Assembly: GCF_000212735.1 (NCBI RefSeq)
Contig: NC_015510.1
Coordinates: 6,821,001 to 6,885,000 of the forward strand
DNA length: 64,000 nucleotides
Origin: Haliscomenobacter hydrossis DSM 1100
Lineage (GTDB): Bacteria; Bacteroidota; Bacteroidia; Chitinophagales; Saprospiraceae
Direction of reading: 5' to 3'
In this document: one piece after another, positions 1 through 64,000 of the stretch
Position numbering within the stretch: the first letter of the stretch is position 1
Layout of the letters: each line of letters begins with the position of its first letter
Notes under the pieces: model-generated
What the model was told of the DNA's origin: nothing
What the model saw: only the letters and a program-made list of their open reading frames with translations
Databases searched by the model: none
Program-made: the position numbers and the translations under genes

Positions 1-1
1 G

Positions 2-379
2 GGCAAAAGCCACAGCGGCAGGGCCTTTTTTAAACTGGACGCCAATACGGAGTTCAGCCCGGCCTTCATCCATCAATTTAAAAACATTGCCAATCGGGGA
101 TTCTCCAAAGTCAAGTTCACAGCGTATGTGCTCATGCCCGACCCCAACAATCTCGGCGCTTTGGTGATCCAAGTATGGGACCCTTCGAACCAGCCGATTA
201 AGGTGGAGCAAAAAAACTTTACGGCCAAAGATGCAGGTACCAATCGCTGGGTAGAACTATCGCTCGAATTGCCCCTAGCGGGTTTGTATACTCCTGAAAA
301 TCAAGTCCGCTGTTTTGTGCACAACCCTGGTTTTCAGAATTTTTACGTGGATGACTTCACGGTAGAATTCGTCCAATAA
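2..379 (+). CDS. Small secreted/lipoprotein-type protein, 5' end missing
   Basis: The frame is open from the window edge, so the N-terminus lies outside. The 125 visible residues align with the C-terminal two thirds of the lipoprotein at 4209-4742: both have the run SKVKF, then VLMP, VIQVWD, PIKV, a WVE.SLELPLA.LY block and a closing VDDF.VEF. This is a paralogue seen directly in the sequence. The fold is probably an all-beta, jelly-roll-like module (inference). It lies 17 bases upstream of a large membrane protein and is probably co-transcribed with it. No function is known to me. Confidence 0.75.
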   Translation, partial: GKSHSGRAFFKLDANTEFSPAFIHQFKNIANRGFSKVKFTAYVLMPDPNNLGALVIQVWDPSNQPIKVEQKNFTAKDAGTNRWVELSLELPLAGLYTPENQVRCFVHNPGFQNFYVDDFTVEFVQ

Positions 380-396
380 TTCCAATCGACATTTTT

Positions 397-2709
397 ATGA
401 CCCAACATCAACGATACGGACTGCTGGTTATCACTTTACTTTCGATCATCGCCTTGTTCTTTCATTACAGGCCATACCTCACTGATCCAGGCAATAGCTT
501 TTTTAACCTGTATGGCGATGGGTTCAAAAACTACTATACCGTATATTACCACGTCAAACACGACAAAAATTACACGCATTTTGACGGGATGAATTATCCG
601 CACGGCGATCACGTGATGTTTACCGATGGGCAGCCTGCGCTGGCCAATACCCTAAAATTCATCAGCCAGAATATCGTCGACATTTCGGATCACACCATTG
701 CGATCATGAATTTGGCGATCATCTTTTCGTTTTTGTTGTGCGCTATATTTCTGTATTTGATCCTGGTGCGCCTGCAAGTGGCACCCTGGTTTGCCGTGTT
801 GGCGGCATTGGGGATCATGTTGATGTCTCCGCAGCATTTCCGGCCCATTGGGCACTACGCCTTGTCTTATGGTTTTGTGATTCCCTTAATTATCTACTTG
901 TTGCTGCGGTTTGAAGAAAAACCATCTGTTAAACTCAGTGCTTTGATCGGGGTATTGATCTGGATTTTTGGCTTGTTGCACATGTACTTTCTGGCCATCG
1001 TGGGTATGTTGATTGGCTGGTATTTTTTGTTTTCTTTTTTGCAAAAAAGGACTTTGCAGGAAGCCCTTACATTGGGTATGCACTACGCCATTCAGGTCGT
1101 TTTGCCATTTGTGCTGATCCAGCTTTGGATCAACAGTTCCGATGTGATCGCCGATCGCCCTAAAACGCCCAGTGGATTTCTGGATTATCGTGCCCATTGG
1201 GAAGGCATCGTCACGGCTGTGCATGTACCTTACTGGGGCTGGGTGGATAAAAACCTGATCGACATCCGCAACATGACTTTCGAAAGTGAGATCTACATCG
1301 GCATTGTGGGCGTGATTGGGTTTTTGTGTTTTTGGCCCCTTTTGCTGCGCAAAAAGGCATTTCCAGTGGAGGAGGGAGCCGCGCCGCGCTTTTTGAGTCG
1401 TTTGTTTCCGGCTATTTCGATCATGTTGTTGATTTCCCTGGGCTTGCCTTTTGTTCTGCCGGGCATGAAATTTCTAATCGACTACCTGGGGCCGTTCCGG
1501 CAGTTTAGGGGACAAGGTCGGTTTGCCTGGGCTTTTTATTATGGTTGGGGCATCATGTTGTGGTACCTGATTTACCAGCGCATCCCGCTTTGGAAACAAA
1601 ACCGACGTGTATGGTTGCTGGGCCTGGCGTTATTGGTACTTGCGGCGGAGTCGTATTTTATGTCGGCAGCTTCGTTTTTGAAACCCTACAAAGATGAAGC
1701 CCATTACAACAAACAAAAATTTGAATCCGGGCCGGGCTTTTGGTTCAAAGACATCAACCTGTTGGATTACCAGGCCATTTTGCCAATGCCCTATTTTCAT
1801 ACTGGTTCGGAGAATTTTGTGGTGGATGCCCAGAGAGACGCCGTTCGCTTCGGGGTGATGGGCGGTTGGCACTACGGGATGCAAAATTTAGGTGTTAATC
1901 TTAGCCGCACTTCGATATCCCAGACCCTCAAACTGATTCCCCTGGATTACCTTCCGTATCGGCCTTATGCCTTTCTGGAAGACCTACCCAATGATAAACC
2001 TTTGTTGGTGGTTTTGGACAAAGCGCAATATTTCTCGGTACCCCAAAGCTCAAGTTATTTGCTGCGATTCACCGAAACAATTTTTGAAGATTCATTGGTA
2101 CAGTTGCGCAAACTCCCTTTGGAAGCTTTTAATAAGGCCGTAGATGCCTGGCGCTACGACATTCGCAGTGGGTACGATGGAACTTTGCAAAAAGGCATCA
2201 TGCGCGATGGTTTTTTGCTCCCGGATAGTGCTTATCAATTTTATTACCGCACTTTTGATGACATCAAATCGCCTAAAAAATACCAGGGTAAGGGCGCTTT
2301 TGTGGCGCGAGGCAGACATCGGGTGCCGTTTTTGACGTTTCAAGTTCCATCTGCAAACAATGAATGCTCCGTGTGGGTTTATCTCGGCGAGGACGAGCGT
2401 GCGCGGATGAATTTTAAAGGATACGAAGACATTGGGCAAGGCGTGGAAAAATTAGTGGTGCACAATGCCTGTAAATTCGATTTACAAGTGCTCGACAGCA
2501 ATGGCTGGGGGCTCGTCGTTTTTCCCATTAACGTAAGCCGACCCGGTGCAACGGTTCGTTTGGAACTGGAGTGTCCGGACATGAAAATTTCCGAAATGTA
2601 CATTGACGAATTCATGGTGCGGCAAGTAGGCCGGCCTCAAGACAATATCTTTTGGCGTAGTGGAGACTACCTGGTGTACAACAATTTCTGGTTCCCAAAA
2701 ATGTTTTAA
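397..2709 (+). CDS. Large polytopic membrane protein with extracytoplasmic C-terminal domain (GT-C-like)
   Basis: 770 residues. The first 430 or so hold about ten hydrophobic segments, starting with one at residues 8-25, followed by a loop with the acidic motif GDGFKNYY near residue 41. Multi-span N-terminus, acidic first loop and soluble C-terminal half are the layout of GT-C type lipid-linked glycosyltransferases, but I cannot assign a substrate. The soluble half ends in a beta-rich region closing with MYIDEFMVRQV. That resembles the VDDF ending of the two small proteins beside this gene, so the same module may be fused here. The next gene follows 11 bases downstream. Confidence 0.8.
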   Translation: MTQHQRYGLLVITLLSIIALFFHYRPYLTDPGNSFFNLYGDGFKNYYTVYYHVKHDKNYTHFDGMNYPHGDHVMFTDGQPALANTLKFISQNIVDISDHTIAIMNLAIIFSFLLCAIFLYLILVRLQVAPWFAVLAALGIMLMSPQHFRPIGHYALSYGFVIPLIIYLLLRFEEKPSVKLSALIGVLIWIFGLLHMYFLAIVGMLIGWYFLFSFLQKRTLQEALTLGMHYAIQVVLPFVLIQLWINSSDVIADRPKTPSGFLDYRAHWEGIVTAVHVPYWGWVDKNLIDIRNMTFESEIYIGIVGVIGFLCFWPLLLRKKAFPVEEGAAPRFLSRLFPAISIMLLISLGLPFVLPGMKFLIDYLGPFRQFRGQGRFAWAFYYGWGIMLWYLIYQRIPLWKQNRRVWLLGLALLVLAAESYFMSAASFLKPYKDEAHYNKQKFESGPGFWFKDINLLDYQAILPMPYFHTGSENFVVDAQRDAVRFGVMGGWHYGMQNLGVNLSRTSISQTLKLIPLDYLPYRPYAFLEDLPNDKPLLVVLDKAQYFSVPQSSSYLLRFTETIFEDSLVQLRKLPLEAFNKAVDAWRYDIRSGYDGTLQKGIMRDGFLLPDSAYQFYYRTFDDIKSPKKYQGKGAFVARGRHRVPFLTFQVPSANNECSVWVYLGEDERARMNFKGYEDIGQGVEKLVVHNACKFDLQVLDSNGWGLVVFPINVSRPGATVRLELECPDMKISEMYIDEFMVRQVGRPQDNIFWRSGDYLVYNNFWFPKMF

Positions 2710-2720
2710 CCCCTTTAGGT

Positions 2721-4112
2721 ATGCAAACAAAGCACGTTTTGATATTTGGACTCCTTGGTTACCTCGCCTTGGGAACCTTGGCGGCCTATTTTTATCAGGA
2801 GCGTACCATTTTCCTGGATTCCTCTTTTATCCTCTTTTCGATTGCCAGTACCGGTGAATTCGCGATTCAGGCCAATCGCTTTGGGTCAGCTTTGACGCAG
2901 TTTTTTCCCTGGCTGGGGGTCAATTTGCACCTGCCGATCCGGGCAGTCATGATCCTTTATTCGGTTGGGATCGTGTTCTATTATTTTTTATGCTTTTATG
3001 CTGCGTTTAAGTGGTTGAAAAACAGTAAGCTGGCTTTGAGTATTTTGTTGATCAATACCTTTATGGTATCGTATACGTTTTGGTGGATGCAGATTGAGTT
3101 TGCGCAGGGTATTGCACTTTCTGTGGTCTTTTTGGCTTTCATGACCCGTGAGCGGCAGTGGCAAGATTATACGGCAGTGGAAATCTCGGCCTTTTTTCTC
3201 TTGCTGGTGACCTTACTTTATTTTCACCCCTTGATGCCCTTTTTGCTCATTTACCTGCTCTTGTTTGGCTTGATTGATGAGCAATTGAAACTCCCCAAAA
3301 AACAATTGTGGACAGTAGCAATTCTTTCTGGGGTGATTCTTTTTTTCAAAAATTACGTGATGACCATCGCTGCCTACGACGATCAGGCCGACCGGGGCAT
3401 CAGCAATTTTTCGACTTTGCCAAACTACTTCGATATTCAGTCTAACTACAATTTTATTGAATATTGCCAAAAGGACTATTACTTGCTGCCACTTGGCTTG
3501 CTGGCCTGCCTGATTGTATTGTCGGTTCAGCGCAAATGGAAGAAGTTGTTGCTCTTGACGGGGATGTTTTTTGGGTACTTGTTGCTGGTCAATGTTTCTT
3601 ATTATCAGGGAATGCCGCAGTTTCACATCGAAAGTTTTTACCTACCACTGAGCGTTTTTGTGATTTTGCCCCTGGTTTTTGATGTTTTCCCCCTGATCAA
3701 AAAAAGGCCGATCATGTTGACCTTGTTGGGGCTGATCTTGTGCATCCGCATTGTACACATCGGTTCCCTGCACAAACCCTACAGCAATCGGCTTGCCCTG
3801 CAAAACAAGATGCTGGATAAATTGGAAAAACTGGACAGTAAAAAACTGGTACTGGATCAAAAAGATGTGCCTTTGGATACCCTGATTATGAGTTGGGGCT
3901 CCTCCTTTGAATTTTGGCTCTTGTCCTCATTGCGCAATCCCGAAGCCCCACGTTCCATCGTCATCGACGAAGATCCAGCGCGGTTTGATTGGACGATGAG
4001 CAACAACAGCGCTTTTTTTACCGAGTGGGGGATTTATAATTATGGGGATTTGCCCAAGCGCTACTTCAACTTTACGGATATCGGGTATTATCAAAAAGCA
4101 AAATTGGAGTAA
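2721..4112 (+). CDS. Polytopic membrane protein, unknown function
   Basis: 463 residues with about ten predicted membrane segments spread over residues 5-350, and a soluble tail of about 110 residues after the last one. The layout recalls EpsG/GT-C-like polymerase or transferase proteins, but no signature motif is visible, so the assignment stays open. The start ATG is 11 bases after the stop of the preceding 770-residue membrane protein, which suggests one transcript and a shared role in making or exporting a cell-surface glycan (inference). It ends at a long perfect hairpin separating it from the convergent lipoprotein gene. Confidence 0.75.
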   Translation: MQTKHVLIFGLLGYLALGTLAAYFYQERTIFLDSSFILFSIASTGEFAIQANRFGSALTQFFPWLGVNLHLPIRAVMILYSVGIVFYYFLCFYAAFKWLKNSKLALSILLINTFMVSYTFWWMQIEFAQGIALSVVFLAFMTRERQWQDYTAVEISAFFLLLVTLLYFHPLMPFLLIYLLLFGLIDEQLKLPKKQLWTVAILSGVILFFKNYVMTIAAYDDQADRGISNFSTLPNYFDIQSNYNFIEYCQKDYYLLPLGLLACLIVLSVQRKWKKLLLLTGMFFGYLLLVNVSYYQGMPQFHIESFYLPLSVFVILPLVFDVFPLIKKRPIMLTLLGLILCIRIVHIGSLHKPYSNRLALQNKMLDKLEKLDSKKLVLDQKDVPLDTLIMSWGSSFEFWLLSSLRNPEAPRSIVIDEDPARFDWTMSNNSAFFTEWGIYNYGDLPKRYFNFTDIGYYQKAKLE

Positions 4113-4117
4113 GGAAA

Positions 4118-4201
4118 TTCACCACAGATTCGCACGGATGAACACAGATTTTGATACCATATTCATTCAATCTGTGTTCATCCGTGCGAATCTGTGGTGA
4201 A
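4118..4201. repeat. 33-bp perfect inverted repeat, RGAT-unit hairpin (copy 1)
   Basis: Arms 4118-4150 and 4169-4201 are perfectly complementary over 33 bp, with an 18-base loop. Each arm holds three RGAT cores exactly 10 bases apart. It fills the gap between two convergent genes and could act as a bidirectional terminator, although no clear T-tract follows on either side. It has the same geometry as the hairpins at 6989-7064, 40471-40548, 60424-60508 and 63784-63868. Confidence 0.95.
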
Positions 4202-4208
4202 AAAGCTT

Positions 4209-4742
4209 TTATTCAAAAAACTCCACCTTGAAATCATCTACAAAGAGCTGATTTCGATTGGCGTTGAAGAAAAAACACCGCACATCGTTATCGGGACCAT
4301 ACAAATTGGCCAAGGGAAGCTCCAGGGAAACCTCTACCCATTTGTTGATGCCCAATTGGCCACTAATTGGAGAAGAAAGCACCTTGATGGGGTTAACCTT
4401 GGCATCCCAAACCTGAATGACCATATCGACGGAAGTCGCAGCCGAAGGCATTAACACAAAGGCCGAAAATTTGACCTTGCTGTATTTTTTAGAAGAAATT
4501 TTGCCAAACTTCTTGATGAATCCGGTACTGTATTCAATGGTAGAATCGATGGTATAGTAACACTCGCCACTGTAAGCCTTGCCTTTATCTACCTTGTCGT
4601 TGAATCCGTACATGGTTTCAAAATCATTCAAAAAAACATTTTCAGATTTTTTGGCTGAAGAATTGCCCCCACAAGACCACAATCCAAGGCCAAGTGCAAT
4701 GCCCATGGCAAGTATCGAATAGTTAAACTTAGACATGATCAT
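4209..4742 (-). CDS. Lipoprotein, paralogue of the protein at the window start
   Basis: The chosen start gives MIMSKFN followed by a hydrophobic stretch and a lipobox LWSC, the typical signal of an exported lipoprotein. A second ATG at 4736 is equally possible, and the frame opens further upstream into an A-rich stretch that is unlikely to be coding. The mature part is about 150 residues, beta-rich, and ends in FVDDFKVEFFE. It shares an almost colinear set of motifs with the fragment at 2-379. The two paralogues bracket the two membrane proteins, which suggests that they work on the same surface polymer (inference). Confidence 0.8.
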   Translation of the reverse strand: MIMSKFNYSILAMGIALGLGLWSCGGNSSAKKSENVFLNDFETMYGFNDKVDKGKAYSGECYYTIDSTIEYSTGFIKKFGKISSKKYSKVKFSAFVLMPSAATSVDMVIQVWDAKVNPIKVLSSPISGQLGINKWVEVSLELPLANLYGPDNDVRCFFFNANRNQLFVDDFKVEFFE

Positions 4743-4782
4743 AAAACTTGATTTCACTTTTAGTTTTTTACTTTTTACCAAT

Positions 4783-5628
4783 TTAAGGTTTCATCACTCC
4801 TTCTTGGATGGCTTCTTCTTGATAACCCCGCAATTGGACAGGGTCTTGTTTTTTGCGCAAGCGCATGTTGAGGGCTTCCACAAAAAGTGAGAAGGCGATG
4901 GAAAAGTAGAGGTATCCTTTGGGTACCGAGCCTACTTCCGAACCCGCGATGCTCAAATGTGCCAGGTGTGCACCCTCGGCAATCAGCATGAAGCCAATCA
5001 TGATCAAAAACGCCAAACCCAACATTTGAATGGTGGGGTGGGTATTGACAAAACGTCCTACCGGGCCAGCAAAGGCCATCATGATCAACATGGAAATGAC
5101 CACGGATACAATCATGATCGCCAGGCTATCGGTAAGCCCCACGGCAGTCAGGATCGAATCAAAAGAAAAAACGATGTTGATCAAGGCGATCTGTACGACG
5201 ACTTTGGACAAGGAAGCAAAAATGCGTGAGCCCTGGTTCATGTCATCATCTACCGCGTGTGCACCTTCCAATTTGTGGTGAATTTCGCTGGTGGCCTTGT
5301 ACAGCAAAAACAATCCCCCGGCAATCAGGATCAAGCTTTGCCCGGTGAATGCACCGTGCAGATACTCGCCATGAAAACTGAGCACAGGATTTTGCATAGC
5401 AATCAAGGCAGAAATGCCAAAAAGCAAAATGATCCGGAAAACCATTGCCAAGATCATCCCGATGTTGCGCGCTTTGGCTTGATCGGCAGGTGCCAACTTA
5501 TTAGCGGCAATGGAAATAAAAATGATGTTGTCTACTCCCAGTACAATCTCTAAAAACGTAAGGGTAAGTAAACTGATCCAAACTTGTGGATCGGCAAAAT
5601 TTGGTAAAATGAAAGAAGTTGCTTCCAT
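4783..5628 (-). CDS. TerC-family integral membrane protein (probable metal ion exporter)
   Basis: 281 residues from the ATG at 5628; a longer frame exists, but homologues begin with this Met followed by a short lead and the first membrane segment. The two family signatures are visible: LEIVLGVDNIIFIS near residue 25 and FSFDSILTAVGL near residue 155, each with an intramembrane Asp. TerC/YkoY/Alx proteins are linked to manganese export and metal homeostasis. There are about seven membrane segments and a basic cytosolic tail. The gene is divergent from the small conserved gene at 5725, with a 96-base gap. Confidence 0.9.
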   Translation of the reverse strand: MEATSFILPNFADPQVWISLLTLTFLEIVLGVDNIIFISIAANKLAPADQAKARNIGMILAMVFRIILLFGISALIAMQNPVLSFHGEYLHGAFTGQSLILIAGGLFLLYKATSEIHHKLEGAHAVDDDMNQGSRIFASLSKVVVQIALINIVFSFDSILTAVGLTDSLAIMIVSVVISMLIMMAFAGPVGRFVNTHPTIQMLGLAFLIMIGFMLIAEGAHLAHLSIAGSEVGSVPKGYLYFSIAFSLFVEALNMRLRKKQDPVQLRGYQEEAIQEGVMKP

Positions 5629-5724
5629 GTTGGGTCTTCTATGTTTTTTTGCAATGTTAGGGAATAAAATCAATTTTTTGCCAGCGATTATCGACTTTTG
5701 ACCTTCAATCAATTGTTTTCAATT

Positions 5725-6216
5725 ATGAAATATCGGCGTTTTACCCCAAATGAGCTGCGTACCCTCGAGCCAGAATTTGTGCGATTCCTGGCACTCAACG
5801 GTATACCCGCAGACGAGTGGATTCGGATAAAAACAACTGATGACCAAAAAGTTGAAGAACTGATCGAACAATTCAGCGATGCAATTTTTGAACGAACCCT
5901 CCAGGAACTTGAATACCTGGAATTCCATGCGCCCAAAGATATTAAGACCTTTCATTGTCAAAAGGAAAAAATCGTTTTAGTGGGATTGATTCTCGACGGA
6001 GAAAGTGAATTTGACTTCACAACGCACAATTCTTTGGAACCAGCACTCCAAAAAATGCACAAAGGTGAGATCCAATTAAAGGTTTATACGGCCGAAAAGG
6101 GCTATCGCAACGGTGATCGGGAAGCGGAATTGTTTCGCATGATCGAAAATGGAGCCTCGATTTCGAAAGATGGGAACTTGTATAAGGCCCTGGCACTACA
6201 AATAGACAACAACTAG
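5725..6216 (+). CDS. Conserved Bacteroidota protein, DUF6495-like
   Basis: 163 residues from MKYRRFTPNELR; an upstream ATG would add nine residues, but the MKYRR start is typical of the family as I remember it. The protein is soluble and charged, with an N-terminal helical part (ELRTLEPEFVRFLALNGI) and a mixed alpha/beta remainder. The function is unknown. Its stop codon overlaps that of the convergent glycosyltransferase in the tetranucleotide CTAG at 6213-6216, so the two genes share stop-codon bases. The DUF name is from memory and should be checked with a profile search. Confidence 0.7.
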   Translation: MKYRRFTPNELRTLEPEFVRFLALNGIPADEWIRIKTTDDQKVEELIEQFSDAIFERTLQELEYLEFHAPKDIKTFHCQKEKIVLVGLILDGESEFDFTTHNSLEPALQKMHKGEIQLKVYTAEKGYRNGDREAELFRMIENGASISKDGNLYKALALQIDNN

Positions 6217-6917
6217 CGCATCAACAATACCTTCAGGAAATTACGAAATTCTCTGCGTAAAATTGCCAACCCCACTGGCGCAAACACCACATGTGGTTTC
6301 AAATTGACCACCACGGGCTGCATGTTGAGGTCACTGCGCCGGGAAGCGAGTTTGATCAATTCCAAATCAAACAGATAACGGTCGATTTGGGTAGATTTTA
6401 ATACATCCAATCCTTTTTGAGAAAAACCTTTGAGCCCTCCCTGTGAGTCTGTAATGTTCACCCGCAACAGGGTACGAATCATCAGTTTGAGCACTTTGGA
6501 GATGAACACCCGCCAGATCGGGACTTTGGTGTAATAATTCCCCGCGCGTACGCCAATTACAATGTCTACTTGTTCAGCAGAAAGTTTGTTGATCACAGCC
6601 AGCAGGTCTTCATCCAAATAGGGGAAATCAATATCGGTAAATACCACATAAGGCGCATCAGCCAGCGCGGCCCCCTGACGTATGGCGTACCCCTTGCCAC
6701 GGTTTTGTTCGTAACTGATGCATTGAAAACGTGGGAGCTGTTGGGTCAATTTATCAAAATCAGCAGGACTTACATTGCGGCTACTGCCATCGTTGACCAA
6801 AATGATGCGCAGTTGAAATTGGGGAGCAAGATTTTGCAGGTGTTGATAAGCAGATAGGATATTGTCAGACCAGCCGGGGATGGGATTGTAACATGGCAGG
6901 ATAATGTCAATTTTCAT
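6213..6917 (-). CDS. Family 2 glycosyltransferase (dolichyl-phosphate-sugar synthase-like)
   Basis: 234 residues starting at MKIDIILPCYNP, the usual opening of GT2/GT-A enzymes. The acidic motif DIDFPY near residue 90 is the metal/nucleotide-sugar binding site. The C-terminus lacks extra membrane segments, so this is the short DPM1-like form that transfers a sugar from a nucleotide donor to a polyprenyl phosphate at the cytosolic face (family knowledge). A TACCTTTG -7 box on the minus strand at 6942-6949 lies 25 bases ahead of the start and matches the Bacteroidota TAnnTTTG consensus, although no TTG box is seen upstream of it. Confidence 0.9.
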   Translation of the reverse strand: MKIDIILPCYNPIPGWSDNILSAYQHLQNLAPQFQLRIILVNDGSSRNVSPADFDKLTQQLPRFQCISYEQNRGKGYAIRQGAALADAPYVVFTDIDFPYLDEDLLAVINKLSAEQVDIVIGVRAGNYYTKVPIWRVFISKVLKLMIRTLLRVNITDSQGGLKGFSQKGLDVLKSTQIDRYLFDLELIKLASRRSDLNMQPVVVNLKPHVVFAPVGLAILRREFRNFLKVLLMR

Positions 6918-6951
6918 GCGGCTGGATGATAATGAGATGCCCAAAGGTAAA

Positions 6952-7114
6952 TAAAAATATAGCACCCCGACTTCGTCGGATTTTTTTTACCACGGATTTC
7001 ACAGATTTTCACAGATTCTACGGACGAAGCGAAAAAATCTGTGTGAATCTGTGAAATCCGTGGTGAAATTATATTTATCTATTTCCGCAGCAGGCGGGGT
7101 GTTAAACTTTTATG
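6952..7114. repeat. MITE-like composite element 1 with outward GGTGCTAAACTTTTA boxes
   Basis: The left end, read on the minus strand, is the mini-hairpin CCGACGAAGTCGG (6967-6979) followed by GGTGCTATATTTTTA (6952-6966). The right end, on the plus strand, is CCGCAGCAGGCGG (7085-7097) followed by GGTGTTAAACTTTTATG. The boxes face outward, like terminal inverted repeats with subterminal hairpins. Between them lies the RGAT-unit hairpin at 6989-7064. The element fills the gap between trmD and the glycosyltransferase gene. Other copies of the boxes are at 21461-21561 and 40421-40596. Confidence 0.7.
6989..7064. repeat. 29-bp inverted repeat, RGAT-unit hairpin (copy 2)
   Basis: Arms 6989-7017 and 7036-7064 pair over 29 bp with two mismatches and an 18-base loop. 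Three RGAT cores per arm are spaced 9 and 10 bases apart. It is nested inside the composite element at 6952-7114, between two co-directional minus-strand genes. Confidence 0.9.
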
Positions 7115-7133
7115 ATTTCGCAAAAAAGCAGGA

Positions 7134-7811
7134 TTAATCCTCTAGCAAATCGGGCCGACGGGCCTGGGTGCGCCGCAAGGCTTCATCATGACGCCAATCA
7201 TCAATTGCTTTAAAATTGCCCGAAAGCAAAACGTCAGGAACCGACCAGCCTCGGTATTCTGCCGGACGGGTGTACACCGGAGGCGCAAGTAGATCGTCCT
7301 GAAACGAATCAAAAAGTGCTGAGGTCTCGTCATTCAGTACACCCGGAAGTAAACGTCCGATGGCATCTACCACCAAGGCCGCGGGCAATTCACCGCCAGA
7401 CAACACAAAGTCGCCAATGGAAATTTCCATGCTTATAAAATGCTCCCGGATCCGCTCGTCGATGCCTTTGTAATGCCCACAAAGGATGATCAGGTTTTCT
7501 TTCATCGACAGGCGATTGGCCATTTTTTGGTCAAATCGTTGGCCGTCGGGGGTCATAAAAATGACTTCATCGTAGGTCCGTTCCGCCTGGAGTTTTTCCA
7601 GACACGCCACAATGGGCTCCAGCATCATGACCATTCCTGCGCCTCCGCCAAACTGATAGTCATCAACCTGATGGTGCCGCCCCAGTCCGTATTCCCGCAG
7701 GTTGTGTACTTCTACCTGCAAAAGACCCTTGTCCCGCGCTCTTTTCATGATGGAGTGGGCAAAAGGGCTGTCGAGGAGCTCGGGGAGGACGGTGATGATG
7801 TCGATGCGCAT
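7134..7811 (-). CDS. trmD: tRNA (guanine-37-N1)-methyltransferase
   Basis: 225 residues from [11 protein letters not shown]; the frame opens further upstream, but only into the GGGTTCGG repeat. TrmD methylates G37 of tRNAs with a G at position 36, using S-adenosylmethionine bound in a trefoil knot, and prevents frameshifting. The knot motifs are visible: [10 protein letters not shown] near residue 110 and [17 protein letters not shown] near residue 130. The usual length is 230-250. The start codon lies four bases from the octamer hairpin that separates it from the FKBP gene upstream, so the hairpin forms the immediate leader of trmD if both are on one transcript. Confidence 0.96.
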
Positions 7812-7815
7812 GAAG

Positions 7816-7903
7816 GAGGGTTCGGGGGTTCGGGGGTTCGGGGGTTCGAGTGTTCGTAAGCTGCAAACCCCACGAACCTTCGAACCCACGAACTTTTGAA
7901 CCC
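7816..7903. repeat. Octamer-unit hairpin, GGGTTCGG type (copy 1)
   Basis: The left arm consists of 8-base units GGGTTCGG repeated about five times. The right arm (about 7873-7903) is a degenerate inverted copy of GAACC-type octamers, with a short loop. It lies in the co-directional gap between the FKBP and trmD genes. The plus strand has four G-tracts separated by TTC and could form a G-quadruplex. Related elements are at 17506, 24081, 44081, 49458 and 49877. Confidence 0.9.
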
Positions 7904-7907
7904 TATT

Positions 7908-8564
7908 TTAGTTGATTTTCAGCAATTCAACCTCAAAGATCAGCGTTGCAAAGGGGCCAATGTCACCACCCGCTCCACGTTCTCCGTAAGCCAAATCGTA
8001 AGGAATGAAGAACTTCCACTTGGAACCCAAAGGCATCAGTTGTAAACCTTCTATCCACCCTTGAATTACCTGATTTACCCCAAAAGTGGCGGGCTGGCCG
8101 CGCTCAACAGAACTGTCAAATACGAAGCCATTCAACAACATGCCGTGGTAGTGAACGGTAACTTTATCGTTGGCGGTAGGTTTAGCGCCGGTTCCAGCCT
8201 TCATGATTTCGTATTGCAGGCCGCTGGCCGTAGTCTTCACTTCGGGGCGTTTTTTGTTTTCTTCCAAAAACTTTTTGCCTTCGGCTACATTGCCCTCAAA
8301 TTTTTTGGCTTGTTGTGCCGTCAGGTATTCGCTGACCGATTCGTTGCACTGAGCCAAATCTACCTTAACTCCCGCCAGTGCATCGGCCACACCCTTGGCC
8401 AATTCGGTCGGGTTAACCTTTTCTAGTCCTTGTCGTTTGAGGTTCTGGGCAATCAATATGCCTAAGTTGTAACTTACAGAATCCATTTTGCTGCTTTGAT
8501 TTTGTGCCCAGAGGCCACTGATTAAAAATGAAAGTACGATGCAAAGAATCGTGGTCTTTTTCAT
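7908..8564 (-). CDS. Exported FKBP-type peptidyl-prolyl cis-trans isomerase
   Basis: 218 residues with a signal peptide (MKKTTILCIVLSFLISG, cleaved near WAQ). An N-terminal helical dimerisation domain (residues 25-105) precedes the FKBP domain (about 110-218), which shows the usual VTVHYHGMLLNG.VFDSS, VIQGWIEGLQLM and IPYDLAYGERG motifs. This is the FkpA/Mip architecture, a periplasmic folding helper. A TACTTTTG box on the minus strand at 8598-8605 may be its -7 element. It lies upstream of trmD, with an octamer hairpin between. Confidence 0.93.
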   Translation of the reverse strand: MKKTTILCIVLSFLISGLWAQNQSSKMDSVSYNLGILIAQNLKRQGLEKVNPTELAKGVADALAGVKVDLAQCNESVSEYLTAQQAKKFEGNVAEGKKFLEENKKRPEVKTTASGLQYEIMKAGTGAKPTANDKVTVHYHGMLLNGFVFDSSVERGQPATFGVNQVIQGWIEGLQLMPLGSKWKFFIPYDLAYGERGAGGDIGPFATLIFEVELLKIN

Positions 8565-8719
8565 GGTTTGTTTTTATTTGTAGGGAAAAAGAACGCACAA
8601 AAGTAAAAAATATTGATTAACGAGGGTAACAGGCCGAAAATATCAACAGAAAGAGTGGTTGTGATAGCATAGAAGGTGTCAGCAAAATGGCACGCTGAAA
8701 TCAGGTTCAAAATTTACCA

Positions 8720-8750
8720 TTGACACCCTTTGTTTTTGACAATACCTTTG
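8720..8750 (+). promoter_or_regulatory. Bacteroidota-type promoter (TTG ... TACCTTTG)
   Basis: TTG at 8720-8722 and TACCTTTG at 8743-8750 are 20 bases apart, an exact match to the TTG-N19-21-TAnnTTTG consensus of Bacteroidota sigma factors. The predicted start site is near 8757, giving a leader of about 90 bases for the S74-domain gene at 8850. It is the best two-box promoter match I found in the window. Confidence 0.6.
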
Positions 8751-8849
8751 CGTCAATTATTAATCATTGTTTCAGGGCGTTTTAAGATTTGTTAATCAAT
8801 CGTCTGATTAGCATATTAGTAAATATTTTTTAACCAAAAATAAATTAAA

Positions 8850-9665
8850 ATGAAACACTTTTCTGCATTATTATTTTCCATGTTTGTGCTAGTGATTGTT
8901 GGATATTCTCAAGCGAGAGTTGAGACCAACGGAAAAGTAAGATTGGGCAATACTCGCCCCACGAACGATCCGCTTAATGAGGTGACGCATGAAATTCTTG
9001 GTTTGGGAACAGATGAAAACCGAGTTGGATCAAAATTAAGTTTCGGTGATTACGGGAGGGCTAGTTTATTAGGTGCTAATGTGTATGTTGGAGAATTTGG
9101 TACCACAGATACCGACAGATTAGAACTGGGGGGTAAAAACGGATTTCATTTCATGGTGGGAGGTGACAGGGTAACCAATGGCATGGCGTTTCAATGGGTT
9201 GCTGGTTCTACCAATGCCTGGGTTTTTGACATTTGGGGACAAGTACGTTCTTATGGAATAACCCTTACCTCTGACATTCGGCTAAAATCGAATGTCAAAA
9301 AGATCGACAATGGTCTGACTCTGGTCAAACAATTGAATGGGATCAGTTATGATTTTAACAAGCCAATATCTGCCGAACGTATAAAATTGCTTGCAGATGC
9401 TGTACCAAATTCTGAAAAGGAACGTCAAGAAATTGAAAAGGAACGCAACAAACTAGCCGAGGAGTCAAAACCACAAAAGGATCAATTGGGTTTTTCTGCC
9501 CAAGATGTTCAAAAGATATTGCCACAATTGGTAACCCAAGATGAACAAGGGATGCTTTCCGTTAACTACATCGGGATGATTCCTGTTTTGGTTGAAGCCA
9601 TCAAAGAACAGCAGACTACAATTGAGGCGATGAAAAAGGAGATCGAATTACTGAAGAAAAAGTGA
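8850..9665 (+). CDS. Exported protein with C-terminal intramolecular chaperone (peptidase S74) domain
   Basis: 271 residues with an N-terminal signal peptide (MKHFSALLFSMFVLVIVGYS). A beta-rich body is followed at about residue 148 by TSDIRLKSNVKKID, the start of the S74 chaperone domain known from phage tail spikes, where cleavage occurs before the Ser of SDxRxK. The motif LGFSAQDVQKILPQLV follows, and the protein ends in a coiled coil (KEQQTTIEAMKKEIELLKKK). A trimeric surface fibre is the likely form. It is 33 bases upstream of a T9SS metalloprotease gene. The AT-rich codons and long A/T-rich leader differ from the housekeeping genes nearby. Confidence 0.88.
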   Translation: MKHFSALLFSMFVLVIVGYSQARVETNGKVRLGNTRPTNDPLNEVTHEILGLGTDENRVGSKLSFGDYGRASLLGANVYVGEFGTTDTDRLELGGKNGFHFMVGGDRVTNGMAFQWVAGSTNAWVFDIWGQVRSYGITLTSDIRLKSNVKKIDNGLTLVKQLNGISYDFNKPISAERIKLLADAVPNSEKERQEIEKERNKLAEESKPQKDQLGFSAQDVQKILPQLVTQDEQGMLSVNYIGMIPVLVEAIKEQQTTIEAMKKEIELLKKK

Positions 9666-9698
9666 TGGTATTTACTAAACAACTAAAATGCTTTTTCT

Positions 9699-11225
9699 AT
9701 GAAATCAATTCAAATCTCCATAATTGTTGCCCTATCATTAAGTTTTGCTATTCTAAGCGCACAACCGAGACCAGAATTTGAGTGTGCAACTGTAATGAAT
9801 TCTAATGCCTCGGTTGGAACTTCTGCAACTTGTACACCAGAATTTGACAGAGATTACAACAATGCACCTATTATTAACATGTATGTCAACGTACACATTT
9901 GGAATTCCAATGAAAACTTAGCAGACGCTGTACTCGTGGATAGGGTACGTCAATTGATACGGGTATGCAATGAAACTTTAGATAATATGCAGCTAAACTT
10001 TCGAAATGGGCCGAATGGACAACCAGCACCTAGGGTAGAAGATGCCAAAATAAGGCTAAAATTGTATTCAGAAACAACCAATACAGCCGATGTGAATGGA
10101 GGAATATGGGTGTATCCTACTCCTAGAATGTGGGATTTAGCATTCATTACAACCATACCTAACGACAATTCTCCTGCAGGTTTTCCTGAATATGTAAGAC
10201 GTTATAATAATGTTATTGACATAATGTTTGTCAATTTTGGCACTCGCATATTAAATGGGCAGCGAACTGCTTCTGCTACTGGATATACAGCTGCTGGCGA
10301 GGATTATATAGTTCATGCAGATTTAAATGGTGCTTTCGAGGCAGATGCTATAAATGGTACGACTAATGAGGGCGATTTAATTTGGAGGTCTGTTGCCAGG
10401 GCATTGAATCATGAAATTGGTCACATTCTTGGTTTAGCCCATACATATGAGTGCGGCTATACTCAATGTTTAGTAGATGTTGATGTAAACCTGGAATGTG
10501 GATCTACATGTCCAAATTTTAGTCCCTGTGGAGGATTTAATAATGGAGACAGATGTCCAGTTACAAATGCTGCTGTTTGTCTATATGGTAATTCTCACAA
10601 TATCATGGCTAACAGTTGGTCACCAAATGTTATAACCCAATGCCAATGGGAACGTGCGTATGAAAATGCCATCAATTCAAACGCTACTTTTATCAGAGAC
10701 TGTGCTAATGTTGCCAATCTTACATTAACGACAAGTCCAGGTGTGGATTATCGCGCTACCCAGATGATAACATCCACAAGTGTAATAGCTACCAATCGAG
10801 ATGTAACTTACCAAGCTCCCACCATTGTAATGAACAGTGGATTCCAGGTTCCCCTTGGAACCGCATTTTTAGCATCTCCTTCTACTTTTCCTTGTTGTGA
10901 CCCACCTAGTAGTCTTTATTTGCCGGAGAATGAATTTTCTTCTATGCAAGTACCCATAGCAGAACAAAAGTTAGGCCTTAAAGTCTTTCCGATACCGTTC
11001 ACAGATAAACTTACCATCCAAGCTACAAAAATGGGCATGAAAATTGGGCAAGAAAATCTGAGTTTGCAATTGATTGACCTCAATGGTAGGATTGTACATA
11101 CTGCTACGATGATGGCTGCATCCTCAGAAATCACGTTAAATGTTTCTAATATTCCACCCGGTCAATATTTTGTTAAAATAATGGGGAAAAATGCCAATTA
11201 TACATACCGTGCGACAAAGCTGTAA
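9699..11225 (+). CDS. T9SS-exported zinc metalloprotease (M43/metzincin-like)
   Basis: 508 residues with a signal peptide (residues 1-21). The zinc site HEIGHILGLAHT at residues 238-249 is the metzincin HExxHxxGxxH motif, and NIMANSW near residue 303 serves as the Met-turn. The cysteine-rich insert between them suggests disulfides. From about residue 425 the sequence shows the T9SS sorting domain pattern (VFPIPFTDKLTIQ ... LIDLNGRIV ... IPPGQYFVKI), which directs export across the outer membrane. It is probably co-transcribed with the S74 protein. The exact peptidase family needs a profile search; the cytophagalysin-like M43 group is the best guess. Confidence 0.88.
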   Translation: MKSIQISIIVALSLSFAILSAQPRPEFECATVMNSNASVGTSATCTPEFDRDYNNAPIINMYVNVHIWNSNENLADAVLVDRVRQLIRVCNETLDNMQLNFRNGPNGQPAPRVEDAKIRLKLYSETTNTADVNGGIWVYPTPRMWDLAFITTIPNDNSPAGFPEYVRRYNNVIDIMFVNFGTRILNGQRTASATGYTAAGEDYIVHADLNGAFEADAINGTTNEGDLIWRSVARALNHEIGHILGLAHTYECGYTQCLVDVDVNLECGSTCPNFSPCGGFNNGDRCPVTNAAVCLYGNSHNIMANSWSPNVITQCQWERAYENAINSNATFIRDCANVANLTLTTSPGVDYRATQMITSTSVIATNRDVTYQAPTIVMNSGFQVPLGTAFLASPSTFPCCDPPSSLYLPENEFSSMQVPIAEQKLGLKVFPIPFTDKLTIQATKMGMKIGQENLSLQLIDLNGRIVHTATMMAASSEITLNVSNIPPGQYFVKIMGKNANYTYRATKL

Positions 11226-11245
11226 GCTGAGCAAATAACGTATCG

Positions 11246-11315
11246 ACAAGTTTGGTCAGATATTCGACACAAGCATAAAATCTTGTGCATGCACAATAAA
11301 ATAACCCAAACTTGT
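11246..11315. repeat. Nested palindromes in the leader of the T9SS cargo gene
   Basis: ACAAGTTTGG at 11246-11255 is exactly complementary to CCAAACTTGT at 11306-11315. Inside lies the perfect 14-base palindrome TTGTGCATGCACAA at 11283-11296. This could be an RNA hairpin (terminator or attenuator) after the metalloprotease, or an operator for a dimeric regulator. It lies 33 bases before the start of the gene at 11348. Confidence 0.6.
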
Positions 11316-11347
11316 TGATATATTTTATTCATTTTAATTTGTAGACC

Positions 11348-12244
11348 ATGAATGAGATCAAACTTTATTTCTACTTACTGATTTTGACGACCATTTTTTT
11401 GCCTGGTGCTTTAACGGCTCAAAAATGGGTTAGTACGCATAATCGTTGGTATACCGTTGGGTCACTTCAGGGTGAGCGAGACCTTCGTTTTGCTTATCTT
11501 TTCAGTGATTCAATTGAACTTAATAGTCGTTACTATTTTACACTTTACAATACTATGGATTCTACATTTCAGGATCTCAAAACTACAAACACCTTGCTTC
11601 GTGAAGAAAAAGGAATTGTTTATCGCTTGTTGGATAAAGTAAATTATTCTGAAGAAATTATGTATAACTTTAACTTAAATAGAGGGGATTCTATTACTTA
11701 TAAAACTTTTTCAGGGGAAACGGTTGTCCAAGTTGTTGCTGTTGATACAATAGAATTACTGGATGGGAGTAAACGCAAACGCTGGTCACTGTCTTTGAAG
11801 AATAGACCATCAGAAGGAATTCGTTATTGGGTCGCAGGGATAGGTGCTACTATGGGGGCTACATTTAACCCCGCGAATATGTATGTTTCTGATTTAGCGA
11901 GCCTCTCTTGCTATTTTTTTAAGGGTCAATATGTATATGGACAGCAGAGTACTTGTCCAAATCCATTTAGACCCGGCCCCGTCAGCACCCAAGAAATCAA
12001 AGAGCTTAAAGGTATCCAACTCATTCAAAATAGCGGGGATGGCAATATTCTTTTCCGCTTGGAAGACCCCGGTAAGTATAGCTGCAAGTTATACAATGCG
12101 TTGGGTGGCGTCGTGCAATCACATACGGCAGTTCAAGGAGACAATCGACTATCGCTAACTGAATTACCAAAAGGGATTTATTTCCTCCAGGTTTACGAAC
12201 TTGAAAGCCAAAAACAAAAAACCTTAAAAGTGCTTCGCCAATGA
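11348..12244 (+). CDS. Secreted T9SS cargo protein, unknown function
   Basis: 298 residues with a signal peptide (hydrophobic residues 7-22, cleaved near LTAQ). The middle part is beta-rich, with no catalytic motif I recognise. From about residue 220 the sequence looks like a T9SS C-terminal domain (LIQNSGDGNILF ... YNALGGVV ... ELPKGIYFLQVYE ... KTLKVLRQ). It is AT-rich like its neighbours and is followed by an AraC-type regulator, so the stretch 8850-12918 may be one inducible surface module (inference). Confidence 0.8.
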   Translation: MNEIKLYFYLLILTTIFLPGALTAQKWVSTHNRWYTVGSLQGERDLRFAYLFSDSIELNSRYYFTLYNTMDSTFQDLKTTNTLLREEKGIVYRLLDKVNYSEEIMYNFNLNRGDSITYKTFSGETVVQVVAVDTIELLDGSKRKRWSLSLKNRPSEGIRYWVAGIGATMGATFNPANMYVSDLASLSCYFFKGQYVYGQQSTCPNPFRPGPVSTQEIKELKGIQLIQNSGDGNILFRLEDPGKYSCKLYNALGGVVQSHTAVQGDNRLSLTELPKGIYFLQVYELESQKQKTLKVLRQ

Positions 12245-12306
12245 AATGAATGAATTGAAAAGATTTAGTTAGTCTATCTCCCAAAACCGTGTAAAATACC
12301 AACCCA

Positions 12307-12918
12307 ATGACTGTTCCCACTTTTCTTAAAATTCGCTCCGAGCAGGTGTGTAACACCATTCCATTCAACGAATCAAAGCCTCATGTTTTAAGAAAAAAAG
12401 ATTGTTTCTATTGTTTGCAAGAACATCAAATAGACTGGATCAAGATTGATCTAAGTGCTTTTTACGCTCATTCAAAAGGATACTATGACCAGGATTTGTT
12501 CATAAAATTCCAAGAAGAATGCTGCTTTTTTCAAAGTTTAAGAAGTACTGTTGTTTTGAATAAAGTTTTCGAAGAATTTTGTGGTTTGATTTTAGATCAA
12601 TCCAATGGTCGTTTGCAAGTGCAAGAGTATATCAATGACTTGAAGATCTCGCATCAACACCTTAATAAATTGTGTGAAAAACAATTAGGCTTTACCTTGC
12701 ACAACATCATTGTCAGACGGAACTTGTTGATTATCAAAATGGAGTTGATCAATGGCAATCGTTCTGTTAAGGACATTTGTGTAAATCTTGGCTATTCTGA
12801 ACCAACAAACTTTAGCAAATTTTTCAAAAAACACACTGGCTTTACACCCTCCAGCTACCGCAATGCATTCAATGTCTCTAAAGATTTACTGAGATCTACT
12901 CCCCCCAACGATAACTAG
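12307..12918 (+). CDS. AraC-family transcriptional regulator
   Basis: 203 residues. The C-terminal 100 or so form the double helix-turn-helix DNA-binding domain of the AraC family: LQVQEYINDLKISHQHLNK, then RRNLLIIKMELINGNRSV, CVNLGYSEPTNFSKFFKK and TGFTPSSYRN. The N-terminal 95 residues are a small sensor-like part with several Cys residues and are too short for a full cupin domain. It follows the T9SS cargo gene and may control the preceding cluster. Its last 23 bases overlap the end of the convergent ubiX gene. Confidence 0.9.
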   Translation: MTVPTFLKIRSEQVCNTIPFNESKPHVLRKKDCFYCLQEHQIDWIKIDLSAFYAHSKGYYDQDLFIKFQEECCFFQSLRSTVVLNKVFEEFCGLILDQSNGRLQVQEYINDLKISHQHLNKLCEKQLGFTLHNIIVRRNLLIIKMELINGNRSVKDICVNLGYSEPTNFSKFFKKHTGFTPSSYRNAFNVSKDLLRSTPPNDN

Positions 12919-13465
12919 GTAAATTCAGTCCCGCCAAATCCAGCACCCGATCCACCACCGTAAGCGACAATTCTTCGATGCTTGCGGGTTTGGAATAAAA
13001 CGAAGGTGTGGCCGGGCAAATGATGCCGCCCGCTTCGGTGATGGTTTTCATGTTATTGATGTGGATAAGGTTGTAAGGGGTTTCGCGCAGCACCAGGATG
13101 AGCTTGCGGCGTTCCTTCAAAATCACATCGGCAGCGCGGGTACTCAGGTCGGAAGAAATGCCACTGGCAATCCGCCCGAGCATCCCCATGGAGCAAGGAC
13201 AAACAATCATGGTTCCATAACGGGCCGAGCCGGAGGCAAACGGCGCCATGAAGTCATTTTTGTCGTAAAAATCAAAGGGATACTCCTGGAAATCGCGGTT
13301 GCCCAACTCGTATTCCCAGTTGAACTGCGCATTTCCGCTCATCACCACCCCCACTTTTTCCCATTGATCCTGGATTTGCAGCAGGCGATCCATCAACAAT
13401 TTGGCGTAAATAGCCCCACTGGAACCACCAATTGCCAATACTATTTTGTGTACATTTGTAGCCAT
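12896..13465 (-). CDS. ubiX: UbiX-type flavin prenyltransferase
   Basis: 189 residues from MATNVHKIVLAIGG; a longer frame is open but adds a non-conserved lead. UbiX prenylates FMN to make the cofactor of UbiD-type decarboxylases, acting in ubiquinone or menaquinone (futalosine) biosynthesis. The flavin-binding GGSSGAIYAKLL, the CPCSMGMLGRIASG segment and RETPYNLIHINNM with CPATPSFYSKP are all present. The UbiA-family prenyltransferase at 53060 could serve the same quinone pathway. It is convergent with the AraC gene, overlapping it by 23 bases, and divergent from the thioredoxin-like gene. Confidence 0.92.
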   Translation of the reverse strand: MATNVHKIVLAIGGSSGAIYAKLLMDRLLQIQDQWEKVGVVMSGNAQFNWEYELGNRDFQEYPFDFYDKNDFMAPFASGSARYGTMIVCPCSMGMLGRIASGISSDLSTRAADVILKERRKLILVLRETPYNLIHINNMKTITEAGGIICPATPSFYSKPASIEELSLTVVDRVLDLAGLNLPSYRWGE

Positions 13466-13552
13466 TCGGACGTAGCAGTTTGAAAAAGTAGGACCATCCA
13501 ACTTTTGTTCAACAGTATTCGTTCTAAAAGGTAACGCTAAAATGATTTAAGC

Positions 13553-14113
13553 ATGAAAAAAGTTTTGTTGGGTGTGTTTTTAATTGTTGGGGTGGCAATT
13601 GCCCTGGTGGCTTTTTCTCCACTGAACAAAGCAAAAATGAACGCCAAACCGGTCTCTACCGTAGGGGCCATCAAGTGGATGACCTGGCAAGAGGCAGTGG
13701 AAGCCAATAAAAAAGTAAAGAAGAAAATTTTCATCGATTGCTATACGGACTGGTGTGGATGGTGCAAAAAAATGGATGCTTCCACCTTCACCGATCCCAA
13801 AGTGGCCGAGATGATGAACAAACATTTTTACGCGGTTAAGTTCAATGCCGAGCAAAAAGACAACGTTACTTTTGGCGATCATACCTTTAAATACATTGCC
13901 AGTGGCTCCCGGGGCGTACACGAATTGGCCTACTCCCTGCTGGACGGCCAGTTGAGCTATCCCTCGTTTGTGTACCTGGACGACAAGTTTCAACGGGTGA
14001 CCATTTCTCCCGGCTACAAAACCGCTGAGCAAATCCTCCCCGAATTGAAATTTGTAGGTGAAGAACATTACAATGGTAAAACCTACGAGCAGTTCTTAAA
14101 GGGCGCCCAGTAA
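13553..14113 (+). CDS. Exported thioredoxin-fold protein
   Basis: 186 residues with a hydrophobic N-terminal segment (residues 3-21) that exports or anchors it. A thioredoxin fold follows, with the redox motif DWCGWCKKM near residue 66 and the cis-Pro segment SYPSFVYLD near residue 142. The WCGWCKKM form is common in Bacteroidota periplasmic thiol-disulfide proteins. Its last 18 bases overlap the 3' end of the convergent DNA glycosylase gene. Confidence 0.9.
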   Translation: MKKVLLGVFLIVGVAIALVAFSPLNKAKMNAKPVSTVGAIKWMTWQEAVEANKKVKKKIFIDCYTDWCGWCKKMDASTFTDPKVAEMMNKHFYAVKFNAEQKDNVTFGDHTFKYIASGSRGVHELAYSLLDGQLSYPSFVYLDDKFQRVTISPGYKTAEQILPELKFVGEEHYNGKTYEQFLKGAQ

Positions 14114-14776
14114 TTCAAGGTATTTTTCTACGTACAGATCCACTGACTTTCGTTTGTATTGCATGATGAAACGGGGGTGGGAGAGGGGTACAACTTTTTG
14201 AAAGTACCCTTTTTGGGCATTGAGCTGTTGGAGAAAAGTATAGTTTTGGCCTTCGCCCAGGCAAAAACACTGGTCTCGATTCATGTTGCACCGCTCAATG
14301 AGCGCCTCTAAATGATATTCGATGAAAGGGGTGGCAGCTTTTTGTAGTGGTTTTTCGTCATAGTAGTTGTAGTTCTTGCCGTTTTTGACAAAACCAAAAG
14401 GACAAACCGAAGTAACGAAGAACTGGTCGTAAAAAAGTTTAGGACCACCATAGGCATTGATGACCTGGTAGACAAAGTGTGCAGACAATTCTGATTTTTT
14501 TGGAAATGAACTGGGAATGCCCAATTCTTTTTCCAGATGGAGCGGGTCGGTGAAGGCCACGTTGGTGATGCCGCCGCCAAATCTTCCGGGATTGATGCCC
14601 ATGATCAGATGCCGTGGTTGAAAGTCAGCATAGAATTTTTCTAAAAAAATTTGAAAAATAGTTCTGGATTCCTGAATTTCACCCAACGGATTTAGCCATT
14701 CCACCCCTTCAGGCAATTCGGGCATGTGATCGGCGAGATTCAAAAAATGGGTGGAAATGCTTTGTGCAACGGTCAT
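14096..14776 (-). CDS. SMUG2-type uracil-DNA glycosylase family protein
   Basis: 226 residues from MTVAQSISTHF. MGINPGRFGGGITNVAFTDP near residue 80 matches the water-activating loop of the uracil-DNA glycosylase superfamily, and LSHPRFIMQYKR near residue 205 matches the DNA-intercalation loop of the SMUG2 group (formerly DUF4918), described from Pedobacter. The expected role is excision of uracil or oxidised pyrimidines from DNA. No other repair gene is adjacent. It is convergent with, and slightly overlaps, the thioredoxin-like gene. Confidence 0.82.
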   Translation of the reverse strand: MTVAQSISTHFLNLADHMPELPEGVEWLNPLGEIQESRTIFQIFLEKFYADFQPRHLIMGINPGRFGGGITNVAFTDPLHLEKELGIPSSFPKKSELSAHFVYQVINAYGGPKLFYDQFFVTSVCPFGFVKNGKNYNYYDEKPLQKAATPFIEYHLEALIERCNMNRDQCFCLGEGQNYTFLQQLNAQKGYFQKVVPLSHPRFIMQYKRKSVDLYVEKYLELLGAL

Positions 14777-14795
14777 TGGTGTATATTTGCGGTTT

Positions 14796-14957
14796 ATTTC
14801 GAGCTTTTTGTCCAAAAAGAGCAAGAATAAATGGTAAATTTACGTACTTCGTGAACGAATTTGAGGTTTATTCGTTTTTACCCTGGTTATAAAAAGCTAA
14901 TGTTTTTTGTTTGTTTATAGTTTATGTGGGTGCTCTCCTTAAAGGAGCACCTTTTTT
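14796..14957 (+). ncRNA. Candidate small RNA ending at an intrinsic terminator
   Basis: A plus-strand TATATTTG box (14782-14789) matching TAnnTTTG is followed 140 bases later by an intrinsic terminator (14929-14957). No gene runs through this gap on the plus strand, because both neighbours are on the minus strand. The upstream TTG is 17 bases away, shorter than the usual 19-21. No open frame of useful size is present. The span and start site are inferred from these two signals alone. Confidence 0.3.
14929..14957 (+). terminator. Intrinsic terminator, plus-strand orientation
   Basis: GGTGCTC (14929-14935) pairs with GAGCACC (14945-14951) and is followed by six T residues. The T-tract is on the plus strand, while the flanking genes are transcribed from the minus strand. 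It overlaps the stop codon region of the hydrolase gene. Confidence 0.75.
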
Positions 14958-16194
14958 ATTTTATGGCAAATACTTCCTTAAACCACTTGATTGCAGCTTC
15001 TTGCATTTCCCGATCAAATTTGTGCGGCCCCTGGTAAAATTGACCACGGTACGCTTTTTCGTTTCCGGTAGCCCGATAGTGTTGGCTGATGCGTTGGTGG
15101 GCAGCTTCCATACCTTGTGCCGTAAAAAGTTCATCTCCAGTATTGTATTGAACCAATAAGGGTTGGGGCGCCCGACTTGCTGCCACATCCGCGTAATCAG
15201 CAATGCGGGATAAACCCGTGGGGAAACACATCCAGGTTCCGTTGTGTCCACTTTGTAACATGCCGCGATAAGTCGACATCATGGATACAACTGCGGCGGC
15301 TTTAACCTGGGGACAGGTAGCGAGTAAAAAAGCGGAGCGCGTACCTCCTCCCGAAAAGCCGATGCAGCCGATGCGGGTAGAGTCTACATCGGGCCGGCTG
15401 ACTAAATAATGGGTAGCAACCCGGTCTTCATAAGCAATGATACCCGCCAGATTAATGCCCATCATGCGGCAGGACTTTTCCACTAAATTTTCATGTTCGA
15501 CTGCGATGGTATTGTATTCTGCGATGCCAATCGCGCTTTGTTCCGGGGCTTTTTTCAGTGCTAAACTTTCTATTATCAATTGTTCCGGAATGTTGTTGAG
15601 TGGAAATTTGCGGCTCCCCCACAAAAAAGTATCGTGAATCAGCACCAGGAATCCTTTTTTTGCCAAATGATTGGCCATCGCTAACCCGCCATAATATTCT
15701 CGGCGGTGAATGACCAGGGCATCGGGTAAATCTCCAAAGGCATCGGCGATTTTTTCTTTGCCATAAAATTTATACCCCCCATGATCGTGCAGGGCCAGGA
15801 TGGCGGGGAGCTTACCACTTACCCCCACCGGCTTTAACACCCAGGCATACGTACGAGGTCCGTAGCCCACCGACCAGGAAACCTCCTCCATCGCCACACT
15901 ATCGGACTCCCATTTGCGTTCACTGACTACTTTTTGGGGCATTTCATTTGCTGGTGAAAAATTCAAGACATTTTTGATGGCCATTTGGGTACTTGGCCCT
16001 GGATTGGCCATGGGCCAAATGGATTGAGCGGCTTGGATTTGGTCGACCAGATCGTTGTAAACACCCAAACCCCATCCAGAGGGTGGGATGGAGTCGCTGA
16101 CCGTTTCATTGATCGATACGGCATAATTGTGGAGAGGGAAACAGACAATTGGGATGAGCAAGCTGCTCAAATAATTGATTATTGATCCGAACAT
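14956..16194 (-). CDS. Alpha/beta hydrolase (dienelactone hydrolase/acetyl esterase-like)
   Basis: 412 residues with a hydrophobic N-terminus (residues 9-20) that may be a signal or anchor. The fold signs are LALHDHGG near residue 150 (oxyanion loop), the nucleophile elbow GCIGFSGGGTRSAF near residue 270 and a C-terminal GPHKFD His near residue 390. The N-terminal 120 residues form a cap. Related Bacteroidota proteins are annotated as acetyl-xylan-esterase-like hydrolases, but the substrate cannot be read from the sequence. It lies upstream of the SMUG2 gene, separated from it by the plus-strand terminator. Confidence 0.82.
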   Translation of the reverse strand: MFGSIINYLSSLLIPIVCFPLHNYAVSINETVSDSIPPSGWGLGVYNDLVDQIQAAQSIWPMANPGPSTQMAIKNVLNFSPANEMPQKVVSERKWESDSVAMEEVSWSVGYGPRTYAWVLKPVGVSGKLPAILALHDHGGYKFYGKEKIADAFGDLPDALVIHRREYYGGLAMANHLAKKGFLVLIHDTFLWGSRKFPLNNIPEQLIIESLALKKAPEQSAIGIAEYNTIAVEHENLVEKSCRMMGINLAGIIAYEDRVATHYLVSRPDVDSTRIGCIGFSGGGTRSAFLLATCPQVKAAAVVSMMSTYRGMLQSGHNGTWMCFPTGLSRIADYADVAASRAPQPLLVQYNTGDELFTAQGMEAAHQRISQHYRATGNEKAYRGQFYQGPHKFDREMQEAAIKWFKEVFAIK

Positions 16195-16221
16195 GGCGTA
16201 AATATTTGCAAAACAGATTCA

Positions 16222-17505
16222 TCAAATGATTTCTGCTAATACAAATATACTTCCTCCCACGTAAATGACGTCTTCTGGCTGCGCCTTTCTTCTGGCGGCT
16301 TTCAAGGCATTTTTGACTGAAGTATATGCCTTCCCTTTTCTCCCTTGTTCGGCTGCTGCTTTTTGCAGGATTGTGGCTTCCAGGCCCCGAGGGATATCCG
16401 GTTTGGCAAAATAATAGATTCCATCAATCGGGAGGAGTGGAATCATTTTTTGCAGGTCTTTGTCTTTCACCACCCCGATGACCAGGTGCAATTGCCGATG
16501 CGGAATTTTTTGCAATTGATTCATGGCTAGTGCCAATCCTGCCTCGTTATGGGCACTGTCGGCGATGATGCTGGGGTGTTGAGCCAGCAATTGCCAGCGG
16601 CCCATGAAGCGAGTAAGGTGTTTCAAATCCAATAAACCCGTTCGGATTACTTTTTCATCGATTCCCCAGGCTGCTGGTAGGCAATCTACCGCCTGCAAAA
16701 CCGTCTGAAGGTTGAAGACTTGATAATCTCCGTGTAGATTACAACGTAGTGCAGGATAGCGAAGCTGCTCGTTTTGATAGACGTCAAATTCGGTATGATA
16801 GAGGTCTTCCCCGATCAGTTTGGCCCGGTAATGTTGATCGGCAAACTGGATGGGCGCATGCTCTTCCTGGGCTTTAGCCAGGAATACCGGAGCTGATTCA
16901 GGATGGGTTTCGCCAATGACAACGGGGACATTGGTCTTGATGATTCCGGCCTTTTCGCTGGCAATTTCGGGCAGGGTTTCGCCCAAAAACTGCATGTGGT
17001 CAAAACTGATGTTGGTGATGACACTTAGCTCGGGTCTGATCACATTGGTACTGTCCAACCTGCCGCCTAGTCCTACTTCAATGACGGCGGCTTCTACTTT
17101 TACTTTGGCAAAATAGTCAAAAGCCATCGCCACGGTGAGTTCAAAAAAAGAAGGTTGAACTTCGGCGATGATGGGTTTCATTTTTTCCACAAAATCAATC
17201 ACATATTTGCGCGAAATGTACTGCCCGTTGACCTTGATGCGCTCGCGAAAATCGCGGTAATGGGGAGATACGTACAAACCCGTTTTTAACCCCTTGGCTT
17301 GCAAAATGGCACTCAGCATATGCGAAGTAGAACCCTTGCCATTGGTGCCACCAACATGTATCGTCGAAAATTTTTGCTGTGGATTGCCCAAAAAATCCAG
17401 GAGGGCATGTGTATTGGTGAGGTCTTTTTTGAAAGCTGCCCCTCCAATTCGGTGGTACATGGGGAGCTGCGCGTAGAGGTAGTCGAGGACTTGTTGGTAG
17501 AGCAT
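16222..17505 (-). CDS. folC: Bifunctional folylpolyglutamate synthase/dihydrofolate synthase
   Basis: 427 residues, the usual FolC length. It adds glutamate to dihydropteroate and to folates, using ATP. The Mur-ligase P-loop GTNGKGSTSHML near residue 53, the folate loop VEVGLGGRLDSTN near residue 140 and SFDHMQFLGE near residue 170 are visible. It lies downstream of exbB-exbD-exbD-tonB on the same strand. The start codon is directly abutted by the octamer hairpin at 17506-17596, so translation initiation could be affected by that structure (inference). Confidence 0.96.
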   Translation of the reverse strand: MLYQQVLDYLYAQLPMYHRIGGAAFKKDLTNTHALLDFLGNPQQKFSTIHVGGTNGKGSTSHMLSAILQAKGLKTGLYVSPHYRDFRERIKVNGQYISRKYVIDFVEKMKPIIAEVQPSFFELTVAMAFDYFAKVKVEAAVIEVGLGGRLDSTNVIRPELSVITNISFDHMQFLGETLPEIASEKAGIIKTNVPVVIGETHPESAPVFLAKAQEEHAPIQFADQHYRAKLIGEDLYHTEFDVYQNEQLRYPALRCNLHGDYQVFNLQTVLQAVDCLPAAWGIDEKVIRTGLLDLKHLTRFMGRWQLLAQHPSIIADSAHNEAGLALAMNQLQKIPHRQLHLVIGVVKDKDLQKMIPLLPIDGIYYFAKPDIPRGLEATILQKAAAEQGRKGKAYTSVKNALKAARRKAQPEDVIYVGGSIFVLAEII

Positions 17506-17596
17506 GGAGGGTTCGGGGGTTCGAGGGTTCGGGAGTTCGAATCATCGGTCGCCGAGCGAAGCCGAGGTGCCCGATGATTCGAACCCCCGAACCCCT
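17506..17596. repeat. Octamer-unit hairpin, GGGTTCGG type (copy 2), with inner REP-like core
   Basis: The outer arms are GGGTTCGG/GAACCCCC octamers. Inside, 17541-17578 forms a second hairpin closed by ATCATCGG/CCGATGAT, whose core reads CGGTC.C.GAGCG.AGCCGAG. The same core is found at 52968-52994 inside arms of a different sequence. The element fills the tonB-folC gap and touches the folC start codon. Confidence 0.9.
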
Positions 17597-17601
17597 AAAA
17601 G

Positions 17602-18486
17602 CTATTGCAACTTAAACCGATACGTCACCGTACCGCACTGGCGATCAACATCACCAGTTGAAAACTTCCATTTTTTGGCATTGTTGACAGCCAGGTTCAC
17701 CAAAGTGCTATTGGAAGTAGTGGAGCCTTTTTGCGTATAATCAGCTGAAACGACCGATCCGTTGGAGTCTACACAAACGGCAATCACGACTGTTCCTTCC
17801 AGTGAGGAGTTATCCGTGATTTTTGGCGCAGACAATACGTTGCGATTACCCAGGTTTCCTCCCACCGATCCTGTTCCGGTGGTAATACCTTCCAGGTTTT
17901 TTGAATTGGGGTCTCCACCGGGGTCACCTTGATTTCCGGGTTTTCCGGTATTGCCTTTGCCAGAGCCTTTTCCACCACCACCAAACAGGCCCCCAATTTC
18001 ATCTTTGGTTGCCTTGGCTTCGGCTTCTTTGCGTTTGCGCTCCGCTTCGGCGCGGTTGCGCGCTTCTTCCTGCTCACGGGCTACCCGATCGGCTTCGGCG
18101 CGGTCTCGGCGTTCTTTTTCCTGGCGTTCCCGGATGGCTACTGCATTGGGATCTTCGGTGGTAACCACCGGTTTTTCTTTGACGGGTGTGGTAACCGGTT
18201 TAGTTACGGGTTTGGTTTCTTTTTGAATTTCCGGTTGAGGTTTTTCCGGCTGCGGCTTTTCCGGTGCAGGCGTAGGCGCCAGAGGGCCAGGGGTGTTGTC
18301 TTCACCTTGGCCTTGATCAGGCAAGCCCAAATTCACCAAAATCCCTTCGGGTGGAGGAGGGGGATCGGGATAATGGAAAAATTTCAAGATCATCAAGATC
18401 AGGACAATTCCAGTTACCGTACTACTGGTGATGTAGGCCTTCCTTTTTCTTTGTTGTTCATCTGGGCTTAAAGCTAGACTAGCCAT
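17602..18486 (-). CDS. tonB: TonB-like energy transducer
   Basis: 294 residues. A single membrane segment (about residues 17-34) is followed by a proline/lysine-rich spacer (about 60-110), a charged Arg/Glu/Ala helix (about 110-165), a glycine-rich linker and a C-terminal TonB-type domain ending in QCGTVTYRFKLQ. It would span the periplasm and pass proton-motive energy from ExbB/ExbD to outer-membrane receptors. It is last of the exbB-exbD-exbD-tonB set, 59 bases after the second exbD, and precedes folC. Confidence 0.88.
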   Translation of the reverse strand: MASLALSPDEQQRKRKAYITSSTVTGIVLILMILKFFHYPDPPPPPEGILVNLGLPDQGQGEDNTPGPLAPTPAPEKPQPEKPQPEIQKETKPVTKPVTTPVKEKPVVTTEDPNAVAIRERQEKERRDRAEADRVAREQEEARNRAEAERKRKEAEAKATKDEIGGLFGGGGKGSGKGNTGKPGNQGDPGGDPNSKNLEGITTGTGSVGGNLGNRNVLSAPKITDNSSLEGTVVIAVCVDSNGSVVSADYTQKGSTTSNSTLVNLAVNNAKKWKFSTGDVDRQCGTVTYRFKLQ

Positions 18487-18545
18487 AGCATTTGATTTTA
18501 AAGTTCTTTATCTGGATGCCGAGTGCATAAGAATTACACAACAGT

Positions 18546-18986
18546 TTAACGATTAAATTTAAACTCGCCAGGTGTATTGACTTGTTTTTTTCCTTCCGAA
18601 GAAAGAATCGCATTGAGGTTGAGGCGTAAGGCCATGTCCATAATGGTTACCACATGCTCTACTGGTGTGCCGGGATCTGGTGCGATGACAAAGGTGTAAG
18701 GTTGAGGTGCATTGCTATTGCGAAACTTCATCTCTTCTTCCAACAGCAGTAGAGAGGTGGCGCGTCCATTCAAAAAGAAATGGCCATCCGTCTCAATTCT
18801 GACTTCATCGGTTCGTTTAGAACTATTTGAAGGCACGGAAGAATTGCCGGGGAGTTGTAAATTTAGCGCGTTGGGGGAAACAACTCCGGAGGTAAGCATA
18901 AAAAAAATCAACAGCAGGAAGATGATGTCGGTCAAAGACGAGACATTAAATTCGGCCATTGGTTTGGTTCGTTTTTTAAGTCCCAT
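18546..18986 (-). CDS. exbD: ExbD/TolR biopolymer transport protein (second copy)
   Basis: 146 residues. The short basic N-terminus and single membrane segment carry the essential Asp in VSSLTDIIFLLLIFFML, and a periplasmic domain follows. Together with ExbB and its ExbD partner at 18990 it would form the proton channel that powers TonB. It starts three bases after the stop of the upstream exbD, with clear translational coupling. The two ExbD copies share the membrane segment but differ in the periplasmic domain, so they may form a hetero-oligomer (inference). Confidence 0.93.
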   Translation of the reverse strand: MGLKKRTKPMAEFNVSSLTDIIFLLLIFFMLTSGVVSPNALNLQLPGNSSVPSNSSKRTDEVRIETDGHFFLNGRATSLLLLEEEMKFRNSNAPQPYTFVIAPDPGTPVEHVVTIMDMALRLNLNAILSSEGKKQVNTPGEFKFNR

Positions 18987-18989
18987 AGC

Positions 18990-19394
18990 TTAACTCTTTG
19001 GTTTTGGTTGGGTGGCTAATATGGATTTAACCTTGAGCTTACCCGCAATTTTCATTACCTCAATGACCTCTTCAAAAGGTGTACCTACCTCAGCGACTAT
19101 GGTTACAGTAAAGTCTTTGTTCTGATTTGATTTAACAAAGGCTGCTTTGATGATTTCCTCCAGTTGTTGGAATTGCACCAAGGTGGCATCGTGATAAAAA
19201 TCGCTGTTTTTGCTGATTCCGATGACGATGGACGTAGGCGCTACCGTTTTTGAATCTGATTCAGGCAGTTCAAAAGGTTTAACCTGCACAAAGTTAGCCG
19301 TGAGCATAAAGAAGATCAACAGCAGAAAAATGATGTCGGTCAGTGACGCGACACTAAATTCTGCGTTAGGTTTTCGACGACGTTTAAGCGGCAT
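18990..19394 (-). CDS. exbD: ExbD/TolR biopolymer transport protein (first copy)
   Basis: 134 residues starting MPLKRRRKPNAEF. The channel helix ASLTDIIFLLLIFFMLT carries the conserved Asp, and the periplasmic part begins near residue 36. It lies between exbB (24 bases upstream) and the second exbD (3 bases downstream) in a compact operon. Confidence 0.93.
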   Translation of the reverse strand: MPLKRRRKPNAEFSVASLTDIIFLLLIFFMLTANFVQVKPFELPESDSKTVAPTSIVIGISKNSDFYHDATLVQFQQLEEIIKAAFVKSNQNKDFTVTIVAEVGTPFEEVIEVMKIAGKLKVKSILATQPKPKS

Positions 19395-19418
19395 AGATTA
19401 AGGTTTTACAGCCAGTAA

Positions 19419-20114
19419 TTATGCAGTAGGCTCCTGAAGGAAATCCATAAAATCAACGGTAGATTGCTCCATTTGATAAATGATTTTATCAATGTTGGCA
19501 ACCAGCAGGTTGTAACCAATCAGTGCAAAAATACCAACACCCAACCCAAATGCAGTGGTTAATAAGGCCTGGTAAATACCACCTGCAAGGAGTGATGGCG
19601 TGATGGATTCAGCAGTAGACATTTGGTAAAATGCCAAAATCATCCCCGTAACCGTACCCAAGAAGCCAAGCATTGGCGCCGCACCAGCAATACTGGCCAG
19701 GTTAGCTAGGTTTTTTTCCAATTTGAAAATTTCGATGTTGCCTACGTTTTCAATGGCGGCATCAATATCACGCAAAGGTTTCCCGATGCGTTGTAGCCCT
19801 TTTTCTACCATCCGTGCCACTGGCGTATCCGTTTTTTGGCAAAGTGACCGTGCCGCAGGAATGTTGCCGGATTGAACACTCATGCGGATGTTGTTCATGA
19901 AGTTTTGGTCAATACGTCCTGCTTTTTTGATGGCCAGGTAACGTTCAACAAAAATGTAAACGGCCAAAAACATCAAGATCAATTGAATCAAAACAATGAG
20001 GATACCAAAGGTGCCACTGTTCAGAATGATGTCCAGCATACTTTGTGAACCAACTTTGGGGGTCGACAGGGAGTCTGCGGTAGTCGATTGTAACAACAAA
20101 ATTTTCAAAAACAT
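19419..20114 (-). CDS. exbB: ExbB/MotA/TolQ-family proton channel protein
   Basis: 231 residues from MFLKILLLQ; the frame opens 31 codons further, but that part has no hydrophobic or conserved character. Three membrane segments are visible (about residues 30-55, 125-150 and 165-190). The family signature is in the last two: SIAGAAPMLGFLGTVTGMI and LLTTAFGLGVGIFALIGYN. It is first gene of the exbB-exbD-exbD-tonB-folC run and provides the pentameric channel around the ExbD helices. A CAAATTTA at 20196-20203 (TAAATTTG on the minus strand) could be its -7 box. Confidence 0.93.
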   Translation of the reverse strand: MFLKILLLQSTTADSLSTPKVGSQSMLDIILNSGTFGILIVLIQLILMFLAVYIFVERYLAIKKAGRIDQNFMNNIRMSVQSGNIPAARSLCQKTDTPVARMVEKGLQRIGKPLRDIDAAIENVGNIEIFKLEKNLANLASIAGAAPMLGFLGTVTGMILAFYQMSTAESITPSLLAGGIYQALLTTAFGLGVGIFALIGYNLLVANIDKIIYQMEQSTVDFMDFLQEPTA

Positions 20115-20437
20115 CGGAAATTGCTTTTTGGTGTTAGGTCTGGTGAATTTGCTTTCAAACGCTGTCCATTCCAGACTAAGTATTTCATGAACGGCCAAAT
20201 TTAACAATTTAAGAATACTTTAATCCGAACCATGCAAAAAATTGTTTTGTAGTTTCAGACAATTGTCGGATATTACCAGCCCAAAATAAATTCAACGAGA
20301 CCCTGAAATTAATACCTTCTGAGCACTTAATACCTTACAACCTCATTCCCAGATTAAAATACAAAATAAGTTACCCTATACAGTAAAGTCCAGATTAATG
20401 AAGGCAGTAAATATTTTTTTGAAAACAGATAAGATAA
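20115..20437. other. Divergent intergenic region, exbB / NYN gene
   Basis: 323 A/T-rich bases without a credible gene. It should hold the promoters of both divergent transcripts. A possible minus-strand -7 box is at 20196-20203. I see no repeat element here, unlike most other gaps of this size in the window. Confidence 0.6.
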
Positions 20438-21385
20438 ATGACAAGCTTTCCACATTCAAAGTCGGGTTTAATCCGCATTGGCGTTTTTTATGACGGCCAC
20501 TATTTTTTGCAGGTAAGCAACTACTACAATTATGTACACGATCGCCGAAGCCGGATCAGCATTCGTGGTTTGCATGATTTTGTACGCAAGCAAGTGGCCA
20601 TTGAAGAAGACGAAGAATTTCACCGTTGCCAAATCATCGATGCCCATTATTTCCGGGGGCGTTTAAGCGCTAGCGAAGCCAGCCAACGTGGCAATTTACT
20701 GTATTTCGAACGCGCTTTTGACGATATCTTGATGAGTGAAGGGGTTTCGGTTCACTACCTGCCCGTAAGAAACTTTCACGGACGTTGGCAAGAAAAAGGC
20801 ATCGACGTATGGTTGGCTCTTGAGGCTTTCGAAATGACTTTTTACAAGCGTTTCGACGTAGTCGTGATTTTGGCCGCCGACGGTGATTATTCTCCCCTGG
20901 TGCGTAAATTGCACTCTTTGGGTAGCCGGGTGATGTTGCTCCACTGGAATTTTGAATATACGGATGAAGAGGGCAACCGCTTTAGCACCCGTACCTCCAA
21001 CGAATTGGTGTCCAGCGTTGCGTACCCAATCGCCATGCACGAAATCATCGATGATTATTCACCCAAGAGTGAAGCAATTGTAAGCAGCTTGTTTGTTCCG
21101 AAAACAGAAGCCAAAGTTTCGCACAAGCAAGGTACCAATTGGCAAAGCTCAGGATCGGGTGAAGCAACCGCATCCGGACCGGATGAATTTCACGACAGTA
21201 CCATTCTTTCGTTGAAAGAGGGTTACGGCTTCATCAAGTTTCCGCCGAATAACGTCTTTTTTCACTTCAGCAGTTTGGTTGATTACGACTTCAATGACCT
21301 GGAGATTGGTGATAGTGTCCAGTTTTCACTTGAACCGAAGGAAGATGGCCGCATGATGGCCAAAGAAGTAATTGTGGTGGAATAA
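20438..21385 (+). CDS. NYN-domain (PIN-like) protein with C-terminal cold-shock-like domain
   Basis: 315 residues. Residues 10-200 form a NYN/LabA-type nuclease domain. The first acidic site is in GVFYDGHYF, a second near KGIDVWLALE and the third in VVILAADGDYSPLVRKL, the expected metal-binding Asp set. A linker of about 50 residues leads to a C-terminal cold-shock/S1-like domain (SLKEGYGFIKFPPNNVFFHFSSL), an RNA-binding fold. Nuclease plus RNA-binding fold suggests RNA cleavage or processing (inference). It is single-gene, followed by a strong terminator. Confidence 0.9.
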   Translation: MTSFPHSKSGLIRIGVFYDGHYFLQVSNYYNYVHDRRSRISIRGLHDFVRKQVAIEEDEEFHRCQIIDAHYFRGRLSASEASQRGNLLYFERAFDDILMSEGVSVHYLPVRNFHGRWQEKGIDVWLALEAFEMTFYKRFDVVVILAADGDYSPLVRKLHSLGSRVMLLHWNFEYTDEEGNRFSTRTSNELVSSVAYPIAMHEIIDDYSPKSEAIVSSLFVPKTEAKVSHKQGTNWQSSGSGEATASGPDEFHDSTILSLKEGYGFIKFPPNNVFFHFSSLVDYDFNDLEIGDSVQFSLEPKEDGRMMAKEVIVVE

Positions 21386-21407
21386 AAAAACGCTGCAAGA
21401 AAAAATG

Positions 21408-21455
21408 ATGGCCAAATTTCAGTTGGGTTAAACTGGGATTTGGCCATTGTTTTTT
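21408..21455 (+). terminator. Intrinsic terminator of the NYN gene
   Basis: Arms 21408-21424 and 21431-21447 pair over 17 positions (two of them G-U), with a six-base loop and a T-rich tract (21450-21455). It is a classic rho-independent terminator just after the NYN stop codon. Confidence 0.88.
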
Positions 21456-21460
21456 AGTAT

Positions 21461-21561
21461 CCCGACGTTAGCACCAGGCCTGAGCTATGCCTACAGCGAC
21501 TCTGTGGTTAAAAAATCGCCTTGTTTGTACACCCTCCACAAGTGGGTGCTAAACTTTTACG
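21461..21561. repeat. MITE-like composite element 2 with outward GTGCTAA boxes
   Basis: The left end, read on the minus strand, is the palindrome CAGGCCTG (21475-21482) followed by GTGCTAACG. The right end, on the plus strand, is the mini-hairpin CCACAAGTGG (21536-21545) followed by GTGCTAAACTTTTACG. The boxes face outward as in the elements at 6952 and 40421, but no RGAT-unit hairpin lies between them here. It sits between the NYN terminator and the FadN-like gene. Confidence 0.6.
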
Positions 21562-21627
21562 TTTTTTAGTAACATTTCAAGAAAAAAAATTCTTTACATT
21601 CTCTATTCCGCTTTCCAACATAATTTC

Positions 21628-21635
21628 TATTTTTG
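21628..21635 (+). promoter_or_regulatory. Possible -7 box for the FadN-like gene
   Basis: TATTTTTG matches TAnnTTTG and lies 57 bases ahead of the start codon at 21692. No TTG box is found 19-21 bases upstream, so support is partial. Confidence 0.35.
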
Positions 21636-21691
21636 TGCAGTTAGCGAAAATTCGCTAAATTCGTAACGCAATCAGAACGCCGCTTTATAAC

Positions 21692-24079
21692 ATGAAAAGA
21701 ATCAGAAAAGCTGCGGTATTGGGTTCGGGCGTAATGGGTGCTGGTATTGCCTGCCATTTGGCCAACATTGGCCTGGAAGTACTAATGCTCGATATTGTCC
21801 CTTTTGACCTCAAAGATGAGGACAAAAATAACCCTGCCGCCCGCAATCGCATCGTCAATCAAGCTTTGGACAACGCCCTCAAATCCAAACCTGCTGCCTT
21901 ATTTGACAAGAGTTTTGCCTCGCGGGTCAAGACAGGAAATTTCGATGATGACATGTCCAAAATCAAAGATTGTGACTGGATCATCGAAGTGGTCGTAGAA
22001 AATTTAGACATCAAAAAGAAGGTCTTCGACAAAGTAGACCAGTACCGCAAAGCGGGATCATACGTCACTTCCAACACCTCAGGTATTCCGATTCACCTGA
22101 TGTTGGAAGGCCGCAGTGAAGATTTTCAGCAAAATTTCTGCGGCACCCACTTCTTCAACCCGCCACGTTACCTGCGCTTGTTGGAAGTGATCCCCACGCC
22201 GAAAACCAAGCCAGAAATGGTGGATTTCTTCATGCAATACGGCGACATCCATTTGGGCAAACAAACCGTATTGTGCAAAGACACGCCAGCGTTCATCGGC
22301 AACCGGGTAGGGGTGTACGCCATGGCCAAAATTTACCAACTCACTACGGAACTGGGCTTGCGCATCGAAGACGTTGACGTCCTCACCGGGCCTTCCCTGG
22401 GGCGCCCCAAAACGGGTACTTTCCGCCTCGGTGACCTGGTCGGCCACGATACTGCGGCCAATGTGATCAAAGGTATCAAGGCCAATTGCCCGGATGACGA
22501 ACAAGCATCCACTTTTGAAATTCCCAAGTACCAGCAATTTTTACTGGACAATAAATTTTTGGGCAACAAAACCGGACAGGGTTTTTACAAAAAAACGGCT
22601 GAAAAAGACGATAAAGGTCGCCCGGTGATTTTGGCGCTTAACCTGAGTACCCTGGAGTACGAGCCCTCCGCCAAGTCCGATCTGGCCAGTTTGAAGTTGA
22701 GCAAAAACATCGACGATTTGCCCAAACGGATTTGTGCCTTGTACGATGCAGCTGACGCTGGCGGACAATTGGTGCAAAAATCCCTCAATGGCCTCTTTGC
22801 CTACGTTTCTAACCGCATCCCTGAAATTACCGATCAGGTTTTCAGCATCGACGATGCCATGAAGGCAGGTTACGGTTGGGAATACGGCCCCTTTGAATAT
22901 TGGGATTTGATTGGTTTGGACAAAGCCATCCAATCCGCTGAAGCGCAGGGTGAAAAAATTGCCGATTGGGTCAAAGAAATGCGTGCTGCCGGACACACCA
23001 GCTTTTACAAGCGTGTAGCCGGACAACGTCTGTGTTACGATCCAGCGGAAAAGGCCTATGTAAGTATCCCTGGCCGCGAGTCCTTGATCGTGTTGGACAA
23101 CTACCGCGACGCTGCTCCGGTTTTCAAAAACAATGAAGTCATCCTGCACGATATTGGCGATGGCGTTTTGTGCCTCGAATTCATCAGTCCACACAACTCC
23201 ATCGGTGAAGGGGTGTTGCGGGGCATCAACGAGGCCATCCAAATCGCCGAGGATGGCGATTGGTTTGGTTTGGTAATTGGCAACAATGGAACCAATTTTA
23301 GTGTGGGTGCCAACATCTTTATGATTGCCCAATTGGCTTACCAAGGGGAGTTTGAAGAATTGAACATGGCGGTCAACATTTTTCAACAAACCACCATGCG
23401 GGCGCGTTATTCCAGCATTCCGGTCGTGGTGGCTACCCAGGGCTATGTTTTTGGTGGGGGCTGTGAGTTGTTGATGCACGCAGACGCTGGCATGGTGTCC
23501 GCTGAATCATACATTGGCTTGGTTGAAGTGGGCATTGGCGTCATTCCCGGCGGTGGCGGCACCAAGGAATTTGCGGTACGCGCTTCCGACGAATTTAAAG
23601 AAGGAGAAGTACTGATTCCTACCTTGATCGAGCGTTTCAAAGCCATTGCCACCGCAAGCGTAAGCACCTCGGCGGCGGAGGCATTCAACTACCGCTACCT
23701 CTTGCCACAGCGCGACTTGATCGTGATGAACAAAGACCGGGCGATTGCCGAAGCCAAGAAAAAAGTGCTGGAACTCGCCCCCAATTATACCCAACCTTTG
23801 CCCAAACAAGTGACTGTACTGGGCCAAACGGGTTTGGCTGCGCTATATGTGGCTGCCAACGAGTTGAAATTGGGGCGCTACGCCTCCGAACACGACATCA
23901 AAATTGCCCACAAAATTGCCTGGGTGCTTTGTGGTGGTGACTTATCGGGTACCCAAATCGTATCTGAACAATACCTGTTGGACCTGGAACGGGAAGCATT
24001 CCTCAGCCTCTGCGGTGAGCAGAAAACTTTGGAGCGGATTCAGCACATGCTGCAAACAAACAAGCCCTTGCGGAACTAA
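21692..24079 (+). CDS. 3-hydroxyacyl-CoA dehydrogenase/enoyl-CoA hydratase, FadN type
   Basis: 795 residues with the FadN domain order: NAD-binding dehydrogenase first (GSGVMGAGIACHLANIG at residues 10-26, then its C-terminal domain to about 390), crotonase fold second (GGGCELLMHADAGMVS and GIGVIPGGGGTKE near residues 590-625). It carries out the hydration and oxidation steps of fatty acid beta-oxidation. The thiolase gene 90 bases downstream supplies the last step. The layout differs from the crotonase-first order of FadB. An octamer hairpin lies between the two genes. Confidence 0.94.
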   Translation: MKRIRKAAVLGSGVMGAGIACHLANIGLEVLMLDIVPFDLKDEDKNNPAARNRIVNQALDNALKSKPAALFDKSFASRVKTGNFDDDMSKIKDCDWIIEVVVENLDIKKKVFDKVDQYRKAGSYVTSNTSGIPIHLMLEGRSEDFQQNFCGTHFFNPPRYLRLLEVIPTPKTKPEMVDFFMQYGDIHLGKQTVLCKDTPAFIGNRVGVYAMAKIYQLTTELGLRIEDVDVLTGPSLGRPKTGTFRLGDLVGHDTAANVIKGIKANCPDDEQASTFEIPKYQQFLLDNKFLGNKTGQGFYKKTAEKDDKGRPVILALNLSTLEYEPSAKSDLASLKLSKNIDDLPKRICALYDAADAGGQLVQKSLNGLFAYVSNRIPEITDQVFSIDDAMKAGYGWEYGPFEYWDLIGLDKAIQSAEAQGEKIADWVKEMRAAGHTSFYKRVAGQRLCYDPAEKAYVSIPGRESLIVLDNYRDAAPVFKNNEVILHDIGDGVLCLEFISPHNSIGEGVLRGINEAIQIAEDGDWFGLVIGNNGTNFSVGANIFMIAQLAYQGEFEELNMAVNIFQQTTMRARYSSIPVVVATQGYVFGGGCELLMHADAGMVSAESYIGLVEVGIGVIPGGGGTKEFAVRASDEFKEGEVLIPTLIERFKAIATASVSTSAAEAFNYRYLLPQRDLIVMNKDRAIAEAKKKVLELAPNYTQPLPKQVTVLGQTGLAALYVAANELKLGRYASEHDIKIAHKIAWVLCGGDLSGTQIVSEQYLLDLEREAFLSLCGEQKTLERIQHMLQTNKPLRN

Positions 24080-24080
24080 G

Positions 24081-24160
24081 AGGGTTCGGAGGTTCGGGAG
24101 TTCGAAGGTTCGAGGGGTTGTGCCCGAACCATGAACCCTCGAACCCCCGAACCCCCGAAC
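24081..24160. repeat. Octamer-unit hairpin, GGGTTCGG type (copy 3)
   Basis: The G-rich left arm (24081-24120) and C-rich right arm (about 24123-24160) are built of 8-base units and are imperfectly complementary. The element fills the co-directional gap between the two beta-oxidation genes and ends nine bases before the thiolase start codon. Confidence 0.9.
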
Positions 24161-24169
24161 TAAAAAAAC

Positions 24170-25339
24170 ATGGAAGCATACATCATCAAAGCATACCGGT
24201 CTGCCGTTGGAAGATCCAAAAAAGGCGGATTCAAAAACTACCGTTCAGATGACCTGGCGGTAGACATCATCAAACACCTCATGGCCCAAGTACCGGAGCT
24301 GGATCCCCGCTTGGTCGATGACGTATTTGTCGGCTGCGCCAATCCCGAAGGTGAACAAGGTTTTCAGATTGGCCGGCAAATCTCGCTCCGTGCACTGGGA
24401 CAGGAAGTACCTGGCGTAACGGTCAACCGTTATTGCGCTTCGGGCCTGGAAACCATCTCGATGGCGGTTTCCAAAATCAAGGCGGGGATGGGTCACATCT
24501 ACCTGGCGGGCGGTACCGAAAGCATGAGCATGATCCCGATGACGGGTTACAAACTGGCGCCTGCGTATTCGGTTGCGAGCACCACGCCCAATTACCTGGC
24601 CAGCATGGGGCATACTGCCGAAGCGGTGGCGCACAAATACGGCATCAGTCGCGAAAAAGCCGATGAATTTGCGCTGCGCTCGCATGTCAACGCGGCCAAA
24701 GCCATTGACGAAGGCAAGTTTTCCGAGGAGATTGTTCCCGTAAAAGTGAAGGAAGTATTTGTGCAAAACGACAAACGGGTGGAAAAGGAATTTACCGTAG
24801 CGGTAGATGAAGGCGTACGCCGCGATACCACCTTGGCCGGTTTGGCTGGCTTGAGGCCTGCTTTTGCCAATGGTGGAGTCGTCACAGCGGGCAACTCTTC
24901 CCAAACTTCCGATGGCGCCTCCTTCGTGTTGGTGGTCAGTGAGGAGATGGTCAAACAATTGGGTCTGAAACCTATTGCCCGTTTGGCCGCTTGCTCGGTG
25001 GGCGGTGTGGATCCGATGTACATGGGCATTGGCCCTTGTGCGGCAATTCCCAAGGCTTTAAAACAAGCAGGGATTGCCCTGAATGACATCGATTTGATTG
25101 AACTCAATGAAGCTTTTGCGGCTCAGGCCTTGGCGGTAGTTCAAGAAGCTGGTTTGGACATCAGCAAAGTCAACGTCAATGGTGGTGCCATTGCGCTGGG
25201 ACATCCCCTGGGCTGTACGGGTGCCAAATTGTCGACTCAACTGTTCAACGAGCTGCGCCGCCAGGGTAAAAAATACGGCATGGTGACGGCTTGTGTGGGT
25301 GGAGGGCAAGGCATTGCGGGGATCTATGAACTGCTTTGA
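24170..25339 (+). CDS. Acetyl-CoA C-acyltransferase (thiolase) of beta-oxidation
   Basis: 389 residues, the normal thiolase length. The nucleophilic Cys89 is in NRYCASGLETI, NEAFAAQAL carries the next conserved site, GGAIALGHPLGCTGAK holds the catalytic His, and TACVGGGQG holds the second Cys. It cleaves 3-ketoacyl-CoA to acetyl-CoA and a shortened acyl-CoA, and works with the FadN-like enzyme encoded just upstream. Confidence 0.95.
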   Translation: MEAYIIKAYRSAVGRSKKGGFKNYRSDDLAVDIIKHLMAQVPELDPRLVDDVFVGCANPEGEQGFQIGRQISLRALGQEVPGVTVNRYCASGLETISMAVSKIKAGMGHIYLAGGTESMSMIPMTGYKLAPAYSVASTTPNYLASMGHTAEAVAHKYGISREKADEFALRSHVNAAKAIDEGKFSEEIVPVKVKEVFVQNDKRVEKEFTVAVDEGVRRDTTLAGLAGLRPAFANGGVVTAGNSSQTSDGASFVLVVSEEMVKQLGLKPIARLAACSVGGVDPMYMGIGPCAAIPKALKQAGIALNDIDLIELNEAFAAQALAVVQEAGLDISKVNVNGGAIALGHPLGCTGAKLSTQLFNELRRQGKKYGMVTACVGGGQGIAGIYELL

Positions 25340-25350
25340 TTGAAAAAAAA

Positions 25351-25512
25351 GTTGAAGAGTTGAAAGGTTGAAAAGTTGAAAAGAGGTCGGTAGTGCAAAT
25401 TTTGCTGTATTGACATCTAATTCTTACCGGGTTCACCAATAAATGGGCGGTGATAAGTACTTAATTTAGGCTTATCCTACTTTTCAACCTTTCAACCCTT
25501 CAACTTTTCAAC
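25351..25512. repeat. Octamer-unit hairpin, GTTGAAAA type (copy 1)
   Basis: The left arm (25351-25383) is four units of 8 bases (GTTGAAGA, GTTGAAAG, GTTGAAAA, GTTGAAAA). The right arm (25479-25512) is the degenerate inverse. The 95-base interior contains CGGTAGTGCAA at 25388-25398, which also occurs, inverted, in the element at 26115-26236. The right arm reaches into the Nudix stop codon. The flanking genes are convergent. Confidence 0.88.
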
Positions 25513-26047
25513 TGCTAAAGGAGATGTGTACCTTCATCAAGGCCATCATCGACAAGGCATCGGTGATTTCACCGCGCAAAACCATATCTATAGCTTCCTG
25601 AAGCGGAACCCTTTTGAGCTGGAGTGATTCAGTTTCTTCGGGTTCTGCTTCACCATAGCTGAGTCCTTTGGCCAGGTAGGCGATGCCATATTCGTCGGTG
25701 ACAGAGTTGGAGGTATGAAAATCGATGATTTGTATCCATTCGCTGGCTTGTATCCCCGTTTCCTCTTTTAGCTCCCGTTTGGCCGTTTCCAGCGGGTCGG
25801 TACCCAGTGGGCAGCCTCCTTCGGGGATTTCCCAGGTGTACTGATCCAGGGTGTAGCGGTATTGGCCGACCAGCCAGGTGTACCCTTGTTCATCAACCGG
25901 GACAATACCGATGGCAATGTTTTTGAAATGTACCACGCCATAAATGCCGGGTGTACCTGCAGGCGTGAGGACTTCACGATGGGTTATTTTGATCCAGCGG
26001 TTGTCGTAGACTTCTTGGATAGAGAGGGTTTTCCAGGGATTTTCCAT
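25508..26047 (-). CDS. Nudix hydrolase, ADP-ribose pyrophosphatase-like
   Basis: 179 residues from MENPWKTLSIQEVYDN. The Nudix box is GGCPLGTDPLETAKRELKEE followed by TGI. REL.EE.GI is intact, while the usual Glu eight positions before the Arg is Thr here, a small deviation. The N-terminal beta region with ITHREVLTPAG fits the ADP-ribose/NDP-sugar hydrolase group. It lies downstream of secG on the same strand, separated from it by an octamer hairpin. Confidence 0.88.
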   Translation of the reverse strand: MENPWKTLSIQEVYDNRWIKITHREVLTPAGTPGIYGVVHFKNIAIGIVPVDEQGYTWLVGQYRYTLDQYTWEIPEGGCPLGTDPLETAKRELKEETGIQASEWIQIIDFHTSNSVTDEYGIAYLAKGLSYGEAEPEETESLQLKRVPLQEAIDMVLRGEITDALSMMALMKVHISFSS

Positions 26048-26114
26048 GATAAAATTTGAAAAAAAAACGGGCAACAGTATACACTATTGCCCGTTTGGTG
26101 CAGATATTTAAAAA

Positions 26115-26236
26115 AGTTGAAAGGTTTAGGGTTGAAAAGTTGAAGGGTTATGACCTTCCACCGTTTTGAGTTAGTGCGTTGATGTTGCACTACCGAACTT
26201 TTCAACTTTTCAACCTTAATCTTTTCAACTTCTCAA
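26115..26236. repeat. Octamer-unit hairpin, GTTGAAAA type (copy 2)
   Basis: The left arm is 26115-26147 and the right arm 26196-26236, in 8-base units. The interior has a smaller hairpin (TAGTGC ... GCACTA) and TTGCACTACCG (26185-26195), the inverse of the core in the element at 25351. It fills the secG-Nudix gap (co-directional, minus strand). Confidence 0.88.
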
Positions 26237-26241
26237 AAAGA

Positions 26242-26502
26242 TTATTGCGAAAGAAGTTGTTCTCCAGCACCACCAATGTTACTCACCATCAGGGAAGCAA
26301 CGATACAAAGGATGAACAATGCAGCGGCCAGGCCCCAGGTAATCTTCTCCACAATCTCAGTCGAACCAGACGCGCCGAACAGTTGGTTGGCTTGACTACC
26401 ACCAAAAGTTGAGTCGATGCCACCACCCTTAGGGTTTTGGATCAAGATAAAAAACATCAACGCGAAACTGACCAATGCGATGATTATAGTAATGAAAGTC
26501 AT
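26242..26502 (-). CDS. secG: Preprotein translocase subunit SecG
   Basis: 86 residues with two membrane segments (about residues 3-20 and 54-74) joined by the loop QNPKGGGIDSTFGG, which is typical of SecG. It is part of the SecYEG channel in the inner membrane and supports SecA-driven export. The start overlaps the stop of the upstream gene by four bases, so the two are translationally coupled. Confidence 0.93.
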   Translation of the reverse strand: MTFITIIIALVSFALMFFILIQNPKGGGIDSTFGGSQANQLFGASGSTEIVEKITWGLAAALFILCIVASLMVSNIGGAGEQLLSQ

Positions 26503-27491
26503 GTTGATAAACTTTTTTTGATCGATTCAATTTGAGCTGCAAAGAAAATGCTTTTTTCTGGAATAAGCAACATTAGTCGTTCATATACTTCTATCGCTTT
26601 GTGGTATTGTTTTTGGGCGACCAACAATTGGGCCCAGGTTTCGGAGGCCATACTGTCTCCGTCTACAATACTTTGCCAGGCTTTTTTGCTTACCTCGTTT
26701 TTGCTTTCTACACTGCCCAGGTGTTTGTTTTTTTTGTGATCCAGCTGTTCTGCTGCCAACAATTGTTGTACCGAGGCTTGCAAATAAGCGCTTTGGTCGG
26801 TTCGGCTCCAAGAGGAAAAGGCCTTCTTGGGGGTGGGGGAGATAGGGTGTGGGTTAGGGTGTGGTGGTGTGTGTGTGGGGAGCTCCGGGTCGGAGGTATC
26901 GGATTCATCAAGATCTTTAACGGGGTCAAGGATGGCTGGTGGTTCGTTGGTGGGTAGGCTTGGAGTCTGTGAAAGATCAATTACTGCTTCCTCGAATGAA
27001 GTGTCAAGTTCGGTTTCCTCTTCGGTGCTGCCATCCCAGGCGCCATTCCAGGAATTGATGCTGGGTTCGGTTTTGGGTTCAGCGTCAATAGAGGAGGGGG
27101 GTTCGGGGTCGATGGCCATAGTCTGGCTGGAGGTAGGATCCTGGTAAACCCCCAGGGCAATTTTTTCCAAATCGGCTTGAACGATGGACAAATCTTTGAG
27201 TTCGAGGAAATCTTCACCCAGGTGGTAGGCCTCGGCTTTGGGTTTGGTCCGTTGCTCGCGCATGAGTTTCAAGCGCTTGAACAATTGCTTGCGGTCGATG
27301 GCGTAGGTGGCTGCCTTGGCCAGGGTTTTTTCCCGATCGGGGTGTTGGTCCAATTCGGATTTTTCCTGGAGCAGTACTTGTAAATTGTGGCAATAAGGGT
27401 ATTGCATCACCATGGTACGCAGTTCCTCCATGGGCAACTGGTAGAGGTGCGCGTATTCTTTGAGCAGATTTGCAAAGCTTTCTGCATTCAT
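26499..27491 (-). CDS. Conserved Bacteroidota protein upstream of secG, unknown function
   Basis: 330 residues from MNAESFANLLKEY; the longer frame adds only a short lead. The N-terminal part (1-130) is helical and conserved-looking (YQLPMEELRTMVMQYPYCHNLQ). The middle (130-230) is a low-complexity Pro/Glu/Ser/Thr-rich linker. The C-terminus (about 270-330) reads as a pair of TPR-like helices (AETWAQLLVAQKQYHKAIEV-type). There is no signal peptide, so it is cytosolic. Its coupling to secG suggests a link to protein export, but the function is not known to me. Confidence 0.75.
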   Translation of the reverse strand: MNAESFANLLKEYAHLYQLPMEELRTMVMQYPYCHNLQVLLQEKSELDQHPDREKTLAKAATYAIDRKQLFKRLKLMREQRTKPKAEAYHLGEDFLELKDLSIVQADLEKIALGVYQDPTSSQTMAIDPEPPSSIDAEPKTEPSINSWNGAWDGSTEEETELDTSFEEAVIDLSQTPSLPTNEPPAILDPVKDLDESDTSDPELPTHTPPHPNPHPISPTPKKAFSSWSRTDQSAYLQASVQQLLAAEQLDHKKNKHLGSVESKNEVSKKAWQSIVDGDSMASETWAQLLVAQKQYHKAIEVYERLMLLIPEKSIFFAAQIESIKKSLST

Positions 27492-27865
27492 ATCGTGTGC
27501 AAGTGGTTTTCTAAAAAAAAACAACGTGCAGGGATGGGTGTTGAACCATCCCTACAACGTGTATCCGTGAATCAACTTGCAATGTAAGCAAAAATTCAGG
27601 AAAAATCATCATTAGTCATTACTGCGGAGCATCAATAATGCATAAATTTCATTTTTACGCAGCTGCGCTGCTTAGTTTTAAACACGACGAGGCGACGAAA
27701 CGACGGCACGACGAAGCTACCGCTACAACCCAACGCCGGGCGTTGGGACACTCAGTGCGCAGCGCTGAGGACGTCGTGTCGTCGTGTCGTCGAGTTGAAA
27801 AGATTTGGCGAAGCCGAATCCCATTCTTCGTTGTGTTTGTGCACAAATAGGCACGCCAGTATTGC
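27492..27865. other. Repeat-filled divergent gap without a gene
   Basis: 374 bases between the starts/ends of two minus-strand genes. They hold a small hairpin (GGGATGG 27531-27537 with CCATCCC 27546-27552, inside longer imperfect arms 27521-27562) and the ACGACGAA octamer element at 27683-27792. No credible coding frame is visible. Confidence 0.7.
27683..27792. repeat. Octamer-unit hairpin, ACGACGAA type
   Basis: The left arm (27683-27715) is 8-base units ACGACGAG, GCGACGAA, ACGACGGC, ACGACGAA. The right arm (27770-27792) is the inverse (GTCGTGTC type). The interior holds two further hairpins: CCAACGC/GCGTTGG at 27730-27746 and CTCAG/CTGAG at 27751-27769. The same unit type reappears at 60345. 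Confidence 0.85.
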
Positions 27866-28615
27866 CTATTTCGCCTGCGGTGTAAAGACTACCCCCACGC
27901 GGTCGTAGTACAAACGGGTCAAACCCTCAAATCCGGAGTCGGTACCCAGCACAATCCAGCAAGTCCCCTGCGCATCGGTTTTGACACTGATGGGCTTGTT
28001 GGTGTTCTTGCGGTTGATGATGGTAAAGGGCGCTGAACCTGTGCCATTGGCGGGTTTGCCGTTGGCAATGTCGCCCAGAACCTTCATATCCCGGCCACTT
28101 TGGGATTGTTGACCCTTGTCGATGTTCATCCTGAAGTGGTTGTCCTGCGGATCCAGTACAGCCAGGGGCTCTTTGTCGACCACTCCGGCTTTGAAATACA
28201 CACTTTCGCCGGGCGCGCCACCGATGCCCACTGCTCCGGTAGGCGCTTCACTGGCCAAGTCGATGTCAAAATCCACCTGATAAGTAGTGTTGGGCAGAAG
28301 TCCAGTCACTTTGCGCTTCACGAACATGAACAAATCGTCGCTGCGGTTGTGGCCAATGATCTGTAAGGCACCGACACGGTTGCCACCTACCTCGGCAGGC
28401 AAGGCCGCCCACTTGTAACTCAACTCGTAAATGGAGGAGTCTTGCCGGTTGTTCAACTTGGGCAAATCGGCAAAGGCGCCTACCCAGCCTTCAGTAGTGG
28501 TGGTAAACTCGAATTTGAAGGTGTTTTTGTCGGGGGTGTTGTCGTTGTCGTCTTCGCAGGAGAAGGCGAAGAGGGCTAGTGCAAATACCCCCAGGAACAT
28601 TTTGGATAATTTCAT
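27866..28615 (-). CDS. Lipoprotein, unknown function
   Basis: 249 residues with the lipoprotein signal MKLSKMFLGVFALALFAFSC, lipid-modified at Cys20. An acidic linker (EDDNDNTPDKN) is followed by a beta-rich domain with features of a jelly roll (FEFTTTTEGWVGAFADLP near the start, YYDRVGVVF at the end), similar in layout to carbohydrate-binding modules. No catalytic motif is visible. It is monocistronic by context. It is probably displayed on the outer membrane (inference). Confidence 0.75.
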   Translation of the reverse strand: MKLSKMFLGVFALALFAFSCEDDNDNTPDKNTFKFEFTTTTEGWVGAFADLPKLNNRQDSSIYELSYKWAALPAEVGGNRVGALQIIGHNRSDDLFMFVKRKVTGLLPNTTYQVDFDIDLASEAPTGAVGIGGAPGESVYFKAGVVDKEPLAVLDPQDNHFRMNIDKGQQSQSGRDMKVLGDIANGKPANGTGSAPFTIINRKNTNKPISVKTDAQGTCWIVLGTDSGFEGLTRLYYDRVGVVFTPQAK

Positions 28616-28809
28616 GGTGTAAAACAGTTGGGTTGATGAAATTTGTTTTCGAGATGGTTAGACTGGAAGGGGAGGGGGAGGGTTGGAAGTTTAACGGTTT
28701 TTAACAGATGGGGGGAAGAATTGATTTATTGGCTTAAAGTTGTTAAATTGGCTTATGATTGTAAAGATAGAAAATGAAATAACCATGCTGTGGCGTAAAA
28801 TAATACGAT

Positions 28810-31776
28810 ATGACACCGACCCAAACACATCATTTAAGTACTATTGTGTTGCTTCTTCTTTGTTCTGTTCAAAATTTTGCTCAAGATTCTTTGGGGCTAA
28901 AACAAGCAAAGAATGACCTGGAAAAAGCAATATTACTAAGAGATAACATTGATAGCTGTTTGAAATATGGGAATTTAGTTTTAGAATATTACAAGGGGGT
29001 AAATAAATTTGAAAGTGCTGAGGTAGCAAGGGTTTTCCATCTATATGGCGTCGTTTATGCCACTAAGGGTCACTTATCAGAGGCGAAAGAAAATTATTTT
29101 AAAAGTATTGAGATAAATGAAAGAATTTTTGGGCCGAATCACATTCAAATTGCGCGCACTTATCAAAATTTGGGCGCAGTTTTTAGTGTTGAACGAGATT
29201 TCAAAGAATCCGACAAATATCATCAAAAAGCACTCCAAAAAGCAAAACTATATCCTGGAAAAGAAGACATTTTCCAGGCCACTTGTCTTACCAATTTGGC
29301 CATTAATGCCAACGCGAAAGGATTGTACAAGCAAGCGATTGATTATAATTTACAAGGACTAAGCATCTTGTCTAAATATCCCACCGAAGGAATTAGCATA
29401 GCTGGGGCATTTACCAATATCTCAAATTCCCATGGCTTTATGGGAGAATATGATCAGGCCATAAATTACGCTTTACAAGCCATTGAAATAAAACTAAAAG
29501 TACAACCGAATAGCGCTTCGTTAGCAAGAAGTTATAGCAACTTAGCGGAGTGGTATACTGCTGCAAAACAAATACCCAAAGCACTGCCATATGCTCACAA
29601 AGCTTTGGCTATTCGTTTAAATGTACTTGGAGAAAAGCACCAAGAGGTAGCTACTTCATTTAACAACTTTGGTTTAATGTATTTGGAACTAGGAAAATTT
29701 GATAGTGCTGAATTAACCCTTAAAAAAGCTATTGATCTTAGGAGTAAGATGTTACCGTCCAATCATGTTCGTATTATTACTTCCAAGCTATATTATATTA
29801 GATGTCTAGCTAAACAGAATAAAAGAATTGAAGCAATGAATTTAATTAAAGAAGTTGCTCAACAATTTATTTACAGGACTGATTATTTAGATAATGAAGT
29901 TATGACTAATATAAATACACTAATTGAGACTTATTTTTATATTGACGCACTTCCTGCTGCAGATTCTGTATTGACTGCGTTTAAAAAAACGATAGATGAG
30001 CGGTTTAGCTTTGCTGGAATCTATTCTTCTCCATTATATTTTAATTTGCATGAACATCATGGATGGGTATTGAGAGAACTTTACTTTAAAGATAAGGATT
30101 TAAACTTATTAATACGCGCTAAAAATTCATACGAAAAAATTGACTCTATTTATGAAGTAAATAAACTTGAGTTTCGACATTCAGAATATGTTAATTATTT
30201 ATTTGAAAAAATTGCCAATAATGCAAAGAATTTAGCCTACACTTTTGCCTTGCTTTATCAAGAAACTAAAGACCAGCAATACCTTGGGGCTACTTTCAAG
30301 CTGAGTGAAAAATATCGTTCCCAACTACTATATGATCATCTTGAAGATGTAAATTTAAAACGACTTTTTCGAGTAAATCCAATCTATTTACAGACTGAAC
30401 AACAACTTGATACAGGAATTAGTCAAGTATTAAAAGAAATCTATCAGGAAGAATGGGTTAAACAAGCCATAGATCCACAGAAAATTGCAGGATATAATAA
30501 CCGACTGCAGGCATTGAAGCGCCAAAAGCAGGCATTAGATCAGCAAATTGCTTTAGAATACCCTGAATACATAAAACTTAAATCCGAGCCTTCTTTCCAA
30601 GATATTGAATCTATTCGGCGAAGTTTAATCGGTCAAAATCACGCAATCATTGAATATATTAGTTTGCCAAATAGCCTTTGTGTCATCACGATTACTCAAA
30701 GTGTCATTCATGCAGAACTTATAAAAATGGATGAGGCCAACTATCAACTTTTCAATAAGCTAAGAAGCGGGATAATTGATTTTTATTCGGCGGATGAACC
30801 CGTTGATTCCATACTTTCATCAGGGATTCAAAATTTTATAGAATCGAGTTATGCCTTGTATCAGATATTAATCAAGCCAATTGAAAGCCAACTGCATAAA
30901 ATTTCAAAAATCACGATCATTCCAGATGGTCCACTGGTTGGCATTCCTTTTGAGGTATTAATGGAGTTTAAACCTGAGTTGTTCGATCGGTTTAACACTC
31001 ACCCTTACCTTTTAAAGAAATATATCATCAATTATGCATATTCAGCCAATATTATCGCTGCATATACGCAAAAATTGCCCTCAGAGAAAAAGGGAAACAC
31101 TTTTTTAGGGTTTGCACCATTTTTTTATGGAGATACTACAATAGTTGCCCAAAACTACAAGGTGCATGATAGAAGGAAGGCGATAGATTTAGATACTTTA
31201 AAGCACTCTGCCGAAGAGGTTTTTAACGCAAGAAGAGGTTGGGATGGTAAAATATATGTTGGCGCTCATGCAACAAAAGGGCAGTTTCTTCAAATAGCGG
31301 ATAAATATAAAATCATTCATCTTTCAACTCACGGACAAGCAAATAACCAGAAAGGGGAATTCAGTTATTTACATTTTGCAAGAACGAAAGATACCTTAGA
31401 TGATGAAAAACTTTATGCCCAGGAAATATACAACTTAAATTTGAATGCTGATTTGGTCTTGTTGAGTGCGTGTGAATCTAGGATAGGTGAATTCTCAATT
31501 AAAGATGGCCTGATTGGTTTGGCACACGCATTTAGCTTCGCGGGTGCTAAAAGTGTTGTTTCTACTTTGTGGAAGGTTAAAGAAAGACAAACAAAAGAAC
31601 TTCTTGCAGACTTTTACAGCAAAATAAAACCAGATTCTAAATTACCTATTGCAATGACGGTAGGAAATGCCTTGCATTTTGCAAAATTAAAAATGCTTGA
31701 ATCTCCAAGAAGGTCACACCCTTATTTCTGGGCCGGCTTTATTGCTATGGGAGATATTAAACTGTTCGAAAATTAA
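28810..31776 (+). CDS. Exported TPR-CHAT domain protein (caspase-like peptidase)
   Basis: 988 residues. A signal peptide (LSTIVLLLLCSVQNFAQ) is followed by about eight TPR-type repeats (residues 60-360), a helical middle and a C-terminal CHAT domain (about 660-985). The CHAT catalytic dyad is intact: His841 in IIHLSTHGQA and Cys888 in VLLSACESR. CHAT proteins are caspase-related Cys peptidases. It is convergent with an anti-sigma-like gene and shares the stop tetranucleotide TTAA (31773-31776) with it. The low G+C content and codon use differ from the housekeeping genes. The export signal implies action outside the cytosol. Confidence 0.9.
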   Translation: MTPTQTHHLSTIVLLLLCSVQNFAQDSLGLKQAKNDLEKAILLRDNIDSCLKYGNLVLEYYKGVNKFESAEVARVFHLYGVVYATKGHLSEAKENYFKSIEINERIFGPNHIQIARTYQNLGAVFSVERDFKESDKYHQKALQKAKLYPGKEDIFQATCLTNLAINANAKGLYKQAIDYNLQGLSILSKYPTEGISIAGAFTNISNSHGFMGEYDQAINYALQAIEIKLKVQPNSASLARSYSNLAEWYTAAKQIPKALPYAHKALAIRLNVLGEKHQEVATSFNNFGLMYLELGKFDSAELTLKKAIDLRSKMLPSNHVRIITSKLYYIRCLAKQNKRIEAMNLIKEVAQQFIYRTDYLDNEVMTNINTLIETYFYIDALPAADSVLTAFKKTIDERFSFAGIYSSPLYFNLHEHHGWVLRELYFKDKDLNLLIRAKNSYEKIDSIYEVNKLEFRHSEYVNYLFEKIANNAKNLAYTFALLYQETKDQQYLGATFKLSEKYRSQLLYDHLEDVNLKRLFRVNPIYLQTEQQLDTGISQVLKEIYQEEWVKQAIDPQKIAGYNNRLQALKRQKQALDQQIALEYPEYIKLKSEPSFQDIESIRRSLIGQNHAIIEYISLPNSLCVITITQSVIHAELIKMDEANYQLFNKLRSGIIDFYSADEPVDSILSSGIQNFIESSYALYQILIKPIESQLHKISKITIIPDGPLVGIPFEVLMEFKPELFDRFNTHPYLLKKYIINYAYSANIIAAYTQKLPSEKKGNTFLGFAPFFYGDTTIVAQNYKVHDRRKAIDLDTLKHSAEEVFNARRGWDGKIYVGAHATKGQFLQIADKYKIIHLSTHGQANNQKGEFSYLHFARTKDTLDDEKLYAQEIYNLNLNADLVLLSACESRIGEFSIKDGLIGLAHAFSFAGAKSVVSTLWKVKERQTKELLADFYSKIKPDSKLPIAMTVGNALHFAKLKMLESPRRSHPYFWAGFIAMGDIKLFEN

Positions 31777-32720
31777 TATTTTGCATCAAGTGCTTTTAAT
31801 TTCTTTATTAGGGTTGTATATTCGGGATAAATCGAGGTGTCTAGCTCGTCAATAAGTTTTTTGCAGATGGGTGTATTAAACTTCCCTGCACCAAGATAGG
31901 CGATCAACAACGGCCCTTTAGAGCGGTTACTAAACCCTGTTTGTTGAACTTGAATAAGGAATTCAAATTTTGAAACTGCCAATGGGAAATCCCCTAATTG
32001 CAATGCAGCCTGGCCAATTATTTCAGTTATAGAGAGATAGTTAGGTGCATTTTTGCCAACGAGGTTTCCTTGCTGAATGCACTCTTCGTATTGAGCGTTT
32101 TCAAATAAACGAAGAAGTTTTGTTTGCATGTTGATATTAGTAGGTTCAGCACTTTTGGAGGCACTTATTTCAGATTCGAACTCCTGTTTGAAAAAATCTT
32201 GATACTCTTTCGTTATTTTATTTATAACTATTTGATTGTTAGTCGCTTTTTTGATTATTTGCTCTTTTTTTGCAATCACATTTGAACCAGCTGGGGCTTT
32301 GGCAATTGAATCAATTTTTTCTACCTTGTTTAATGGATTAGGGATAGGCGTTTCTTTTTTTTGCATATTGTCATCGTCGTAGGATTTAGGTAGATTATAA
32401 TAATGATAAATAAGGTAACCACCTGATAAGGTCAAGAATGTAACAACAATTATAACTGTCCATTTTAGCCATTTGATGTTAATTGCAGGAAGCGCTGAAT
32501 TTTTGGCCTGATGGTATTCTGCCGCTCCTTTTGCCAAGGAAATGCGTAGTTCTTCCAAGGCAATCGTTTTAAGCTCTGTAGAGATTACTTCCTGTAATTT
32601 TAGTTCTCTTCTTAATTCCGAGTTGGTTGCTAATTGCTGCTCAAAATCATAGCGTTCAGCACTACTTAACTCGTTGCTTAAATAACGAATAACCCACTCA
32701 GAATAGTTCTTGTTTTCCAT
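31773..32720 (-). CDS. Membrane protein, anti-sigma-like, with extracytoplasmic TPR-like domain
   Basis: 315 residues. The N-terminal cytosolic part (YLSNELSSAERYDFEQQLA, residues 12-30) matches the helical start seen in Bacteroidota anti-sigma factors. One membrane segment follows (about residues 84-107), then a polar linker and a helical C-terminal domain with TPR-like pairs. It starts four bases after the stop of the ECF sigma gene upstream, the usual sigma/anti-sigma arrangement. No zinc motif is present, so the anti-sigma role is an inference from context and topology. Confidence 0.7.
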   Translation of the reverse strand: MENKNYSEWVIRYLSNELSSAERYDFEQQLATNSELRRELKLQEVISTELKTIALEELRISLAKGAAEYHQAKNSALPAINIKWLKWTVIIVVTFLTLSGGYLIYHYYNLPKSYDDDNMQKKETPIPNPLNKVEKIDSIAKAPAGSNVIAKKEQIIKKATNNQIVINKITKEYQDFFKQEFESEISASKSAEPTNINMQTKLLRLFENAQYEECIQQGNLVGKNAPNYLSITEIIGQAALQLGDFPLAVSKFEFLIQVQQTGFSNRSKGPLLIAYLGAGKFNTPICKKLIDELDTSIYPEYTTLIKKLKALDAKY

Positions 32721-32724
32721 GGCA

Positions 32725-33288
32725 CTAATAATCTAGGTAGTCTTTAAAACGTGGGTCCTCAAGCAAAAGTTTTCGGAGCTGGTTTCGGCATAAGAAAGCT
32801 CTTTGTCTAGCGGTATTGTCACTTTTTATGTCCAATAAGTGCGCAATTTCTGTAAAAGTTACTCCATCCATTGCAGAAAGTTTAAGGATAACTTGACACT
32901 GTATAGACAAGAGACTCATTTTTTCTTTAATAAGTGCTCTAAGTTCTGTTTGCTCTAGAATTTCTTCAACATTTTCTTCCATTTCATGTTCCTGCGATTC
33001 GTTTAGTGTTAGAAGAAATTCAGTTTTTTTTCTTAGTTTTTTAAACCACTGATTTTTGCAGGCTCGAATTAAATATGCACTAAAGGAAGTTTCGATTTTC
33101 TCAGCGCTATTACGCCGTACAATATCTATCAGAACTTCTTGAAAAATATCTTCAGCATCGTTGGTTGTGCCCCCATATTTTATAACAAGCCGCTCTATTT
33201 TTGGTAAAAAATTTTGATAGATCGCTGCAATGATTTTAGGATCAACCAATTTTAAACCTGTGATATAGTCTTGGTTATTAAATGGCAC
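32725..33288 (-). CDS. ECF-type RNA polymerase sigma factor
   Basis: 187 residues if translation begins at the GTG at 33288 (VPFNNQDYITGLK). A TTG further upstream would add an atypical Phe-rich lead, so I prefer the shorter form. Region 2 spans the FLPKIERLVIKYGGTTNDAEDIFQ area and region 4 the VTFTEIAHLLDIKSDNTARQR helix-turn-helix, both standard for sigma-70 family ECF factors. It is followed after four bases by the membrane anti-sigma-like gene. Its targets are unknown; the adjacent CHAT gene is a candidate. Confidence 0.85.
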   Translation of the reverse strand: MPFNNQDYITGLKLVDPKIIAAIYQNFLPKIERLVIKYGGTTNDAEDIFQEVLIDIVRRNSAEKIETSFSAYLIRACKNQWFKKLRKKTEFLLTLNESQEHEMEENVEEILEQTELRALIKEKMSLLSIQCQVILKLSAMDGVTFTEIAHLLDIKSDNTARQRAFLCRNQLRKLLLEDPRFKDYLDY

Positions 33289-33419
33289 TTGGCAAATTTT
33301 CAACGAATATAGTGAGGATAAAAAAAAAATGAAAAAAAATCTATTTAGACCTAACAAGAGAACAAATAAAGGTACTTAGAAACGACAGCAAGCTCTTCAC
33401 CACTTTAAACCCAGCTCCG

Positions 33420-34700
33420 ATGAAAAGAATTATACTTTTTGCCTTGTTTGGATGGCCTTACCATTTAGTTGCCCAAAGCACCCTCCAAATCGACTCCCTT
33501 TCCAGCCCAGCCCTAGGTAAAACGGAAAAATACCAGATTTACCTACCCGATGGCTACACCCAAAACAACAATCAGCGTTACCCGGTAGTGTACTTTCTGC
33601 ACGGCGCTTTATCTGATCATGAGGGGTATGATTTCATCAAAATTGTGCTGGATAACCTAATCGTTACAAAAAAAATTCAACCTATGATTGTGGTAAAACC
33701 CAATGGCAGTCAAGGTAATTATGGAGGTAGTATGTTTACCAATTCTACACTGTATGGTAAGGTAGAAGATTTTATTGTCAAAGACCTTGTAGCACATGTG
33801 GATCAGAAGTACCGCACGATGGGTACACGAAATGCACGAGCAGTGATGGGACACTCTATGGGGGCTGACGGAGCAGCGCGTTTCGGGACACTGCATCCTG
33901 ACGTATTTTGTGGCTTTGCAGCGCATAGTGGGTCGCTCGATTTTAGTTTTGCCCGTATCTTTTTCAGTTTTGCCGTTCAGGAACAACTACAGCAAAAGGA
34001 TTCGATTCCTTATGATTTCCGACCCAATGATGGTTTTGCAACGGGAGCCTTGTTTCGTGCGGCTGGTGCAGCCTCACCCAACCTAACCAAGCCACCCTAT
34101 TTTGTTGATTTTCCACTTGATCCACAGGGCGAACAAATTGATTCTGTTTTTCAAAAATGGTTTTCAATTAGCGCAGCCAATCTAGTTAGACGTAAGCCAC
34201 CCACGAAGGAAATAGGCATGTTCTTCGATTGTGGTTTTCAGGATGAGTTCGGCTTTATGCTGTTCAACAATGGGTTTCGGGATTCTCTCTTGAAATCTGG
34301 GTTAAAATTCACTTACCAAAATTTCACGGGGGGGCACGGCGATAAGCTATTGGATCGGATGGCTATCTCCTTGCCTTATTTGGATTCTTTGATGAGCAAA
34401 TTGAGCACTGCTGTCTATTCCCCTGGAAAATGGCGGGACAAAATTACCATGAAGATATACCCCAATCCAGGAAATGATACGGTCACTTTGGAATTGTCGA
34501 GTCCTGAAAACACCTCAGCTGGTGTGGTAATACAAAATGCTGCTGGCCAGGTGCTGAGGGTGCTACGAAAAGATTGGCAAATCAATGCAGGTGTCAACCA
34601 ATTGCAGTTGAATGTAAGCGATTTGGGGATTGGGATGTATTGGCTTGTTGTGAGAGGGGAGGGGTTTGTGGTCAGTAACCCTTTGCAACGGGTGAAGTGA
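33420..34700 (+). CDS. Secreted esterase (esterase D/feruloyl esterase-like) with T9SS sorting domain
   Basis: 426 residues with a signal peptide (cleaved near LVAQS). Alpha/beta hydrolase fold: YPVVYFLHGALSD near residue 60, nucleophile Ser146 in MGHSMGADGAARF, catalytic His in TGGHGD near residue 305. This resembles S-formylglutathione hydrolase/feruloyl esterase enzymes acting on ester-linked carbohydrate or phenolic substrates. The last 85 residues (MKIYPNPGNDTVTLEL ... DLGIGMYWLVV) are a T9SS C-terminal domain, so the enzyme is exported to the surface or medium. Confidence 0.9.
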   Translation: MKRIILFALFGWPYHLVAQSTLQIDSLSSPALGKTEKYQIYLPDGYTQNNNQRYPVVYFLHGALSDHEGYDFIKIVLDNLIVTKKIQPMIVVKPNGSQGNYGGSMFTNSTLYGKVEDFIVKDLVAHVDQKYRTMGTRNARAVMGHSMGADGAARFGTLHPDVFCGFAAHSGSLDFSFARIFFSFAVQEQLQQKDSIPYDFRPNDGFATGALFRAAGAASPNLTKPPYFVDFPLDPQGEQIDSVFQKWFSISAANLVRRKPPTKEIGMFFDCGFQDEFGFMLFNNGFRDSLLKSGLKFTYQNFTGGHGDKLLDRMAISLPYLDSLMSKLSTAVYSPGKWRDKITMKIYPNPGNDTVTLELSSPENTSAGVVIQNAAGQVLRVLRKDWQINAGVNQLQLNVSDLGIGMYWLVVRGEGFVVSNPLQRVK

Positions 34701-34813
34701 GTGGGCGGAGTTGATTTGCGGGTTGTGCGAATTGCCACATTTACTGGTGATCTTCAATTAATGTAACCATTATATTTCTTCATTTTCACTATCACACCTT
34801 AAACACTTATATC

Positions 34814-35761
34814 ATGAAATACCTGTACTTTTTTTGCTTTCTTCTTTTCTTCATTGCGGGCTTAAATGCCCAAAACTCAGGCAGAGGTTTCAGCTACCAG
34901 GCCGTCGCACGCGGATCGGACGGACAGGTAAAAGCCAAAGAACACATTGAAATTCAGTTTACTTTGTTGACCAATGCGCAAGCTGTTACTGCTTCTTGGC
35001 AAGAAACTCAAATGGCGACGACTGATGAGTTTGGTATATTTTCCATGACCATTGGCAAGGGCATCAAGTCAGGGGGCACGGTGGCGAAATTCACCGATGT
35101 CAACTTCGCTGCGTCTGAATTTTGGCTCAAAGTAGAACTAAAAGATAAAGGCACCTGGCAGGAAATCAGCAAGACCCAACTCTTAAGTGTACCCTATGCA
35201 GAAGTTGCTGGGAATGCTCAACCTGCTCCAACGGGTAGTATCATAGCTTTTGCCGGGCAGAAGGATAAAGTACCTACTGGTTGGTTATTGTGTGATGGCA
35301 GAGAACTAAGCCGTACGGATAATGCAGCTCTTTATGCCATTATCGGAACATCATGGGGCCAAGGGAATGGTTCAACTACATTTAGACTACCCGATTTAAG
35401 GGGACTATTTTTACGTGGTGTAAGTGATGGGCGACACGATGACGACACAAATAGTAGAGCGGCTATGTATCCGGGCGGCAACACAAATAATAATGTGGGA
35501 AGTTTTCAAGCAGAAAGTTTTAGAAGTCACAATCATTCTGGTACAACTCAAGCCAATGGAGCACATTCACATAGGGTATTTACTAGGGCAAATGTTGGAA
35601 GTCCAACCCTAAATGTAGATGCACTTGAATCAGGAAATCTAAGTCAATGGGCCGAAACAAGTACAGATGGATTGCACACCCACAATTTTACAACGAGTAC
35701 GGTTGGCGGCAATGAAACTCGTCCCGACAACGCCTACGTCAACTACATCATCAAACTATAA
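34814..35761 (+). CDS. Exported protein with phage tail-collar domain
   Basis: 315 residues with a signal peptide (FFCFLLFFIAGLNAQ). An N-terminal beta domain (residues 25-130; GFSYQAVARGSDGQV is a frequent Bacteroidota motif) is followed by a collar domain: TGSIIAFAG near 140, PTGWLLCDGRELSR near 155, TTFRLPDLRGLFLRG near 195, then a Gly/Asn/His-rich fibre tip. Free-standing copies in Bacteroidota are surface proteins rather than phage parts. The next gene starts 10 bases after its stop, so the two are likely one transcript. Confidence 0.87.
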   Translation: MKYLYFFCFLLFFIAGLNAQNSGRGFSYQAVARGSDGQVKAKEHIEIQFTLLTNAQAVTASWQETQMATTDEFGIFSMTIGKGIKSGGTVAKFTDVNFAASEFWLKVELKDKGTWQEISKTQLLSVPYAEVAGNAQPAPTGSIIAFAGQKDKVPTGWLLCDGRELSRTDNAALYAIIGTSWGQGNGSTTFRLPDLRGLFLRGVSDGRHDDDTNSRAAMYPGGNTNNNVGSFQAESFRSHNHSGTTQANGAHSHRVFTRANVGSPTLNVDALESGNLSQWAETSTDGLHTHNFTTSTVGGNETRPDNAYVNYIIKL

Positions 35762-35771
35762 ACAGCGAACC

Positions 35772-38700
35772 ATGAAAAAATCACTTTTCTTGCTGCTGTT
35801 TTGTTTAGGGCAAGCGGCTATGAGCTTTGCTCAAATTCTTGCGCCACAAGTACTAGGCAGTGGCGGAACTTCCGGTAGCAATGCTTCAACTAAAATTAGT
35901 TACACCATTGGACAAACGGTAACAGTTGCAGGTGGATCTGGCAATAGCTTGCTTACTCAAGGGTTTCATCAAAGCAATCTACCGTTATTGGATTCTTTGC
36001 CTTGTTATGAAATTGGTGAAATACCTCCACAGACGGTTTTTCAAGGCACTGAAAAAGCCTTTTATGTTTGTGTGGGTAGTAAGGATGTTGCCGTCTCTAT
36101 GGAGATCAAATCTACTCCTCCTTCCGGGGAAATGACCTTTAACTCCATTAACAAACGCTTCAGCTTTATTCCCTCCATAAACGACAAAGGAATTTATGAA
36201 GTTGTTTTTTATGCAATTTCCAACAAAGATACCACCTATCAAGAGGTTCCTTTTTTGGTTGTTCCTGCTTTGCCCGCAGAACAAACTGCTTTTGGACTTA
36301 AACCTGTTGTACCTATTCCCGCAGATGACGATGATGGTTATGTGATTATCACTTTGGTTAAGGGCACAAGAGAGTACTTTAATCATACCGAAAGAGAAAC
36401 CAATAGCATCAGTATTGCAGGCAAAACATTGGTTTTTGATAAACAAATAGCCAATAAACTCAAAACTTTCTGTGATAACCCTCGTAACGATGTAAAAGAA
36501 TTGACCCTCTATGCAGAAAAAGTAATCATCCGATGTGCTTTGCGATTTCCGCAGACAAATGTTACCATTTATGCCCGTTCATTGGTATTTGAGGATGGCA
36601 GTGAGAAAGCAAGCATCAATACGCAACCAGAAGCTCCAACTGCTCCTCAGGGAAATGTAAATGGGTCACAAGCGGGCAGCATTACCTTGTATTTGCAACA
36701 CTTGAGCACCGATTTCGAGTTTCGTTTTCGTTTGATTGGCGGATCAGGACAGGGAACTGGGAATGGTGGAAATGGCGGGGTTTTGAGTTCTAACCTCGAT
36801 TTAAAGACTTTTATGGATGCTGCTCCTGGGAGCGCAGGTGCCAGCGGGCTCAAAGGAGCAGCAGGTGGATTTCAGTCCATTGCCCAACGCCATACTTGGC
36901 TTCATCCCTACGCACTACGTTTGGTGATCGCTCATACCAAAGTCGCCTATCTCAATGGACATTGGGGCTATACTCAGAAAATTGCAGATGACTATGTACA
37001 AATGGTAGCGCAATATAAAGCTTCTACAGAATGGGGTGCAACCGGAGAGGAAAGCCAGGTAGAACTCTCTCAGTTGCAAGATGAAATGGCGAGCATTTCT
37101 GAACGCATTGCCAATAACCAAGATTATTATGGTAACCCGGCAGGATGGGTTCCTTTGTTATCTTTTGAGGTCAACAAAATTGCTTTTGAGGAGGAAATTG
37201 ATCATGCGATTAAGGTGCTCTACTTTTGTTATTGGCTACAACGAATCAATGCCAACAATGAGCAAAAAAATTCAGCACTGATTTCCGTTAAAAAACAGCA
37301 AGAGGAACTATTGATGGCATTTCAAAATGCCTACAATCAAGCCATCGCCCTTTTGCCTCAATTGGAAGCGCAGGCTGATGCTGTTGCCGCAGAAATAGAC
37401 ATCATCCAAAAAGATTTGGAGCAATTAGAACAGGAATTATTGGAAAGATCCAAGTATGTAGTGGAAGAAAGACACAAACCACCAAAACGTAGCTCATGGC
37501 GCAAAATTGTAGGTACCGTGGGTGCCATTGCGCAAGTGGTACCATTGTATCAGCCCGCCTTGGGAGCAATAGGGACTGGGCTACAGGTCATTAGTAATCT
37601 TGATTTTGGAAAACCTTTGGATGCAGTCAAACAAATGTATAATGTGGCCAAGGACATCAGCAAAGTTGATTTTTCCAAATCCGCAGATAGTTTAAAATCG
37701 CTTATAGATAGTCTTGATTTTACAAATATAAGATCAGGAAAAAAATTATTGAGTTATGCTAAAAATGTAGGCACATTTCTTGCTCCTTTGGTTACAACTC
37801 TTGCTGATCTTAGAGAAAAAACTGGGCCCACTAAAGTTCCTTTGGAGGAAATACAAGTCGAATTGGATAAAATGCGAGCGGAATCTCCAGAATTTACAGA
37901 CCTAACCAATCGCACCAATGATTTAATGATGGAAAAACTGCAATTCCAACAAAGAATTGCAGGTACTTTACAGACCGTCACTAAAGTGGCCAATGACATT
38001 CAAGCCGCTCTAGTCACCATAGATGGCATCAATTTACAAGTGTTCAATACGGGTAGCAAACGTGACCTACGGGCAATGATCTATATAAAGGATATGGAAG
38101 AACGAGCTAAAGAACGTTTAACTCGTTATCACTACAATTTAGCCAAAGCATATGAGTATCGCTTGCTTGAACCATATGACTCTGATTTAAATCTGACTGA
38201 GATGGTTGATCGCTTTAAGAATATTGCAGAAACTAAAGGAAATAATGTGGAATTGAGTAAAACAGAGTTTGAATTACTTAGGGAAGCATACAATGAAGTA
38301 TTGGCAAAGGTAACGGATAATATCTTGAGAAAATACAATGATAATGCACCAGAAATGTTCACTTCGGTCAATTTTTCCCTTACTCCCGAAGATCTTGATC
38401 AGCTCAACAAGGGTCAACCAGTGAATTTGAATTTAGTGGAACGTGGTCTAATTCAACCTAATGAAGAAGCGCCTCGCATCCGTGAGTTTAGAGTTGAATC
38501 CATAAAAATGCATTTAGAAAATGGTCAACCCGGCAGTTTTGCTTATTTCGATGTTGTCATGGAACATTCAGGTCTTTCGAAATTAAAAAAAGACGGACAA
38601 GTCTATTTTTTTAATCATTACAACAATCGAAATACAAATCCAATTTCTTGGAGTGTACGTTATGATGTTAGAGATCAAACAATCACTTCGAAGGCCCCAA

Positions 38701-39734
38701 GTCCTTCGGTATCTTCATTGCTGAAGTCTCTTTTAGACAAATTGAATAAGTTTTCTTCAGAAAACTTGGAGCTTTATTCTCGACCTGCTGCTTGGGCAGA
38801 TATTATCGTCAACAAATATGACAATAGTTCCAATGGGGTTAAAATGGTGATCGATGAATTGCGATTTAATGTAGTTTACGATTTTCATCAAATCCCTAGT
38901 GGATTAATCACATTAGAGGTCGTGACAAATAAAGATTTAAAGCCACTGATTAGTATGGGATTGTCTGATAAAAATCAGCGTCAGGACGGATGGGGTAGTT
39001 TTTTACGTACTTACTTCAAAAATGCCAATAGTACCATGAATATCAATACCCCAGCTCAATATGGTGTATGGGCTTTTGAAAATTGGACAGACTTTTCAGG
39101 TAACATCATTTCAGCTAAAAATGAGATTTCTGTAAATTTGGGTTCAAATAAAATGCTGAAAGCCAATTACAAGCTCATCCAACCTGAATTATTTGTTCCA
39201 AATGACACCATTCGTCTCCCTGGCAAGCAAGGCACCCAAAAAGTGACAATCCAAAACATTGGAACGGGTGAAATGGGTTGGACTTGTTCAGGAAGTAACG
39301 ATTGGCTTAGTTTTCAAAGTGACAGTACGGGTCTTAATAATGGAGAAGTAACACTTGAATTTAAGGACAACCAGGAAAAAACGCCACGAATACAAAAATT
39401 GCTGGTCGTTGCGCCTAGTTCCATCCGCTATTTGGATACTATTACCGTGATCCAAAGTCCGATTTCAGTTAGTACCTCAGGTGCTAATTCTGAATTGACA
39501 TACAACTTGAGTATTTACCCTAACCCTGCTAGAGATGAAATCAATATCGAAGTCATCGGAAATGTAAAACCGGCCTCAATCATTGTATACAACTCGCTTG
39601 GGGTGATGTTGAAGCAAACTCAAATGAATGGTTCTCGCACAACGTTACGATTGGATGGGTTGGCAAAAGGGCTTTACTTTGTAGAAATGATGTTAAGTGG
39701 CCGGCGGTATGTTAGGAAAGTAATTTTGGAATGA
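35772..39734 (+). CDS. Giant T9SS cargo protein with coiled-coil and hydrophobic core regions
   Basis: 1320 residues from MKKSLFLLLFCLGQ. After the signal peptide come a short domain typical of T9SS proteins (ISYTIGQTV ... LTQGFHQ, about 30-70), a beta region, a Gly-rich stretch (about 322-366), long coiled coils (about 420-470 and 500-570), an Ala/Gly/Val-rich hydrophobic stretch (about 576-610), more helices (to about 790), a BACON-like beta domain (about 1145-1235) and a T9SS sorting domain (YPNPARDEINIEV, to the end). Helices around a hydrophobic hairpin recall alpha-pore-forming toxins, but this is speculative. It is probably co-transcribed with the collar protein. Confidence 0.82.
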   Translation: MKKSLFLLLFCLGQAAMSFAQILAPQVLGSGGTSGSNASTKISYTIGQTVTVAGGSGNSLLTQGFHQSNLPLLDSLPCYEIGEIPPQTVFQGTEKAFYVCVGSKDVAVSMEIKSTPPSGEMTFNSINKRFSFIPSINDKGIYEVVFYAISNKDTTYQEVPFLVVPALPAEQTAFGLKPVVPIPADDDDGYVIITLVKGTREYFNHTERETNSISIAGKTLVFDKQIANKLKTFCDNPRNDVKELTLYAEKVIIRCALRFPQTNVTIYARSLVFEDGSEKASINTQPEAPTAPQGNVNGSQAGSITLYLQHLSTDFEFRFRLIGGSGQGTGNGGNGGVLSSNLDLKTFMDAAPGSAGASGLKGAAGGFQSIAQRHTWLHPYALRLVIAHTKVAYLNGHWGYTQKIADDYVQMVAQYKASTEWGATGEESQVELSQLQDEMASISERIANNQDYYGNPAGWVPLLSFEVNKIAFEEEIDHAIKVLYFCYWLQRINANNEQKNSALISVKKQQEELLMAFQNAYNQAIALLPQLEAQADAVAAEIDIIQKDLEQLEQELLERSKYVVEERHKPPKRSSWRKIVGTVGAIAQVVPLYQPALGAIGTGLQVISNLDFGKPLDAVKQMYNVAKDISKVDFSKSADSLKSLIDSLDFTNIRSGKKLLSYAKNVGTFLAPLVTTLADLREKTGPTKVPLEEIQVELDKMRAESPEFTDLTNRTNDLMMEKLQFQQRIAGTLQTVTKVANDIQAALVTIDGINLQVFNTGSKRDLRAMIYIKDMEERAKERLTRYHYNLAKAYEYRLLEPYDSDLNLTEMVDRFKNIAETKGNNVELSKTEFELLREAYNEVLAKVTDNILRKYNDNAPEMFTSVNFSLTPEDLDQLNKGQPVNLNLVERGLIQPNEEAPRIREFRVESIKMHLENGQPGSFAYFDVVMEHSGLSKLKKDGQVYFFNHYNNRNTNPISWSVRYDVRDQTITSKAPSPSVSSLLKSLLDKLNKFSSENLELYSRPAAWADIIVNKYDNSSNGVKMVIDELRFNVVYDFHQIPSGLITLEVVTNKDLKPLISMGLSDKNQRQDGWGSFLRTYFKNANSTMNINTPAQYGVWAFENWTDFSGNIISAKNEISVNLGSNKMLKANYKLIQPELFVPNDTIRLPGKQGTQKVTIQNIGTGEMGWTCSGSNDWLSFQSDSTGLNNGEVTLEFKDNQEKTPRIQKLLVVAPSSIRYLDTITVIQSPISVSTSGANSELTYNLSIYPNPARDEINIEVIGNVKPASIIVYNSLGVMLKQTQMNGSRTTLRLDGLAKGLYFVEMMLSGRRYVRKVILE

Positions 39735-39769
39735 ACAGTGGATGATTCTCCTTTTGCAAGAGTAATAGT

Positions 39770-39819
39770 AAGATGTTAGCTGCACATTTTCGACCAGAAA
39801 AATGTGCAGCTAACATCTT
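39770..39819. repeat. Perfect 21-bp inverted repeat between convergent genes
   Basis: Arms 39770-39790 and 39799-39819 are perfectly complementary over 21 bp with an eight-base spacer. It lies between the 1320-residue gene and the convergent TonB-C gene. It probably acts as a bidirectional terminator or transcript-end stem, but no T-tract follows. Its sequence is unrelated to the other repeat classes. Confidence 0.9.
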
Positions 39820-39832
39820 GATTTGCAATAAA

Positions 39833-40378
39833 TTAATGCCTATTATTCCTCCTTCCTCTCCCTTCCAACCTAAACGAAATCGGCAAATTAAACGCAATAC
39901 TCACCGCCTCTCCCTCCACGATTCCAGGCGTCCAGTCGGGCATCATTTTGACTACGCGTAAGGCTTCTTTGTCGATTTGATCGTAATAAGGCTTGCGGCT
40001 ATCGATCACAAACCCCTGGGCGGTATCGTCTTTTTTTTCGCTGGATGACTTTACGATTGTCGGTTCAATAACCTTGCCTGTAGCATCAATAATCAGTCGA
40101 ATGACCACCATTCCTTCTACCCCATACTCGCGTGCAGCAAGGGGGTACTGAATATTTTTAGCAAGAAATTTAAACAAGCCGGCCTGACCATTTGGGAAGC
40201 CAGGCATTGTTTCTACGATTTTGTAAATGGTATCCCCATTTTCTGTCACCTGATACATTTCCATGGGTGGAAGACTTTCGCTTCGATTTTGCCCGTGCAA
40301 CATCGTGACAGAAAAACCGATCAAGAACAAGATAAGTCTTGAAAATTTGTAAAAATTGAGATTTGATAATGGTTTCAT
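39833..40378 (-). CDS. Exported TonB-C domain protein (paralogue 1)
   Basis: 181 residues. The N-terminal hydrophobic stretch (LILFLIGFSVTMLHGQ) looks like a cleavable signal, and no Pro-rich spacer follows. The rest is a TonB C-terminal domain: FLAKNIQYPLAAREYGVEGMVV, then LIIDATGKVIEPTIVKSS, EALRVVKMMPDWTPGIVEGE. Without a membrane anchor it cannot work as a normal energy transducer. Such soluble TonB-C proteins are common in Bacteroidota and have unknown roles. It is a close paralogue of the gene at 40604. Confidence 0.85.
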   Translation of the reverse strand: MKPLSNLNFYKFSRLILFLIGFSVTMLHGQNRSESLPPMEMYQVTENGDTIYKIVETMPGFPNGQAGLFKFLAKNIQYPLAAREYGVEGMVVIRLIIDATGKVIEPTIVKSSSEKKDDTAQGFVIDSRKPYYDQIDKEALRVVKMMPDWTPGIVEGEAVSIAFNLPISFRLEGRGRRNNRH

Positions 40379-40420
40379 TATTAGGGTTTTAGTTGTTTTA
40401 AATTGTAGTATACCCCACGC

Positions 40421-40596
40421 GGGAAAAGTTTAGCACCTCGCCTGCGGCGAGCTTATTTTTATATTTTCTCCCGCAGATCGCGCAGATTCCCGCAGATTAA
40501 TGTCCTTTTGGAAGAAAATCTGCGGAAATCTGTGCGATCTGCGGGAAAAAAATTCATAGGATTCACTCCGACGAAGTCGGGGTGCTAAACTTTTAC
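40421..40596. repeat. MITE-like composite element 3 with outward GTGCTAAACTTTTAC boxes
   Basis: The left end, on the minus strand, is an imperfect mini-hairpin (40437-40454, loop around GCA) followed by GTGCTAAACTTTTCCC (40421-40436). The right end, on the plus strand, is CCGACGAAGTCGG (40568-40580) followed by GGTGCTAAACTTTTAC (40581-40596). Between them lies an RGAT-unit hairpin (copy 3): arms 40471-40500 and 40519-40548, 30 bp, 18-base loop, cores 9 and 10 bases apart. It fills the gap between the two TonB-C paralogues. Confidence 0.75.
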
Positions 40597-40603
40597 TTTC
40601 ATT

Positions 40604-41257
40604 TTATTTTCCAATTCTAATCCCCCCCATACCCTGTTGCATGCCATGGAAAAACGCCTGTGATATGGAGACAAAAAAATGTTGCAAAGGAGTGGAATCA
40701 TTTTTACGACTTATCCATCTTTGGTGTTTCGCCATCTGTTCATCTAGTTTGAACGTAAATGGAATGGAAATTTTGGTATTCACCGCTTCGCCATCCACCA
40801 GACCAGGTTGCCAATTGGGCATATTTTTGACCAAATAGAGCGCGGCTTGATCCAGCCCCTCGTAAAGTCGGAGTTTATCTTCCACCTTAGGAGAAGGAAC
40901 GTCACCAGGAAATTCCACGCTACAAGATTTGAGCACGACTGCATCAATCACCTGTCCGGATGTTCCGATGATGAGTCCAATGACGACGACGCCTTCTATC
41001 CCTTCTTCCATGGCCCAGATGGGGTACCGCAGGTTGCTGGAAATGTACCTGACCAAACCATCTTGGCCATTGGGGAACACCGGCATCACTTCGGGGGAGG
41101 CCTTGATGATGTTGAAACGGCTGCTCAGATCAGCTTCCTGGATTGTTGATCCAGTGCTGTCCATACTTTGTCCTGAAATGTTGGTGAATACGGAAAAAGT
41201 GAAGATTAAACAATAGAAACAGAGCTTGGCGCTCTTGAATGTTGAAGAGGTTTTCAT
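40604..41257 (-). CDS. Exported TonB-C domain protein (paralogue 2)
   Basis: 217 residues. It has a signal-like N-terminus (FYCLIFTFSVFTNISGQ) and a TonB C-terminal domain: YISSNLRYPIWAMEEGIEGVVV, LIIGTSGQVIDAVVLKS, ALYLVKNMPNWQPGLVDGE. The order and spacing match the gene at 39833, so this is a tandem duplication. The tail is longer by about 40 residues, ending MQQGMGGIRIGK. No membrane anchor or Pro-rich spacer is present. The two paralogues are separated by composite repeat element 3. Confidence 0.83.
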   Translation of the reverse strand: MKTSSTFKSAKLCFYCLIFTFSVFTNISGQSMDSTGSTIQEADLSSRFNIIKASPEVMPVFPNGQDGLVRYISSNLRYPIWAMEEGIEGVVVIGLIIGTSGQVIDAVVLKSCSVEFPGDVPSPKVEDKLRLYEGLDQAALYLVKNMPNWQPGLVDGEAVNTKISIPFTFKLDEQMAKHQRWISRKNDSTPLQHFFVSISQAFFHGMQQGMGGIRIGK

Positions 41258-41350
41258 TTTACTGGGTTTTAGATCGCAAAAGTAATGGCTATCTCAATAC
41301 CGCGCAAGTATTTTTTTTGAAAAAAATTTACCTTTTTAATCCCCGACCAC

Positions 41351-43972
41351 TCACTTCCTCACCCCCCCAAACAAAGCCCCCAACACCTGCAAGGCATTGC
41401 TCACCACCTCCTGACTCTGCACCGGGATTTTTAAATACGTTTGTCCCGTTTGTGCATCTTTTTCCACCAATGAATTGACCAATTCCGCCGTTTTTTCGGG
41501 GCTGGACAAGGTTTGGCTCAAGCCGCTCAGGAAATTGACCCCCATGCTGACCAATTCTTGTGCCGAAGCAGGTGGTGCCATTTCATCACTGTTGCTCCCT
41601 CGACTACCCAGGCCTTCGTGGCCACTTTGCCCTTGACGCTGGTCTTGCGGCGTTGGACTTTCAGTGGTTGGTTTGGTTTGGGTACTGCGTTTGGATGAGT
41701 CACCTTGCTCCTGCGTTTGAGGCGCAATGGGAGTGGTTTCCGGTTCAGCTTCTACTGCAGGTGCATCTCTAAAATCGCTTTCTGGGTTCGACTCTTCTGT
41801 TTTACCTGCGCCAACCAGTTCTTCAGTATCTTCGATGGGGCTGATGACGTCCACTTCCGCATCGGTTCCTACCGATTGGGTAAGGGTTTCTACGGAGTGC
41901 ATAAACTCCTTGAAGCGGTCCTCGCCCAAGAAGATGTTTTCTGCTCCATTGTCCAATACGCCCGCAGCCATCGATGCTTTAAACTTGAGGGTATCTAGCA
42001 AGCGGTGTTCCAGGGTCGCGATGGAAACCAGGTTGATTACATTGACCCGGCGTTCTTGCCCCATGCGGTAAATGCGGCCAATGCGCTGCTCCAACACCGC
42101 CGGATTCCAGGGTACATCCAGGTTGATGAGCAGGGAGGCCGATTGCAGGTTGAGCCCCACTCCACCCGCATCGGTAGACAGGAAGATGCGGCATTCGGGC
42201 GTCTCGTTGAAACGGATCAACATATTGCCCCGTTCAGTGCTGTCGACGCCGCCGTGCAAACTTTCGAATGGAATATCTCGTTCTCGCAACTCCTGAGCCA
42301 CCAGTCGGGTCATGCGTTCCCATTGGCTGAAGACCACCACTTTTACCTCTTCATCCACCAATGCCTCTTCGAGGATGCACATCAACTCATCGATTTTGGT
42401 ATCGTGGCGGGTTTTTTGGTCTACGACAAATGTGCTGTCGCAGGACATCTTCATCAGGTTGAGAAAGCTCAACAAGCGATTGCGATCCTGTTCACTCAAA
42501 AAATGGAAACGCCGCCACTTGGCCACCAATTTGGCCACCTCATCGGCATAGGCACGGTGCATGTCGTTTTGCTCCTTGGTCATGGGCACAAAGAGGTTTT
42601 TGTCCATGCGTTCGGGTAGCTGTTTGAGTACGTTCTTTTTGAGCCGACGTATCATCACGGGCTGCAGGGCTTTGTTGATTGCCCCCAAATCCTGATAACC
42701 AATCACCCTGCCACTTTCCGGATCTTTGACCTGATGGCGTTCCAAAAAACTGTACAGTGGACCCAAAATATAGGGGTCGACAAACTGCACAATGGAATAC
42801 AGCTCCTCGATTTTATTTTCCAGGGGCGTACCCGTGAGTACAAACCGATAGCGAATGTTGAGCGATTTAACTGCACGAGAAATTTTGGTATTCCAGTTTT
42901 TAAAACGTTGCGCTTCGTCCAGAATGATCAGGTCAGGACTGAGGATGTTGTTGATCAGCCGGGCATCTTGTACCACCACATTGTACGTGATGATTTTGAA
43001 AAAACTGTGGTCATTTTCATAAAGCGCTTTACGTTTGATTTGTGGGCCTTCAATCACCACTGCACTCGCTCCGGTAAATTTTTCAATCTCGGTTTTCCAT
43101 TGGTATTTCAGGGAGGTGGGGCATACAATCAGGGTGTTGGCAACGCGCTGTTCCTGGCGCAACAATTCCGCTGCGCCAAGGGCCTGCACGGTTTTACCTA
43201 GCCCCATTTCATCGGCAATGAGGCAGCGACTGGCCCGGGCGGCAAAAAGGATTCCTTCTTTTTGATAGGGAAAAAGCTCAACGTTCAGCAGGTTTTTAAA
43301 ATAGGCGTCGCTGTGCTGTTCAATTTCGGCTATCCTGCGCGCCCGGCTTTGGGTTTCCCGCTGTTGAAGGATGAATTCCAGGGCATCGTCATAACAGCGC
43401 AAATCTGGATGAATGGCGCGGGCTTTCTCCAGGAAGTGCTCAAAATCGAGGTAAGCATGGGGGAACAATACACCCTGCGCATCAAAATATTCCAGAGCCA
43501 GGGCCTCTAATTCGGGTTTGCATTCCGTACCAATGCGCAGCCGGATGGTACGTTGCTCGTCGTAATGCAAATAGACGGAAGAGTAAGCGCGGGTGGGTGG
43601 CGTTTTGAAGTATTTTTTGAAGCCACGTTTGTTGCCGAGGTAGTTCAAAGTCCACTCAATGTGTTTGCAGGTCCCTAAATTGCTGGATTTGAAATCAGGG
43701 CAAGCGCAGAAATTCTCGCCAATGTTTTTGCTGCGGATGGCCACTTTGTAGGTGCTTTCAAAAGTGGGGTTGGATACCAAAAAATCGGAATACACCGGGT
43801 GCTCTCCCTCATTAACAATGATGTAGCTTTGGGTAGTCGCAAATTGACGGCGCAGGGCAATTTGCCATTTTTTGGTTTCGAGTTTATCCGGTTTTTTGTG
43901 GTAAGAGACCGTTTCAGGCTTTTTTTTCTTGTTTTTGGCGCTGGCGCTTTTTTTGCCTTGGACTTTGGCCAT
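41351..43972 (-). CDS. SNF2-family helicase/ATPase with N-terminal SWIM zinc finger
   Basis: 873 residues from MAKVQGKKSAS; the frame upstream runs into the octamer array and is not coding. A SWIM zinc finger (Cys89, Cys91, Cys102, His104) is followed by a SNF2 helicase core: Walker A in ADEMGLGKTVQ, the Walker B variant LDEAQRFKN, TGTPLENKIEEL, and C-terminal motifs VVVFSQWERM and EQRIGRIYRMGQ. The last 170 residues are an acidic, Pro/Thr/Gln-rich tail. It is a DNA translocase that remodels protein-DNA complexes or takes part in repair. It lies downstream of purB, 200 bases apart. Confidence 0.92.
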   Translation of the reverse strand: MAKVQGKKSASAKNKKKKPETVSYHKKPDKLETKKWQIALRRQFATTQSYIIVNEGEHPVYSDFLVSNPTFESTYKVAIRSKNIGENFCACPDFKSSNLGTCKHIEWTLNYLGNKRGFKKYFKTPPTRAYSSVYLHYDEQRTIRLRIGTECKPELEALALEYFDAQGVLFPHAYLDFEHFLEKARAIHPDLRCYDDALEFILQQRETQSRARRIAEIEQHSDAYFKNLLNVELFPYQKEGILFAARASRCLIADEMGLGKTVQALGAAELLRQEQRVANTLIVCPTSLKYQWKTEIEKFTGASAVVIEGPQIKRKALYENDHSFFKIITYNVVVQDARLINNILSPDLIILDEAQRFKNWNTKISRAVKSLNIRYRFVLTGTPLENKIEELYSIVQFVDPYILGPLYSFLERHQVKDPESGRVIGYQDLGAINKALQPVMIRRLKKNVLKQLPERMDKNLFVPMTKEQNDMHRAYADEVAKLVAKWRRFHFLSEQDRNRLLSFLNLMKMSCDSTFVVDQKTRHDTKIDELMCILEEALVDEEVKVVVFSQWERMTRLVAQELRERDIPFESLHGGVDSTERGNMLIRFNETPECRIFLSTDAGGVGLNLQSASLLINLDVPWNPAVLEQRIGRIYRMGQERRVNVINLVSIATLEHRLLDTLKFKASMAAGVLDNGAENIFLGEDRFKEFMHSVETLTQSVGTDAEVDVISPIEDTEELVGAGKTEESNPESDFRDAPAVEAEPETTPIAPQTQEQGDSSKRSTQTKPTTESPTPQDQRQGQSGHEGLGSRGSNSDEMAPPASAQELVSMGVNFLSGLSQTLSSPEKTAELVNSLVEKDAQTGQTYLKIPVQSQEVVSNALQVLGALFGGVRK

Positions 43973-44080
43973 GACTCGGTGGTTTTTATATTTATGATGC
44001 TGCTTTCCGTTCCTAAACGAAGATACCTTTTCTTTCAGAAAATGGTATCCTGATACATCTAATATTACCCAAAACTTTGT

Positions 44081-44176
44081 GAACCCCCGAACCCCCGAAC
44101 CCTCGAACCCTCGAACCCTCGAACCCTCGAACCCCCGAACCCCCGAACCCCCGAACCCCCAAACCCCCAAACCTAC
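44081..44176. repeat. Solo tandem array of twelve 8-base units (GAACCCCC type)
   Basis: Ten consecutive GAACCCCC/GAACCCTC octamers and two AAACC variants in exact 8-base register, without a partner arm. The last unit includes the purB stop codon (44173-44175). On the minus strand, which is the mRNA strand of purB and the SNF2 gene, 44132-44168 gives five G5 tracts separated by 3-base loops, a strong G-quadruplex candidate. Confidence 0.95.
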
Positions 44177-45504
44177 CCCCCCGTATACCCCCAAGGCGTT
44201 ATCCCCCGCAACTCCACCTTTATAGCCTCGGCTACATCTAAACTTTCAATAAACGCCTGCATATCCTCCGCCGTAACCTTCGCCTTGCCCCGCGTCAGCG
44301 CCTTCAGGGCCTCATACGGCTCTGGATAAGCCTCCCTACGCAAGACGGTTTGAATGCCCTCGGCTACCACCATCCAGTTGTCTTCCAGATCCTGGCGCAG
44401 TTGCGCTTCGTTGAGCAGGAGTTTGCTCAAACCTTTGCGGATGGATTGAAAAGCGATCAGGGTATGCGCAAAGGGAACGCCGAGGTTGCGCAGCACGGTG
44501 CTGTCGGTCAAGTCCCTTTGTAAGCGTGAAATGGGGAGTTTTTCGGCAAGGTGGGCGAATACGGCGTTGGCCAGGCCCAGGTTGCCTTCTGCATTTTCAA
44601 AATCAATTGGATTGACCTTGTGTGGCATGGCCGATGAACCAATCTCTCCCGCCACTACTTTTTGCTTGAAGTACTCCATGGAGATGTAGGTCCAGATGTC
44701 GCGGCACAAGTCGATCAAGATGGTGTTGATGCGCATCAGACCTTGGCATTGCGCGGCCAGGTTGTCGTAGTGTTCGATTTGGGTGGTGGGTTCCGAGCGC
44801 TGCAGACCGAGGTCTTCGCGTAGAAAATCCCAGGCGAATTGGTGCCAATCGACCTGCGGGTAGGCGACGAAATGGGCATTAAAATTACCTGTTGCGCCAC
44901 CAAATTTGGCGCTGTGTGGAACCGCCTGCAACAGCTCCAATTGTTGGGTAATCCGCGCCACAAACACCTGAAACTCTTTGCCCAGGCGGGTAGGAGAGGC
45001 CGGTTGCCCATGGGTGCGGGCCAACATGGCAATATGCGCCCAGGATTCGGCCAGCGTCGCCAACTCCTGTCGCAAGCTGACCAGCGCCGGGTAATACACT
45101 TGTTCCAGGGCATGCCGCAGCGAAAGCGGAATGGCCGTGTTGTTGATGTCTTGCGAGGTCAAGCCAAAATGGATGAACTCCTTAAAGCGCTGCAATCCCA
45201 ACTGGTCAAATTTTTCCTTTAAAAAATACTCCACGGCTTTCACATCGTGGTTGGTGATGCGTTCGATGTCCTTGATGCGTTGGGCATCTTCCAGGCTCAT
45301 CTGGTTGCTGATGCGGATCAACTCGGTGATTTTTTCCTCTGGAAAACCCGCCAACTGGGGCAAGGGATGTCGCACCAGGGCAATGAAATATTGAACCTCC
45401 ACCAATACACGGTAGCGGATCAGGGCATATTCAGAGAAGTAGTTGCTCAGGGCAGCAGTTTTATCGGCATAACGGCCGTCGATGGGAGAGATTGCGGTCA
45501 ACAT
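44173..45504 (-). CDS. purB: Adenylosuccinate lyase
   Basis: 443 residues starting MLTAISPIDGRY, a PurB hallmark. It cleaves adenylosuccinate to AMP and SAICAR to AICAR, two steps of purine synthesis. The fumarase-superfamily signature GSSAMPHKVNPID (near residue 290) with the catalytic Ser loop is present, as are TSQDINN and ARTHGQPASPT. The C-terminal residues end at the edge of the tandem octamer array, so the last part of the coding sequence may have been altered by it. It lies between the DRTGG gene and the SNF2 gene, all on the minus strand. Confidence 0.96.
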   Translation of the reverse strand: MLTAISPIDGRYADKTAALSNYFSEYALIRYRVLVEVQYFIALVRHPLPQLAGFPEEKITELIRISNQMSLEDAQRIKDIERITNHDVKAVEYFLKEKFDQLGLQRFKEFIHFGLTSQDINNTAIPLSLRHALEQVYYPALVSLRQELATLAESWAHIAMLARTHGQPASPTRLGKEFQVFVARITQQLELLQAVPHSAKFGGATGNFNAHFVAYPQVDWHQFAWDFLREDLGLQRSEPTTQIEHYDNLAAQCQGLMRINTILIDLCRDIWTYISMEYFKQKVVAGEIGSSAMPHKVNPIDFENAEGNLGLANAVFAHLAEKLPISRLQRDLTDSTVLRNLGVPFAHTLIAFQSIRKGLSKLLLNEAQLRQDLEDNWMVVAEGIQTVLRREAYPEPYEALKALTRGKAKVTAEDMQAFIESLDVAEAIKVELRGITPWGYTGG

Positions 45505-45507
45505 AAA

Positions 45508-45580
45508 AGAGAGATGAAAGATGAGAGATCAGAGATGAAAAAGAAAGTGTAAATCTTTCATCTTTCATCTCTCATCTTTT
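45508..45580. repeat. Tandem-unit hairpin, GAGATGAA type
   Basis: The left arm (45508-45545) has units of 7-8 bases (GAGATGAA, AGATGAGA, GATCAGA, GATGAAA) and the right arm (45553-45580) is the inverse (ATCTTTC type). It fills the co-directional gap before the purB start codon. It belongs to the same architecture as the GGGTTCGG elements but has an unrelated sequence. Confidence 0.85.
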
Positions 45581-45584
45581 ATTT

Positions 45585-46691
45585 TCAAAGTTGGTTTAAA
45601 ATCATATCAAAGTCCACGTATTCGTGAAATAGCTCTACGGCCCGTTTGGTTTTCCAGGGGGTGCGGTTGTTGATCTTGACCTCAATGCGGGTGATTTTGA
45701 CCACCGAACCGTAGGTATCCAGCGTTGTGGTGATGACCGGGATGTTGTGTTTGGAAAAATAAGGGTGGTTCAAATCCGCCAGATCCAGCCAGCGGTGGTG
45801 ACGGCCATCACTGGTGACAATTACACCCGAAAGCGGCGAAGTTTTTAAATTCTTCATGCGGGCTACGGATTCTACTTTTTCAATGACCTGATTGAGGCGG
45901 ATGGTACTGGTCACCAGCAAAATATTTTCAAAGGTATGGAATTCATCCACGTCGACCAGTGAACCTGCAATGATGTCTTCGACTCGGTTGTTCATGCAGT
46001 CTTCATTCATCAGTACTTTTCCATCCACCGCTTTGCGGATCATTTCCATAATGGGCAGGGAGAGCGATTGTTCGTAAGGCAACAAACCCAGCAGCGGGTA
46101 GCCCATTTGTTCGAGTTTGCGCTTGAGGTAGTGGCCTGTTTCATCCATTTTTTCGGGCTTCACCTTGTTTACGATCACCCCAATGATGGGCACTTTTTCT
46201 TCGCGAAACAAAGCTGTGCTCATATTCAGCATGTCGATCGTGCTGCCGATGCCCCCTTCTACCACCATGATCACCCCAGCTTCAAGAATTTTGGCAACCC
46301 GGGCATTACTCAAATTGACAATACTGCCCACACCAGGGTGTCCGGTTCCTTCATAAACGACAATATCGTACTGTTCGCTTAAAACTTTTTTGGCAGCAAG
46401 GAGTTTCTCTTCAAAGTGATAATGATCGGGGTGATCCTGAAAATCCTTGGTTACGCCCCGTCCAATGATCACCGGACTATGCAAATCGGGGTTGATCTCA
46501 AACCCCGTAACCTCCGAAAACAATACCGCATCTTTATCCGCGGTTATCCCGTTGATCGTTACGTGTTGTTGTCCGACTGGCTTGCAATAGCCTGTGCGTA
46601 AGCCCCTTTCATTAAAATTGGCCACCAAACCCAGCGTCGTTGTGGTTTTTCCCACGTGCTGACTGGTTGCCGCAACATATAGATTTTTCAT
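45585..46691 (-). CDS. DRTGG-domain/BioD-like ATPase (phosphotransacetylase N-terminal-like)
   Basis: 368 residues from MKNLYVAATSQ. The P-loop ATSQHVGKTTTTLGL (residues 7-21) and a BioD/CobQ-like fold run to about residue 210, with switch motifs YEGTGHPGVGS and GGIGSTIDML. The C-terminal part (about 215-330) resembles a DRTGG/MTTE domain as seen in the N-terminal half of long Pta proteins, but no phosphotransacetylase domain follows. It is probably a regulatory or cofactor-related ATPase. A TATATTTG box on the minus strand at 46712-46719 may be its -7 element. It is divergent from topA. Confidence 0.82.
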   Translation of the reverse strand: MKNLYVAATSQHVGKTTTTLGLVANFNERGLRTGYCKPVGQQHVTINGITADKDAVLFSEVTGFEINPDLHSPVIIGRGVTKDFQDHPDHYHFEEKLLAAKKVLSEQYDIVVYEGTGHPGVGSIVNLSNARVAKILEAGVIMVVEGGIGSTIDMLNMSTALFREEKVPIIGVIVNKVKPEKMDETGHYLKRKLEQMGYPLLGLLPYEQSLSLPIMEMIRKAVDGKVLMNEDCMNNRVEDIIAGSLVDVDEFHTFENILLVTSTIRLNQVIEKVESVARMKNLKTSPLSGVIVTSDGRHHRWLDLADLNHPYFSKHNIPVITTTLDTYGSVVKITRIEVKINNRTPWKTKRAVELFHEYVDFDMILNQL

Positions 46692-46813
46692 TTTTTGGCG
46701 TTTCAAAAGCGCAAATATAATGGATGTTTGAATAAAATGATGTTGGAGTAGCCCTACGTGGCCACCCTTGAGAGTCAAAGTATAGGTTTTATCTTTTTTT
46801 TTTTTAAAATTTA

Positions 46814-46821
46814 TACTTTTG
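46814..46821 (+). promoter_or_regulatory. Possible -7 box for topA
   Basis: TACTTTTG matches TAnnTTTG and lies 39 bases ahead of the topA start. A long T-tract (46794-46806) precedes it, but no TTG box is found at the right distance. Confidence 0.35.
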
Positions 46822-46860
46822 TCCCGTCATAAAAAACTAATCCTTCATAAAACGTATAAT

Positions 46861-49452
46861 ATGTCGAAGAACTTGCTCATTGTAGAATCGCCTGCCAAGG
46901 CCAAAACGATCGAAAAGTTCCTGGGAAAGGACTTCGCGGTGCGTTCGAGCTACGGACACGTGCGAGACTTGGACAAGGGCAATCAAGCGGTGGATGTAAA
47001 GAATGGTTTTTCCCCAAAATACACCATTTCTCCAGAGAAGCACAAGGTTGTCAAAGAACTAAAAGATTGGGTTAAGAAGGTGGACGAAGTGTGGCTAGCC
47101 ACGGACGAAGACCGCGAAGGAGAGGCCATTTCCTGGCATTTGTGTGAGGTCTTGGGCTTGGACCCAAAATCAACCAAACGCATCGTCTTTCGCGAAATCA
47201 CCAAACCCGCCATCGAAAAAGCGGTCCAACAACCCCGCACGGTTGACCTCAATCTGGTCAACGCCCAACAAGCCCGGCGGGTATTGGATCGACTGGTCGG
47301 ATTTGAACTCTCGGAAATCCTCTGGAAAAAAGTCAAAGGCAAACTTTCGGCAGGCCGGGTTCAGTCAGTAGCGGTAAAATTGGTCGTCGAAAAGGAGCGT
47401 GAAATCAACAGCTTCAAATCGGAAGCCTACTTTAAAATAGAGGCCTTGTTCGATGTAAAGAACGAACAAGGCCGTACGGTGAGCCTTAAAGCCGAAGGAA
47501 CCGATCGGATCAAAACCGAAATGGATGCCGAGACTTTCCTGAAAAAGTGCATTGGTGCAGCATACAAAATCCAAAGCATCGACGTCAAACCCCTCAAACG
47601 CCGGCCCACTGCACCTTTTACCACGTCTACAATCCAGCAAGAAGCCAGCCGCAAGTTGGGCTTTTCGGTAAACCGCACCATGGTGACCGCCCAAAAACTG
47701 TACGAAGCGGGTTTCATCACTTACATGCGTACCGACTCGATCAACCTCAGCGAAACGGCGATTGCTTCCATTTCTCAGGAGATCGAAAAATTGTTTGGTA
47801 AAAAATACGTCGAAGTGCGGCGCTTCAAAGGCAAATCTGCCAACGCACAGGAAGCCCACGAAGCCATTCGCCCCACGTACATCGAAAACCAAACCGTTCC
47901 TGGAGACCGTGATGAAAAGCGCCTGTACGAACTGATATGGAAGCGGACCATCGCCTCACAAATGGCTGATGCGGAATTGGAAAAAACCGTGGTTGACATT
48001 GGCATTTCTACCCAGCCTGGCGTGAGCCTGCAAGCGGAAGGAGAAGTGTTGAAGTTCGACGGCTTTTTGAAAGTTTACCTCGAATCCAACGACGACGACG
48101 AGGAAGACGAAGCCCAGGGCGTTTTGCCTCCCTTGAAAGTAGGCCAGGTGCTGCCGTTCAATCAAATGAAGGCCACCGAGCGTTTTACCCGCCCGCCATC
48201 GCGTTATTCGGAAGCGGGTTTGGTGAAAAAACTGGAAGAATTGGGCATTGGTCGCCCTTCCACCTATGCGCCGACCATCAGCAAGATCATGGAAGAGGGT
48301 CGGGGGTACGTGGTCAAAGAAAACCGCGACGGTGCCCCACGTGCTTTCCGCGAGTTGACACTCAAGGACGCGCAAATCAGCAAAAAGGAATTGTCGGAAA
48401 TGACTGGCGTCATCAAAGGCCGTTTGTTTCCGACCGATATGGGCAGTACGGTGAGTGATTTTCTGGATCAACATTTCGATAAAATCATGGACTATAAGTT
48501 CACGGCTGAAATCGAAAAGCTGTTCGACGACATTGCCGCTGGTAGCCGCGAATGGACCGAAATGTTGGGAACCTTCTATTGGCCTTTCCACGAAATTGTG
48601 GAAGAAACGATGGCCAACGCCGATCGCCCCACCCGCGAGCGCATCCTGGGCAAAGAGGAAGGAACCGGTTATTCGGTGCTTACCCGTATGACCCGCCTGG
48701 GGCCGGTGGTACAAATCGGTACCCCCGAAGAGTTGATCCCCGGCGAAAAACCCCGTTACGCGAACCTCAAACCCGGTCAATCCATCGAGACCATCGAGAT
48801 GGAAGAAGCCATGAAGTTGTTTGAATTGCCCAAGATTTTGGGGGATTACCGCAGCCAGGAAGTTGCAGTAGGTACCGGACGTTACGGCCCGTATGTGCGC
48901 TTTGGGGAAAAATTCATCTCCATACCCAAAGGGGAAGACCCACTTTCAGTTACCTTGGAGCGTGCTCTGGAGCTGATTGAAGAAAGGGAAAAAGTGGATG
49001 CACCCGTAGCCAGTTATAAAGGTTTCCCCATCACCAAAGGCACTGGACGTTTTGGTCCCTTTATCAAGTGGAACGATACCTTTATCAATGTACCCAAAAA
49101 GTACAACCTGGAGACCCTCACCCCCGAAGAGATGCACGAACTCATCGAAGGCAAAATGGAAAAAGAAGCCAATCGCTACATCCAAAACTGGCCAGATGAA
49201 AAAATCAGCATCGAAAATGGCCGTTGGGGACCTTTCATCCGTTTTAAGAAAGACATGTTGAAGTTGCCGCGGCTGGATGGCCAAAAAATGAGCCCTGAAG
49301 ACGCCGCACTACTTTCGCTGGAAGATGTGAAAAAAACCATTGAAGAACAAGTTCCCGATGCTTTTGCCAAAAAAGCGCCCGTAAAAAAGGCACCTGCTAA
49401 AAAAGCAGCACCAAAAGCGGCAGCGGCGAAGGGAGCGAAAGTAAAAAAATAA
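46861..49452 (+). CDS. topA: DNA topoisomerase I (type IA)
   Basis: 863 residues from MSKNLLIVESPAKAKTIEKF, the Toprim start of TopA. The acidic triad TDEDREGEAISW is present (near residue 85). The active-site Tyr lies in FITYMRTDSINLS near residue 290, and the CAP/gate region follows. The C-terminal part carries several repeated zinc-less topoisomerase-C repeats (TGRYGPYVRFGEKF, GTGRFGPFIKW, GRWGPFIRFKKDML). It ends in a Lys/Ala/Pro-rich tail typical of Bacteroidota TopA. It relaxes negative supercoils behind transcription and replication. An octamer hairpin separates it from the DUF3467 gene. Confidence 0.97.
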   Translation: MSKNLLIVESPAKAKTIEKFLGKDFAVRSSYGHVRDLDKGNQAVDVKNGFSPKYTISPEKHKVVKELKDWVKKVDEVWLATDEDREGEAISWHLCEVLGLDPKSTKRIVFREITKPAIEKAVQQPRTVDLNLVNAQQARRVLDRLVGFELSEILWKKVKGKLSAGRVQSVAVKLVVEKEREINSFKSEAYFKIEALFDVKNEQGRTVSLKAEGTDRIKTEMDAETFLKKCIGAAYKIQSIDVKPLKRRPTAPFTTSTIQQEASRKLGFSVNRTMVTAQKLYEAGFITYMRTDSINLSETAIASISQEIEKLFGKKYVEVRRFKGKSANAQEAHEAIRPTYIENQTVPGDRDEKRLYELIWKRTIASQMADAELEKTVVDIGISTQPGVSLQAEGEVLKFDGFLKVYLESNDDDEEDEAQGVLPPLKVGQVLPFNQMKATERFTRPPSRYSEAGLVKKLEELGIGRPSTYAPTISKIMEEGRGYVVKENRDGAPRAFRELTLKDAQISKKELSEMTGVIKGRLFPTDMGSTVSDFLDQHFDKIMDYKFTAEIEKLFDDIAAGSREWTEMLGTFYWPFHEIVEETMANADRPTRERILGKEEGTGYSVLTRMTRLGPVVQIGTPEELIPGEKPRYANLKPGQSIETIEMEEAMKLFELPKILGDYRSQEVAVGTGRYGPYVRFGEKFISIPKGEDPLSVTLERALELIEEREKVDAPVASYKGFPITKGTGRFGPFIKWNDTFINVPKKYNLETLTPEEMHELIEGKMEKEANRYIQNWPDEKISIENGRWGPFIRFKKDMLKLPRLDGQKMSPEDAALLSLEDVKKTIEEQVPDAFAKKAPVKKAPAKKAAPKAAAAKGAKVKK

Positions 49453-49457
49453 TCTTA

Positions 49458-49545
49458 GGGTTCGAAGGTTCGGGGGTTCGAAGTTCGAGGGTTCAAGGCC
49501 AGCACTTGAACCCTCGAACCTTCGAACCCCCGAACCCCCGAATCC
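49458..49545. repeat. Octamer-unit hairpin, GGGTTCGG type (copy 5)
   Basis: The left arm is 49458-49498 and the right arm 49505-49545, built of 8-base units with a short loop. It fills most of the co-directional gap between topA and the DUF3467 gene. Confidence 0.92.
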
Positions 49546-49560
49546 TCTAACACAACTGCC

Positions 49561-49875
49561 ATGGACGATTCTAAAAACAACCCAAATCAAATCAATATCG
49601 AATTGCCCGAGGAAATCGCCGAAGGAACGTATTCCAATTTGGCCATCATTTCTCACTCGCATTCGGAATTTGTTGTTGACTTTGTACGCCTGGTGCCCAA
49701 CGTGCCCAAAGCCAAGGTCAAAGCGCGCATCATCCTTACGCCTGATCACGCCAAACGCCTCATGCGGGCCCTGGCCGATAATGTCAAGCGCTACGAAGCA
49801 CAATTTGGTGCCATCGACGAACAGGAACAACCCGCATTTCCGTTGAACTTTAGTACGCCGAAGGCGCAAGCGTAA
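49561..49875 (+). CDS. DUF3467-family protein
   Basis: 104 residues, compact alpha/beta with no signal peptide. The segments GTYSNLAIISHSHSEFVVDF (about 29-48) and ARIILTPDHAKRLMRALADN (about 60-79) are the two conserved blocks of DUF3467. The function of the family is unknown. It lies between topA and a cell-wall amidase, with octamer hairpins on both sides. Confidence 0.87.
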   Translation: MDDSKNNPNQINIELPEEIAEGTYSNLAIISHSHSEFVVDFVRLVPNVPKAKVKARIILTPDHAKRLMRALADNVKRYEAQFGAIDEQEQPAFPLNFSTPKAQA

Positions 49876-49876
49876 A

Positions 49877-49978
49877 GAGGGTTCGGGGGTTCGTGAGTTC
49901 AAGGGTTGCACACAATTCTTGTCGAACCCCCGAACCCTCGAACCCTCGAACCCTCGAACCCCCGAACCCCCGAACCCT
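49877..49978. repeat. Octamer-unit hairpin, GGGTTCGG type (copy 6)
   Basis: The left arm (49877-49908) is short and G-rich. The right arm (49922-49978) is longer and has seven GAACCCTC/GAACCCCC units in 8-base register. It begins right after the DUF3467 stop codon and ends 15 bases before the amidase start. Confidence 0.92.
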
Positions 49979-49993
49979 TTAAACCCTTTACCC

Positions 49994-50644
49994 ATGTTTC
50001 CCAACACCATCGTTTTTATCGACGCCGGACACGGAGGGCTCAACCGAGCCGGGGAGTACACTACTGCTCCTTCAAAAATGTTTCGTCATGCCAGAGGAGC
50101 TTTCCACCAGGGCAGTAACTTTTATGAGGGCGTTTGGAACCGCGTCGTGACCAACCAGGTCATGCGTAAACTCGATCGGTTTGGGATCACCTATTTGCCC
50201 TTGCACCACGATTATTTAGACAATTCGCTGCAACACCGCGTGGACATGGCCAACTGGTACGGGACTAAGTTTGCGCGCAGCCTGGTGGTGTCCACCCATG
50301 CCAATGCCTCGGTACCCCACACGGCACGGGGTTTTGAAATTTATACGTCACCCGGCACGACCGAGTCGGATAAAGTGGCCTCCATTCATTGGAACAATGT
50401 CAACCTCTTGCGCAATTTTTACCCCAAAGGTACCCAAATCACCATGCGCACTACGCCGAGTGGTAGCCAGCACGACAACGAGGCCAACTTCTTCATTCTA
50501 CGCAAAACCAATATGCCAGCCATTTTGATCGAGCACCTCTTTTTCGACAATTTTGAAGATGCGACCTTGTTGATGGACGACAACGTGGTCGATCTTTTTG
50601 CCGAAGCCCAGGTCCGCACCATCATCGAATATTTCAACGCCTAA
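49994..50644 (+). CDS. N-acetylmuramoyl-L-alanine amidase (Amidase_3)
   Basis: 216 residues from MFPNTIVFIDAGHGG; the upstream frame is only repeat. The zinc ligands fit the family: His in DAGHGG (near residue 13), Glu in YEGVWNR (near 45), His in VSTHANAS (near 100), and the catalytic Glu in AILIEHLFFDN (near 180). It cleaves the amide bond between MurNAc and the stem peptide. No signal peptide is present, which is unusual for an enzyme acting in the periplasm; it may be exported another way or act on internalised muropeptides. Confidence 0.87.
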   Translation: MFPNTIVFIDAGHGGLNRAGEYTTAPSKMFRHARGAFHQGSNFYEGVWNRVVTNQVMRKLDRFGITYLPLHHDYLDNSLQHRVDMANWYGTKFARSLVVSTHANASVPHTARGFEIYTSPGTTESDKVASIHWNNVNLLRNFYPKGTQITMRTTPSGSQHDNEANFFILRKTNMPAILIEHLFFDNFEDATLLMDDNVVDLFAEAQVRTIIEYFNA

Positions 50645-50656
50645 ACTCAGTGCGCT

Positions 50657-52321
50657 ATGTCCAACAAGGAAATTGCCAAAACCTTTCAGTTCCTTGGCGA
50701 CATCATGGAATTGTACGGTGAAAACCCGTTCAAAATTCGCTCTTACCAAAATGCCTACCTCACTTTGCGCAAGCTCGATCGGCCTTTGGCTGAAATGGAA
50801 GCAACGGAAATTGCCGCAATCAAAGGCGTAGGGCAAGCCATTGCGGAAAAAATCCGGGAATTGCTGGATACGGGCAAAATGAGCACCTTGCAGCAGTACC
50901 TTGACAAAACGCCAGATGGCGTACAAGAAATGCTCCGCATCAAAGGTTTTGGCCCCAAAAAAATCAAGGTGATTTGGGAAGAAATGGGCATCGAGACGAT
51001 TGGTGAATTGCTCTATGCCGTGAACGAAAACCGCTTGCTGGAACTCAAAGGTTTTGGGGAAAAAACCCAAAATGAACTGCGCCAGCAATTGCAATATTTT
51101 TTAAAATCCCGCAACCAGTTTCACTTTGCCAGTTTGGAAGCGGAAGGACAAGACATCCTTCAAAAATTGCAGACCGCGCTTCCGGGAGTAAAAGTGGAAT
51201 TCACCGGAGCATTCCGCCGCCACGCCAATATCCTCGAATCGATTGATATCCTGGTGGGCAGTACTGCTGGTCTCGACGCTCAATTAGAGGCTTTGGGGCT
51301 GCAAAACTGGCAAGTCCAGGCCGATCACTGCAGTGGATCGTCCAGTAATGAATACCCGGTGCGCATTTTTCAGTGCAGTGCCGCAGATTTTGGCTCCAAA
51401 CAATTCAAATACTCGGCGGCTCCGGTGTTTATGCAAGCCTTTTTGGAACAAAACCCTGGACAAGATTTTCGGGATATCGCCGAGGAGACGGAGATTTTTA
51501 AAAAAGCTGGTTTGCCATTTATTCCCGCTGAACTGCGTGAGGAACCATGGGCCATCGTGCAGGCTAAAACTACTGGTGTTCCCACACTGCTGGAAACCAC
51601 CGACATCAAGGGAGTGGTACATACCCACTCCACGTACAGCGACGGCCTGAACACCTTATCAGAAATGGCCGAATACAGCAAACAACTCGGCTATGAATAC
51701 CTGGTGATCAGTGATCACTCCAAAGCTGCTTTTTATGCCAATGGTTTACAACCCGAGCGTGTATTGAGCCAAATGGAAGAAATTGACGCCCTGAATAAAA
51801 CCCTGGCACCTTTCCGCATCTTCAAAGGCATCGAGTGTGACATCCTCAACGATGGCTCGCTGGATTATACAGAAGACATTCTGGCTAAATTTGAAGTCGT
51901 TATTGCTTCGGTGCATACCAATTTGCGCATGGATGAAGCCAAGGCTACCCAGCGCGTCATCAAAGCTGTCGAAAATCCATATACCCGTATTTTGGGTCAC
52001 CCCACCGGACGATTGTTGCTTTCCCGTCAGGGTTATCCACTCGATCACCAAAAAGTGATCGATGCTTGTGCAGCAAATGGCGTGGCGATTGAACTCAATG
52101 CCAGTCCCTACCGTTTAGATGTTGACTGGACATGGATACCTTATGCATTGGAAAAAGGAGTGATGATTTCGATCAACCCCGATGCCCACAGCAAACAGGG
52201 GATTCACGATATTCATTATGGCGTTTTGTCGGCGCGCAAAGGAGGTTTAACTGCCGCACAATGCCTCAATGCAAAGGGTGTTAACAACTTTGTAATGTGG
52301 ATTGAATCGCGTACGCAGTAG
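50657..52321 (+). CDS. polX: PolX-family protein with PHP phosphoesterase domain and degraded polymerase site
   Basis: 554 residues in the normal PolX order: helix-hairpin-helix repeats (KGVGQAIAEKI near 56, KGFGPKKIKVI near 96, KGFGEKTQNEL near 131), palm-like domain, C-terminal PHP domain (from about 318). The PHP metal motifs are intact (HTHSTYSDG 322-330, SDHS, ECDI, SVHT, GHPTG, NPDAHS). In the palm, the usual GDIDIL acidic pair is ESIDIL (Ser195, Asp197) and the third Asp position (VDLR type) is Pro234. Polymerase activity is therefore unlikely, while 3'-5' exonuclease or phosphoesterase activity may persist. Confidence 0.9.
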   Translation: MSNKEIAKTFQFLGDIMELYGENPFKIRSYQNAYLTLRKLDRPLAEMEATEIAAIKGVGQAIAEKIRELLDTGKMSTLQQYLDKTPDGVQEMLRIKGFGPKKIKVIWEEMGIETIGELLYAVNENRLLELKGFGEKTQNELRQQLQYFLKSRNQFHFASLEAEGQDILQKLQTALPGVKVEFTGAFRRHANILESIDILVGSTAGLDAQLEALGLQNWQVQADHCSGSSSNEYPVRIFQCSAADFGSKQFKYSAAPVFMQAFLEQNPGQDFRDIAEETEIFKKAGLPFIPAELREEPWAIVQAKTTGVPTLLETTDIKGVVHTHSTYSDGLNTLSEMAEYSKQLGYEYLVISDHSKAAFYANGLQPERVLSQMEEIDALNKTLAPFRIFKGIECDILNDGSLDYTEDILAKFEVVIASVHTNLRMDEAKATQRVIKAVENPYTRILGHPTGRLLLSRQGYPLDHQKVIDACAANGVAIELNASPYRLDVDWTWIPYALEKGVMISINPDAHSKQGIHDIHYGVLSARKGGLTAAQCLNAKGVNNFVMWIESRTQ

Positions 52322-52332
52322 ATAAAATTCTT

Positions 52333-52340
52333 TACATTTG
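52333..52340 (+). promoter_or_regulatory. Possible -7 box for the DUF1573 lipoprotein
   Basis: TACATTTG matches TAnnTTTG, 58 bases ahead of the start at 52399, just after the PolX stop codon. The nearest TTG upstream is too far away. Confidence 0.35.
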
Positions 52341-52398
52341 TGCGGCAAACGGCTACTTTGGTTGTTTCACATGTTTTTCAATCATAAAATTCACAAAA

Positions 52399-52914
52399 AT
52401 GTTGCAGGCTATTCAAAAAGCAAGCATGATTTTGATTCTGGCAGCGGCGGTTTTGGCCTGCCAGAATGATAAAAAAGTTCGCGAGGCGGCACTGAATGAC
52501 GTTTCTGGTGGCGTACAACCCACTGAAGCAACGGCAGTTCCTGAACCACAGAGCACTCAGCTTCCTGCTGGCCCTATTACCTCCATCGAGTTCCTCGCTG
52601 GAGACCGGCACAATTTTGGCAAAATCAAGGCTGGAGCCAAAGCGCGCCACGTATTCAAGTTCAAAAATACGGGCAAAGAGCCATTAATTATTGCCGATGC
52701 CAAAGCATCCTGCGGTTGTACCACGCCCAGCTGGCCAAAAGAACCCATCGCCCCCGGAAAAATCGGAGAATTGGTGGTTGAATTTGACTCCTCCGGTAAA
52801 TTTGGAGGTCAAAGCAAGCGCGTAACCATCGTGGCCAATACCAACCCACCAGAAACCTATTGCTATATGGAAGGTGAGGTTGAAGAAGACGCTGCGGCAG
52901 CAAAACAAGAATAA
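52399..52914 (+). CDS. DUF1573-domain lipoprotein
   Basis: 171 residues. The N-terminus MLQAIQKASMILILAAAVLAC ends in a lipobox VLAC. The DUF1573 domain begins near residue 70 (HNFGKIKAGAKARHVFKFKN) and contains the typical SCGCTTP motif near residue 112, followed by an Ig-like ending (VTIVANTNPPETYC). These small beta-sandwich lipoproteins are widespread in Bacteroidota envelopes; their role is not settled. A hairpin element separates it from the UbiA-family gene. Confidence 0.9.
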   Translation: MLQAIQKASMILILAAAVLACQNDKKVREAALNDVSGGVQPTEATAVPEPQSTQLPAGPITSIEFLAGDRHNFGKIKAGAKARHVFKFKNTGKEPLIIADAKASCGCTTPSWPKEPIAPGKIGELVVEFDSSGKFGGQSKRVTIVANTNPPETYCYMEGEVEEDAAAAKQE

Positions 52915-52918
52915 AATA

Positions 52919-53051
52919 AGTTGAGAAGGTTGAGGAGTTGAGAAAGTTGAGGCTACCGCAAGCGACTCGGTCACTGAGCGGAGCCGAGGTGCGAAGTCGC
53001 TTGCGGTAGCCTCAACTTTCTCAACCTTCTCAACTTCCTTAACCCCTCAAC
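52919..53051. repeat. Tandem-unit hairpin, GTTGAGAA type, with REP-like core
   Basis: The core pairs perfectly over 31 bp (52937-52967 with 52995-53025), with further imperfect arms outside in 8-9 base units (GTTGAGAA type). The loop CGGTCACTGAGCGGAGCCGA and its flanks nearly match the core at 17546-17572, which sits inside different arms. The element ends nine bases before the GTG start of the UbiA-family gene. Confidence 0.93.
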
Positions 53052-53059
53052 TCTCCTCT

Positions 53060-53923
53060 GTGCAATCCTACTTTTCGCTCATCAAATTCAGTCATACCAT
53101 TTTTGCGATGCCCTTTGCATTGCTTGGTTTTACCTTGGGAACCTTGCAATCTGGCGCAGGATTCAATTGGAAAACCCTGGGTTTGGTAGTTTTGTGTATG
53201 GTTTTTGCCCGCAGTGCCGCGATGGCCTTCAACCGGTATCTGGATCGGGACATCGATGAACGCAATCCGCGGACCAAAATTCGAGAAATTCCCGCAGGAG
53301 TAATTTCGCCCAATGCGGCATTGATTTTTGTAGTGACCAATGCCTTGCTGTTTATGGCTACGGCCTGGTTCATCAATCCACTCTGTTTTTACCTTTCACC
53401 AGTTGCGCTTCTTGTGGTTCTGGGTTACAGTTACACCAAGCGCTTTACTTACCTCTGTCATTTTGTATTGGGATTGGGGCTGGCGCTGGCACCCATTGGG
53501 GCTTATTTGGCCACAGGTGGTGGTTTTGACCTGATTCCATTGGGCTATTCCTTTGCCGTGTTATTTTGGGTGGCGGGTTTTGACATCATTTATGCTTTGC
53601 AAGATGAAGAATTCGATCGGGAGCAACAACTCAATTCCATTCCGGTCGTATTGGGGCGGGGTGGAGCGTTACGCTTATCCGAAATTCTACACCTGCTGAG
53701 TGCTGCAATGATTTTACTGGCCTGTTGGCAGCAAGGCTTACAATTTCCCCATTTCAACTGGATACATTGGGTGGCAGCGGCGGTTTTTTTGAGCATGTTG
53801 TTCTACCAACACACCCTGGTCAAACCAAACGATTTGAGTAAAGTAAATCTGGCTTTTTTTACCACCAACGGAGTTGCCAGCCTCATTTTTGGCACTTTGG
53901 TGATTGTTGATGTGCTGTTTTAG
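53060..53923 (+). CDS. UbiA-family prenyltransferase
   Basis: 287 residues, GTG start. The protein is polytopic with about eight membrane segments. The first Asp-rich motif is NRYLDRDID (near residue 58) and the second DEEFDREQQ (near residue 182), the prenyl-diphosphate/Mg2+ sites of the superfamily. It is closest in look to 4-hydroxybenzoate polyprenyltransferase or the futalosine-pathway MqnP; the latter would fit menaquinone-using Bacteroidota and the UbiX gene at 12896 (inference). The start codon is close to the hairpin at 52919-53051. Confidence 0.9.
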   Translation: MQSYFSLIKFSHTIFAMPFALLGFTLGTLQSGAGFNWKTLGLVVLCMVFARSAAMAFNRYLDRDIDERNPRTKIREIPAGVISPNAALIFVVTNALLFMATAWFINPLCFYLSPVALLVVLGYSYTKRFTYLCHFVLGLGLALAPIGAYLATGGGFDLIPLGYSFAVLFWVAGFDIIYALQDEEFDREQQLNSIPVVLGRGGALRLSEILHLLSAAMILLACWQQGLQFPHFNWIHWVAAAVFLSMLFYQHTLVKPNDLSKVNLAFFTTNGVASLIFGTLVIVDVLF

Positions 53924-54090
53924 CTAAAATTGGTGTCTTTTCTTTTTTAACACAGCTTACTCTCCACTTTTTTATACTATTTATTTCAACTTTTTTCGTT
54001 TTAAGTAGCAGTATTTTCCTTTTTGTAATATTTTTACAAGTTAAGGGCTAAAACCCTTATATTTACTTATTCTACAGTAAATCCCTTTGT

Positions 54091-56532
54091 ATGAGACCAC
54101 ATAATTTCAAAGCTTGTTTTTTGGTTCTTTTTTTATTGGGCATGGCAAATTTGCAAGCCCAAACCACCTTTCGCGGCTTAATGCGCAAGGCTGACCAACT
54201 TTTTGAAACATATGCTTTTGCTCCGGCAGTTGACGTATATAGGCAGGCTTTAGAAAAAGACGCCACCGACCCGGATGCCCTGGGCCGTCTGGCCGAATGT
54301 TACCGCTACCTCAATCGCCTGGATGAGGCCGAGGCTACCTACCTCAAACTCATCCGAGGTCGTAAATATGAAGACCGTCAAATACTCTTGTATGCACATT
54401 GTTTGAAAGGCTTGGGCCGCTACGACGAAGCCAAAGTATATTACCTGAGTTACGCCAAAATCAACCCCACGGTGGGCAATCAATTTGCACAAAGTTGCGA
54501 TTTTGCCAAAGCCAATCTCAATTTACCCACAGTGTATGGATTGAGCAATGAGCGGGTCAACAGCAGCAGTTCAGATTTTGGCCCTGCGTTTTTAAACGAT
54601 CAGTTGGTTTTTTCTTCGCTACGCACGGAAGGCCAGACTTTTAGCTCAACAAAAAGCTCACTATACTCCTCGGTGATGGCCACTGATGGGTCATTGCAAA
54701 CACCCATAGTGGTTCGTCCGGGAATCAGTGATTTCAGCATCGGGCCAGCTACATTCTCTTCCGATGGTCGCAACGCCGCTACGACCAAAAACAATTTTAC
54801 CCCGGGAGTAAGGCAAATTCCAGGTTCAGGACTGGATTTGAGCCTCATCCTTGCCGATGTCAACTTCAACAGTTCCTGGTACAACGAACGCACTTTTCCC
54901 AACAACGATACCAAAGGTCGTACAGGCTTTCCCTGTTTGACTCCCGATGGCAACGCTCTTTTCTTTGCCAGTGACCGTGAAGGTGGTTTTGGTGGCTGGG
55001 ACCTTTACCTTTCTTACAAAGAAGGTGCCAACTGGACTAAACCGATCAACCTCGGCCCTGCGGTGAATACGCCAGGGGATGAAATCACCCCCTATTTTGA
55101 TGGCTTGAACCTTTATTTTGCCTCGGATTACCACCTCGGTTTTGGCGGTTTCGACGTATTTATGGCCGAGCAAGGTGAAGGCCGTTGGTTGAAATCAACC
55201 AACCTCGGACAGCCCGTCAACTCCTCTGCCGATGATTATGGCATGATCATGGACTCCTACCGCAATTTTGGCTATATGGTATCCAACCGCAGTGGTGGTA
55301 AAGGTATGGAAGACATCTACCGCGTCGTCAAAGGTGGTGCACCCGTGGTTACGGATCCCGGCAATCCGAATCCGGTTAACCCCAATACGGGCAGAACCCG
55401 CATTAAGGTTTTTAGTGGATCGGATGGAATGGCCCTACCCAATGCTTCGGTGGACCTCACCAATTGTATGCGTGGGTCAAGCAATTACATCTTGCTCACC
55501 GATGGACAAGGTTACGTCGAACTTCCCGTTGGAGCGGGCACCGAGTGCGAGGTGGTCGTACGCGCTGATGGATACATGCAATTGCGTGGATCTTTATCGG
55601 CTTATTTTGCCCCCAATCGGGACATCGAAATTCCGCTGACCAAGTCAGGTGAAGAATATTATGGACGAGTAGTCAATAGCAATACCCGGGAGTTTATCCC
55701 CAATGCACAAATTACTGCCAGGAATACCTACACGGGGACGATCACGCGTACAACTTCGGATTATTCGGGAAATTACGTGTTGAGCCTGTCACGCAACACA
55801 CCATATACCATCACCTACTCTGCTCCTAATTTTAATGAAGAAACCCGCAACATCAATGTGCTGAATGGCTCAGACCGCACGGTACTTGGTGTGCTTTCGA
55901 TGGTGCCAAATGCCTGGAATCCCAATCCTAATCCGGTTAATCCTAATCCAATAAATCCGAATCCGGGCAATACTGGTACTCAGTTGGAGCGTCCCGGCTT
56001 TGCCATTCAGGTATCTGCGGTTTCTGGCCAACCTGATCTGTCAAAATTCAACAACCTGCGTAGTATCGCCAGTGTATACGCTAAAAATGAAGCAGGCAAA
56101 TACAAAATCAAGGTGGGTAACTTCCCCACCAGAGAAGAAGCCCAACGCCAACTGGAAAATGTCAAACGAATGGGTTATACGGGGGCATTTATTGTCACAG
56201 ATGACGGGTTTTCCCTAGGGGGTGGTACCGCAGTTGCACCAGCTGTACCGGATCCTAATCCTCCGGTTACCACCAACCCACCGGTAAACACGGGTGGCCG
56301 CTTTATGATCCAGTTGGGAGCATACCGCGATCCACGATCGTTTAACGGCACCCGATTGGCAGGCATGGGTACCATTCAAGATCGCCCACGGGCCGATTTG
56401 ACGGTGAAATTGCTTTGCTGCTTCAGCTCTGCTGCGGATGCGTACAATGCATTGCCCAGGGTTCAACAAGCTGGTTTCAGTGGTGCTTTTGTTGTCGAAG
56501 ACCTGAACGGACAATTGGTTAGAGCAAAATAA
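54091..56532 (+). CDS. PorE-like envelope protein: TPR, PD40 propeller, two carboxypeptidase-regulatory-like domains, two SPOR domains
   Basis: 813 residues with a signal peptide (ending NLQAQ). The domains are TPR repeats (about 25-135), a PD40-type beta-propeller (about 150-425; FFASDREGGFGGWDLYLS, LYFASDYHLGFGGFDVFMA), two carboxypeptidase-regulatory-like Ig folds (about 440-520 and 525-605), a PNP-repeat linker and two SPOR-like domains (about 640-708 and 735-813). PorE of the T9SS has the same first three modules but ends in an OmpA peptidoglycan-binding domain. Here SPOR domains, which bind denuded peptidoglycan, take that place. A role in anchoring T9SS or another envelope machine is an inference. 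Confidence 0.85.
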   Translation: MRPHNFKACFLVLFLLGMANLQAQTTFRGLMRKADQLFETYAFAPAVDVYRQALEKDATDPDALGRLAECYRYLNRLDEAEATYLKLIRGRKYEDRQILLYAHCLKGLGRYDEAKVYYLSYAKINPTVGNQFAQSCDFAKANLNLPTVYGLSNERVNSSSSDFGPAFLNDQLVFSSLRTEGQTFSSTKSSLYSSVMATDGSLQTPIVVRPGISDFSIGPATFSSDGRNAATTKNNFTPGVRQIPGSGLDLSLILADVNFNSSWYNERTFPNNDTKGRTGFPCLTPDGNALFFASDREGGFGGWDLYLSYKEGANWTKPINLGPAVNTPGDEITPYFDGLNLYFASDYHLGFGGFDVFMAEQGEGRWLKSTNLGQPVNSSADDYGMIMDSYRNFGYMVSNRSGGKGMEDIYRVVKGGAPVVTDPGNPNPVNPNTGRTRIKVFSGSDGMALPNASVDLTNCMRGSSNYILLTDGQGYVELPVGAGTECEVVVRADGYMQLRGSLSAYFAPNRDIEIPLTKSGEEYYGRVVNSNTREFIPNAQITARNTYTGTITRTTSDYSGNYVLSLSRNTPYTITYSAPNFNEETRNINVLNGSDRTVLGVLSMVPNAWNPNPNPVNPNPINPNPGNTGTQLERPGFAIQVSAVSGQPDLSKFNNLRSIASVYAKNEAGKYKIKVGNFPTREEAQRQLENVKRMGYTGAFIVTDDGFSLGGGTAVAPAVPDPNPPVTTNPPVNTGGRFMIQLGAYRDPRSFNGTRLAGMGTIQDRPRADLTVKLLCCFSSAADAYNALPRVQQAGFSGAFVVEDLNGQLVRAK

Positions 56533-56601
56533 TGTGCTGATGTGGTAATGTGCTGATGTGCTAATACGCTAATATCAGCACATTACCATATCAGCACATC
56601 A
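56532..56601. repeat. Octamer-unit hairpin, CTAATGTG type, spanning stop to stop
   Basis: Arms 56532-56557 and 56574-56599 pair over 26 positions with one G-U and have 8-base units (GTAATGTG, CTGATGTG, CTAATACG). The element covers the whole convergent gap: it starts on the last base of one stop codon and ends within the other. Confidence 0.92.
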
Positions 56602-58653
56602 AATTTTTCCGGCCAAATCCAGCAAAAACGTCCATTCCAGGGCCGTTTCTTTCAATCGAGCAAAACGCCCCGAAGCGCCACCGTGCCCTGCTTCCATATT
56701 GGTATGCAGCAAGATGGGATTGTGGTCCGTTTTGAGCAAACGCAGCTTGGCCACCCATTTGGCGGGCTCCCAATATTGCACTTGTGAATCGTGTAAGCCC
56801 GTGGTGATCAACATTGCCGGATAAGCCTTTTCCTCCACATTGTCATAAGGTGAGTACGATTTCATGTAGTGATAATAGTCTTCCTCGTTGGGGTTGCCCC
56901 ACTCGTCGTATTCGAAGGTCGTCAAGGGTATGGTATCGTCCAGCATGGTCGTGATCACATCCACAAAGGGAACTGCGGCCACAATTCCTTTCCAAAGCTC
57001 AGGCCGGAAGTTGACTACTGCACCCATCAACAAACCTCCGGCACTGCCGCCCATGGCATAGAGGTTACTGGTATTGGTGTAGCGTTGGGCAATCAGCCAT
57101 TCGGCACAATCGATAAAATCTAAAAAGGTATTTTTTTTGTTCAGCAACTTGCCATTTTCGTACCAGTGCCGCCCCATTTCTTCACCGCCACGGATGTGCG
57201 CAATGGCGTAGGCGAAGCCACGATCCAACAAACTCAAACGTGCTGAACTAAAATAAGGCTCCATGCTGTAACCGTAAGAACCGTAGGCGTAAAGCAATAG
57301 CGGTTGCTGGCCATCCAGCACAAAATCACGGTGGTACACAATAGAAACGGGCACTTGGGCACCATCCCGGGCAGTCACAAAATGGCGCTCGGAACGGTAG
57401 TTTTCCTTGTTGAATCCACCCAATACCGGCTCTTCCTTCAGGAGGGTAAACTCCTTCGTGCGCATGTTGTAGTCAAAGGTGGAGTTGGGCGTGGTCAAGG
57501 ATTGGTAGCCGATGCGCAGTAGTTCGGTATCCGACTCGGGATTGATGCCCACGTAGGCCAAATAAGCCTCTTCGGCAAAGGGAATGTAATGTTCGTTTTG
57601 CCCCGTCCAGGTACGAATCCACAATTGGGTGATGCCCGCTTTGCGTTCCGAGATGACATAGTAGTTGTTAAAAAACTCCATGTTTTCAAACAGTACATCG
57701 TCGCGGTGGGGGATCAATTCCTGCCAGTGTTCTTGAGTGGTCTGCGCTTCGCCACAGTACATCAGGCGGAAGTTTTTGGCATCCAGATTGGTGCGGATGA
57801 AAAAGCGCTCGCCGAAGTGGTCGATGTCGTATTCCAGGCCCCGTACTCTTGGGGCGAAGATGGTGAAAGGCTCTACTGGTGTAGTGGCATCCAGAAAAAG
57901 GTATTCTGCCGAAATGGTTTGTTGTGACCCGATCAGGATGAATTTTTTGGATTTGCTTTGGCCTACAGCCAGGTCAAAGGTTTCGTCGGCTTCGTGGAAA
58001 ACCTCTACGTCATCCCCGGAAGCCGTGCCGAGTTTGTGGCGGAAAATTTTGTAGCCCCGCAGGGTCTGGGGATCTTTGGCGGTGTAAAAAAAATGCAGGT
58101 TGTCTTTGGCCCAAATCGCCACGCCTGTAGTATTCGGAATCTCATCGCTCAAAAATGCGCCAGTTTCCAGATCGCGCACCCGAATGGTGTAAATGCGGCG
58201 ACTCACCGTATCCTGTCCAAAAGCGAGATAGCGGTTGTCGTGGCTGACACTTTTACTGCCGATGGCAAAATAGCTTTGCCCGGTGGCCATTTCGGGTACG
58301 TTCAGGATGATTTCTTCCGGGGCATCCTGGGTGCCTTTTTTGCGGGTGTGAAAAGGGTATTCGGCCCCTTCTTCAAAGCGATTTTGGTACCAATAGCCAT
58401 TGTCAAAATAAGGAACCGATTGGTCATCTTGTTTAAAACGGGCCACCATTTCGGTGTACAAGCCGTCCTGAAAGGCTTTGGTATCGGCCATTACGGCCTT
58501 GGTATATTCATTCTCCGCGTTGAGGTACGCAATGACTTCCGGATTTTCACGATCCTTGAGCCAAAAGTACTCGTCGATGCGTTGGTCACCGTGGGTGATC
58601 AACGTCTTGGGATCGCGCTTTGCTTGTGGCGCAGTGATGTTGGTCGTAATCAT
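56599..58653 (-). CDS. Prolyl oligopeptidase family peptidase (oligopeptidase B-like)
   Basis: 684 residues from MITTNITAPQAKRD; a longer frame adds 12 residues. N-terminal beta-propeller (about 60-400) and C-terminal alpha/beta hydrolase domain. The catalytic Ser is in MGGSAGGLLMGAVVN (near residue 520), Asp in TTGLHDSQVQYWEP (near 610) and His in NMEAGHGGASGR (near 650). No signal peptide, so cytosolic, cleaving short peptides after basic residues (S9A family knowledge). A TATTTTTG minus-strand box at 58676-58683 is a fair -7 candidate. Confidence 0.94.
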   Translation of the reverse strand: MITTNITAPQAKRDPKTLITHGDQRIDEYFWLKDRENPEVIAYLNAENEYTKAVMADTKAFQDGLYTEMVARFKQDDQSVPYFDNGYWYQNRFEEGAEYPFHTRKKGTQDAPEEIILNVPEMATGQSYFAIGSKSVSHDNRYLAFGQDTVSRRIYTIRVRDLETGAFLSDEIPNTTGVAIWAKDNLHFFYTAKDPQTLRGYKIFRHKLGTASGDDVEVFHEADETFDLAVGQSKSKKFILIGSQQTISAEYLFLDATTPVEPFTIFAPRVRGLEYDIDHFGERFFIRTNLDAKNFRLMYCGEAQTTQEHWQELIPHRDDVLFENMEFFNNYYVISERKAGITQLWIRTWTGQNEHYIPFAEEAYLAYVGINPESDTELLRIGYQSLTTPNSTFDYNMRTKEFTLLKEEPVLGGFNKENYRSERHFVTARDGAQVPVSIVYHRDFVLDGQQPLLLYAYGSYGYSMEPYFSSARLSLLDRGFAYAIAHIRGGEEMGRHWYENGKLLNKKNTFLDFIDCAEWLIAQRYTNTSNLYAMGGSAGGLLMGAVVNFRPELWKGIVAAVPFVDVITTMLDDTIPLTTFEYDEWGNPNEEDYYHYMKSYSPYDNVEEKAYPAMLITTGLHDSQVQYWEPAKWVAKLRLLKTDHNPILLHTNMEAGHGGASGRFARLKETALEWTFLLDLAGKI

Positions 58654-58725
58654 ATGGTAAATGTGGTATGGGGTGCAAAAATACACCAAATTCAGGAGAG
58701 TTGAGGCCTCTTTCTTTTTGTTGAA

Positions 58726-60210
58726 TCAAGCGTTGAATAGCATTTTTACATCTTTTTTCGTCACTTTACCCATTGCATTGCGGGGCAATTCTTCCACCAA
58801 CAAATATTGCCGGGGCACCCGATAAGCCGGCATTCGTTCGCGCATCCAGCTGTTCAGCGTAGCCAGGTCAAGGTCTGATTTGGTGACCAAAGCGGCCGCC
58901 ACTGTTTCGCCCCATTCTTCACTGGGCAGACCCACCACTGCGCAATCTGCGATGGCCGGATGGGTACGCAACACCTCTTCAATTTCCAGCGCGGAAAGTT
59001 TATAACCGCCCGATTTGATGATGTCCATCGAGGTGCGGCCCAGAATGCGGTAATAACCCTCCTCCACAACCGCAGTGTCCCCGGTCATGAACCAGCCATC
59101 CGGGGTGAAACTTTGTGCGGTGGCTTCGGGGCGTTGCCAGTATTCCTGAAAAACGGTATCACCTTTGATTTGAATCTCGCCGACTTCACCAGCGGTCAAT
59201 TCGTTTTGTTGTTCATCCACCAGGCGCACTGAAACTCCTGGTAACGGTATCCCGATGTAGCCCGCCCGGCGTTCACCCGCGTAAGGATTGCTGATGGCCA
59301 TGCCAATTTCGGTCATGCCGTAACGCTCCAGCAAGCGGTGCCCACTGATTTTTTCCCATTTCTCCATCACGGAGACTGGCAAGGCGGCGGAACCCGAGAT
59401 CATCAGGCGGAATTGTTGCAAACGGGTTCGTAAGTGATTTCGATCCTCGGCGGACATGGTTTCCACCGCTTCAATCAACTTGAAATAAATCGTGGGCACA
59501 GCCATAAACACATTTAGCGCTCCCTGCAAAAACAAATCCAGAACCTTTTTTGCCTCAAACTGGGGCATAAACTGCACAGTTCCGCCTGCCCAGAGTGTAC
59601 AAGACACCACGTTGATGATGCCATGCACATGGTGGAGTGGAAGAATACAGAGGGTATGGTCGGCGGCGGAATATTCCCAGGACTGGAGCAGGGATTCGAC
59701 CTGAGCAGCGATGTTTTTATGGGTGCTCACCACGCCCTTAGGCAGGTTGGTGGTGCCACTGGTGTAAAGGATCATGGCGCGGCGTTCCAAGGCAAGCTCA
59801 GGTAAGCTGCTTTCCATTTCAGGAAGATCTCCTCGTAAAACGATAAAGCGCAAACCTTTTTCACGGCAATAATCGCCCAGAATGGCCGAAAATTCAGGCG
59901 AAACCACCACGATACTGGCTTGGGTATCTTCCAACACGTATTGCAAAGAGGGTAGGGGATAAGTGATGCACAAGGGAACGGCAATGCCCCCTGCTTTCCA
60001 AATGCCCCATTGGGTGCTGACGTAGTCAAAACCGGGTTTGACCATGTAGGCCACCCGTGCTTCGGCCAAATCGCTTTCTCCTTGCAAAAGGAGTTGGGCG
60101 AAATTGTCCGCAGCCTGGAGCAATTCGCCGTAGGTGTAGACGCGATTATCGGAAATGATGGCGGTGCGTTCAGGGTGACGTTGGGCCTTGTGGAAAATGG
60201 GCAGCGACAT
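58726..60210 (-). CDS. Class I adenylate-forming enzyme (acyl-CoA synthetase-like)
   Basis: 494 residues. AMP-binding motif MILYTSGTTNLPKGVVSTH (near residue 145), ERYGMTEIGMAISNP (near 290), TGDTAVVEEGYYRILGR (near 370) and the catalytic Lys in NAMGKVTKKD at the C-terminus. It activates a carboxylate with ATP and loads it on CoA. The compact length and motif spacing resemble malonyl-CoA/methylmalonyl-CoA synthetase or medium-chain acyl-CoA synthetases; the substrate cannot be read. It is adjacent to the prolyl oligopeptidase gene (72 bases). Confidence 0.92.
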   Translation of the reverse strand: MSLPIFHKAQRHPERTAIISDNRVYTYGELLQAADNFAQLLLQGESDLAEARVAYMVKPGFDYVSTQWGIWKAGGIAVPLCITYPLPSLQYVLEDTQASIVVVSPEFSAILGDYCREKGLRFIVLRGDLPEMESSLPELALERRAMILYTSGTTNLPKGVVSTHKNIAAQVESLLQSWEYSAADHTLCILPLHHVHGIINVVSCTLWAGGTVQFMPQFEAKKVLDLFLQGALNVFMAVPTIYFKLIEAVETMSAEDRNHLRTRLQQFRLMISGSAALPVSVMEKWEKISGHRLLERYGMTEIGMAISNPYAGERRAGYIGIPLPGVSVRLVDEQQNELTAGEVGEIQIKGDTVFQEYWQRPEATAQSFTPDGWFMTGDTAVVEEGYYRILGRTSMDIIKSGGYKLSALEIEEVLRTHPAIADCAVVGLPSEEWGETVAAALVTKSDLDLATLNSWMRERMPAYRVPRQYLLVEELPRNAMGKVTKKDVKMLFNA

Positions 60211-60344
60211 GATGGCAGATGTGGTTTTTTGTGCTGCTCAAAATACGAAAGAATTGGAAATTCACATTACCTAGTCGTGATACCGCAGCGCGTAGTATGT
60301 GAATAAACGCAACGATTTTTTGATTCGGCTACACCAAATCTTTT

Positions 60345-60521
60345 TCACCGCGACGGCACGACAAAACGACGACGCGACGTTCTCCGAGCTTTAACGCCTT
60401 GGGCGTAGAGCTAGCGGTATTGATGGGAACGCGGATGACGCGGATTTGGCGGATTGACACGGATTTGATCAGCGTAAATCCGCTAAATCCGCGTCATCCG
60501 CGCTCCCATTTTTGTCGTCGC
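60345..60521. repeat. Octamer arms (GCGACGGC type) enclosing an RGAT-unit hairpin
   Basis: Left arm 60347-60378 reads GCGACGGC, ACGACAAA, ACGACGAC, GCGACGTT in 8-base units. A short inverse (TTGTCGTCGC) lies at 60512-60521. Between them sits the RGAT-unit hairpin at 60424-60508. The unit type matches the element at 27683. Confidence 0.65.
60424..60508. repeat. 33-bp inverted repeat, RGAT-unit hairpin (copy 4)
   Basis: Arms of 33 bp with about three mismatches and a 19-base loop. Sequence, arm length and loop length match copy 5 (63784-63868), but the loop is its reverse complement with one change. The two copies bracket the sortilin-like gene in opposite orientation. Confidence 0.93.
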
Positions 60522-60662
60522 TTTTTGCAAAAAGGGGCGAAGCCTCTAAAACACTTGACGTTAATGAAGCATGGTTTGATGCGATCAAAAATTCTATTGA
60601 ACCCAAACGCAGAATGAAAATAAAATCGATTAACTTTCCCTCCACCAACCACGGATTTTTGT

Positions 60663-63600
60663 ATGAAAAAAAGCAACTTTTTTACCACACTTGTTCTTTT
60701 CATTTTGGCCTTGAGCCAACTCCAAGCCCAACCCTACGACGCCAAACTCTTCGACGCCATGCGCTGGCGCATGATCGGCCCACACCGCGGCGGACGCACA
60801 GTAGGCGCAGTGGGTGTACCCCAACAACCCAATGTATTTTACATCGGCGTCAACCACGGTGGAGTGTGGAAAACGACCGACTTTGGTCGCACCTGGGTGC
60901 CCATTTTTGATGATCAACCCACCGGCTCGATTGGCGATGTGGGGGTAGCCCTTTCCAATCCCAATGTGGTATACGTAGCCAGTGGTGAGGGCCTGCAACG
61001 CCCCGACCTGTCGGTTGGCGATGGCATGTACAAATCCACCGATGCGGGCAAAACCTGGCAGCACATCGGCCTGCGCGAAGGTCAACAAATTGGGGGCATC
61101 GACATTGACCCCAAAGATGAAAACCGCGTTTTTGCCGCTGTACTCGGCCACCCTTACGGCCCCAATACCGAGCGGGGCGTATACCGTACCCTTAACGGTG
61201 GTAAAACCTGGGAACGGGTACTCTACAAAGACGAAAACACAGGGGCAGTACAAGTGACCATCGATCCCCAAAATCCCAATACCGTTTACGCCGTGCTCTG
61301 GGCTGCCCGTCAGGGGCCTTGGGAAAATGGTGCCTGGCAAGGCCCCGAAAGTGGTCTCTACAAATCAACCGATGGCGGCAATACCTGGAAAAAAATCATC
61401 AAAGGCATGCCTACTTTTGAAGAAGGGCTCGGGCGCATCGGCTTTTGCATCGCCCCCAGCAACCCTAATCGCCTGTACGCGACTGTTGACGCACCCAAAG
61501 GTGGTATTTACCGCAGCGACGACGCGGGAGAATCCTGGACCCTGATGAATCCCGACGCCCGCCTTTGGGGCCGTGGCAGCGATTTTGCCGAAGTCAAAGT
61601 AGACCCCAAAAACCCCGACATTGTTTACTCCGCCAATATCGTCGCCTGGAAATCTGTAGATGGCGGCAAAACCTGGGCGGCCTTTCGCGGTGCACCCGGT
61701 GGCGACGACTACCACCGCATCTGGATCAATCCCGATAATCCCAACATTATTCTCTTGGCCAGCGATCAGGGAGCCATCATCACCGTCAATGGCGGCGAGA
61801 CCTTCAGCTCCTGGTACAACCAACCCACCGCGCAGTTTTACCATGTGAGCACCGACAATGCTTTTCCCTACAATGTGTACGGTGGCCAACAAGAAAGTGG
61901 CTCAGTGGGCATCACCTCGCGGGGCAACGATGGCCGCATTACTTTCCGCGAATGGCACCCAGTAGGCGTGGAAGAATATGGCTACGTGGCACCCGATCCG
62001 CTCGACCCCAACATCATTTACGGGGGCAAAGTGACCAAATTTGACAAACGTACCGGGCAAACCCAAAACATCGCCCCCGAAGCGGTGCGCGGGGGCAAGT
62101 ATCGGTTTATCCGTACGGCGCCTATTTTGTTTTCTCCACTTGACCCCAAAACCTTGTTCTACGCGGGCAATGTGCTGTTCAAAACCCAAAATGGCGGCAA
62201 CTCCTGGGAGGTCATCAGCCCCGATCTGACGCGGGAAACTTACCCCGAAATCCCGGCCAGCGTGGGGGTGTATACCACTCCTGATATGAAAACCATGCCC
62301 CGGAGGGGCGTCATTTATACCATCGCGCCTTCTCCGCTGGATGTCAACCTGATTTGGGTGGGCACCGACGACGGCCTGATTCACGTCACCAGGGACGGTG
62401 GCAAAAACTGGAGCAACGTTACTCCCCCCGCCATTACGGCCTGGAGCAAGGTATCCATCATGGAAGCCAGCCATTTTGACCCCAATACCGCCTATGCTGC
62501 GGTGAACCGCATCCGTTGTGACGATCTGCGCCCGCACATCTACCGCACCCGCGATGGGGGCAAAACCTGGCAAGAAATCGTGACGGGTTTGCCCAATGAT
62601 CCGATCAATGCGGTCAAAGAAGATCCCTTGAAAAAGGGGCTGTTGTTTGCGGGCTCCGAACGGATGGTCTCCGTGTCATTTGACGATGGGGAACACTGGC
62701 AATCATTACGCCTCAATATGCCCGCAACCTCGATCCGCGATTTGGTGATCAAAGACGATGACATCGTGGTCGGTACACACGGTCGTTCCTTCTGGATTTT
62801 GGATGACATTACGCCACTGCGGCAATTGACGCCCGCCGTTGCCACACAAAACGCCATGTTGTACAAACCCCAATTGACTTACAGGGTGCGTTGGAACATG
62901 AACACGGATACGCCCATCCCGCAGGAAGAACCCTCTGGCGATAACCCTCCAGACGGCGCAGTGATCAATTATTTCCTGAAAAACCAAAGCGAAGCTACAC
63001 TGGAGATTTTTGATGCGGCCGGAAAATTGGTGCGCAAGTTCAGCACGCAGGACAAGCCTTACACGATCCCGAACAATAACGTCCCGGAATACTGGATCAG
63101 GCCGCAACAGATTTTATCAGGAGCACCCGGTTCGCATCGCTTTGTATGGGATTTGCATTACACCCCGCTGGATGAGCCAGCATCTTTTTCGATTGCGGCC
63201 ACTTTCCGGAATTCAGCACCACGCCCAACCGGACCTTGGGTGATGCCGGGAACTTATACCGTAAAACTAACCGTTGGCGACCAAAGTTTTACCCAGCCTT
63301 TGCTCATCAAAATGGATCCTCGGGTAAAAAGTACGCCTGTACAATTGCAACAGCAGCACAACTTGTCGCTGGATTGTTACGCAGGGCAAAAAAAGGTAGC
63401 CGAATTACAGACGGCAGTAGCCAGCCTGCGCAAACAGGTGGCATTGACTTTACCTTTGGTCAAAAAGGGTACCCTACCCGCTTCTTTGCAGCAATTGGAT
63501 CAAACATTGACGGTACAAAATACTGAGCTGGGTCGTTTGAGCCGAGCCTTTGCAGGGGTGTTCAATGTACTGCAAGACACCGACATGCCGGCAACGACAC

Positions 63601-63734
63601 AGGCTCTTGCAGCTGGCCAAGAGGCCAAAACGGGTTTGGAACAAGTGGCATTGAAATGGAATGCGTTGTATAGGGATGTCATTCCAGGAATCAATGCGCA
63701 GTTGAAGAAGATGAAATTGCAGGGGATCGAGTGA
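60663..63734 (+). CDS. Exported sortilin/BNR-repeat beta-propeller protein
   Basis: 1023 residues with a signal peptide (FFTTLVLFILALSQLQAQ). Residues 40-720 are a long beta-propeller with Asp-box/BNR repeats (KTTDFGRTW, KSTDAGKTW, RTLNGGKTW, KSTDGGNTW, RSDDAGESW, KSVDGGKTW, RTRDGGKTW). The fold resembles the VPS10/sortilin N-terminal domain and sialidase-like propellers. The C-terminal 300 residues are an Ig-like region and a helical tail (about 915-1020). Such proteins are abundant in Bacteroidota, with unknown substrates; no catalytic residue stands out. It is flanked by inverted copies of one hairpin. Confidence 0.88.
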   Translation: MKKSNFFTTLVLFILALSQLQAQPYDAKLFDAMRWRMIGPHRGGRTVGAVGVPQQPNVFYIGVNHGGVWKTTDFGRTWVPIFDDQPTGSIGDVGVALSNPNVVYVASGEGLQRPDLSVGDGMYKSTDAGKTWQHIGLREGQQIGGIDIDPKDENRVFAAVLGHPYGPNTERGVYRTLNGGKTWERVLYKDENTGAVQVTIDPQNPNTVYAVLWAARQGPWENGAWQGPESGLYKSTDGGNTWKKIIKGMPTFEEGLGRIGFCIAPSNPNRLYATVDAPKGGIYRSDDAGESWTLMNPDARLWGRGSDFAEVKVDPKNPDIVYSANIVAWKSVDGGKTWAAFRGAPGGDDYHRIWINPDNPNIILLASDQGAIITVNGGETFSSWYNQPTAQFYHVSTDNAFPYNVYGGQQESGSVGITSRGNDGRITFREWHPVGVEEYGYVAPDPLDPNIIYGGKVTKFDKRTGQTQNIAPEAVRGGKYRFIRTAPILFSPLDPKTLFYAGNVLFKTQNGGNSWEVISPDLTRETYPEIPASVGVYTTPDMKTMPRRGVIYTIAPSPLDVNLIWVGTDDGLIHVTRDGGKNWSNVTPPAITAWSKVSIMEASHFDPNTAYAAVNRIRCDDLRPHIYRTRDGGKTWQEIVTGLPNDPINAVKEDPLKKGLLFAGSERMVSVSFDDGEHWQSLRLNMPATSIRDLVIKDDDIVVGTHGRSFWILDDITPLRQLTPAVATQNAMLYKPQLTYRVRWNMNTDTPIPQEEPSGDNPPDGAVINYFLKNQSEATLEIFDAAGKLVRKFSTQDKPYTIPNNNVPEYWIRPQQILSGAPGSHRFVWDLHYTPLDEPASFSIAATFRNSAPRPTGPWVMPGTYTVKLTVGDQSFTQPLLIKMDPRVKSTPVQLQQQHNLSLDCYAGQKKVAELQTAVASLRKQVALTLPLVKKGTLPASLQQLDQTLTVQNTELGRLSRAFAGVFNVLQDTDMPATTQALAAGQEAKTGLEQVALKWNALYRDVIPGINAQLKKMKLQGIE

Positions 63735-63783
63735 TGCTTAATGTGCTTCTCAGCGCGCCTGCGGCGCTTGAGGAGAAATTTAA

Positions 63784-63868
63784 TGGGAACGCGGATGACG
63801 CGGATTTAGCGGATTTACGCAGATCAAATCCGTGTAAATCCGCTAAATCCGCGTCATCCGCGTTCCCA
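63784..63868. repeat. Perfect 33-bp inverted repeat, RGAT-unit hairpin (copy 5)
   Basis: Arms 63784-63816 and 63836-63868 are perfectly complementary with a 19-base loop; RGAT cores are spaced at 9-10 bases. It lies between the sortilin-like gene and the partial gene at the window end (convergent). See copy 4 at 60424-60508 for the inverted relative. Confidence 0.95.
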
Positions 63869-63892
63869 TTATTGTCGCTTTGGAAAAAATAC

Positions 63893-64000
63893 TCACATCA
63901 GCCCCAAACCCAGCACCATCACCCACATCAATACAAAACTGATCAACAGTGAAATATTCAGGAGTGTACCCGCAATGCGCGAATCAAAATTCATTTCATC
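63893..64000 (-). CDS. C-terminal end of a small or truncated membrane protein (partial)
   Basis: The minus-strand frame is open to the window edge and ends in a hydrophobic segment: DEMNFDSRIAGT, then a run of about 22 apolar residues ending VLGLGLM and a stop at 63893-63895. It could be the tail of a longer membrane protein or, from the internal Met, a 33-residue single-span peptide. No family assignment is possible. Confidence 0.45.
   Translation of the reverse strand, partial: DEMNFDSRIAGTLLNISLLISFVLMWVMVLGLGLM

What the first reader, a model, noticed from the sequence alone, without database searches (positions are those of the whole stretch)
28810..33288. Exported CHAT peptidase next to an ECF sigma/anti-sigma-like pair: possible proteolytic signalling module
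An exported TPR-CHAT protein with an intact His841/Cys888 dyad converges, with overlapping stop codons, on a membrane protein having an anti-sigma-like cytosolic start and an extracytoplasmic helical domain, itself coupled to an ECF sigma gene. A simple model is that the CHAT peptidase cleaves or binds the outer part of the anti-sigma protein and frees the sigma factor. CHAT proteins are known as caspase relatives in bacterial defence and signalling; this pairing with a sigma/anti-sigma pair is not one I can name.
Basis: inference. Interest (0 to 1): 0.68.

Follow-up and report, generated by a model that had tools for sequence, protein, structure and literature searches.

The report
Separase-like protease paired with anti-sigma gene
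A secreted caspase/separase-like enzyme gene sits tail-to-tail with a gene pair that holds a transcription switch at the membrane; the same trio recurs across many Bacteroidota and related bacteria, and the switch protein carries a conserved arginine or lysine just outside the membrane that looks like the spot where the enzyme would cut to turn genes on.

Summary
The window holds an exported TPR-CHAT protein (His841/Cys888 intact) whose stop codon overlaps that of a single-TM anti-sigma-like protein, itself 4 nt behind an ECF sigma gene. The trio recurs: a sigma gene lies within 3.5 kb of the CHAT gene at 38 of 60 sampled CHAT loci of the family, against 3 of 20 control places in that family and 0 of 20 in other genomes. 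Anchored on the anti-sigma protein, 46 of 81 hits in the phylum sample have a CHAT within 5 kb. This family shares a cytosolic helical start, one TM, an extracytoplasmic TPR domain and, a median 27 residues past the TM, a basic residue (60 of 61 aligned), mostly followed by Gly/Ser: a candidate scissile bond. Most likely the exported CHAT is the site-1 protease of a cascade that frees sigma. Cleavage is inferred, not shown. Closest known: Craspase (Csx29 cuts Csx30, inhibitor of CASP-sigma) and myxococcal DdvA (anti-sigma with its own TPR-CHAT part; best PDB sequence match). This is a two-protein, envelope, multi-copy version: a new variant of a known kind.

The parts
28810..31776 (+). exported TPR-CHAT peptidase (signal-peptide-like start, TPR solenoid, C-terminal CHAT domain)
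   Evidence: ORF; Pfam CHAT 1.9e-54 and TPR; AF2 model pLDDT 81.6; fold matches Csx29 8eey_B and separase 5fc2_B
31330..31332 (+). codon of catalytic His841
   Evidence: invariant
31471..31473 (+). codon of catalytic Cys888
   Evidence: invariant and in the 70 linked rows
31773..31776 (.). overlapping stop codons (TTAA) of the CHAT and anti-sigma genes
31773..32720 (-). single-TM anti-sigma-like protein: cytosolic helices 6-74, TM helix 83-109, low-confidence linker, TPR helices 193-314
   Evidence: relatives match NF052375 in 15 of 33
32154..32156 (-). codon of Lys189, the window's residue in the conserved basic column of the linker (candidate P1)
32725..33288 (-).
33420..34700 (+). esterase with T9SS sorting tail, divergent from sigma; possible target gene, not shown

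Best explanation
The three genes form an envelope signalling module. The anti-sigma protein holds the ECF sigma factor at the inner membrane by its cytosolic helices (inferred). Outside the membrane it offers a linker with a conserved Arg/Lys, mostly followed by Gly/Ser, and then a TPR domain (sequence conservation and model shown). The exported TPR-CHAT peptidase, a Csx29/separase-type cysteine protease on the same side, is kept inactive until its TPR solenoid meets a signal or partner (inferred), then cuts the anti-sigma protein after the basic residue (inferred). The stub would be a substrate for a membrane M50 protease (present in the genome), releasing sigma (inferred). Many paralogous modules per genome would be parallel, separately cued channels.
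For: Recurrence: sigma within 3.5 kb at 38 of 60 CHAT loci of the family; controls 3 of 20 in the family, 0 of 20 in other genomes (Fisher 2e-4 against the family controls, 8e-9 against all 40). The other way round: 46 of 81 anti-sigma hits of a phylum sample have a CHAT within 5 kb. Genomes: 39 of 47 with such an anti-sigma have a CHAT, 31 of 100 without (p 2e-9). Several gene orders among 73 distinct loci; the linked state needs 33 changes on the CHAT tree (at least 15 forced by starred branches; shuffled mean 49, 0 of 500 as low). Co-divergence: CHAT/anti-sigma r 0.304, 2 of 2000 within-genome permutations as high; CHAT/sigma r 0.198, 22 of 2000. Catalytic pair in 70 of 70 and signal-peptide-like start in 63 of 70 linked CHATs, against 2 of 111 sigma proteins. 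Basic column 60 of 61, best of 24 shuffled linkers 19 of 37; median 27 residues past the TM. Fold: Csx29 in its Csx30-bound complex is Foldseek's first match; separase domain 3.8 A over 324 residues. Four M50 matches in the genome.
Against: No cleavage or binding shown. Without alignment the site is less striking: [RK][GSN] 12-45 residues after the TM in 46 of 71 linked proteins (shuffled mean 29.5, maximum 44 in 1000 rounds; other anti-sigma-like partners 6 of 16), and a looser motif does not discriminate (69 of 71 against 13 of 16). The basic residue is also kept in members without a CHAT within 1.5 kb (24 of 30 with a residue there), though many such members have one at 2-8 kb. Of 163 CHATs analysed 76 have no sigma near. 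In the 14 anti-sigma-bearing genomes outside the first 33, only the window's own genome has anti-sigma hits near a CHAT (7 of 24 hits). 10 of 71 linked proteins have a gap at the site and one has Glu; the window has Lys, not Arg. In Csx30 the cut lies between residues 427 and 429 and no single residue was essential (PMC10028731 passages), so CHAT enzymes need not be Arg-specific.
Confidence: 0.6

Rival explanations
1. The sigma/anti-sigma pair is an ordinary ECF switch and the CHAT gene is only one of its target genes; the CHAT protein acts on other substrates.
For: Neighbouring genes are often ECF targets (established knowledge). Of 30 genes divergent from sigma, 7 match Por_Secre_tail and 2 CHU_C, which hints at secreted targets.
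Against: In 33 of 73 loci CHAT is convergent with the pair, so no shared promoter; CHAT and sigma upstream regions were no more alike in cognate than in non-cognate pairs (p 0.14, a weak test); co-divergence is stronger for CHAT/anti-sigma than for CHAT/sigma; site and enzyme are predicted on the same side of the membrane.
Confidence: 0.2
2. The CHAT protein works with the anti-sigma protein but without cutting it (scaffold or ligand-bound antagonist), and another periplasmic protease cuts at the basic residue.
For: The basic residue is kept also in family members without an adjacent CHAT; both proteins carry TPR domains that could dock.
Against: His and Cys intact in 70 of 70 linked CHATs; in Craspase the related enzyme cuts the sigma inhibitor and needs its His/Cys (PMC10028731 passages).
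Confidence: 0.14
3. Chance or general clustering of envelope genes; no functional link.
For: 76 of 163 CHATs have no sigma near; of 20 loci from other families of the class 0 have a sigma within 1.3 kb and 2 within 3.5 kb; family controls reach 3 of 20.
Against: with controls; many gene orders; co-divergence.
Confidence: 0.04

Closest known systems
Craspase / DiCASP: Csx29 (TPR-CHAT) - Csx30 - CASP-sigma, type III-E CRISPR
   Same: TPR-CHAT protease acting on an inhibitor of a sigma factor (PMC10028731 passages); Foldseek's first match 8eey_B
   Different: There with Cas7-11 and switched on by target RNA. Here the CHAT has an export signal and the anti-sigma protein a TM and a TPR domain; the NCBIfam Csx29 score is 29.1 against a cut-off of 300, and no Csx30 model was among the matches that one search printed for the three core proteins.
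DdvA-DdvS of Myxococcus xanthus (PDB 8rot, 8rw5)
   Same: Transmembrane anti-sigma factor with a CHAT domain; best PDB sequence match of the CHAT profile (E 1.3e-6) and a Foldseek hit (4.8e-13, TM-score 0.23)
   Different: There anti-sigma and CHAT are one chain of 991 residues, as I recall with an incomplete active site and a proposed autoproteolysis; the paper (Sci Adv 2024, PMC11506125, cited in the review) is not held. Here they are two proteins with an intact His/Cys pair.
RseA/DegS/RseP and RsiW/PrsW regulated intramembrane proteolysis (partly recalled; RseA, DegS and RsiW named in PMC10028731)
   Same: Single-TM anti-sigma, presumed site-1 cut outside and M50 site-2 cut
   Different: The site-1 protease would be a caspase/separase-like cysteine protease encoded next door.
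Eukaryotic separase (C50)
   Same: Catalytic domain fold (5fc2_B, 3.8 A over 324 residues); separase cuts after Arg (recalled)
   Different: Substrate, place and regulation.

Membership tests
CHAT peptidases (PF12770) | Pfam CHAT above cut-off | tested here: met
   185.5 bits against 24
CHAT peptidases (PF12770) | His/Cys catalytic pair | tested here: met
   His841 and Cys888 invariant
CHAT peptidases (PF12770) | peptidase activity | not testable with these tools
   needs protein
ECF sigma factors | sigma-70 region 2 and ECF profile | tested here: met
   PF04542 1.3e-8, TIGR02937 over cut-off; region 4 weak (0.011, under its cut-off)
Single-TM anti-sigma factors | gene directly after an ECF sigma gene, one TM, cytosolic helical N-terminus | tested here: met
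Single-TM anti-sigma factors | profile match of the anti-sigma domain | tested here: inconclusive
   window protein E 0.066; 15 of 33 aligned proteins match NF052375 (best 4.1e-7), 6 of 33 zf-HC2
Single-TM anti-sigma factors | binds and inhibits its sigma | not testable with these tools
   needs experiment
Craspase (type III-E) TPR-CHAT Csx29 | NCBIfam Csx29 score above cut-off | tested here: not met
   29.1 bits against 300
Craspase (type III-E) TPR-CHAT Csx29 | works in the cytosol with Cas7-11 | tested here: inconclusive
   signal-peptide-like start on 63 of 70 linked CHATs speaks against it; the genome was not searched for Cas7-11
DdvA-type anti-sigma | anti-sigma and TPR-CHAT on one chain | tested here: not met
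   two separate convergent genes
DdvA-type anti-sigma | sigma controls an antiphage (CBASS/CRISPR) island | not tested
   only the three core proteins were scanned with PADLOC: a general TPR match and a weak JukA match, E 0.035

The most novel reading that the evidence does not exclude
Across the Bacteroidota and related groups, exported separase-like proteases form a large family of trans-acting site-1 proteases, each with its own TPR-bearing transmembrane anti-sigma factor cut after a conserved Arg/Lys; one cell can carry several such insulated channels. It would be a split, active counterpart of DdvA and an envelope counterpart of Craspase, suggesting that TPR-CHAT control of sigma inhibitors is an old general theme, of which the CRISPR and CBASS cases are offshoots.
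Probability: 0.5. Interest if true: 0.82.

Novelty: new variant of a known kind. Interest (0 to 1): 0.72.

Why it matters
Envelope signalling by ECF sigma factors is common in Bacteroidota, but which proteases start it is, as far as I know, mostly unknown, and what the many exported TPR-CHAT proteins do is not known to me. If right, this links the two, gives a testable cleavage residue in dozens of proteins, and connects bacterial signalling with separase, Craspase and DdvA. Natural protease/substrate pairs with paralogous specificity could also serve as tools.

Tried and rejected
A shared promoter of CHAT and sigma was sought as a sign of autoregulation: no signal (p 0.14). Chance clustering was judged unlikely by controls anchored on either gene. 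An alignment artefact as the source of the basic column was tested by shuffling and by added sequences; the alignment-free count is weaker. The idea that the basic residue marks only members next to a CHAT was rejected: it is a family feature. Met at the site was seen in 5 of 29 loci in one placement, all without a CHAT found in the 1.5 kb flanks, but in only 3 of 59 in the second placement: too few and unstable. The divergent neighbours of sigma share no single family beyond the T9SS tails (30 of the 33 found were scanned, 3 left out as likely spurious ORFs).

Literature: the terms tried listed no paper that I recognised as describing an exported CHAT with a separate anti-sigma protein; the longer listings were seen in part, and the library lacks many journals. 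PMC10028731, PMC12288465 and PMC3482391 were seen as passages; the DdvA paper was not seen (recalled).

Limits: the sigma detector is an HMM built from these loci, so divergent sigmas may be missed; ORFs are mechanical; signal peptides and TMs were called by hydrophobicity windows; MAG contigs are broken. Family loci were taken from the top of the CHAT score ranking; the named loci are the best 80 of 564. One search counts include some loci held twice (same MAG, two sources); the 73 are made distinct by CHAT and sigma sequence. Rows dropped: CHAT ORFs under 500 aa, under 700 aa or without an anti-sigma gene (69 of 73 kept), under 800 aa or with short flanks. Of the 40 unlinked sigma loci (from one search's list, those near CHATs and some lower-scoring ones left out), 6 had no following gene by the rule used and many partners were not anti-sigma-like. 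In the phylum table 147 of the 148 genomes are placed; the negatives whose rows one search did not print were taken by handle number.
Full report
1. The observation. The window (G000:C1:6821001-6885000 of an 8.77 Mb genome; contig sizes fit Haliscomenobacter hydrossis as I recall, no call names it) holds a 988-aa TPR-CHAT protein at 28810-31776 (+), a 315-aa membrane protein at 31773-32720 (-) and an ECF sigma gene ending at 32725 (-). The stop codons of the first two overlap in TTAA at 31773-31776; four bases separate the sigma stop from the next ATG. CHAT E is 1.9e-54. His841 and Cys888 are invariant in the aligned relatives and in the linked rows.

2. It recurs in the same genome. Of 26 CHAT matches, 11 score over 100 bits; one is a fragment (L030), the other 10 are full-length genes at 9 loci. 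6 of the 10 have a sigma gene within 1.3 kb and 8 within 3.5 kb. Gene orders differ: convergent (window), divergent (L032), sigma/anti-sigma/CHAT (L029, L031, L033), CHAT/sigma/anti-sigma (L028). From the other side, 9 anti-sigma-like places of this genome score at E 1e-12 or better, and 7 have a CHAT within 5 kb.

3. It recurs elsewhere, with controls. In the same family 38 of 41 genomes have a CHAT at E 1e-30. Of 60 loci taken from the top of that list, 38 have a sigma within 3.5 kb and 32 within 1.3 kb. The same measure at control places gives 3 and 1 of 20 in the family's genomes and 0 of 20 in the class sample: Fisher 2e-4 against the family controls alone, 8e-9 against all 40. In a second genome (G001) 8 of 21 CHAT genes are within 3.5 kb; at 20 loci from other families of the class only 2. 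Among 80 named loci, 35 of the 78 with a usable CHAT ORF; the linked ones include Saprospiria, Flavobacteriia, Cytophagia, Chitinophagia and Bacteroidia, one Balneolota record (no anti-sigma gene found beside its sigma) and one Acidobacteriota record. Merged and made distinct, 73 loci have sigma within 1.3 kb, 71 of them with an anti-sigma-like gene: 33 convergent (in 32 the anti-sigma gene lies between, as in the window), 24 divergent, 12 sigma/anti-sigma/CHAT, 4 CHAT/sigma. In 13 of the 33 convergent pairs CHAT and anti-sigma overlap.

4. The other way round. A profile of 33 anti-sigma proteins (A3) searched in 148 genomes of the phylum finds 47 with a match at E 1e-12. In the first 33 of those that I searched for CHAT, 39 of 57 anti-sigma hits have a CHAT hit within 5 kb and 43 within 8 kb. 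The other 14 genomes, mostly with weak or partial hits, add 7 of 24, all 7 in the window's own genome: 46 of 81 in all. 39 of the 47 genomes have a CHAT, against 31 of 100 without such an anti-sigma (p 2e-9). In one unnamed family (f64), 15 of 18 searched genomes have a sigma/anti-sigma locus with a CHAT 2.6-3.9 kb away, and 7 of 18 have a pair within 0.3 kb.

5. The anti-sigma family. AF2 for the window protein: helices 6-74, TM helix 83-109, low-confidence linker, TPR helices 193-314 (mean pLDDT 78.3); Foldseek finds TPR domains (best E 0.009). 15 of 33 aligned proteins match the NCBIfam anti-sigma model, 6 match zf-HC2 and 18 TPR_19. 64 of 71 linked members have exactly one TM by a simple threshold, 7 fall below it.

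6. The candidate site. Aligning the outer parts of 71 linked members shows, between a short aromatic stretch and the first TPR helix, a column with Arg 53, Lys 7, Glu 1 of 61; 10 have a gap there. The next residue is G or S in 43 of 60. The residue lies a median of 27 positions past the TM (quartiles 25-36). With the linker letters shuffled and realigned 24 times, the best basic column is 19 of 37. In further loci aligned to this set, 24 of 24 with a CHAT within 1.5 kb (2 more gapped) and 24 of 30 without (3 more gapped) are basic, as are 27 of 29 across the phylum; some of the loci repeat the first set. The plain pattern count is weaker (46 of 71, shuffled mean 29.5, maximum 44). Partners of 40 unlinked sigma genes of the same genome look mostly of other kinds, though two match the profile weakly, over its N-terminal half (36.7 and 45.7 bits), and two lower-scoring sigma genes that I left out have full members without a CHAT near.

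7. The enzyme. 63 of 70 linked CHATs have a signal-peptide-like start against 2 of 111 sigma proteins, and 36 of 70 have a C-terminal TM, so about half look anchored; the unlinked ones are alike (66 and 37 of 76). The model (pLDDT 81.6) has Csx29 in its substrate-bound complex as Foldseek's first match (5.9e-16). In VIA-align it has Z 30.4 over 651 residues at 10.6 A, tied with TPR-only chains such as LGN 4wnd_A (Z 30.0); the separase catalytic domain fits at 3.8 A over 324 residues (Z 27.6). By sequence the CHAT profile matches DdvA best in the PDB (1.3e-6), then Csx29 (0.001).

8. Evolution. On a FastTree of 163 CHAT domains the linked state needs 33 changes against 49 in shuffles (0 of 500), at least 15 forced by starred branches; the window lies in a starred set of 12 rows, 10 of them linked, though on a long branch. 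CHAT and anti-sigma trees of 69 loci correlate (r 0.304) more than under within-genome reshuffling (2 of 2000); CHAT and sigma less (0.198, 22 of 2000); sigma and anti-sigma most (0.413, 0 of 2000). This fits cognate pairs; the correlation may be driven in part by a few deep clades.

9. Mechanism. Shown: genetic association, conserved catalytic pair, predicted common side of the membrane, conserved basic site, M50 peptidase matches in the genome (4). Inferred: sigma binding, CHAT activation through its TPRs, cutting at the site, site-2 cleavage, release. The nearest experiment is Craspase, where Csx29 cuts the sigma inhibitor Csx30 and needs H615/C658 (PMC10028731 passages).

10. What is known. 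Craspase is RNA-triggered with Cas7-11; DdvA is a one-chain transmembrane anti-sigma with a CHAT domain, and DdvS controls an antiphage island (review PMC12288465, passages). The window's module is neither: two proteins, exported enzyme, intact active site, many copies. Hence a new variant of a known kind. Whether its output is defence, secretion (of 30 genes divergent from sigma 7 match Por_Secre_tail and 2 CHU_C) or something else is open.

Noticed in passing
L313 (G000:C1:4325997-4326728 and flanks): A sigma/anti-sigma pair of the same family with the nearest listed CHAT 490 kb away; the next gene in the same direction encodes a membrane helix plus a P-loop ATPase that looks NACHT-like (my reading, not scanned). 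Perhaps another activator.
   Followed up: partly
L309, L310, L312, L328, L331: Anti-sigma family members with Met-Gly where others have Arg/Lys-Gly/Ser; no CHAT in their 1.5 kb flanks. Few, and the placement depends on the alignment.
   Followed up: partly
L376-L391: In one unnamed family the sigma/anti-sigma locus sits in a repeated setting (neighbours look like polyphosphate kinase and ScpA, recalled) with R[AS][KQ][DE] about 27 residues past the TM in many members, and a CHAT about 3 kb away.
   Followed up: partly
window 33420-34700 and 35667-39734: Two secreted-looking proteins with Por_Secre_tail (an esterase; a large protein with a weak BACON match) next to the module; possible targets.
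   Followed up: partly
L030 7757-8686: A CHAT domain alone, without an open TPR part before it: apparently a decayed paralogue.
   Followed up: no
L036 8797-11001: A subtilase-like protein (my reading) and an unknown protein lie between a lipoprotein-like CHAT and a sigma/anti-sigma pair.
   Followed up: no
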